This document shows positions 1-34,078 of a DNA stretch of 34,078 nucleotides, one piece after another. The notes under the pieces were generated by a model. The model did not search any database. It saw nothing but the letters and a program-made list of their open reading frames with translations, and had not been told where the DNA came from. Position 1 is the first letter of the stretch. The number at the start of each line of letters is the position of its first letter. The DNA lies in the NCBI GenBank assembly GCA_012033055.1, contig JAAUPR010000024.1, positions 11,519-45,596 on the forward strand, written 5' to 3'. Source of the stretch: Limnothrix sp. RL_2_0. Its GTDB lineage: Bacteria; Cyanobacteriota; Cyanobacteriia; Cyanobacteriales; MRBY01. Made by a program: the position numbers and the translations under genes.

Positions 1-429
1 AAAAACACGCCCGTAACCCGTGGGATCTGGCAATTGTGCCGTCAGAATAGTTGCATCGTTGCCGTTATCTTGATGGGTTTTAACAAACGCGGCGATCGTT
101 TCGGGTCTGAGTAAAGGTACATCGCCATTGAGCACGACCACATCCCCCGAAAAATCCTGAAGTGGTTCTAAAAGTTGCTGGACGGCGTGGCCTGTGCCAA
201 GTTGTTCTTTTTGCTCGACGAATTCAATCTCTGGGCGATCGCCCAAAGCAGCCTTTACTTCCCCAGCCCGGTAGCCCACAATGGCACAAATTCGTTCCGG
301 TTGGATTAGAGCACAACTCTCAATCACCCGTTCCACCAGCGATCGCCTACCGAGGAGATGGAGTACCTTCGGCAAATCCGATTTCATCCGAGTCCCTTTC
401 CCTGCCGCCAGAATTGCTACCGCTACCAT
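1..429 (-). CDS. glmU: Bifunctional UDP-GlcNAc pyrophosphorylase / GlcN-1-P acetyltransferase, N-terminal part
   Basis: Reading the minus strand from an ATG at 429 gives 143 codons that stay open to the window edge, so the 3' part lies outside. The protein begins [20 protein letters not shown], the nucleotide-binding G-x-G-T-x-M-x-S-x-x-P-K signature of sugar-1-phosphate uridylyltransferases in the form usual for GlmU. An [14 protein letters not shown] segment and a VLNGDVPLL metal/nucleotide motif follow, both typical of the GlmU pyrophosphorylase domain. The enzyme makes UDP-N-acetylglucosamine in the cytoplasm for peptidoglycan and lipopolysaccharide. The left-handed beta-helix acetyltransferase half is not in the window. 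An isolated nucleotidyltransferase is possible in principle, but the motif set matches GlmU closely. Confidence 0.9.
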
Positions 430-598
430 AATTCCTTTGCCGTTATTAAACTGTAGTGATTTTCAGTGTGGAGTATATCGCATCAGGCGCTCCAACAGAG
501 AGACCCAGAATCGTCAGAAAACAAGACAAAATCTACCAATCCTAGGTCTAGTTACAACACTGGGACGGCGCAATTGTCCCGGAATTTACACCAAAAAA

Positions 599-1497
599 TC
601 ACATCCCCTCAGGTTTTTTATCAATATTCTTTTCTAACGCCTCAATATACTCACTAATCATGTGATCCCGGAAAATCCACCACTCGCCCGTTGCTTCGTA
701 AACTTTTCCAGACCGTTAATCCGATCAGCAAACTGGAACCAAGCCCCCACATCAGTCGAGAGGTTGTGGTCAATATCAATATAAATAAATGTCCCGACAT
801 GGGTATAACCCGCTAAACGTTGGGGCACACGGGAAACCAAGTCATTATTATTTTGAAAGCGGAAATAACGGCCTTTTGCTTCGGCATCAAAGTGACGTTT
901 TAGATCGCGCATACAGGGACGAGGCTGTCCAAAAGTGTAGGTTCCATAAAAAGGAGTGTCGTCGTAGGCAAACTTAAAAGAACAAATCGACGCTAAAGCG
1001 CCCCCTAAACTATGACCTGTAATCCAAAAGGGTTTGCGGGCGTACTCCGGTCTACTCAGTAGTTCCTCCATGGTGCCTGGCTCATTCTCGCCGTATCCCC
1101 AGACATCGAGAAAGGCTTCATAGAAACCGCTATGGACTTCACCCATCGGCGCAACACCGCGACCACCGGGGAATTGCATACCTGAAAGCTTTAAGTTATC
1201 GACCCAATCGTAATTTTCGTCTGTACCCCGGAAGGCAATGATCACGAAGCCGGGAGACCCAAATAAACCGCCGCCATCATGTCTGGCAACGAAAGCTTGC
1301 GTGCTTTTATTATTGAAGGTGACAACTTCGGCAAAACCTTCGTCCCAAGTCTTCAGTTCTTTGAGGATAAAGTCGCCGTCGGGTGCGCTATTTTCTTTGT
1401 CTTTGCGGGCATAGGCGAGTTGGGATGCGCGGGCAAGCCAGTAGGCGTTTTGGGAATGGTTTAAGGTTTCGTAAGCTAGTTTTTTATCTTTTTTTAT
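599..1497 (-). pseudogene. Class 3 lipase family protein, frameshifted and lacking a normal start codon
   Basis: The core frame contains VIIAFRGT and the nucleophile-elbow motif WITGHSLGGALAS (G-H-S-L-G), with a later HVGTFIYIDIDHN segment, as expected for an alpha/beta-hydrolase lipase of the fungal class 3 type. Two lesions are visible. First, the frame runs into a stop at 658, but another frame carries a convincing C-terminus (EWWIFRDHMISEYIEALEKN) ending at 599. One extra A in the AAAA run (plus-strand TTTT at 704-707) would join them. Second, coding-like sequence (NAYWLARASQLAYARKD) extends upstream to about 1490 with no ATG, GTG or TTG in frame before a stop at 1531-1533. An ATA codon at 1497-1495 sits where the start would be expected. 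Joined, the protein would be about 299 residues. The GTG at 1245 would drop the N-terminal part and is unlikely to be the real start. Confidence 0.7.
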
Positions 1498-2574
1498 GGT
1501 TGTTCTGTCTACTGCGGCGATCGCCGCCCCTTATACAACGGTGATGATTATCCCGACGGGGATCGGGGCAAAGATTGGGGGTTATGCGGGGGATGGTTTG
1601 CCTGTGGCGCGGTTAATGGCTCAGGTGTGCGATCGCCTGATTACCCACCCCAATGTGCTCAATGGCGCACAGCTTTTTGGCATATGCCCAATGCCCTATA
1701 TGTGGAAGGATATGGCTTAGATCAGTTTGCGGCGGGACGTTGGGGTTTAGCGCCAGTGCGTCAAAATCGGGTAGGGATGATTCTCGATCAGGGTATTAAC
1801 GACGAATTAAAAACAAGGCATCTTCAAGCTGCCGATGCTTGTCGAGCAACCCTCGGTTTATCGATTACCGATTATGTGGTGACCGATGCGCCATTAAATG
1901 TGAGTCTCAAGCTCTCGGAATCAGGAGCCAGTTGGGGCACAGTGGAAAATGTGGGGAGTTTGCTCAGGGCTGCGGACAGGTTAATTAGTGAAGCAAAAGT
2001 GGAGGCGATCGCCGTCGTTGCCCAATTTCCCGATGACGAAGATAGCGAACAGCTTGCCCAATATCGCCAAGGATCTGGAGTGGATGCCCTAGCCGGAGCC
2101 GAAGCCGTCATTTCTCATCTGTTAGTCAAAAAATTTCAAATCCCTTGTGCCCATGCCCCAGCCCTAGCACCTATCCCAGTTGAACCCAACCTTGCCCCCA
2201 AAGCCGCCGCCGAAGAACTAGGTTACACATTTTTACCTTGTGTGTTAGCGGGATTGAGCTATGCCCCTCAATTTGTTACATCCCCAGAATCCATCGCTTC
2301 ACAAAATACGATCTGGGCAAATCAAGTAAATAGCCTTGTAATCCCTGCCAGTGCTTGCGGTGGGAGTGCCGTACTTAGTCTCTCCCAAACAAAAACCTTA
2401 ACCATTGCTGTAAACGAAAATGACACTGCATTAAGCATTTTTCCAGAAACCGTTGGCATCCAAGCCTGTCGAGTAAACTCATACCTAGAAGCGGCTGGTG
2501 TAATCGTTGCCCACCGGGCGGGGCTAGATCTGCCGAGCTTATCTACAGCCGTTCCCGCCATCAAAGCAATTTAG
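1496..2574 (+). pseudogene. DUF3326 family protein, split by a single-base frameshift
   Basis: The first frame starts at ATG 1496 and encodes PYTTVMIIPTGIGAKIGGYA and then VCDRLITHPNVLNGAQLF, the conserved N-terminal half of the cyanobacterial DUF3326 family. It then runs off frame and stops at 1720. The second frame carries the rest: WHMPNALYVEGYGLDQFA, then DYVVTDAPLNVSLKLSESGA, then GVDALAGAEAVISHLLVKKF, ending at 2574. The switch lies at the T-run 1674-1678. Six Ts instead of five would give GAQLFWHMPNALYVEGYG and an uninterrupted protein of about 359 residues. All family blocks survive on both sides, so the lesion is either very recent or a sequencing error. The biochemical function of DUF3326 is not known to me. 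It ends 9 bp before the CPBP protease start, so the two probably share a transcript. Confidence 0.8.
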
Positions 2575-2583
2575 GTATTTTTT

Positions 2584-3167
2584 GTGACTCAGTCGAATCA
2601 ACCCCAGCTTGATCCCCTATCTCGTCAGCAAATTTTGATTCTGATGGGGATTACGGCACTGATTTTGTTTATCGTTGGTAATCTCTGGCGCATGGTGGGT
2701 AATGTCGATTTATTGGCATGGCAAGTGACAGGTCTGGCCTGTCTCCAAGGGGTGGCGATCGCGCCGGAATTATCCTTGCCAGTGGCCTACTCTACTCTGT
2801 CTGGGAAAATTATCGTCAGAGCGTGGACGTCTATCTCGATTTTGTCCTCAAGCCCCTCGCCCTCCCCGATGTCTTGTGGCTAGGACTTTTACCCGGCCTC
2901 AGCGAAGAATTTTTGTTTCGGGGTATCATGCTCCCCGGCCTTGGTTTGGGTTGGGCTGCCCTTGGCCTATCTAGCCTGATTTTTGGGGTACTACACATTA
3001 GCGGCGTACAACAATGGTCTTATGCTGTGTGGGCAGCAGTTATCGGTTTGGTGCTGGGTTATAGTGCGATCGCCACCGGGAATCTATTTGTCCCTGTCCT
3101 CGCCCATGTGATCACGAATTTTATTTCGAGCCTCGTATGGAAACTCCGAAATCCTGCCACCGTTTAA
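2584..3167 (+). pseudogene. CPBP (CAAX/bacteriocin-processing type) intramembrane metalloprotease, frameshifted
   Basis: The start is GTG at 2584, 9 bp after the DUF3326 stop. Frame 1 encodes a hydrophobic N-terminus (QQILILMGITALILFIVGN) and the continuation to WQVTGLACLQGVA. It then shifts to a frame that reads GIILASGLLYSVWENYRQS and the three CPBP (Abi/Rce1-like) motifs: EEFLFRG (EExxxR), LIFGVLH (FxxxH) and LAHVITN (HxxxN). The switch is at or just before the HIP1 octamer at 2755-2762. One extra G there restores a ~194-residue membrane protein. Catalytic residues are all intact. Family members are integral membrane proteases, but substrates in cyanobacteria are generally unknown. The frameshift could be a base-calling error, as in the two genes to the left. 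Confidence 0.75.
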
Positions 3168-3298
3168 ATTTGTCCGGTTATAAAAAATTACAGAGAGAAG
3201 GAATAAAGTAGGAGAAAACTAATAGATTACTCACTAATTTAGTATTTGAAATCTAGGAATTTAGCCTAAAATTTAGACAAAAGCTAACCAACAATACG

Positions 3299-4750
3299 AT
3301 GAGTAGTCCTGAAGATTCATCTGTAAATCCATCGAATCCAGAAATCTTACGTTTACAACAAGAGTTATTGGATGCTCGCCGAGAAATCGCAGATCTGAAG
3401 CAGAAAAATTTAGACGAACAAACTGCCTATCAGGATATCCAGAGGGAATATAAGTCTTCTAAGTATTTATTGCAGCTTGTGATGGATACCCTGCCCCAGT
3501 CGATTTTTTGGAAAGATCTTGATTCGGTTTATTTAGGCTGCAATCGCCAATTTCTGAATGATGCAGGTTTCGGCAGCCCAAACCAGGTGGTTGGGAAGAG
3601 CGATTATGATATGCCTTGGACGACGGCAGAAAGTGAATTTTATATTTCCTGCGATCGCCGGGTAATGAACAACAATCAAGCTGAATATGGCATCATCGAA
3701 CCCCAGCTCGACGCAAATGGTAACAATAAATGGCTTGAAACAAACAAAGCTCCTTTGCTAGATCCAGAGGGGAATGTCATCGGTATTCTTGGGACATATC
3801 AAGACATTACTCAGCGTAAAGAAGCCGATTTTGCCCTCCAAAAGCTTAACGAGAAACTCGAACTCCAGACCGAACAGCTCACTGCAACCTTACGCCAATT
3901 AGAAACATCCCAACTGCACATCATTCAGCAAGAAAAAATGTCTGCCCTGGGTAATCTTGTGGCGGGCGTGGCCCATGAAATCAATAATCCTGTCGGCTTT
4001 CTCAACGGTAACTTAGCACCAGCGAAGGAATATGTTGCTGATTTATTTGAGTTATTAGGCAAATATCGAGAGGTATTTCCGGAGCCGGGAGCAGATATTC
4101 AAGGCTTAATTGACAAGATAGAACTAGATTATGTGCAGGAAGATTTACCGAAGTTGTTGAAGTCTATGGGGGTAGGGATTGGGCGTATTTGTAATATTAG
4201 TAATAGTCTTAGGATTTTTTCCCGCGCAGATACTAAACAACAGGTCTCTTTTGATGTACATACTGGCTTAGATAGTTCTCTGATGATTCTCGCACACCGC
4301 CTTAAAGCCAACGGCGATCGCCCAGAGATTGTCGTCGTCAAGAAATACGGTCAATTACCATTGATTCAATGCTTTGCTGGACAACTCAATCAAGTGTTTA
4401 TGAATTTGCTGGCGAATGCTATTGACAGCTTAGAAGAGAATAGCTCTGGTCAAAGCTTTGCTGATATTGAAGCTCTAAACAATCAGATCACCATTTCCAC
4501 CGACATCGATAGTGAGGGAAAGTGGGCGGCGATTTGTATTGCTGATAACGGCGTGGGTATGGATGCTGATACCCAGATGAAAATATTTGATAGTTCTTTT
4601 ACGACGAAAGCGGTGGGGAAAGGCACTGGACTGGGGATGGCGATCGCCCGACAAATTATTGAAGAAAAACATGGTGGCAAAATTGAAGTGAAGTCCACCG
4701 TTGGTCAGGGTACAACTATGATTATTAATCTACCTGTGGCTGGCATTTAA
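3299..4750 (+). CDS. Soluble PAS-domain sensor histidine kinase
   Basis: This 483-residue protein has no membrane segment. Residues about 10-55 form a charged coiled coil, and about 55-175 a PAS domain with its PAC end (VIGILGTYQDITQRKEAD). A second coiled-coil linker (LQKLNEKLELQTEQLTATLR) leads to the HisKA dimerisation region with phospho-acceptor His226 in VAGVAHEINNPVGF. The HATPase part shows the N box (VFMNLLANAIDSLEE), G1 box (DNGVGMD), the phenylalanine-containing lid (FDSSFTTK) and G2 box (GKGTGLGMAIARQII). The HEINNP form of the H box places it in the HPK4-like group common in cyanobacteria. No response regulator lies beside it, so it is an orphan kinase and its signal and partner cannot be read from context. 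The start is the first ATG, with a 131-bp AT-rich upstream gap. Confidence 0.9.
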   Translation: MSSPEDSSVNPSNPEILRLQQELLDARREIADLKQKNLDEQTAYQDIQREYKSSKYLLQLVMDTLPQSIFWKDLDSVYLGCNRQFLNDAGFGSPNQVVGKSDYDMPWTTAESEFYISCDRRVMNNNQAEYGIIEPQLDANGNNKWLETNKAPLLDPEGNVIGILGTYQDITQRKEADFALQKLNEKLELQTEQLTATLRQLETSQLHIIQQEKMSALGNLVAGVAHEINNPVGFLNGNLAPAKEYVADLFELLGKYREVFPEPGADIQGLIDKIELDYVQEDLPKLLKSMGVGIGRICNISNSLRIFSRADTKQQVSFDVHTGLDSSLMILAHRLKANGDRPEIVVVKKYGQLPLIQCFAGQLNQVFMNLLANAIDSLEENSSGQSFADIEALNNQITISTDIDSEGKWAAICIADNGVGMDADTQMKIFDSSFTTKAVGKGTGLGMAIARQIIEEKHGGKIEVKSTVGQGTTMIINLPVAGI

Positions 4751-4868
4751 AGCGAAGAAACAGTAGCATTTTTTTGATATTTGTTTTCGATATTTAATCG
4801 CATTTTAAAACTCAAAGCTGTAATGACCTAAAGTCTTTGGTCTATCTTTTAAACTCAGTATTTGATTT

Positions 4869-5078
4869 AAAAAAAGAGAACAGGATTTACACCCGCCACG
4901 CCGTCTTACCTCAGCTTCTGACCTGGAAAATCCAGGGGGGAACATCATTACTCTACTTTCGTTTCCGAGTACAAGCTCGGTATACTGCCGCGAGTACATG
5001 ACTAGTGTTCCCGTTTAGCTCAAGCATAGATCAACAAACAATATTGGCAGTCACCAACGCGGTAGGCTTGATCCTGTT
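4869..5078 (-). ncRNA. Structured small RNA with 6S RNA-like architecture (candidate)
   Basis: There is no convincing protein here, but both ends of a ~200-nt segment pair perfectly: AACAGGAT at 4879-4886 with ATCCTGTT at 5071-5078. Further in, CCGC/GCGG segments can pair. A large open region follows and includes a tight hairpin (4922-4927 with 4931-4936, CCTGGA/TCCAGG). An apical arm is closed by GGGAACA (4938-4944) and TGTTCCC (5006-5012), continued by TCAT/TACTC (4945-4953) against GAGTA-C-ATGA (4992-5001) and tipped by CCGAG/CTCGG (4965-4980). On the minus strand the closing helix is followed by CTC and seven Ts (A-run 4869-4875), like an intrinsic terminator, and a promoter sits at the right distance upstream. 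Length, paired ends, central bubble and apical arm match 6S RNA, the RNA polymerase-sigma mimic. The 6S identity is inferred from architecture, not from a remembered sequence match. The pairing alone does not fix the strand. Confidence 0.55.
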
Positions 5079-5085
5079 AAAAGTC

Positions 5086-5115
5086 ATTTTAGATGATCTT
5101 TTTGTCTTCCGGCAA
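5086..5115 (-). promoter_or_regulatory. Sigma-70-type promoter for the 6S-like RNA
   Basis: On the minus strand a TAAAAT -10 box (plus 5086-5091) lies 7 nt before the first base of the paired 5' end at 5078. A TTGCCG -35-like hexamer (plus 5110-5115) lies 18 bp upstream of it. Four of six -35 positions match the consensus. The location just before the structured RNA is the main support; the boxes alone would be weak evidence. Confidence 0.4.
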
Positions 5116-5119
5116 ACCC

Positions 5120-5686
5120 CTAAGCTACGGCACAAACATCGGCGATCGCCACTGGACTATCAGCTTTAACACGGAGAGTTAACCTTGCCTTAGGATTATT
5201 TTCAACCCGCTCAATGGAACACTTTGCATCGCCATAAATGTGGCTGAGGGCGGTCTCTAGGTCAGGTTTGATTTCGCTAAAAGCAGCGTCAGTATTAGGG
5301 GCATTGAGGCGATCGTTACTGATATAGAGAAACTCATTGCCTTTGAGGGTGATACCCGTATCTTTTTGGAGAATAGTGCCGAAAGCGGCGGCAGATTTAA
5401 CGAGATCAACAATGGCTTCCGGATGGGGTTGATTTTCCACTTCTCCCCAACGACGCTGGGCATAGAGACCATAAAAATCCTGATGCTCCATCATGTAATT
5501 AATTTCATAGGTGACGAGCATAATTCCGGGGCCATCGGGCACATGGCGATAATCGATGACATCAATTAGGGTTCCGGCAATTTTTTCGTCGCGGATCCAG
5601 CCTTGAAAAATACCGATCAAAGCGGCTTCGTCGAAACCGTCGGGGACTTCGGCAGGAAATTTTACACAAAAACGTTCTATGTTCAC
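5120..5686 (-). CDS. Conserved hypothetical protein downstream of the nitrite/sulfite reductase
   Basis: This is a soluble protein of about 188 residues that I do not recognise as a named family. The domain-like part begins at VNIERFCVKFPAE, read from a GTG at 5686. An ATG at 5764 is also open in frame, but it adds a low-complexity stretch partly built from a HIP1 site and looks less natural. The protein is acidic and alpha/beta-like, with no signal peptide or membrane segment and only a few scattered cysteines, so a metal cluster is not indicated. It lies 110 bp downstream of the siroheme reductase on the same strand (33 bp if the longer start is right). A joint transcript and an accessory role in assembly or regulation of that reductase are possible but inferred from position only. 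Confidence 0.65.
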   Translation of the reverse strand: MNIERFCVKFPAEVPDGFDEAALIGIFQGWIRDEKIAGTLIDVIDYRHVPDGPGIMLVTYEINYMMEHQDFYGLYAQRRWGEVENQPHPEAIVDLVKSAAAFGTILQKDTGITLKGNEFLYISNDRLNAPNTDAAFSEIKPDLETALSHIYGDAKCSIERVENNPKARLTLRVKADSPVAIADVCAVA

Positions 5687-5796
5687 GATGCTTGTTTGTC
5701 CTAAAAATACTTCGGGTAGAGATAAAAGGCGATCGCCTCTCGAAAATAAACCCAGCAAAAGCATCACGGCAATCTGCTGGGCAATAGCGTTTAGTG

Positions 5797-8121
5797 CTAG
5801 TTGAGTTGGAGATTTTGTTTAACCATCCACTGCTTAAAGCTGACGGGGCTAGTGATACCCGAATCCATCATGCGAGCATTACACTCGTGGGCGGCTTCAA
5901 TAAAGAGGCGGGATTCTTCGATCAATTGCTGCGATCGCTCTAAGTTAATCGGCTCATGTTCTGTCTCTAGGGCAGTGAACAGATACTGGGCAAATTTACC
6001 CTTGGCAAAGGGGTCAAAAAAGAGTTTCGTATCATAGAAATACTTGCGGAACTCTTCAGCAATCACTTCCTTGTCGTCGGCAATGTCGATATTTTGGAAT
6101 TTCAATAGGGCTTTAGCTGCACTCACCATCGCGGCGATCGCCTTATCCGCAGCCAGTTGCACATTGCCATTTTCTGGCTCATCTAGCAAAACTGTTGCAT
6201 CAAAATGGAGACTCTCCGCATCAGCCATACTGAAATCAGTCAGCGTAACCACTTCCCCAGCACATTCACCAATACCAATATCCCCAAGGGTAAACTCACG
6301 CGTATCCGCCCAGTCCGAATAAAAAGAAGGATCTTCTTCATAACTCGGCACATCAGTGAAAGGTTTCAGGCGTTCCTTCATCTCTACTCGACCAATACGA
6401 TTAAAGAAAGCCGGGAATTTTTCGTCCCCTTGGCGCTCTTGCATGAATGTATCTACAAGGAATTCCACCACATCAGGGATCCGCTTCGACGGCAACACAC
6501 CCATCGATTTACCGTAGGTGGACGCATTATTCGCCCATTCTCCCCCAAGCACGAGGTTAAAGTGGGGCACACGACGGCGCTTCACCTGACGACTAGAACC
6601 ATAAAAACCAATCTCTGCCACCATGTGCTGGGAGCAAGAGTTGAAACAGCCACTAATCTTAATGCGGATATCCTTGACCGCCTGATTGTATTGCCAACCT
6701 TTAACCGCCATCCGACGACTCAATTCACCTGCCAGACCACGGGAGCTACCCATGCCGAGCTTACAAGTGTCAGTGCCGGGGCAAGCCGTAATATCGATAA
6801 TCGAGTGAGCACCGCCATGGTGGAGACTAATTTCTTTCAAGTCCATGTAGAGGGCTGGAAGATCTGCCTCATGTACCCAGCGAACCAAAACATTTTGCTC
6901 GACCGTAGTGCGAATAGTGTCGTTTGTATATTTCCGAACCAGCTCCGCCAAACCTCGGAATTGGGGAGAAGTGGCATCGCCTAGGGGTAAAGAAACCGCA
7001 ACGGTATAGTAACCATCCTGTCTTTGGGGATAAAGGTTGGTGGTTTTCCACTTAGCAAACATTTCGCTGTCATCAACGATCACGTCGGGAGCTACAGGGC
7101 TAGACTTGCCTTTTTCTTCGTAGCTAGAGAGTTTCTCGATCCATGTTGTCCAACCGGGATCTGGTTCGATAATCTTCCGTTCTTCAATAACTAGGCGACG
7201 GAATTCTTCAAGACCAAGTTTTTGGATCAAGAATTTAATGCGGGCTTTGTTACGGTTTTGCTTTTCGCCGAGGCGGGCAAAGACGCGGAAAATCGCTTGG
7301 GAGAGAGGGAAGATTTCTTCGAGGGGGACAAATTCTTCGTAGAGTTTCGCTAGGAAAGGTACGGAACCTAAACCGCCACCAACATAGGTTTTAAAGCCTT
7401 TTACTTCAACGCCATCAATGATTTTTGTTTTAGCAATGAAGCCGAGGTCATGCATGGAGGTGAGACCGCAGGGGTGGTCTTCGCAGCCGGAGAAGGCGAT
7501 TTTCATTTTACGACCGAAGTCTTGGATATCGCGGTGTCCGAGGAAAAAGTCTGTTAATTCTTGGGCATGGCCTGTGACATCAAATACTTCATCGTGGCAA
7601 ACGCCTGCAAGGGGACAAGCTGTTACGTTACGAACTGAATTACCACAGGCTTCCCGCACAGTGATTCCCACAGCCGCCAAACGACGGTGCATGTCGGGGA
7701 TGTTATCGAGGGAGAGGAAATGGAGTTGAATATCCTGACGGGTGGTGATGTGAATGATGTTGTCGGAATATTCTTCGCAGATATCGGCGATGGTGTCCAT
7801 TTGTTCGGCGGTCATGCCACCGTAGGGGATCTTGATGCGCTGCATGCCGGGGGCTTGCCATTTGGTGTCGGGGCCTTTTGTCAGTTCGACTTTGGGGAAG
7901 GGGATTGCTTTGGATTTTTCGCCGTCGTTTCGATAGCCGTTGTCGTAGCGTTGACCGTAGGCTCCACGACGCAGACGGAGTTCGGCAAAAACTTTTTCGT
8001 CTAGCTTGTTTTGGCAGCGGAGTACCATCTGGTTTTCAAAGGTATCGATTTCTTCGGCCATCTGTGGGGAGATGCGATCGCCGAGGACGTCTTTCCAAGT
8101 TTTGTTCGTTGTCGTGGTCAT
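5797..8121 (-). CDS. Ferredoxin-type nitrite/sulfite reductase with C-terminal HEPN-like extension
   Basis: The protein has 774 residues, compared with about 510-650 for usual plant-type nitrite or sulfite reductases. It has the duplicated ferredoxin-like and catalytic halves of the family: HITTRQDIQLHFL and NSVRNVTACPLAGVC in the first half, and the siroheme/[4Fe-4S] ligands C447-x5-C453 and C492-x3-C496 (TACPGTDTC, SGCFNSC) in the second. These coordinate the coupled cluster and siroheme used for six-electron reduction. After about residue 620 an extra ~150-residue helical region (AADKAIAAMVSAAKALLKFQ, later EESRLFIEAAHECNARM) resembles the HEPN-like extension seen on some reductases. The motifs do not decide between nitrite and sulfite. 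No molybdenum nitrate reductase or cysteine gene lies nearby to help. The start is ATG 8121, and 198 bp separate it from the gene upstream. Confidence 0.85.
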   Translation of the reverse strand: MTTTTNKTWKDVLGDRISPQMAEEIDTFENQMVLRCQNKLDEKVFAELRLRRGAYGQRYDNGYRNDGEKSKAIPFPKVELTKGPDTKWQAPGMQRIKIPYGGMTAEQMDTIADICEEYSDNIIHITTRQDIQLHFLSLDNIPDMHRRLAAVGITVREACGNSVRNVTACPLAGVCHDEVFDVTGHAQELTDFFLGHRDIQDFGRKMKIAFSGCEDHPCGLTSMHDLGFIAKTKIIDGVEVKGFKTYVGGGLGSVPFLAKLYEEFVPLEEIFPLSQAIFRVFARLGEKQNRNKARIKFLIQKLGLEEFRRLVIEERKIIEPDPGWTTWIEKLSSYEEKGKSSPVAPDVIVDDSEMFAKWKTTNLYPQRQDGYYTVAVSLPLGDATSPQFRGLAELVRKYTNDTIRTTVEQNVLVRWVHEADLPALYMDLKEISLHHGGAHSIIDITACPGTDTCKLGMGSSRGLAGELSRRMAVKGWQYNQAVKDIRIKISGCFNSCSQHMVAEIGFYGSSRQVKRRRVPHFNLVLGGEWANNASTYGKSMGVLPSKRIPDVVEFLVDTFMQERQGDEKFPAFFNRIGRVEMKERLKPFTDVPSYEEDPSFYSDWADTREFTLGDIGIGECAGEVVTLTDFSMADAESLHFDATVLLDEPENGNVQLAADKAIAAMVSAAKALLKFQNIDIADDKEVIAEEFRKYFYDTKLFFDPFAKGKFAQYLFTALETEHEPINLERSQQLIEESRLFIEAAHECNARMMDSGITSPVSFKQWMVKQNLQLN

Positions 8122-8319
8122 AGGGTGTTCTTCTAGATAGGAGCTATGGGATTGCCTGGGGTAGAAAATTCAGGCATCAAATTTCAAGAAAAATTATTTG
8201 GGGATGTACTATGGTGACACAAAATTCCGGTCATCCAACCACATTTGACAAAATCTGTAATTTTGACCACAGTACCTGACTTTCGCTTGTGCATGTCGGG
8301 GCGATCGCCGCTCTCTGTT

Positions 8320-9069
8320 TTAGGGGAAGGTCTTGGGAGGATGGGGCACGATTATATAGCCGTTATGGCGATCGCCAAGGGTCTGGTTTTTCAGGCTACC
8401 CCAATACCACCAATAGGCGCCCACGTAGGCGCATACCAAGGCATCCAGCCGATCTTCGATGGTTTTTAAAATGTTGCCTTTCACGGTTCTCACGTCGGCA
8501 ATAAGATCGTCCCAAAGTTGATTCAGTTGTAACTGGGGTTCGAGTTGGGTCAAAACTGATTCGATCAGACTAATTAGTCGCAATAATTCTTGGCGGCGAT
8601 CGCCCAGTTTTCCCTTTTTATATTTAATAATGCGGTCAAGTTCAAATAGCTGCACCATCGCTGGGTGGGGAAACACTTCAATTTGATAGCGTCCCTTTTT
8701 TTGTGCCGCGATCTCCGGGGCATGGGCAAAGCCGTGAGCTTCAAGGTCACAACCTAATTTTGTGGTTCTCGGAGCGAAAGGACGATTTAGATTGGCAGGA
8801 TAACAACCCGCATGGTACTTGCCAAAATACTTATGAGTGAGGCGATCCGGTAACCTTGTGCCTGTTTCGTTGGCAATGATTGTTGGGGCATCCACCGCCA
8901 CCAGACCCGCCATTTTTAAAGGTAAAAGCTCATCGACCCAAGCCATAATCTCCGTGGGATCAAGGATGAGTGCAAAGGCGGCGATCGCCAACTCTTGATC
9001 CCGCAGATCCAGACAACAGAGACCACTGGCTCCAGAAGTCCAGCCAAAATCAATGCCCAGAAATCTCAC
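8320..9069 (-). CDS. DUF429 family protein
   Basis: About 249 residues from a GTG at 9069, which gives the N-terminus VRFLGIDFGWTSG. This is an RNase H-like fold start (GIDxGWxSG) typical of DUF429. Further family-like blocks are LVAVDAPTIIANETGTRLPD, VFPHPAMVQLFEL and the C-terminal DRLDALVCAYVGAYWW. The acidic residues in GIDFG, AVDAP and DRLDA are placed like those of RNase H-fold enzymes, but no activity is established for the family as far as I know. An upstream in-frame start would overlap the pentapeptide-repeat gene and add an unrelated leader. With the GTG, the upstream stop codon is followed by just one base before this start, so translation is probably coupled. Confidence 0.8.
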   Translation of the reverse strand: MRFLGIDFGWTSGASGLCCLDLRDQELAIAAFALILDPTEIMAWVDELLPLKMAGLVAVDAPTIIANETGTRLPDRLTHKYFGKYHAGCYPANLNRPFAPRTTKLGCDLEAHGFAHAPEIAAQKKGRYQIEVFPHPAMVQLFELDRIIKYKKGKLGDRRQELLRLISLIESVLTQLEPQLQLNQLWDDLIADVRTVKGNILKTIEDRLDALVCAYVGAYWWYWGSLKNQTLGDRHNGYIIVPHPPKTFP

Positions 9070-9070
9070 C

Positions 9071-9925
9071 CTATTGCACCGCAGCCATGTCCATTCCCTG
9101 AGGAAAAATCGTGCCATCAAGAATGGCATTGCGGAAATTCACCTTGTCCATTGTCGCGTCCATCAACATCGTGTGGGTAAGATTTGCCCCAGTAAAATTA
9201 GACCAATATAACTTCGCGCGAAATAACTTAGCATCCGTCAAATCCGCCCCCCGGAGCGTTGTCCATGCCAATTGAGCTTCCCGGAGATTCGCCCCCCGGA
9301 GCTTAACATTCGTCAAGTTGGCGCTGTTGAGTTTCGCCTTACTAAAATCTGCCTTATCCGCCGTTGCCCCCGTCGCATTCACCCCATGGAGAATCGCGTT
9401 AGAGAGGTTGGCTCCCTTCAAATTGGCACCGATCAAAATGGCACTAGTCAGGTTTGCTCCCTGTAAATTTGCTTCTTCCAAGTTCGCTTGGGTCAAATTT
9501 GCCCGACCGATAAAAGCTTCTGTGAGATTGGCTTTCGATAAATTCGTTTCCCGCATAATTGCTTCGTTAAGGATCGCAAAGGAAAGGTTTGCTGAGGTTA
9601 ACCTCGCCCTCGTCAGATTTGCTGCTCGGAGACCACAATAGGCCATTTTTGCGGCAGTAAGATTCGCTTCGGTGAGATTGCTGGAAATTAAGTTGGCTTG
9701 GCTAAAATCCCCTTGCAAACTCGAATGGCTGAGATCGGCTTCCCGTAGATTTGCCTGTTTGAGGGAGGCTCCGGTAAAAACGGCTCGCGTTAAACTACTT
9801 TCGCGGAGATTGACTTCATCGAGATTTGCGCCACCTAAAAAAGCGCCTTCTAAATTGACTTCTCGAAAGTCTCTTTCTCCCGCTGCGTAACGTTCTAGTA
9901 GTTCGCCTGCATCCATCCGTTTCAA
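9071..9925 (-). CDS. Pentapeptide-repeat protein
   Basis: After a short leader (AGELLERYAAGERDFREV) nearly the whole 284-residue protein consists of tandem A(D/N)LXX pentapeptides such as ANLDE, ANLRE, ADLSH and ANLTE. These fold into a right-handed quadrilateral beta-helix. There is no signal peptide, so it is probably cytoplasmic. The leader resembles that of many cyanobacterial pentapeptide proteins, whose roles are largely unknown. The start is a TTG at 9925. A GGAG Shine-Dalgarno sequence lies 7 nt ahead of it but 16 nt ahead of the nearest ATG (9916), so the TTG is preferred. It heads a two-gene unit with the DUF429 gene. Some pentapeptide proteins protect DNA gyrase by mimicking DNA, but nothing here points to that specifically. 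Confidence 0.9.
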   Translation of the reverse strand: MKRMDAGELLERYAAGERDFREVNLEGAFLGGANLDEVNLRESSLTRAVFTGASLKQANLREADLSHSSLQGDFSQANLISSNLTEANLTAAKMAYCGLRAANLTRARLTSANLSFAILNEAIMRETNLSKANLTEAFIGRANLTQANLEEANLQGANLTSAILIGANLKGANLSNAILHGVNATGATADKADFSKAKLNSANLTNVKLRGANLREAQLAWTTLRGADLTDAKLFRAKLYWSNFTGANLTHTMLMDATMDKVNFRNAILDGTIFPQGMDMAAVQ

Positions 9926-10041
9926 TTGCGTTCTCCTCTCAGTCGCCCATGCGATACTTAAGTATTGTGCCTGATGATTCCCATTATCTTAGATGGTGTT
10001 TATTTTTTCACGGCGATCGCCACAAACTTAATTAAAGAAAG

Positions 10042-10413
10042 TTAGTCGTCATAATTAAACTTTAGGGAAGCGTATTCACCAGATTGGCTGGGCTTACTAC
10101 AAGAAACTTGCTTGGCTTTAGAGTTTGCGTCCTTAAGGCAACCAACCTGCTTTTTTAAACCATCAACATCACCGACGAAAGCTTTGGGATCTATTTTGAG
10201 ATGTTTTTTAAATTCTGACCAAGGTACATCAACGAGCCGTTCACCGCAGAGCATTTCTACTTCGCCACCTTCAATATCAACGTCCCCCACTGTCACTTCG
10301 GCTTCTGGAGTCTCAACTTCGATGAATGTGCAGGCTTCTAATTGCGGTTTTTTACTGCAGGCGGTCATAAGGGATAGGCTGAGTAGCAAACTCCCTAAAA
10401 CAAACTTACCCAT
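10042..10413 (-). CDS. Small putative lipoprotein
   Basis: Reading from ATG 10413 gives about 123 residues starting MGKFVLGSLLLSLSLMTACS. This is a short positive start, a hydrophobic core and a lipobox-like LMTAC, so lipid attachment to the cysteine is likely. The mature part is acidic (TPEAEVTVGDVDIEGGEVEM) and holds four further cysteines. The open frame extends upstream to 10497, but those residues are not signal-like and the internal ATG gives a clean lipoprotein start. I do not recognise a domain. It lies between the pentapeptide gene and another small exported protein on the same strand, with more than 100 bp on each side, so it is probably transcribed alone. Confidence 0.65.
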   Translation of the reverse strand: MGKFVLGSLLLSLSLMTACSKKPQLEACTFIEVETPEAEVTVGDVDIEGGEVEMLCGERLVDVPWSEFKKHLKIDPKAFVGDVDGLKKQVGCLKDANSKAKQVSCSKPSQSGEYASLKFNYDD

Positions 10414-10575
10414 GACAACAAAGCTCCAAATGGTGGTTTTGCATTTGAGTGTATGGGCAAGCTTGATGATTAATCGCCGGATATCAGCAATCTGCAATGT
10501 TTCTTAGCGATGGGGCGATCGCCGGATTACTGAAGCCATGATCTGGAGAAAATACCCCGGATCAAATTCCTGACC

Positions 10576-10929
10576 CTATAGAGAGGTATCGGTCTCGATC
10601 GTTGTCGCTTCAACATCTGTACCGGGAGTTGTCTCTTGGTTTTGCTTTTGAGTTTGCCAATATTGCAAGAGTTGCTGACGATAGTTCGCCGCTGCATTAT
10701 CAATGCCTTCCGATGTATCTTTTCGGAACTGAGCTTGATCTCGGCCATTATTCAAGCGGGAGTTGTGGATTAGGTCGAAGGGGTTGAAGTTCGCGTTACC
10801 AAAGGTGGTGGAGCTTTCGTTGTCTTGGTAAACGTCGCTATTGTCTTGGGCAAGACTCGGTGAAGCTGAGATGCCAATGCAGGCCAAGCTGAGACCACAG
10901 GCAAGGCTAAGTAAAGGAAGTTTGATCAT
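10576..10929 (-). CDS. Small secreted protein of unknown function
   Basis: ATG 10929 gives about 117 residues: MIKLPLLSLACGLSLACIG, then ISASPSLAQ and a likely signal-peptidase I cleavage before DNSD. The mature protein is about 90 residues, rich in N, Q and D. It has a segment FNPFDLIHNSRLNNGRD that looks conserved in style among small cyanobacterial periplasmic proteins, then an amphipathic helix (NAAANYRQQLLQYWQTQ) and a Thr/Glu-rich tail. It has no cysteines after the signal and no recognised domain. A seven-codon longer reading from a TTG at 10950 is less likely. Periplasmic location is inferred from the signal peptide. Confidence 0.65.
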   Translation of the reverse strand: MIKLPLLSLACGLSLACIGISASPSLAQDNSDVYQDNESSTTFGNANFNPFDLIHNSRLNNGRDQAQFRKDTSEGIDNAAANYRQQLLQYWQTQKQNQETTPGTDVEATTIETDTSL

Positions 10930-11133
10930 GATTTGGGGAAATGGTCGCAATAAAACACTTATATTTGATGACCATTGTGCCTTAAAAAAGTTTCTTCTGA
11001 GGGATTTATCGGTGTCGATTACCGTCGGTGTAGTGACTGGGCGATCGCCGACTATAGAAAAAACTGGGTCACAAAAAAACGCCTCGGAGGGGAGACGTTC
11101 GGTCGGAGTTTAATAGTTGTTAAAAACAAAATT

Positions 11134-11328
11134 CTAAGACGCAGGGCGCAGCTCATCGCCAAAGAACCAAGCCGTCGTTGCATCATCAAAACTGACAATG
11201 GCACCGATACCACTGCCGTCGGTAACGCGAAAGTCCGTGATCGTACCCACTTTGCCTAGCTTGTCTGCGACATCTTTACCCACACGATCCCGTAAACGAA
11301 ATATTTGTACTTTTTGCCCGATTTCCAT
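11134..11328 (-). CDS. DUF2862 family small protein
   Basis: A 64-residue protein, MEIGQKVQIFRLRDRVGKDV followed by KLGKVGTITDFRVTDGSG and IVSFDDATTAWFFGDELRP. The pattern of a basic N-terminal strand, a KxGxVG turn and a final TxWFFxDEL is that of the cyanobacterial DUF2862 family, which resembles a small SH3-like barrel. It spans essentially the full family length. The function is unknown. It follows the recombinase-like gene on the same strand after about 60 bp. Confidence 0.75.
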   Translation of the reverse strand: MEIGQKVQIFRLRDRVGKDVADKLGKVGTITDFRVTDGSGIGAIVSFDDATTAWFFGDELRPAS

Positions 11329-11387
11329 GCCGTTTATTTCTGTACTTATAGAGGTTTAAATCACTCATTAGTGTATCGGAAACTGGT

Positions 11388-12683
11388 CTAAAAGATGAAC
11401 TTTAGCTGGATTTTCCACTTCCCAGACCCTTGCCGTTGGATCTGGATCTGGTTTAAAAATTCCCGTAAATAAAATCGCTTTTCGGCTTCGGAGAGATCAA
11501 ACCAAAATTGTTTGAGGGTGATGGTCTTGGCGATCGCCGCGAGGTTGGCGGGGGGTAATTGATTTTGGCGATTTTGTAATTGGGCAATTTCACCGTGGAG
11601 ATGATAGCGGCGCAATTCGGCGGTCTGGACATCAAAGACCCCTTGCTCCATAAGGGCAGGTAACTGATCAATCAGGGTTTGTTTCGCTTGGATTTGGCGA
11701 CGAAGTTGGGCTTGGATTTGTTCTAGGGGCGGCGCTTGCATGTTCTGGACAATCTTGGGAAATTCTCGGCAAATGGCTTCTACTGTCAACTGAAATACCT
11801 CATCGTAGGCGATCGCCTTACACCGGGGTTGCTCTGGACAAGCCAAGGGACGCAGATAAAGATATTCATTTTTCTTGCCCCGATGGGTGACCCGACACAC
11901 CGTTAACTTGCTCTGACATTGCTCACATTGCACCAATCCTGCCAAACTGCGGGGGGCACTGGCACTGCGGGGAGCAACCTTTTTATTACGACGAATCAGG
12001 CGATCAATTTGGGCGGCTTCGCTGTCACTGAGGATCGGCACATGGGTATTCGGAATTGTCACCCCATCTTTGTAATGTAAATTGCCCCGATATACCGGAT
12101 TAGTCAGCCATTTGCGCCCTGTGGACACCGCAATTTTTTTGCCGAAACGCTGTTCTAAATGACGCACCGCCCCCCGCAGGGAACCGTATAGCAGAAAATA
12201 CTCACAAAAATCTTTAACAACTGGTGCAGTGCTGCGATTTAGTAGATAGCGATCTTGACCTCGTTTGTAGCCGTAGGGAGCCCGCCCGGGTGGGGGTAAA
12301 CATTTGCGACGATTTTTGGCGTGGCCCCGCTGGAGTTGTCGGCTGATTTGGCGCTGGCTGATCTGACTAAATAGTTGGCTGAATTTTCCTGCATCGCCCT
12401 CTGTGTTGACGGCATAATCTTGTTCCGTCGTGATAATTTTGATGCCTAATGCTTCTATTGATTGGAGGCGATCGCCGATTTCTGTCAGGGTATCCCCCAG
12501 TTCATCCAATTTGCGGAGTAATAAATAACCGGGCGTTTGCTCTTGCACCGTCGCCATCAACAGTCGTAGCTGTTCTCTTTGCCCTAAATCCGCATAAACT
12601 TGCTCAATTTCGACTCCCCAAATATCCTCATCAACCGGTTCATCAAGGAGGGGATCGCTGTAGGTGTAAGCAAAAATTGCCAT
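11388..12683 (-). CDS. Serine-recombinase-family protein with degenerate catalytic site
   Basis: The 431 residues follow the large serine recombinase order. Residues 1-115 form a resolvase-like N-terminal domain, and about 120-215 a recombinase domain (PPPGRAPYGYKRG, then SLRGAVRHLEQRFGKK and WLTNPVYRGN). A zinc-ribbon follows (CEQCQSKLTVC then C-x5-C near LACPEQPRC), then a C-terminal coiled coil (LEQIQAQLRRQIQAKQTLID). A serine (Ser9, in YTYSDP) aligns with the nucleophile. However, the active-site block that is normally D-R-L-G-R reads D60-E61-L62-G63-D64, so both arginines are replaced by acids, and the Arg two residues before the serine is also missing. It is not next to an excision site, att repeat or mobile cargo. 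It is more likely a fixed chromosomal protein than an active integrase, perhaps only DNA-binding. Confidence 0.8.
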   Translation of the reverse strand: MAIFAYTYSDPLLDEPVDEDIWGVEIEQVYADLGQREQLRLLMATVQEQTPGYLLLRKLDELGDTLTEIGDRLQSIEALGIKIITTEQDYAVNTEGDAGKFSQLFSQISQRQISRQLQRGHAKNRRKCLPPPGRAPYGYKRGQDRYLLNRSTAPVVKDFCEYFLLYGSLRGAVRHLEQRFGKKIAVSTGRKWLTNPVYRGNLHYKDGVTIPNTHVPILSDSEAAQIDRLIRRNKKVAPRSASAPRSLAGLVQCEQCQSKLTVCRVTHRGKKNEYLYLRPLACPEQPRCKAIAYDEVFQLTVEAICREFPKIVQNMQAPPLEQIQAQLRRQIQAKQTLIDQLPALMEQGVFDVQTAELRRYHLHGEIAQLQNRQNQLPPANLAAIAKTITLKQFWFDLSEAEKRFYLREFLNQIQIQRQGSGKWKIQLKFIF

Positions 12684-12811
12684 GCAGGGCTGATTCTCAG
12701 GATTGCAAGGATTAACAAGGGTTCGCCATCAAAGACACGGAAACAATATGCCGGGAATTTGTACATTGAGGCGCATAGATAGTAGTTGAATTTTGCCGGT
12801 GTAACGTTGCT

Positions 12812-13327
12812 CTAAATTTCTTCTGGATTCACGGATTGATTTTGATTGCTATGGCGAATCAGGGCTTCGGGGCTGAGGTTATCGACAAATTCTCGGAAGG
12901 CTTCCCGTTCTTCTTCATCGGCGTTTCGATCTACTGGGATTGAGGCTTCGGAAATGACTTCTTCTAAGACCCAAATCGGGCTATCCATTCTCAGGGCAAG
13001 GGCGATCGCATCACTGGGCCGACAGTCTATTTCTTTTTTTATTTCCCCCTGCTTCGTACACAGCACAGCGAAAAATGTATTGTCTTCAAGGGCGTGGATA
13101 ATGACTTTTTCGAGTTCGATATCCCACACTTCCACAAAGTTTGCTAGGAGGTCATGGGTTAAGGGGCGCGGGGGCATTTTTCCATCAAGGACATTCATAA
13201 TTGAGCGAGCTTGATCTTGACCAATGTAAATCGGTAACGCGCGGCGCTCAGAAGCATCCTTAAGGAGGACAATTGGGCTTCTGGTAATGGCATCAAGGGC
13301 GATCCCGGCAACGTTCATCTCAATCAT
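12812..13327 (-). CDS. Bifunctional nuclease family (BFN / DUF151) protein
   Basis: A 171-residue soluble protein starting MIEMNVAGIALDAITRSPIV, followed by LLKDASERRALPIYIGQDQA, THDLLANFVEVWDIELEKVI, and IDCRPSDAIALALRMDSPIW. These are the conserved blocks of the DUF151/BFN domain across nearly its whole length, with a short acidic tail rich in E and N at the C-terminus. Plant and cyanobacterial members are linked by name to nuclease activity, but a biochemical role here is not shown. A second in-frame ATG lies 9 nt downstream. It is transcribed away from the decayed region to its right. Confidence 0.85.
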   Translation of the reverse strand: MIEMNVAGIALDAITRSPIVLLKDASERRALPIYIGQDQARSIMNVLDGKMPPRPLTHDLLANFVEVWDIELEKVIIHALEDNTFFAVLCTKQGEIKKEIDCRPSDAIALALRMDSPIWVLEEVISEASIPVDRNADEEEREAFREFVDNLSPEALIRHSNQNQSVNPEEI

Positions 13328-13588
13328 GGTTCTGACCTATAGCGTTGTGATCTAGTGGAAGATGGGTTGAATAAATTGGGTGATTATTTTCGGTGTAGAT
13401 GTTGACAGGTATAAATACACAGCACTGTCGATAGGTAAATGCTGCCTCTATTACCAGTATCCTATAAGTCTGGAAAATCTTTGGGATCAGATGTTCGACT
13501 TATTGTTATGAAGGCATCATGGGCGGCGATCGCCAGTCATCCTCAAGTCATTTTAAGTTCATGGCGCTTGGGTCGATAAATCCGGCGA

Positions 13589-13735
13589 TCAGCAGATTAA
13601 ATAAATAGGTGCTCCAGCTAAAAATAGGGCTATATATTTCTCCCAATGGACGGCAGTAAGCTCTTCATCGCCAACATTAACTAGTCCGTTCCAATAAGCT
13701 GACAGCTCTAAATTCGGCTAATTTTTTGTCATTTT
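13589..13735 (-). pseudogene. Possible decayed gene fragment
   Basis: In the 13328-14052 gap one minus-strand frame without a start codon reads ELSAYWNGLVNVGDEELTAV, HWEKYIALFLAGAPIYLIC and a stop at 13589. The composition is protein-like (YWNG, HWEKY, a hydrophobic end). A neighbouring frame supplies ATG and MTKKLAEFRA just upstream, so one base change could join them. I cannot name a family. It may be a real remnant or chance. Confidence 0.25.
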
Positions 13736-13736
13736 C

Positions 13737-14019
13737 ATGAAACTCTCTCTGATATCACTTTTATTTTTTGTCCTAGTCGTTGGGGAATTTAATTAGGGTG
13801 TTCTGGCTCCAACAGCGAAATTTCAGGCAAAATCAATAGCTTGTCGGGGAGATATGCAAAAAGTCTTACGCCAGCGTTAACGGACAGTGAACCATTGATG
13901 GAAAAGATTTTGGCGAAATATTTAGAGGAGAAATGCCGATACAGAATATTAATAATTCTCATTCTTTGCTAGATTCCTTGGGAATTATTCCTGAACTAAA
14001 GAATATGGGCTGTAAGTAA
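13737..14019 (+). pseudogene. Possible degraded small exported-protein gene
   Basis: ATG 13737 begins a good signal-peptide-like sequence, MKLSLISLLFFVLVVGEFN, that stops at once. The next frame continues GVLAPTAKFQAKSIACRGDM, and a third continues TIDGKDFGEIFRGEMPIQN to a stop at 14019. Together they resemble a small secreted protein with at least two frameshifts and one in-frame stop. No family is recognised. The rest of 13328-14052 shows nothing else I can support as a gene; it is AT-rich with single HIP1 sites. Confidence 0.25.
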
Positions 14020-14052
14020 ACATAAATTCACCTGTAGTGAAGAGGGCAAACC

Positions 14053-15540
14053 ATGCGTTTCTCCAGTGTTGCTTATTGCACGATATCTGCTTTGTTAGGA
14101 AGTGGTATGGCTGTTCAGGCTAATGACGGCATTAATGAGCACCAACCTGATGATTTAGATCTGAATCAACAACCGGATTTAGAGCATTCTCACCCGTCAG
14201 AAAAGTATCAAGTTTCAAGGGCTATTACACCTGCTTTAGCGAGTCGGATCGTGCCACCGGAAGCGAGTTTTTCTAGTCATAATTTTGAGTCTCGGCAGTC
14301 ACGCTTAGGGTCACAAAATAGACCTGTCGAAATTGCGGCGATCGCCCCGAGAAGTAATCGGCTGATTGATCAGGCAGCTGCAGAAATTACTCCGGATTCA
14401 GATTCGTTTATTTCTGAGTTTGAATGGACAGCAGATCAGGATTCTGAGTCGGCAATAAAACCTTCCTCTCAAGCATTAGAAATCACTCCAAGCACGGCGG
14501 CGATCGCCCTTGAAGCTGCACCCAGTTTTGAAGAAAAAACGAATGATCAACTAGCCGTTGTTGAGGGGGATCAAACGACCATTCTTCTAGCAGAAAATCG
14601 AATCCCAACTATTGTCAAAAATACTGAGAACTCAAGATCTGAGGCCATTGCTGTCGATAGTGAAGATACTTCTACACAACAGGTATTTTCCCCTTCTTTA
14701 GCGGATTTCATGGCAGTCGAGTCGGAGGCGATCGCCAAACTCCGAGATGAGTCCACAATGCCAACAGCCAATACTCCATCAGACTCGAATTATTTGATTA
14801 GTCAAAACTCTCAGACCCTCAACTGTGACTCCTGTACTCCCGTAGAACCGTTAGTTTTACCAGAAGTTAATCAAGGCGTTGGCCCTGCCCTTAGCATCAA
14901 TATTCCTGTCGGTTTTGGTGCAGATCAAAATACCGTTTTTCTTAGCAGCAGTTATCAAGCTATTACTCGCGATAAAGGCGATGGTTCGACTGGCCCCTCC
15001 TTCCATACCGGTATCGGTGTGGGCTTAGGAAATGCAAGTGAAACTGTCGGCGTAGAACTCAGTTATGCCCTTGATACCAACGATAATTTTGGTGATGGTG
15101 GTTTTAATGCAAAATTGCACAAACGTTTCACCCCAGATTTTGCAGGCTCTATTGGCTGGAACGGATTTTTAAATACTAGCCGCCACGATTTTCAGCACTC
15201 TCTATATGGCTCTTTAACTAAAGTATTTCGCACCCGTGAATCCCTTGACCAAGCATTCAGCCGTGTTGCGGTCACCGCTGGTTTAGGTAGCAATCAATTC
15301 CGCTCTAATGGAGCTGTAAATGCAGGTGAAGATAGCGTTAATGTCTTTGGTAATGTTGCTGTCCGTGTTGCCAAACCCGTGAGTTTTATTACGGAATGGA
15401 CTGGACAAGATTTAGGCGTTGGTCTTTCCATTGCACCGTTTAAAAATCTTCCTTTAGTAATCACCCCTGCCCTCAGAGATGTTTTTGGCAATCGCGAATC
15501 TCGCTTTGTCTTAGGTGTTGGTATAGCCAAGAAATTCTAG
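14053..15540 (+). CDS. Putative outer-membrane beta-barrel protein
   Basis: A 495-residue protein with a plausible signal peptide (MRFSSVAYCTISALLGSGMA, cleavage near VQAND). Residues about 25-255 are low-complexity, acidic and Ser/Glu-rich and look disordered. From about residue 265 the sequence alternates in beta-barrel style: LSINIPVGFGADQNTVFLSS, TGIGVGLGNASETVGVELSY, and finally FVLGVGIAKKF. The terminal phenylalanine is typical of outer-membrane proteins recognised by the BAM machinery. A GAGGG Shine-Dalgarno sequence lies 7-8 nt before the ATG, supporting the start. It heads a run of three exported proteins on this strand. The passenger-like N-terminal region could be exposed or periplasmic. 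No specific transporter or adhesin family is recognised. Confidence 0.7.
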   Translation: MRFSSVAYCTISALLGSGMAVQANDGINEHQPDDLDLNQQPDLEHSHPSEKYQVSRAITPALASRIVPPEASFSSHNFESRQSRLGSQNRPVEIAAIAPRSNRLIDQAAAEITPDSDSFISEFEWTADQDSESAIKPSSQALEITPSTAAIALEAAPSFEEKTNDQLAVVEGDQTTILLAENRIPTIVKNTENSRSEAIAVDSEDTSTQQVFSPSLADFMAVESEAIAKLRDESTMPTANTPSDSNYLISQNSQTLNCDSCTPVEPLVLPEVNQGVGPALSINIPVGFGADQNTVFLSSSYQAITRDKGDGSTGPSFHTGIGVGLGNASETVGVELSYALDTNDNFGDGGFNAKLHKRFTPDFAGSIGWNGFLNTSRHDFQHSLYGSLTKVFRTRESLDQAFSRVAVTAGLGSNQFRSNGAVNAGEDSVNVFGNVAVRVAKPVSFITEWTGQDLGVGLSIAPFKNLPLVITPALRDVFGNRESRFVLGVGIAKKF

Positions 15541-15611
15541 ATTTTTTTCCAAGCAGAAGAGTGCAAAACCAAGAAATAATCATCACCCCATTACTGGTGA
15601 TAGGAGAAATG

Positions 15612-16022
15612 ATGAACAAACAAGAACAGCTTTTGTCAGCATTTGGTGCAATTTGTTTATTTTTGGGAGCCACAACTCCTAGCTTTGCCCAAAGTTATTC
15701 TGATAATACTGGCACAAATGTCTGGAATAGTGTGCCGGTTATGCTCGATAACGGTGAGGCACTGGATCCAGATTTGGTAGCGCGGGTTCTGGAGTTGAAT
15801 GATATCTCTGCGATCGCCTATCAAGATTGCACCCAGGCGATCGCCGAAATCGAAGCCCAATATAGAAACCAACCCCAGCGTTTTAGTCGCGAAGATCTTT
15901 CCCCAGAGCCACCATTAGCTTGCGTCACCCTCGAAGAAGCCAGACAAGAAATGGCAACGTTACGGGTACAACTCAAAAGACTTGAAGCAGAGATTGCGAA
16001 GAACAATTCCTTTACTTGGTAA
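15612..16022 (+). CDS. Small exported coiled-coil protein
   Basis: ATG 15612 is preferred because AGGAG lies 5 nt before it; the preceding ATG at 15609 is too close. The product is about 136 residues with a signal peptide MNKQEQLLSAFGAICLFLGA ending near TTPSFAQ. After an acidic segment with two cysteines (one near YQDCTQ and one in PPLACVTLEE), it ends in a short heptad-rich helix, EEARQEMATLRVQLKRLEAE. No domain is recognised. It lies 71 bp after the barrel gene and 45 bp before the DUF4114-like gene, so it is probably part of the same transcript and may be a periplasmic partner of one of them. Confidence 0.65.
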   Translation: MNKQEQLLSAFGAICLFLGATTPSFAQSYSDNTGTNVWNSVPVMLDNGEALDPDLVARVLELNDISAIAYQDCTQAIAEIEAQYRNQPQRFSREDLSPEPPLACVTLEEARQEMATLRVQLKRLEAEIAKNNSFTW

Positions 16023-16067
16023 TCCTTGATCTGCCGCAGTGAAAATTATCTCAAAGGAGAAAGAAAA

Positions 16068-16772
16068 ATGTTTAAACGGTTTTTTACTCATCAAATAAGT
16101 CATCGTAAAGGTGTGGGTCATTTCTTGCTTGGGTGTAGTCTTTTAGCCCTAGGATTAGCCCCAGTAAAAGCACAAGCTAATACGTCTTTTAGTAGCCAAG
16201 GAATTAGTTTTGATCAAGATACAGTGGTTGAATTTGAATTTATCCAATCCCATGGTTCCTATCGAACTGTGTTTGGGATGATTGACCGCAATACAAATCA
16301 GAAACAAGTTATTTTCCAAGAAAATCAACCTTACGATGATTATCAATTTCAGGAATATTTGCCCAATATAGGAATGCATGATACTGGCTCGGATCAAGAT
16401 TATGTCGGCACTTTTGGGAAGACTGTGACATCGGGATCTGGGTTAGTTGCAGTTAAGGCTTTTGGTAAACCGAATGGGCAGGTGGTTGAAGTCCCCTTTA
16501 AGGCGAATCACCAGTATGTCTTCTTTCTGGATGTGTTTAATGAGCGCGGTCAGTTGGTCAATCAGTTGTTATCGACCCAAAATGTAGCTAGTTTTAATGG
16601 CGATTTAGAGGGGGGTAGCGGTAGTCGCAATGGTTATGGTGACCGGATTACCGGTATTTCTTTACTCTGGGAAGATGGCGGCAGACTGGAGAGTGAGAGT
16701 GATTTTGACTTTGATGATTTTGTCGTAGAGGCGGGGGGATTTTTGTTTGATCCTTGCCCTGATGTGAATTAG
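16068..16772 (+). CDS. Exported DUF4114-like protein
   Basis: ATG 16068 is preceded by AAGGAGA with a spacing of about 7 nt. An upstream in-frame start at 16026 lacks this. The protein has about 234 residues, a signal peptide (GVGHFLLGCSLLALGLAPVK then AQANTSF) and a beta-rich body. Near the C-terminus, GYGDRITGISLLWEDGG and SESDFDFDDFVVEAGG resemble the acidic repeat end of DUF4114 domains, which are found in cyanobacterial surface and PEP-CTERM-type proteins and may bind calcium. There is no C-terminal sorting helix here; it ends FDPCPDVN. Extracellular or periplasmic location is inferred. The DUF4114 match is by pattern only and moderately sure. Confidence 0.65.
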   Translation: MFKRFFTHQISHRKGVGHFLLGCSLLALGLAPVKAQANTSFSSQGISFDQDTVVEFEFIQSHGSYRTVFGMIDRNTNQKQVIFQENQPYDDYQFQEYLPNIGMHDTGSDQDYVGTFGKTVTSGSGLVAVKAFGKPNGQVVEVPFKANHQYVFFLDVFNERGQLVNQLLSTQNVASFNGDLEGGSGSRNGYGDRITGISLLWEDGGRLESESDFDFDDFVVEAGGFLFDPCPDVN

Positions 16773-16860
16773 TCGCACTCAATCTATAGATAGCAATCTC
16801 AACTGAATATTGCGAGATTTGATCTTCCTAAATCTCTTCACTAAAGCTCCGGCTTTGTAA

Positions 16861-17089
16861 GGCAGGGCTGTTTCAAAAGACTGTAATCATTTGAAAAAGT
16901 GAATTTTCAGAGTGAAAATTCCGTATTTTGATTGTTTATGCTCAATTGTCATGTTTTTTGACAGTAAATTTATTCACTATTTGTCTCCCTTGGCAAGGGA
17001 GATGCCGGAGGCAGAGGGATTTTTATCAAGTTTGGATTCCTCGCAATTCATCCAACATTACTGAAGCGCAAGAATGAAACAGCCCTGCC
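16861..17089. mobile_element. 229-bp MITE with 15-bp terminal inverted repeats and 8-bp target duplication
   Basis: GGCAGGGCTGTTTCA at 16861-16875 is exactly repeated in inverted orientation at 17075-17089. Immediately outside, CTTTGTAA occurs at both ends (16853-16860 and 17090-17097), the signature of an 8-bp target-site duplication. The interior has no ORF of note. It contains a perfect 8-bp stem hairpin (GAATTTTC-AGAGT-GAAAATTC, starting near 16901) and a nested copy of the dispersed two-hairpin repeat. This fits a non-autonomous element mobilised in trans. The transposase family cannot be fixed from these ends. It sits in the 16773-17399 gap between the exported-protein cluster and ribD, and breaks no visible gene. 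Confidence 0.8.
16984..17020 (-). repeat. Dispersed two-hairpin repeat, copy 1 (inside the MITE)
   Basis: Read on the minus strand it goes ATCCCTCTGCCTCCGGCA then TCTCCCTTGCCAAGGGAGA. These are two adjacent hairpins, TGCC/GGCA and TCTCCCTT/AAGGGAGA. It matches copies near 24069 and 34049 in layout but differs by paired substitutions that keep both stems. Confidence 0.7.
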
Positions 17090-17144
17090 CTTTGTAAGGG
17101 GGACTTTCGCTTTTAATCTTGTATAGTCATGGCTAGCAAGCTTG

Positions 17145-17171
17145 GTAGGGGTTAACATGTTAAACCCCTAC
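17145..17171. repeat. Near-perfect palindromic hairpin
   Basis: GTAGGGGTTAAC and GTTAAACCCCTAC face each other around a 2-nt loop with a single bulged base. No T-run follows, so it does not look like a terminator. It resembles short palindromes dispersed in cyanobacterial intergenic DNA. The remaining part of this gap (17172-17399) is AT-rich and shows nothing else I can support. Confidence 0.5.
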
Positions 17172-17399
17172 AGAATAAGGCTTTGAAGCGTACTTAATGT
17201 CTTAATTTTGATAGCTTTGACTATAAATGAAATGGAATTGCTGTATTAGGTGATCGCTATAAGTCCATGCATATTAATTAATATATTAGTGTTGCTGAAA
17301 GTAGGGGGGCATTATCGATTATTAATCACAAAAAGGATATTTATTGCTCTATGGGCTTTTGCAAGAACTCTATTGAATAAGCAGCGCCCACCACGTAAT

Positions 17400-18506
17400 T
17401 TATAGCTTTAGACTTCCTTCTAACAAAAAGTCATGTCCCAAATTTTGGAGCTTGATATTTTCTAGTTGTAGGGCTTGATCCATCAGGGTCAAACCGAGAT
17501 TGCCCACTGGTGTTGGGGCGGCTTGTCCACCAATGATTTTTGGGGCGATAAAGGCCATCACTTTTTGAACTGTGCCTTCGGCGATCGCCTCTGCTGCGAG
17601 AGTCCCCCCACATTCCCAAAGCACTTGCATACAGCCCCGTTCATAGAGATATTGCATCACTGCTTTTGGTGAAACGGGATCGATATGGGCAACTTCTACG
17701 CCTACGTCTTGGAGGAATTTTTGCATTTCCGGATTGACATCGGCTTTGGTCAGGATCAAAGTGGCGGCGATCGCCGTATTCCAGAGATGACGATCCTTCG
17801 GAAAATCGAGACGTTGGCTCACAATCACCCGCAGCGGATTATGGTCGGTTGCACCATGGCTTGTTAGATGGGGATTATCAAGGCGCACCGTATTCCCACC
17901 AACAATGACCGCATCGCAAGTCGCTCGTAATTTATGCACCAAGTTGCGGGTTTCCTGATGGGTAATCCAGGCACTGTGTCCCGTCGTGGTCGCAATTTTT
18001 CCGTCAAGGGTCATCGCATATTTCAAAATACCAAAAGGCTGTTTCTGCAAAATCCGGTGGATGAAACCCACATTTAGCCCGCGACAAGCCTGTTCCTCTA
18101 CCCCCACCAACGCCTCAATACCTGCATCCAAAATCGTCTGGATACCACCGCCGGACACTCGCGGATCTGGGTCAACCATGCCCACAACCACTTTTGCTAA
18201 ACCCGCTTTCACTACCGCCAAACTACAGGGGGGCGTTCTGCCGTAATGGTTACAAGGTTCGAGGCTCACATAAATCGTTGCCCCTTTTGCCGCATCTCCC
18301 GCTTCTCGCAGTGCGAATACTTCCGCATGGGGTTGGCCTGCCCCCGGATGAAATCCTTCGCCGATAATTTTGCCTTCTTTGACCACCACTGCCCCCACCA
18401 TCGGATTCGGAGCCGTGCGTCCTTCTGCCTGTTTTGCCAGCGCAATACATCGCCGCATCATCTCGCGGTCAAAGGCAGTTCCAACTTCGGCAGGGGTAGA
18501 GGTCAT
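17400..18506 (-). CDS. ribD: Riboflavin biosynthesis bifunctional deaminase/reductase
   Basis: A 368-residue protein with the full two-domain RibD layout. The N-terminal deaminase carries zinc ligands and catalytic residues H60-x-E62 (GAGQPHAEVFAL) and C85/C94 (PCNHYGRTPPC), preceded by the conserved GRTAPNPMVGAVVV block. The C-terminal reductase starts about residue 150 with GILKYAMTLDGKIAT and contains VGGNTVRLDNPHLT and MQVLWECGGTLAAEAI. It converts the deaminated, ring-opened pyrimidine product of GTP cyclohydrolase II in the second and third steps of riboflavin synthesis, in the cytoplasm. No other rib gene or FMN riboswitch is visible in the window. The gene is divergent from arsM across 233 bp. 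Confidence 0.93.
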   Translation of the reverse strand: MTSTPAEVGTAFDREMMRRCIALAKQAEGRTAPNPMVGAVVVKEGKIIGEGFHPGAGQPHAEVFALREAGDAAKGATIYVSLEPCNHYGRTPPCSLAVVKAGLAKVVVGMVDPDPRVSGGGIQTILDAGIEALVGVEEQACRGLNVGFIHRILQKQPFGILKYAMTLDGKIATTTGHSAWITHQETRNLVHKLRATCDAVIVGGNTVRLDNPHLTSHGATDHNPLRVIVSQRLDFPKDRHLWNTAIAATLILTKADVNPEMQKFLQDVGVEVAHIDPVSPKAVMQYLYERGCMQVLWECGGTLAAEAIAEGTVQKVMAFIAPKIIGGQAAPTPVGNLGLTLMDQALQLENIKLQNLGHDFLLEGSLKL

Positions 18507-18739
18507 GGTTTTGTGTCACGGTCAAATCGTCTAAACTATTGTAGGCAACAATCTACGGGCACAGCTTTATTGTTTGCGGGATCCTGTTGGATCCGACGGG
18601 CGATCGCCTAAAGAGAATTAGCGTGCATATTTTGAGGTTTTATAACAAAGCTGTGAATTTTAGGGACATCTCAGCAGAATCTCAGCGGTCGGGCTTAATA
18701 TGGTCAGCACATTCGGAAAATCTTTAACCCTACGCGACT

Positions 18740-19926
18740 ATGTTAGACCAGAGCACAACGCCTACCTACGACATCGAGGATGCAGTCCTTACCCGCTACC
18801 AAGCCGGCGCAAAAGAACATGAACCCAGCCTGTGTTGCCCCACGGAATACCAAGACGTTCATTATCTCGATGTGATTCCCGATGAAATTTTGACCAAAGA
18901 TTACGGCTGCGGCGACCCCACACGCTATGCCAAAGAAGGGGATGTGGTCGTGGATCTCGGTTCAGGCGCAGGCAAAAATTGCTATATGGTCGCCCAAAAA
19001 GTCGGTGCAACGGGCAAAGTAATCGGCGTTGATTTTAACGATGTGATGCTAGATCTTGCCCGCAGTTATCAACAAGAAATTGGCGACAAAATCGGCTTTT
19101 ATAATACTGAATATGTGAAGGGCAAAATCCAAGATTTAAAACTGCCCCTCGACAAGCTACAAGCATGGATTCAAGAAAATCCCATTACTTCTGTTGAGCA
19201 AATCACCAACTACGAAGCCGAAGCCGATCGCCTACGTTCAGAATCACCATTAATTGCTGATGAAAGTGTAGATCTCGTCATTTCCAATTGCGTTTTGAAC
19301 TTAGTAAAACCCGCTGATAAAAAGCAGTTATTTCAGGAAATTTATCGGGTGCTAAAAAAAGGGGGGCGCGCGGTTATCTCTGACATCGTTTGTGATGAAG
19401 TTCCCACCGACAAAATCATGAATGATCCAGAGTTATGGAGTGGTTGTATCTCCGGCGCATTCCTCGAAGTAGAATTTTTGCAAATGTTTGAAGATGCAGG
19501 TTTTTATGGCGTAGAAATCCTCAGCCGTGAAACAGAACCTTGGCAAACTATCGACGGGATCGAATTCCGCTCTATGACGCTCCGGGCTTATAAAGGAAAA
19601 GAAGGTATTTGTCTAGAACGCAACCAAGCAGTGGTCTACAAAGGCCCATGGAAGCAGGTTCAAGATGATGATGGTCATACTTATTTTCGTGCGATCGCAT
19701 GGCAGTTTGCGATAAAACTTTCAACATTTTAACGAGTCCTGAAGGGCCTTACGCAGATCAATTTATTCCGATTTTGCCATTTGAAGAAGTGCCCCTAGAA
19801 ACAGCCGAAAACTTCAATTGTCGAATCGATGCTCGCCGCCACCCCAAGGAAACAAAAGGTGCTGATTATCAAGTCACAAACCTCACCGATGGTACAGCTT
19901 CCTGTTCAACCGATAGCTGCTGCTAA
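18740..19926 (+). pseudogene. arsM: Arsenite S-adenosylmethionine methyltransferase, split by one-base frameshift at a HIP1 site
   Basis: The first frame holds the SAM-binding motif VVVDLGSGAGKNCYMVAQKV. Cysteines C32/C33, C57, C184 (ISNCVLNLV) and C236 (SGCISGAF) are spaced much like the arsenic-binding cysteines of ArsM. After HTYFR the frame runs to a stop at 19732. A second frame starting right after carries MAVCDKTFNILTSPEGPYAD and the typical ArsM tail ending TASCSTDSCC at 19926. The break coincides with the HIP1 octamer 19691-19698; one extra G (CGTGGCGATCGCATG) would fuse the frames into about 395 residues. The enzyme methylates As(III). With arsS next door the product would enter arsenosugar synthesis. 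Both parts are undamaged otherwise, so the gene may well be functional and the break a sequencing artefact. Confidence 0.85.
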
Positions 19927-19949
19927 ATTGAACAACAAAACCAATTATT

Positions 19950-20099
19950 GTAGGGTGTGTTAACGAAGCATAATGAACAAAAACTAGCCATCAAAAAGCA
20001 CATTACATTAACTGTTCAAATCTACATGAATCCCTTAATGAACTAATGTATTGACTTGAATATTTAAAAGGTGAGTGACATTGCATTAACGCACCCTAC
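19950..20099. mobile_element. 150-bp MITE-like element between arsM and arsS
   Basis: The left end GTAGGGTGTGTTAACG and the right end, read in reverse complement, GTAGGGTGCGTTAATG are imperfect inverted repeats of about 16 bp. The interior is AT-rich without an ORF. The ends begin TAGGG and close CCCTA, which would fit insertion at a TA dinucleotide, but no longer target duplication is evident. Short elements with TAGGGTGCGTTA ends are common in cyanobacteria. It takes up half of the 299-bp gap between arsM and arsS. Confidence 0.6.
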
Positions 20100-20225
20100 G
20101 AGAATATTTTATTTTTGATGAAATTCATACGTAAAAGCCCTTTTGATTAAAGAGAATTAAGTCTCGCTATTTATTTGGGATGACTACATATCCCGATCAT
20201 TATCTATCCACAAAATCAATTCACC

Positions 20226-21224
20226 ATGGTTCAGACTCCAACAAAATTAGCCGTTACACCGTTTGCAAAAAAACTCACTCAACCCCTTACAAAGACACCA
20301 ATCATTACTCTACAAATTAATCTTGGCAAAAAGTGTAATCTCGCTTGTACCCACTGCCATGTGGAGGCGGGGCCAAAAAGAACTGAAGAGCTAACTCCAG
20401 AAATCTGTGACCAATTAATTCAGTTAATCCAAGATTTTCCGCAAATTCAAACGGTAGATCTCACTGGTGGTGCGCCAGAAATGAACTATGGTTTTCGTCA
20501 GCTAGTAGAGACGGCGATCGCCTACGGAAAAGAAGTGATTGTGCGGTCGAATCTGACTATTTTTTTTGTTGAAGGCTACGAAGATTTACCGGAGTATTTT
20601 GCGAAAAATAAAGTGCGAGTAGTGGCCTCTTTACCCTGCTATCTCGAAGACAATGTGGATAAACAACGGGGAACTGGTGTTTACCAAGATTCCATCGCTG
20701 CGATTCAAAAGCTGAATGCTTTAGGTTATGGCACAGACCCAAACTTAAATTTAGATTTGGTTTACAATCCGCCCGTTCCTCGCGATGCAGATTTCTCGCT
20801 CACGCCTAGCCAAGTGGGTTTAGAACAAGACTATAAAACCTACCTAAAGGAACATTTTCAGATTGGTTTCAACAATCTTTTCACTATCACCAATCTCCCC
20901 ATCGGACGAGTCAAGAATTATCTAGAGCTTAAAGATTTACATATTCCTTATCTAAAGTTTCTGGAGTCTAATCATAACGAATCAACTGTCGCTAACTTGA
21001 TGTGTCGTAGCCAACTTTCAATTGATTATCTCGGCAATGTTTTTGATTGTGATTTTAATCAGATGGAAAATTTGCCTGCTCGCACAAAATCGGGTGAAGC
21101 TTTAACGGTTGAAAAACTCATCGAAGCGAAAAGTTTGGATCTCATCGATCTCGTGGCGACAAAGCCCTATTGTTATGGCTGTACTGCGGGCAGTGGTTCT
21201 AGTTGTGGTGGCTCACTTGTTTAA
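20226..21224 (+). CDS. arsS: Arsenosugar biosynthesis radical SAM protein
   Basis: A 332-residue protein with the radical-SAM cluster motif C37-x3-C41-x2-C44 (GKKCNLACTHCHVEAG), the GGAPEMN segment after the first strand pair and the DUF3641 C-terminal half with MCRSQLSIDYLGNVFDCDFN. It ends in a cysteine-rich tail (YCYGCTAGSGSSCGGSLV) characteristic of the ArsS family. ArsS generates dimethylated deoxyadenosyl-arsinoyl compounds from methylated arsenic, leading to arsenosugars. The pairing with arsM just upstream on the same strand strongly supports the assignment. A 299-bp gap with a MITE-like element separates them, so arsS may have its own promoter. The ATG at 20226 is the natural start. 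Confidence 0.92.
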   Translation: MVQTPTKLAVTPFAKKLTQPLTKTPIITLQINLGKKCNLACTHCHVEAGPKRTEELTPEICDQLIQLIQDFPQIQTVDLTGGAPEMNYGFRQLVETAIAYGKEVIVRSNLTIFFVEGYEDLPEYFAKNKVRVVASLPCYLEDNVDKQRGTGVYQDSIAAIQKLNALGYGTDPNLNLDLVYNPPVPRDADFSLTPSQVGLEQDYKTYLKEHFQIGFNNLFTITNLPIGRVKNYLELKDLHIPYLKFLESNHNESTVANLMCRSQLSIDYLGNVFDCDFNQMENLPARTKSGEALTVEKLIEAKSLDLIDLVATKPYCYGCTAGSGSSCGGSLV

Positions 21225-21255
21225 TTTATTTATGAGCAATTGAGAGGGAAAAGTG

Positions 21256-21663
21256 ATGACTTTAGAAAAGCGTTTACCATTGGCTTTATTTTTGTTGAGA
21301 ATTGGGGTCTTTCTCGTGATGCTGGTGTGGACGGTCGATAAATTTGTAAACCCTGAGCATGGTGCTGCGGTTTTTGAAAAGTTTTATTTTATTGGCGGTC
21401 TAGGAAATTCGCTGATTTACATTATTGGCGCTGTACAATTGCTAATTATTCTGGCATTTGTGACGGGATTCCAGAAGAAAATTAGTTATCTGCTTGTTCT
21501 ATTTATGCATTCGGTTTCGACATTGTCTGCTTTTAAAATTTATCTGGATCCTTATGGTGACGGAGCTAATTTACTATTTTTTGCGGCATGGCCTATGTTG
21601 GCGGCTTGTTTTACGCTGTACTATCTACGGGATTTTGATCGTCAGTGGTCTCTGGACAAATAA
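21256..21663 (+). CDS. DoxX-like integral membrane protein
   Basis: About 135 residues with four hydrophobic segments: LALFLLRIGVFLVMLVW, LIYIIGAVQLLIILAFV, ISYLLVLFMHSVSTLSAF and LLFFAAWPMLAACFTLYY. The first is followed by TVDKFVNPEHG, where DoxX-family proteins carry a conserved K-x-(L/V)-(D/N) type motif. ATG 21256 is chosen over GTG 21253 because GAGAGG lies 8 nt upstream of it. The gene starts 31 bp after arsS and is probably in its operon. DoxX proteins are poorly characterised and have been linked to quinone or thiol redox. A role in arsenosugar export or protection is only suggested by position. Confidence 0.75.
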   Translation: MTLEKRLPLALFLLRIGVFLVMLVWTVDKFVNPEHGAAVFEKFYFIGGLGNSLIYIIGAVQLLIILAFVTGFQKKISYLLVLFMHSVSTLSAFKIYLDPYGDGANLLFFAAWPMLAACFTLYYLRDFDRQWSLDK

Positions 21664-21725
21664 TCGGGATCTGTTCGCTATACATTGGGCTTGAAATATC
21701 CAAAATAATGGCGATCGCCCACATT

Positions 21726-21764
21726 CCCTCTCTGCTAATGGATTTTTGGTAGGGGGCTTTTTTT
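21726..21764 (+). terminator. Possible intrinsic terminator after the arsS operon
   Basis: CCCTC (21726-21730) can pair with GGGGG (21752-21756), with a small internal CTA/TAG pairing, and is followed by seven Ts (21758-21764). The stem is weak and contains a G-T pair. It lies between the DoxX-like gene and the convergent DedA gene. Confidence 0.35.
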
Positions 21765-21771
21765 ATGGGTT

Positions 21772-22401
21772 TTAACTGCTTGTTTCATCCTTGGGTTGAC
21801 GGCTTTCTAACCAGATGGGCACGATAATCCACGCTGCGGCTAGAACGAAAACGACGATGCCAAATTTCGCCATGATTTTTAGGACTTCTTCAAGGGGAAA
21901 GATACGGCCAAGAAAGAAGGGCAAGGTGACGGTAACGCTTCCCCAGACGGCGGCTCCGGCGAGGTTGCAGGCGAAAAAGAGGGGGAATGGCATTTCGACG
22001 ATGCCTGCGAGGGGGGCGGCAAAGATGCGAAAGAAGGTGACAAATCGACCGAAGAATACGGCTTTGGGGGCATTCTCTAGGAATTTTTTGCGGGTTTCAT
22101 CGAGCTTTTCGTCGCTAATTCTGAAAAGGTGGGCGATTTTGCGGAGGAGGGGCAGGCCACCCACTTTGCCGATAATGTAGCCGATGTTATTACCCATAAA
22201 CGATCCGGCGATCGCCCCGAAGAGTACCCATTTATATTTCAGTTCGCCGCTACCGGCAAGGAACCCACCGAGGAGAGTGAGGGCTTCACCGGGAAGTGGA
22301 ATCCCCATGTTTTCTAAGCCAATGCCGATAAACACTGACCAGTAACCATATTCTTTTGCGAAGAGTTGTAGCGTTTCGAGGGAAATGAATTCTAGGGTCA
22401 T
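21772..22401 (-). CDS. DedA family (SNARE-associated) membrane protein
   Basis: A 209-residue multi-spanning protein. The DedA signature blocks are present: GLENMGIPLPGEALTLLGGF (re-entrant region with a conserved acid), GAIAGSFMGNNIGYIIGKVG and the FGRFVTFFRIFAAPLAG motif with two arginines (F-x-R-x(3)-x-x-R type). Members are thought to be lipid-phosphate (undecaprenyl phosphate) transporters or to affect membrane homeostasis in the inner membrane. The gene is a single transcription unit, convergent with the arsS operon and divergent from the adaptor gene (130 bp between start codons). The start at ATG 22401 fits family length. Confidence 0.9.
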   Translation of the reverse strand: MTLEFISLETLQLFAKEYGYWSVFIGIGLENMGIPLPGEALTLLGGFLAGSGELKYKWVLFGAIAGSFMGNNIGYIIGKVGGLPLLRKIAHLFRISDEKLDETRKKFLENAPKAVFFGRFVTFFRIFAAPLAGIVEMPFPLFFACNLAGAAVWGSVTVTLPFFLGRIFPLEEVLKIMAKFGIVVFVLAAAWIIVPIWLESRQPKDETSS

Positions 22402-22530
22402 GTATGCAAACGTTGGGCAAGCAATCTAACCATTATGGGGTATTTCGCTCGGCCTTTTCTGAAAATAGTCCACCATTTATGGCAAAAGTTTTTTAAGATA
22501 AATATCAAGCAATGTTACAGCGGTATTATC

Positions 22531-23934
22531 GTGACTCAGCTCGCCCCGAAACCAACTTCTTCTGAATCTGATTCTGAATCTGGCCAAATGCCAACGCCTC
22601 AAAAATCAAGGGGTTTCGCGTGGAAAAGTCTGGTACTCGGTTTAGTCATCGGGGCGATCGCCTCTGGGGTTGCAGGTAAAATTACGGGTTCGGGAGACGG
22701 TAAAACTCCCACAGCGGCGGTGGAAGAGGTCGCGCCAAAACCCCCCGGTCGTGCAATTACAGTAATGACGGTAGAATCTCAGGCGATCGCCAAAACCTTA
22801 GAAACAGTCGGGACAGTGGCCGCATCGGATTTAATCTCAGTGACATCGCCCCGCACAGGTTTACAGATTACGAATTTACTGGTGGAAGAAGGGGACTTTG
22901 TACAGGCCGGACAGACTTTAGCCCAGCTCAATAACGATATTCTTCGCGCTGAATTACTCCAAGCCCAAGCCCAATCAACCCAAGCCACTGCCCGTTTAGC
23001 GGAATTAAAATCGGGGGCAAGACCGGAAGAGGTGGCCCGTGCCAAGGAACAAAGAACCCAAGCGGAAGCTGCTGTCGAACGGGCGGAAGCGGATCTCAAA
23101 CTTGCCCAACAGCGCCTAGACCGGAATCAGGGTTTATTAAGTGAAGGGGCGATCGCCAGAGACACTCTCGACGAAACCCGTAACCGTCGTGATTCAGCCC
23201 AAGCCAGTCTGTTGCAAAATCAGGCCAGTCTCCGGGAAGCACAACAACGGCTAACAGAATTGCAACGGGGAACCCGCGCTGAGGTGATTACCCAAGCCCA
23301 AGCCCAACTCGACCAAGCCCAAGCCCAAGTGAATTTAGTGACGACTCGCCTACAGGAGACGCGCATTGTGGCTCCCCGCGCTGGAAAGGTACTGGAAAAA
23401 TTCGCCCAAGTGGGAGACCTGACTTCTAGTTCAGATCCTCTATTTTCGATTGTGGAAGCGGGGCAATTGGAGTTGCTTGCCAAAATTCCAGAAACCCAGC
23501 TCGATCAAATTCAGGTTGGACAAGCGGTGACCATCACTGCCGATAGCGATGCAAATTTACAGGTGACGGGAACGGTGCGAGAGATTGTGCCCACTGTCGA
23601 TCAGCAATCCCGCCAAGCGACGCTAAAAATCGAATTACCTGCGAACAAAAATCTTAAACCGGGGATGTTATTGCGGGCACAAATTGTTACGGGTCAGGCG
23701 GCAGGTTTGGCTGTGCCCACGGCGGCGGTTATTCCCCAAGATGGTGAGTCAGCCACGGCTTTTTTGCTTCAGCCAGATAATACAGTGATTGCCACAACGG
23801 TGACATTGGGTGAGCTACTTGATAACAATCAGGTGGAAATTTTGAGTGGTGTAGAGGTAGGCGATCGCCTCGTGATGAATGGGGCAGCGTATCTCAAGGA
23901 TGGTGACTCGGTGGAAGTGGTTGCACCTATTTAA
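22531..23934 (+). CDS. RND/HlyD-type periplasmic adaptor protein without an adjacent pump
   Basis: From GTG 22531 the protein has about 467 residues: a charged lead, one membrane anchor (SLVLGLVIGAIASGVAGKI), then AVEEVAPKPPGRAITVMTVE. A split lipoyl domain follows (GLQITNLLVEEGDFVQAGQT ... RIVAPRAGKVLEKFAQVGDL), interrupted by a very long Q/A-rich coiled-coil hairpin (about residues 145-280, with AQAQLDQAQAQVN repeats). Beta-barrel and membrane-proximal domains close it (IQVGQAVTITADSD, LKPGMLLRAQIVTGQA). These are membrane-fusion proteins that link an inner-membrane pump to TolC. An ATG at 22435 is in frame, but the added 32 residues look unlike a signal and I prefer the GTG. No RND or ABC transporter gene follows; the next gene is convergent. 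Confidence 0.85.
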   Translation: MTQLAPKPTSSESDSESGQMPTPQKSRGFAWKSLVLGLVIGAIASGVAGKITGSGDGKTPTAAVEEVAPKPPGRAITVMTVESQAIAKTLETVGTVAASDLISVTSPRTGLQITNLLVEEGDFVQAGQTLAQLNNDILRAELLQAQAQSTQATARLAELKSGARPEEVARAKEQRTQAEAAVERAEADLKLAQQRLDRNQGLLSEGAIARDTLDETRNRRDSAQASLLQNQASLREAQQRLTELQRGTRAEVITQAQAQLDQAQAQVNLVTTRLQETRIVAPRAGKVLEKFAQVGDLTSSSDPLFSIVEAGQLELLAKIPETQLDQIQVGQAVTITADSDANLQVTGTVREIVPTVDQQSRQATLKIELPANKNLKPGMLLRAQIVTGQAAGLAVPTAAVIPQDGESATAFLLQPDNTVIATTVTLGELLDNNQVEILSGVEVGDRLVMNGAAYLKDGDSVEVVAPI

Positions 23935-24068
23935 GCCCAGTTCATCTCCTCGGAGGGTCTAGGGGTGGGTTCTTTCCGGTTGCGAAATTGATCGAACCTT
24001 TTCCGGCCTGCGGCTACCTTCCCCAAGAAAGGATTTTGGCGATCGCCTAGCGTAAAATCCACAGTTTG

Positions 24069-24116
24069 ATCCCTCCGCCTTCGGCACCTCCCTTTGGAAG
24101 GGAGGCAAATTGGGGG
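24069..24116 (+). repeat. Dispersed two-hairpin repeat, copy 2 (full)
   Basis: ATCCCTCCGCCTTCGGCA is followed by CCTCCCTTTGGAAGGGAGG and a GCAAATTGGGGG tail. The two stems are GCC/GGC and the 8-bp CCTCCCTT/AAGGGAGG. Its end touches the stop codon of the hybrid kinase (24117-24119), so on that transcript it may form the 3' end. Confidence 0.75.
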
Positions 24117-26531
24117 TTAGAGATTTTGGAGGGCTGTTTTGATGGCTTCTGGTCGGATGGGCTTCGCAATAAAGTCATTCATGCCTACATCGATACAAGT
24201 CTGCAAATTTCCTGTGGCGACATTGGCTGTAATGGCGATAATTGTGGGCTGCTTGCCGGTGTAGTTTTCGCGAATCCATTGGGTCGCCTGAATCCCGTCT
24301 AATTGGGGCATTTGCACATCCATCAAAATAACGTCGTAGGTTTTGTTCTGGATCGCGGCGATCGCCTCCTGACCGTTAGAGGCAATATCTGCTTGGTAAC
24401 CCAACTTGTTCAGGGTCAAAATAGCCACCTTTTGATTCACGATATTGTCTTCTGCCAAGAGGATTTTTAGGGAAGATTTCTTTGCCGTAGGCGCGGCGAT
24501 CGCCAGATTAGGATTATTCGTTGAGGCCACAGAATCGTTCGAAAACAGGACTTTGTGGAGTGTCGTGGCTAGCTGTTGGGGTTTGATCGGCTTACTCAAA
24601 ATGGCGGCGATCGCCAAAGTTTTCAACGTTGCAGCGGCAGGCAACCCATGGCTACTGAGCAACACTAGAGGTAACCGATGACCATCCGGTAATGACCGAA
24701 TGTGGGTCGCGAGTTCGATGCCATCAATATCCGGCATTTGCCAATCGATCAGCACTGCATCAAATTTGTGGTATTGCCCTAATTTGGCGATCGCCGAAGC
24801 AGCACCATGACTAGTCGTTACCTGTGCCTGCAATTGCTCTAGTTGTTGAGCCAAAACACGACAAGCAGTTACATTATTATCCACCACCAAAATGTGCTTA
24901 TCACAGAAATTAATAGACTTAGTAGTTTTGGATTCTATTACTTTCGGCACAACAATCGTACAGAAAAAAGTCGAACCCTGATCCAACTCACTTTCACACC
25001 AAAGTTTGCCGTCCATCAACGCCGCTAAACGTCGACTAATCACCAAACCTAAACCCGTACCACCATATTTTCTCGTAGTTGAACTATCTATTTGAGAAAA
25101 AGGTTGAAACAGAGATTGTTGCCGATCCTGAGGAATCCCAATCCCCGTATCCCGTACCAAAAAATGCAATTGACAACGGCTATCTGGCAACCCTTGGCTA
25201 GTCACAGAAAGAACAATTTCCCCTGTTTCTGTAAACTTCAGAGCATTACTTAAAAGATTTACTAAAATTTGCCGCAGCCGAGTAATATCCCCTTCAATCC
25301 ATTCCGGCACATTTACAGGAGAACTATAAATCAACTCTATATTTTTGTTGTAGGCGGGATGAGAAAAAAGATCTAAAACTTCATTTAAACAAACTTGAAG
25401 ATTAAAAGGATTTTGCTCTAAATCCATTTTTTTGGCATCAATCTTTGAGAAATCAAGAATGTCATTAATAATTTCTAAAAGGGCATTGCCACTATTTTGA
25501 ATAATCTCCACAAATTCATATTGCTGCTGATTGAATTCTGTATCTAAGAGCAGATCAGTCATGCCAATTACCGCATTCATCGGTGTGCGAATCTCGTGAC
25601 TCATCGTCGCCAAAAAATCACTTTTAGCAATATTGGCTGCTTCCGCAGCTTGTTGGGAAATGCGCAGATCTGAAATGGTCTTTTCAAGATATTGACTTTG
25701 TTTAAGCGTGGCTTGATCGGAAACAAGTAAGAGTTGTTCTAGGGCGGTTATTTGGGATTTGAGTTCTCGAATTGTCAGGAGAGGGGAAGTCGGAAATGGC
25801 GGCTCTGCGGAACGAAAAATTGCTTTGTTGGCGAATGGTAGGATGGCTAGTTTTACGCTAAGAGAAAGGGGCTGAAACATCTCGGCGATCGCCCTTTTGA
25901 TCGCTACCCGACTAAACAAAATTACAGTAAATAGTTCACCATCCGGTAAGAGACCACCGAAAGCCAGCACCGACTTTACGCCGTAGGGAATCACAAAATT
26001 TTCTTGACCCGGAATACAGACACTCCCCAAAGCTTCAGGCACAAAAAAGACATTGTATTCTTTTTGACTCAGTTCTAATAAATGTTCGGGATTCGGCTGT
26101 AGTAATTCAGTGATACTTAAGCCAAACTGATACATGAGTTGAGCCATCATCGGGATTTGACGAATTGTCTCTGCCGTAGCTAGCGGAATTGCCTGGTGAC
26201 CTGTGGATTGGTGGCGATCATTCCAGTTGGGTTCTACCCCCCTAGAGGCTAAAAGGGTAAGGCATTTCAACTCAGGATGGGGATCTGTTAATGCTAAAGA
26301 TTGCTGGACAATTTGTTGAACAGATGGCTCTAGATCCGCATATTGGTGGGTTTTAAAAAAACGAATCAGGGCACAATTTGAATGATCTTCAGGTGTGATG
26401 AGTTCTGTATAAAAATAGTCCACAATTTTTTTGGCGACTTCTTCCATAGACCGGGCACCGTCGGATGCATTCCGTAATGCCAAGCTACATTGCACCATAT
26501 CTTTGAGGTTGAATTTTTCAAGATCTAGCAT
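24117..26531 (-). CDS. Hybrid sensor histidine kinase with two receiver domains
   Basis: An 804-residue cytoplasmic protein. Residues 1-240 form a sensor region without membrane segments (FFVPEALGSVCIPG, YGVKSVLAFGGLLPDGELFT) that looks GAF/PAS-like, followed by a coiled coil to about 300. The kinase core has His312 (ATMSHEIRTPMNAVIGM), N box (ILVNLLSNALKFTE), G1 (DTGIGIP) and G2 (GGTGLGLVISRRLA). Receiver 1 (about 546-662) has Asp596 in LIDWQMPD, and receiver 2 (about 688-803) has Asp738 in ILMDVQMPQLDG; the acidic pocket looks complete in both. No Hpt domain is fused. It lies 39 bp after the LptF/LptG-family permease on the same strand and is probably its operon partner. The stimulus is unknown. 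Confidence 0.9.
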   Translation of the reverse strand: MLDLEKFNLKDMVQCSLALRNASDGARSMEEVAKKIVDYFYTELITPEDHSNCALIRFFKTHQYADLEPSVQQIVQQSLALTDPHPELKCLTLLASRGVEPNWNDRHQSTGHQAIPLATAETIRQIPMMAQLMYQFGLSITELLQPNPEHLLELSQKEYNVFFVPEALGSVCIPGQENFVIPYGVKSVLAFGGLLPDGELFTVILFSRVAIKRAIAEMFQPLSLSVKLAILPFANKAIFRSAEPPFPTSPLLTIRELKSQITALEQLLLVSDQATLKQSQYLEKTISDLRISQQAAEAANIAKSDFLATMSHEIRTPMNAVIGMTDLLLDTEFNQQQYEFVEIIQNSGNALLEIINDILDFSKIDAKKMDLEQNPFNLQVCLNEVLDLFSHPAYNKNIELIYSSPVNVPEWIEGDITRLRQILVNLLSNALKFTETGEIVLSVTSQGLPDSRCQLHFLVRDTGIGIPQDRQQSLFQPFSQIDSSTTRKYGGTGLGLVISRRLAALMDGKLWCESELDQGSTFFCTIVVPKVIESKTTKSINFCDKHILVVDNNVTACRVLAQQLEQLQAQVTTSHGAASAIAKLGQYHKFDAVLIDWQMPDIDGIELATHIRSLPDGHRLPLVLLSSHGLPAAATLKTLAIAAILSKPIKPQQLATTLHKVLFSNDSVASTNNPNLAIAAPTAKKSSLKILLAEDNIVNQKVAILTLNKLGYQADIASNGQEAIAAIQNKTYDVILMDVQMPQLDGIQATQWIRENYTGKQPTIIAITANVATGNLQTCIDVGMNDFIAKPIRPEAIKTALQNL

Positions 26532-26570
26532 AGTGAATGATTGCAGGTTAAATGAAGGATGTATAAATCG

Positions 26571-27695
26571 CTATTTGGCACTTTGTAACACGAGACCACT
26601 GGCGATCGCCATCACGATAAAATTGGGCAACCATGCAGCCAAAATAGGTGACAGATAACCCGCCACCCCGATAGAACTAATGGTAAAAGCGAGGAAATAA
26701 TAGCCAAAAATCAACACCACACAGAGACCAAATCCGGTGGCTTTACCTGTACTTTGGGGACGCAAACCAATGGCTGCACCGATCACACCGAGGGCAAGAC
26801 AAATAAAGGGGAAAGAAATTTTTTCTTGGAACCGCACTTGCAATTTACGAAACCAAGCATCATCCCGTTCTGGATCTGCTGTTAATTCCTGCATATAATT
26901 CCGCAATTGCCAAAGACTCATATCCTCGTGCTTTGGATTTTGTTCTTCTTCGTCGATGAGATCAGTACTTAATTGAATTTGGTGACGGTTAAATCGCAAC
27001 ACATTCCGGTAAGACCCATCGGCATCAATAAAATAAATAATGCCATCCCGAAAGCTCCACTGATTGCGTTCAAGATCCCAGCCCGCTGATTTCGCCGTCA
27101 CAATTTGATTAATGTTGCCATTGGAACGGTCGATAATGGTTAAATCTTGCATCGTTTCGCCATCAAATTCCGCTGCGTAAAATAACCGTTTTAAAATATT
27201 ATTTTCATCATATTCAGGGTAAATTATTTTCTCGTCTCGCACTGGGACTTGGGTGTTTTGGAAAGATTGTTCGAGGACTAAAGTGGCTTGATAGTTAGCG
27301 GCGGGAATCACTTGGTCTTTAAAGAAAAAGGTGATGCCAGTGGCTAAAAAACTAAAGAGTAGGGCGGGTAAAACGAGGCGATAAACACTGATTCCCAAGC
27401 TGCGGAAAGCAATGATCTCACTATCACTAGCTAGGCGGCTGTAGACAATTAGGGTGGCGAGTAATACGGCCATGGGGAGGGCAAACCCGATGAATTCAGG
27501 CATTTTTAGGGCCATCACTTTCAGGGCAACGCCAAATAATAGCCGGGATTCTCGCACTTGGGCCAATAGATCGAACAGGCTACCGACGGCGATACCTAAT
27601 GCGGAAAATAATCCTAATCCAAAGATGAAGGCAAGGTTTAATTCTCCCAGAATGTAGCGATCAACGATGGTGATTTTATTGAATAGGGATTTCAT
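26571..27695 (-). CDS. LptF/LptG family permease
   Basis: About 374 residues from ATG 27695. Three N-terminal membrane spans (ELNLAFIFGLGLFSALGI; PEFIGFALPMAVLLATLIVY; RLVLPALLFSFLATGITFFF) are followed by a soluble beta-rich periplasmic domain (about 130-270). Three C-terminal spans end it (KISFPFICLALGVIGAAIGL and onward). This is the YjgP/YjgQ layout. Family members extract lipopolysaccharide from the inner membrane with an LptB ATPase. Cyanobacteria commonly have one such permease, so LptF and LptG cannot be told apart. The start overlaps the 3' end of the upstream TPR gene by 20 bp, arguing for translational coupling; a TTG 18 nt upstream gives a longer, less likely start. Confidence 0.88.
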   Translation of the reverse strand: MKSLFNKITIVDRYILGELNLAFIFGLGLFSALGIAVGSLFDLLAQVRESRLLFGVALKVMALKMPEFIGFALPMAVLLATLIVYSRLASDSEIIAFRSLGISVYRLVLPALLFSFLATGITFFFKDQVIPAANYQATLVLEQSFQNTQVPVRDEKIIYPEYDENNILKRLFYAAEFDGETMQDLTIIDRSNGNINQIVTAKSAGWDLERNQWSFRDGIIYFIDADGSYRNVLRFNRHQIQLSTDLIDEEEQNPKHEDMSLWQLRNYMQELTADPERDDAWFRKLQVRFQEKISFPFICLALGVIGAAIGLRPQSTGKATGFGLCVVLIFGYYFLAFTISSIGVAGYLSPILAAWLPNFIVMAIASGLVLQSAK

Positions 27696-28821
27696 TAAAG
27701 GTAAGGGCTTCAATAGATTGGGTGAAAAGGCTGATGTTGTGGTTCAGTTCTTTGGCGATCGCCAGCCCTTTTTGGTAGGAAATGAGTGCTTCTGGATAGA
27801 GGGGTTTTTGTTGATAAAGTTTACCGAGGTGGTCGTAGGTTTCCATCATGCCAAAGCGATTGTAACTGGTGTTTTGCACTATCAAAAGTTGCTCATAAAC
27901 TTGAATAGCAAAATCAAGATTATCTTTAGCGATATAAACTTGTGCCAAATTGTTCAGGGCAGTTTCTGCGGCGGCGAATTGTTTCTGTTCCCAAGCGAGG
28001 ATAAAGGCGCTTTCATTAAATAAAATGGCGTTTTGATATTGACCAAGCTGATAATAGTTTGTGGCGATCGCCAAATAGACATTGGCTAATTTATTGATAT
28101 TTAAATCTTCTCGATAGAGGGGCGCTAATTGTAACTGAACGGCGATCGCCTCGTTTTTTTTGCCTAGTTTTTCGTAGAGTTTAGCGAATTGCTCCCGGTC
28201 GGGAATCGTCAGGGCATTGAGATTTTGGATCTTTTCATAGGCTTCTACCCCCTGTTCATAGTCAAACCAATCCACCGCAAGCTGGGCAATGATGCGCCAA
28301 ATTTCTGCTTGGTAGGGTTCATCAAGGGTGGCGACATGGGTACGGTATAGGGCGATCGCCTGATCGGAATTCCGCAATTGCTGATACGCCTCCGCAAGGG
28401 GCAACAGTAAAACCCCATCCGCCGTAAACTCCGTCTCCCGGATCCTATCAAGACGAGCTGTAATATCTCTGGCATCCTGCACCCGATTATTTTCCCAGGC
28501 GATCGCCCCAATATTCCCCAAACTTTCGATTTCCGCCAACCGATCCGGCAAAACTTGCAACAACCGTAAATGCCTAAACCAATCCGCAAACGCCAATTCC
28601 GGCATCTGAGCGAGCCATTGCACCTGACCAGACAGTAATAATTCCCCAGCCTTACGTTCAATACGTCCCATCTCCAACGGACTTAGAGGACGTTCTACCA
28701 AAGGCTCCGGAATCAAAGGGTCGGCGATCGGCTCAGAGAGGGGAGATGCCAAAACACCACGACCAACAAACATTAAGTTCAGGCTAAGAAAAAACAAAAG
28801 TTTTCGATAACAATAGGTCAT
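27676..28821 (-). CDS. Exported TPR protein
   Basis: A 381-residue protein with a signal peptide (KLLFFLSLNLMFVGRGVLAS) and a Pro/Glu-rich linker. From about residue 110 on come successive helix-turn-helix tetratricopeptide units: LAEAYQQLRNSDQAIALYRT, IATNYYQLGQYQNAILFNES, LAQVYIAKDNLDFAIQVYEQ and LGKLYQQKPLYPEALISYQK. It is probably periplasmic and acts as a protein-interaction scaffold. As the first gene of the unit with the LptF/LptG-family permease (20-bp overlap), it may assist envelope lipid transport; this is inferred from context. It is divergent from ppk1 over 64 bp, which must hold both promoters. Confidence 0.85.
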   Translation of the reverse strand: MTYCYRKLLFFLSLNLMFVGRGVLASPLSEPIADPLIPEPLVERPLSPLEMGRIERKAGELLLSGQVQWLAQMPELAFADWFRHLRLLQVLPDRLAEIESLGNIGAIAWENNRVQDARDITARLDRIRETEFTADGVLLLPLAEAYQQLRNSDQAIALYRTHVATLDEPYQAEIWRIIAQLAVDWFDYEQGVEAYEKIQNLNALTIPDREQFAKLYEKLGKKNEAIAVQLQLAPLYREDLNINKLANVYLAIATNYYQLGQYQNAILFNESAFILAWEQKQFAAAETALNNLAQVYIAKDNLDFAIQVYEQLLIVQNTSYNRFGMMETYDHLGKLYQQKPLYPEALISYQKGLAIAKELNHNISLFTQSIEALTFNEIPIQ

Positions 28822-28885
28822 GGAGGCTTCTCTACTTACAATGACTAGGAAATCGTTCTAATGCCGTATCTCGGTTGCATAATTC

Positions 28886-31033
28886 ATGTCTTCTGCTAAA
28901 GCCACAACCCATCAGAAAACCGACCTTGATAATCCGCAATATTATTTTAATCGCGAATTGAGTTGGCTCGAATTTAACAACCGTGTGCTCAGTGAAGGCA
29001 TCGACGAGCGCAATCCCCTCCTAGAGCGACTCAAATTTTTGGCGATCTTTAGTGATAACCTCGACGAATTTTTTATGGTGCGGGTTGCCGGACTCAAGCA
29101 ACAGGTAGAAGCCGGAGTCAACAAACTCAGCTTCGATGGTCGCAATCCTTCCCGACAACTCACCGATATTTACGCCCGACTCAAAGAATTAGTACAAATT
29201 CAAGATCAACAATTTCAGCATACCCTTAAGCCCTGTCTAGCTGAAAAAGACATTTATCTAGTGGATTATCTCGACCTCAACCGCGAGCAACGCGATTATC
29301 TCCAAGATTTTTATCAGGATTATATTTTTCCGGTGCTGACTCCCCTCGCGGTGGATCCTAGCCATCCTTTTCCCCATATTTCTAACCTAAGTTTAAATTT
29401 GGCTGTAGTGATTCGGGAGCCGGATAACGATGAGCAGGAAAGGTTTGCACGGGTGAAAGTCCCCAGAAATTTTTCTCGCTTTGTGACTCTACCTGAAGAG
29501 CTTTGTTATTACCCAGATCAGGAGAAAGCGGCTTGGGTTGGTGTACCCATCGAGCAGGTGATTTCCCATAATCTCGATACTCTATTCCCGGAAATGGATA
29601 TCCAAGAATGCTATGCGTTTCGGGTGACTCGTAATGCGTCTCTTTCTGTGGAGGAGGATGAGGCGGATGATCTGATGTTGGCGATCGAGGAGCAGTTGCA
29701 TAAGCGGCGGTTTAGTGGTTCGACGGTGCGCCTTGAAATTCACCATTCGATGCCAGAAGATGTGCGGGAAATGTTGATCAAGGAGTTGGAGCTAGAAGAG
29801 TCGGATGTTTATGAGGTGGAGGGATTGTTAGGTCTAAATTCTCTATTTTCGTTCCTCGGTTTGCCGATGGATCATCTCAAAGATCGACCATGGAAACCGG
29901 TGACTCCGGCTTGGCTAGATAGTGCGGGCGGTGGTGATTTTGAAAATGTGGATTTCTTTCGTCTCATTCGCCAAGGCGATCGCCTGTTGCACCACCCCTA
30001 CCATTCCTTCGCTGCAACGGTGCAAGCCTTTATCACCCAAGCATCCCACGATCCCTATGTGCTGGCGATCAAAATGACCTTGTACCGCACCTCTGGCGAT
30101 TCCCCCATTATCAAAGCCCTGATCGATGCCGCCCAAAATGGCAAACAAGTGGCCGTATTAGTGGAGCTAAAAGCCCGATTTGACGAAGAAAATAATATCA
30201 ACTGGGCGAGAACATTAGAGCAAAAAGGAGTTCATGTCGTATACGGTTTGGCCGGTCTCAAAACCCACACAAAAGTGGTGCTAGTGGTGCGGGAAGAGAA
30301 AAAGAAAATCCGCCGCTATGTCCACATCGGCACGGGTAATTACAACCCTAAAACCGCTGGTCTCTATACTGATTTGGGCTTACTCAGTTGCCGCGATGAT
30401 CTGGGGGCAGATCTCACCGATTTGTTTAACTTTTTGACGGGCTATTCTCGCCAAGCGGCCTTCCGCAAATTATTGATTGCCCCCATTACCCTACGGAAAC
30501 GGATGGTAGAGATGATCGAGAGAGAAATAGAACAGGTGCGCCAAGGGGGTTCTGGTCGTATTGTGGCAAAGATGAATTCCCTCGTGGATCTGGAGATGAT
30601 CAAAACGCTCTATCGGGCATCCCAAGCGGGGGTGAAAATTGATCTGATTATTCGGGGGATCTGCTCCCTCCGTCCGGGGGTTCCGGGATTAAGCGAAAAT
30701 ATTTGTGTGATCAGCGTAATTGGTCGTTTTCTGGAGCATTCTCGCATTTTCTATTTTCAGAATGGTGGTGAAGAAGAAATGTACATCGGCAGTGCGGACT
30801 GGATGACCCGTAACCTTAGTCGCCGGGTGGAGGCGATCGCCCCCATTGAAGATCCCAAACTAATCGGCGAACTTAACGAAATTTTAGGAGTAATGCTTTC
30901 AGATAATCGCTTGTCATGGGAATTGCAACCGGACGGGCGTTATCTCCAAAAACAGCCATCTATAGACGAACGCGCCGAAAATACCCACGAAACCTTTATG
31001 AAAATGGCACTCCAAGAAGCCCATGCCGAATAA
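28886..31033 (+). CDS. ppk1: Polyphosphate kinase 1
   Basis: A 715-residue protein of usual PPK1 length. The N-terminal domain contains FNRELSWLEFNNRVLSEG and FSDNLDEFFMVRVAGLKQQ. The catalytic half contains HHPYHSFAATVQAF, IKMTLYRTSGDSPII and VAVLVELKARFDEENNI. His461 (LKTHTKVVLVVR) and His480 (YVHIGTGNYNPKT) are 19 residues apart, as are the two active-site histidines of E. coli PPK; the first aligns with the autophosphorylated one. The enzyme polymerises the gamma-phosphate of ATP into polyphosphate, used for phosphate and energy storage. No phosphatase or pho-box is seen next to it. The ATG at 28886 gives the natural start. Confidence 0.95.
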   Translation: MSSAKATTHQKTDLDNPQYYFNRELSWLEFNNRVLSEGIDERNPLLERLKFLAIFSDNLDEFFMVRVAGLKQQVEAGVNKLSFDGRNPSRQLTDIYARLKELVQIQDQQFQHTLKPCLAEKDIYLVDYLDLNREQRDYLQDFYQDYIFPVLTPLAVDPSHPFPHISNLSLNLAVVIREPDNDEQERFARVKVPRNFSRFVTLPEELCYYPDQEKAAWVGVPIEQVISHNLDTLFPEMDIQECYAFRVTRNASLSVEEDEADDLMLAIEEQLHKRRFSGSTVRLEIHHSMPEDVREMLIKELELEESDVYEVEGLLGLNSLFSFLGLPMDHLKDRPWKPVTPAWLDSAGGGDFENVDFFRLIRQGDRLLHHPYHSFAATVQAFITQASHDPYVLAIKMTLYRTSGDSPIIKALIDAAQNGKQVAVLVELKARFDEENNINWARTLEQKGVHVVYGLAGLKTHTKVVLVVREEKKKIRRYVHIGTGNYNPKTAGLYTDLGLLSCRDDLGADLTDLFNFLTGYSRQAAFRKLLIAPITLRKRMVEMIEREIEQVRQGGSGRIVAKMNSLVDLEMIKTLYRASQAGVKIDLIIRGICSLRPGVPGLSENICVISVIGRFLEHSRIFYFQNGGEEEMYIGSADWMTRNLSRRVEAIAPIEDPKLIGELNEILGVMLSDNRLSWELQPDGRYLQKQPSIDERAENTHETFMKMALQEAHAE

Positions 31034-31097
31034 CATCACTCGGATTACTATTTTGGTTTAGTGGAAATCGAGATTAAGGTGCATTCTTATAGATTTC

Positions 31098-31419
31098 ATG
31101 AAAAATTTGACCGAGACAGGCATTGCTCGCGGCAATATCGAGTTCCAGAATGCAAACATCGATTTATTGGGGAACGGTGGCGGTGGTTTTGGAGTGACCA
31201 GCCAAAATTTAACCCTAAGCAATTCATTCGACCGTGATTGTGGGTATCGGGCGATTCAAAGGCTTGCGAGTAGCCGTTGCTGGTAATGCAATGATTAATT
31301 TGGCCGGAGAAATGCGAGTTAATGTGAATGCCCTCGGCAATGGTGGAGGGGGGACTTGTCAAATCACCGCGTCAGAAAAAATCGAGCTAGTTTCCACAAG
31401 GGCGATCGCCCACCTCTAG
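31098..31419 (+). pseudogene. Remnant of a filamentous-hemagglutinin-like (two-partner secretion) gene
   Basis: Two overlapping frames carry the repeat style of hemagglutinin beta-helix domains: ARGNIEFQNANIDLLGNGGG and FGVTSQNLTLSNS, then after a shift around 31223-31230, TVIVGIGRFKGLRVAVAGNA, MINLAGEMRVNVNALGNGGG and ITASEKIELVST. There is no signal peptide, secretion domain or C-terminal part, so this is an internal fragment plus one frameshift. Intact relatives are large exported proteins. The remaining sequence from 31034 to 31486 shows nothing else. The fragment is convergent with the CHAT gene. Confidence 0.6.
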
Positions 31420-31486
31420 ACCTAACTTCTTTAAAGTTTTCTTCTTTATTTTTGACTCCCACAAACAGAAGTCGGGGATCTGATGG

Positions 31487-33973
31487 CTACAGGCCATTTC
31501 CGATCAAAATAAACGGCGACCAATAGTAGGGATGGGTCAGATTTTTATTGAGGATATTCGTGGTCACTTCCCCTGTAACAGGATCAGTATTTTGAATTAG
31601 GGCGATTTGTGCTTTTCGTAGCGCTTCAGCTTTAGTGATGCCCGGTTGGCTGGCAAGCACCGCATAAAAATTATCCATCAACACTTTTGTGCCGCCATCA
31701 TCAACGTACCAAAGTGAGGCAATGGTCGATTTTGCCCCAGCTCGCTGCATTTGGAAACCTAAGCCTAAAATTTCTTTTCCATCTCCCAACTCATCACCAA
31801 GGGCTGTTTGGCAGGCACTAAGCACGAGTAGATCGACATTCGTTAAATCCCATTTCTCAACATCCTTGAGGGTTTGTTTTTGTTGATTATTGAAAAGAAT
31901 GAAGGATTCTTCTGGTGTGCCACTCACGAATTGGGCATGGGTCGCAAGGTGGACAATGTTGTAATCTTCGACCTCGAAACGGATATCTGCGCTAAAGTCA
32001 TCGCCGAAACGGGTTGTGGTGGCGGCAATGGTGGTGGCAAGGGTTTCGACTTCCGATTGGGCGTAGGGCAATGGATCAAAGGTGAAGTTTCTGCTGCCAA
32101 CGGCGATGCTGCTGGTTGTGTCGGTAAAGGCTCCGGCAAGGACAGAGAGTTTGCCACTGGGTTTATCGGTAAAGTTGGTAAGGCTAACGGCGGTGATGTT
32201 ATTGATGCTGTAGTTTTCGATGAGCCATTGTTCTCCGTCATAGAGTGCTGCGAGGGGAACATAACGCAACTGTCCGTCGGGCGCGTAGATGATATTTTCT
32301 GTGCCTAATTCTTCTAAATCGTCGCGGAGGGGGGCAATGAGCAGATCGTAAAGGTTTTTTGAGGAAGTCTGGACAGCATTAAGGTTGTGGCGCTGTTGAG
32401 GGCGGGTGAGGGCATTGCGATAGTCGAGAATGGCTTTATTTAGGTCGATGCGGCTAATGGGAACAGTGCGGCGGAATGGCGGTGCAGTAGCTGAAATGAC
32501 AATTAATTCGAGGCGATCGCCCAGCACTAGGGGATAGAGAATAACGGCATTGTCGAGTTGTGCGAGGTCGTCTTTGAGGTTTTTGGCGTAGAGATCGAGG
32601 TCAATACTTTCGCCGTCTGTGTTGCGTTGGAGTTTGGCGAGTTCGGCTTGGACGGATTCACTTTCAAAAAATTCAGATATTTCGGTAACAATGGCTTCTC
32701 TGGCTTGGCGGAGGGTTCTGATTTGGTCGCGCTGTTCTGGAAGGCGATCGCCGGGTGCAATTTTACTGAGTTCGGCAAGGGTTTGACCGACTTGAATGGC
32801 ATCATCCAGTAGGACATTATAGCCATCGATAATGATGGTTTCTGCGGTGCGGTTGGCAATGCCTGTTTCTGTATTTTGGTTGCCGCGCACGTTATCTAAA
32901 TAGTCATCGAGTTCCTGCACTTTAAGGAGATCTAGGACGCGCTGGGCTTCGAGAATGCGGTCTTGGGCGAGGAGCGCATCGGCAAGATAACGATAGGTTT
33001 CAGCGACAGAATCAATATAACTTTGCTGAATATCTGAGGGGAGTTCTGTGATGTCATTCCGCAAATCTTCGTAGCGATTAACGGATTGTTTGTAGAAAAT
33101 AATTGCGAGTTCTAATTGCTCTAAATCTTGGAAAAGAACCCCAATATTATTAAGAAGTTGTGCTTCATTGGTGCGATCGCCCACCGCTTGTGATAGAAGT
33201 AATGCTTGTTGGAAATAGTCGAGGGCTTGCTGTTGTTCCCCTAATGCAGAGTAGACCAATCCGATACTATTTATAGTTCGTGCAATGCCAGCATCATCTT
33301 CTAGCTCACGGAACAATGGTAAAGCATTCAAAAAAGAATCAAGAGCTGCTTGATTATCACCTAATTTATTCTGAGTAATACCAATCCATTCCTCCGTTTC
33401 TGCCACTTGTGAAATGTGCTTTATATCCTGATAAATTTCAAGAGCTAATTCCCATTTCTGTATTGCCGCCTGATAACCTTCTGCCGTTCCCTGACGATTT
33501 AACGCCAACCCTTCCTGATATAGTTTGCTTGCTTCTGCGCCGATGAGATCTTGTTCTGTACCAGTATCCCAACTGAGTAGATAACTTCCTATCGCTTGTT
33601 TCTCATAAGAATTTGCATAGATTTCATAAATGCCTGCGGCGGGTAACTCGATTACAAGCCGAGAATTTTTCCCATCATCAAAATCATCATTTTCAGCAAC
33701 CTTATTACCTTGAGCATCGAAAACCATCAAATATGTATCAAAGGCATCGCTACTCAGCTCAATAGTGATAATTTCTCCTTCATCACCTTCAAAAGTATGG
33801 ATGTCATAGAAAGTTTCATCATCAAGCAATTCATCTTCTGTAGTCAATTCGCCTTCAATTTCTACTGGTTCTAATGCAGTGATTGATGGTGAAGTTTGAG
33901 CCGTAACCGTTCCAATTTCTGAAAGTATTGCCACACTACCGACTAGACTCCAAACCCAACGCGAAGCAACCAT
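31487..33973 (-). CDS. CHAT-domain protein with PPC-like and TPR regions
   Basis: An 828-residue protein with a signal peptide (MVASRWVWSLVGSVAILSEI, cleavage near VTAQ). Next is a PPC-like beta-sandwich (YDIHTFEGDEGEIITIELSS, DTYLMVFDAQGNKVAENDDF, SYLLSWD). Several TPR units follow (IGLVYSALGEQQQALDYFQQ, IGVLFQDLEQLELAIIFYKQ) and a helical spacer. The C-terminal CHAT caspase-like domain has the catalytic pair His679 (LATHAQF) and Cys721 (VLSACQTALGDEL), and the family ending AGAKSTIASLWYVDDGGT. An AAGGA Shine-Dalgarno sequence precedes ATG 33973. Such proteins are multiplied in cyanobacteria and usually predicted to be exported. The intact dyad suggests an active peptidase, but the substrate is unknown. 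Confidence 0.88.
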   Translation of the reverse strand: MVASRWVWSLVGSVAILSEIGTVTAQTSPSITALEPVEIEGELTTEDELLDDETFYDIHTFEGDEGEIITIELSSDAFDTYLMVFDAQGNKVAENDDFDDGKNSRLVIELPAAGIYEIYANSYEKQAIGSYLLSWDTGTEQDLIGAEASKLYQEGLALNRQGTAEGYQAAIQKWELALEIYQDIKHISQVAETEEWIGITQNKLGDNQAALDSFLNALPLFRELEDDAGIARTINSIGLVYSALGEQQQALDYFQQALLLSQAVGDRTNEAQLLNNIGVLFQDLEQLELAIIFYKQSVNRYEDLRNDITELPSDIQQSYIDSVAETYRYLADALLAQDRILEAQRVLDLLKVQELDDYLDNVRGNQNTETGIANRTAETIIIDGYNVLLDDAIQVGQTLAELSKIAPGDRLPEQRDQIRTLRQAREAIVTEISEFFESESVQAELAKLQRNTDGESIDLDLYAKNLKDDLAQLDNAVILYPLVLGDRLELIVISATAPPFRRTVPISRIDLNKAILDYRNALTRPQQRHNLNAVQTSSKNLYDLLIAPLRDDLEELGTENIIYAPDGQLRYVPLAALYDGEQWLIENYSINNITAVSLTNFTDKPSGKLSVLAGAFTDTTSSIAVGSRNFTFDPLPYAQSEVETLATTIAATTTRFGDDFSADIRFEVEDYNIVHLATHAQFVSGTPEESFILFNNQQKQTLKDVEKWDLTNVDLLVLSACQTALGDELGDGKEILGLGFQMQRAGAKSTIASLWYVDDGGTKVLMDNFYAVLASQPGITKAEALRKAQIALIQNTDPVTGEVTTNILNKNLTHPYYWSPFILIGNGL

Positions 33974-34048
33974 AGATTTCCTTAGGCTCTACCCAAAGCT
34001 TGTGACGACACGAATTTATCTTAACTGAGTTGCGATGATTCAAAAGTA

Positions 34049-34078
34049 ATCCCTCCGGCTTCGCCACCTCCCTTTGGA
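34049..34078 (+). repeat. Dispersed two-hairpin repeat, copy 3 (cut by window edge)
   Basis: ATCCCTCCGGCTTCGCCA followed by CCTCCCTTTGGA matches copy 2 except that the first stem is GGC/GCC instead of GCC/GGC, a double change that keeps pairing. The second hairpin is truncated by the window edge. It lies upstream of the CHAT gene. Confidence 0.65.

What the first reader, a model, noticed from the sequence alone, without database searches (positions are those of the whole stretch)
4869..5115. Unannotated 6S RNA-like small RNA with its own promoter and terminator
A 370-bp gap holds a ~200-nt segment whose ends are perfectly complementary over 8 bp. Its interior gives a hairpin-containing bubble and a long apical arm. 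The minus strand has -10 and -35 boxes placed exactly before one end and a T7 run after the other. This is the architecture of 6S RNA, which cyanobacteria need for recovery from nitrogen starvation, but primary sequence identity could not be confirmed by eye.
Basis: partly seen in the sequence, partly recalled or inferred. Interest (0 to 1): 0.65.

Follow-up and report, generated by a model that had tools for sequence, protein, structure and literature searches.

The report
Cyanobacterial 6S RNA gene
The gap holds an ordinary cyanobacterial 6S RNA gene, a well-known small RNA that binds RNA polymerase, with a lineage-specific tweak at its ends.

Summary
Rfam's 6S model RF00013 matches window 4886-5071, minus strand, over its full length, at 74.8 bits against a cut-off of 46.4 (E 3.4e-13); no other Rfam family matched the gap at E <= 1. 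It is the only 6S match found in the genome. Of 60 genomes searched, the own one included, 58 match at E <= 0.001 and 56 are over the cut-off. Compensatory changes support the fold: 19 of 41 pairs, 0 of 500 shuffles as good. The window's genus includes Picosynechococcus sp. PCC 7117. Promoter spacing and an outer helix just before a run of seven or more T recur in 6 of 6 genus loci. Best explanation: a normal 6S (SsaA) RNA that mimics an open promoter; that function is carried over from known 6S RNAs, not tested here. Two modest lineage details: the nearest upstream gene is not purK, as it is in 25 of 60 loci, and no strong separate terminator hairpin was found (0 of 6 genus loci against 26 of 54 others), so the outer helix may itself end transcription. 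Ordinary, low interest.

The parts
4869..5078 (-). predicted 6S RNA transcript, about 200-210 nt, from AACAGGAT to the T7 run
   Evidence: ends inferred from promoter, closing helix and T run; no transcript data
4886..5071 (-). 6S RNA core, RF00013 positions 1-187 of 187
   Evidence: 74.8 bits, gathering score 46.4, E 3.4e-13
5086..5115 (-). promoter-like site TTGCCG, 18 bases, TAAAAT
   Evidence: 9 of 12 positions, not more than chance alone; spacing and -10 type kept in 6 of 6 genus loci
5071..5078 (-). 5' arm of outer closing helix, AACAGGAT
   Evidence: exact complement of 4879-4886; pair probabilities 0.95-1.0 for the six pairs scored
4879..4886 (-). 3' arm of outer closing helix, ATCCTGTT
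   Evidence: ACAGGAT/RTCCTGT kept in 6 of 6 genus loci
4869..4875 (-). T7 run, likely transcription end
   Evidence: sequence; T run of 7 or more, 1-3 bases after the outer helix, in 6 of 6 genus loci

Best explanation
It is the single-copy cyanobacterial 6S RNA gene (ssaA/6Sa type), read from the minus strand. The RNA folds into a rod: a closing stem, a central bubble with a hairpin on its 3' side, and an apical arm (supported here by model match and covariation). Inferred from known 6S RNAs: the bubble mimics an open promoter and holds RNA polymerase with its housekeeping sigma factor, is released when the polymerase copies a short product RNA from it, and helps the cell change sigma factors when nutrients such as nitrogen return. 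Inferred for this genus: the outermost helix followed by the T run ends transcription, so that no separate terminator hairpin is needed.
For: Full-length RF00013 match over cut-off; one copy found in the own genome; a match in 58 of 60 genomes, own included, and in 56 of 56 of those at least 90% complete and at most 5% contaminated; 96.9% of cells paired, 19 of 41 pairs with changes on both sides, 0 of 500 shuffles as good on each of five measures, slid controls 34-47% paired (57 of 60 loci used); promoter spacing and outer helix kept in 6 of 6 genus loci. Role in cyanobacteria from PMC5721685.
Against: Genus scores of 65-75 bits are lower than most of the order, which reaches 113. The structure counted was derived from the same alignment, which favours it over the slid controls, and shuffles do not keep relatedness. 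No transcript or binding data. The promoter alone is no better than chance. The gene is not beside purK, its reported place in six other cyanobacteria (PMC1242208, passages read).
Confidence: 0.97

Rival explanations
1. A decayed 6S pseudogene that keeps the fold but is no longer transcribed.
For: Lower score than most of the order, and a location unlike the purK one.
Against: It is the only 6S copy found in a genome that is 97.45% complete; promoter spacing, closing helix and T run are kept in 6 of 6 genus loci while the bases around them differ.
Confidence: 0.02
2. A different structured element, for example a long 3' untranslated structure of the upstream gene, or an antisense RNA read from the plus strand.
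For: The plus strand also folds better than shuffles, z -2.93; the gap lies just downstream of an ORF on the same strand as the RNA.
Against: The RF00013 match is on the minus strand and is the only Rfam match in the gap at E <= 1; the minus strand folds better.
Confidence: 0.01

Closest known systems
6S / SsrS RNA, Rfam RF00013; cyanobacterial form called SsaA, 6Sa or Yfr7
   Same: Full-length model match, closing stem, central bubble, 3' side hairpin, apical arm.
   Different: Nearest upstream gene is not purK; outer helix of 7-9 pairs abuts a T run and no strong separate terminator hairpin was found.
   Same: Same upstream neighbour gene, same promoter spacing, same closing helix and T run.
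   Different: On the downstream side the window has a histidine kinase gene next to 6S; L035 has the CAAX-protease gene there.

Membership tests
6S RNA (RF00013) | score above the curated gathering cut-off over the full model | tested here: met
   74.8 against 46.4 bits, positions 1-187 of 187
6S RNA (RF00013) | conserved rod with closing stem, central bubble and apical arm, supported by covariation | tested here: met
   19 of 41 pairs with changes on both sides, 0 of 500 shuffles (57 of 60 loci)
6S RNA (RF00013) | transcribed as a discrete RNA of about 185-200 nt | not testable with these tools
   no expression data; promoter-like site and T run only
6S RNA (RF00013) | binds RNA polymerase holoenzyme and templates product RNAs | not testable with these tools
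   needs biochemistry
cyanobacterial ssaA locus as first described | lies directly downstream of purK (PMC1242208, passages read) | tested here: not met
   nearest upstream gene is a protein found only in this genus among 60 genomes; purK is on another contig, C102. Location is a common trait of the locus, not a defining trait of the RNA family.

The most novel reading that the evidence does not exclude
In this genus the 6S RNA ends its own transcription: the last helix to form, joining the first and last bases of the RNA across the whole folded rod, acts as the terminator helix, so that correctly folded 6S RNA is released while misfolded copies read through.
Probability: 0.3. Interest if true: 0.35.

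Novelty: new member of a known kind. Interest (0 to 1): 0.15.

Why it matters
It confirms, by model and covariation, the 6S gene of one more cyanobacterium, in the genus that (recalled, not from a call) also holds the laboratory strain PCC 7002. The self-terminating end, if real, would give a simple test of whether a long-range closing helix can serve as an intrinsic terminator.

Tried and rejected
Plus-strand reading: rejected, because the family match is on the minus strand. A second 6S copy in the own genome: none found. A product-RNA start site was not predicted: two searches listed no paper whose title or abstract start reports a mapped cyanobacterial start; most listed papers were not read. 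PCC 7002 expression data for 6S: searches listed 3 and 6 papers; only passages of PMC6202907 were read, and they give none. Passages of one paper on 6S in lactic acid bacteria were read for terminator and product-RNA details (PMC8414754); none of the 12 passages shown (of 19 places) speaks of a closing helix as terminator. One search for that idea found 39 papers holding 2 of 3 terms, 15 listed, of which this one was opened, so absence from print is not claimed.

Local terminator hairpin before the T run: it exists but is weak, -5.2 to -5.5 kcal/mol in 6 of 6 genus loci, and competes with the closing helix; it is not excluded as the real terminator.

Rows dropped: one search gave 61 RF00013 matches; 60 were used for context and terminator counts (the partial second match of G015, fetched as L062, was left out). 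Alignment A1 used 57 of those 60; G014, G042 and G033, with longer 6S matches of 212-215 nt, were left out. The purK count looks only at the nearest same-strand upstream ORF of 150 aa or more, so purK further away is not counted and 25 of 60 is a lower bound for its neighbourhood.

Full report
What is there. The stretch 4869-5078, minus strand, lies in a 369-bp gap between a histidine kinase gene (3299-4750, plus) and an ORF without Pfam or NCBIfam matches (5120-5767, minus). Its ends pair over 8 bp and a T7 run follows 3 bases later. It folds at -73.2 kcal/mol, z -3.89. The arrangement of complementary ends plus T run is rare by chance (2 of 200 shuffled windows), although the promoter and terminator scans taken alone are at chance level.

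What it is. A scan of the whole window against Rfam gave one match at gathering score: RF00013 6S RNA, 4886-5071 minus, 74.8 bits, full model length. One copy was found in the own genome. Of 60 genomes searched (own included), 58 match at E <= 0.001 and 56 are over the cut-off; the two without a match are 75% and 61% complete. On 57 of 60 loci the consensus structure has 96.9% of cells paired and 19 of 41 pairs with changes on both sides, and no shuffle of 500 reached any of the five measures; sliding the partners drops pairing to 34-47%. The structure was derived from the same alignment and the sequences are related, so these controls lean in its favour; the independent Rfam match does not depend on them.

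Host. One relative that the tool lists as of the same genus, G003, has a contig of 3,087,720 bases, the length of the record of Picosynechococcus sp. PCC 7117, so the window comes from that genus.

Lineage details. In 6 of 6 genus loci the promoter-like site is TTG-N3 (TTGC in each), an 18-base spacer and a TAA(A/G/T)AT -10 box, with 6-7 bases to the AACAGGAT start. In 6 of 6 the outer helix ACAGGAT/RTCCTGT sits 1-3 bases before a run of seven or more T; 5 of 54 other loci pass the same loose test. A separate terminator hairpin of -9 kcal/mol or better, ending within 90 nt, was found in 0 of 6 genus loci and 26 of 54 others; in the remaining 28 none was found either, so absence of one is not peculiar to the genus. 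The counts are not independent, since the genus shares one ancestor. The weak local hairpin remains an alternative terminator.

Context. A homologue of the ORF upstream of 6S on L002, identified as purK, is the nearest upstream same-strand ORF of at least 150 aa in 25 of 60 loci, and in 0 of 6 genus loci; there purK lies elsewhere. The purK neighbourhood is reported for Synechococcus PCC 6301, Synechocystis PCC 6803, three Prochlorococcus strains and Synechococcus WH 8102 (PMC1242208, passages read). The genus instead has a protein found in 6 of 60 genomes, all of this genus.

Function. Known 6S RNAs bind RNA polymerase in place of promoters and are released by product-RNA synthesis; in Synechocystis the deletion delays recovery from nitrogen starvation and changes sigma factor recruitment (PMC5721685: abstract, Background and Discussion read). 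The same paper notes that 6S rises only slightly in starvation there and may act differently from E. coli 6S. All this is carried over by homology, not shown here.

Verdict. A correct call of an ordinary, well-known RNA gene. New only as a member in this genome, with a small, untested idea about how its 3' end is made.

Noticed in passing
window 5120-5767 (-): The 215-aa ORF directly upstream of the 6S gene has no Pfam or NCBIfam match and was found in 6 of 60 genomes, all of this genus, each time next to 6S.
   Followed up: partly
L038:2889-3100 and L039:2880-3091: Two genomes of one other genus have a longer, 212-nt 6S-like RNA that scores only 35 bits, below the cut-off; where the extra bases lie was not worked out.
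   Followed up: no
L050, L051, L052 (G029): One 8.5-Mb genome has three 6S matches, one beside purK and two much alike elsewhere; true paralogues or assembly contamination (listed as 3%) were not told apart.
   Followed up: no
window 3299-4750 (+): A PAS histidine kinase gene lies between 6S and the CAAX-protease gene in the window; in G001-G003 the CAAX gene adjoins 6S directly.
   Followed up: partly
window 5797-8121 (-): A 774-aa protein with nitrite/sulfite reductase domains, below the cut-off of each of the 11 NCBIfam families it matched, has homologues of 84.6-89.6% identity near 6S in 5 of 5 genus relatives.
   Followed up: no
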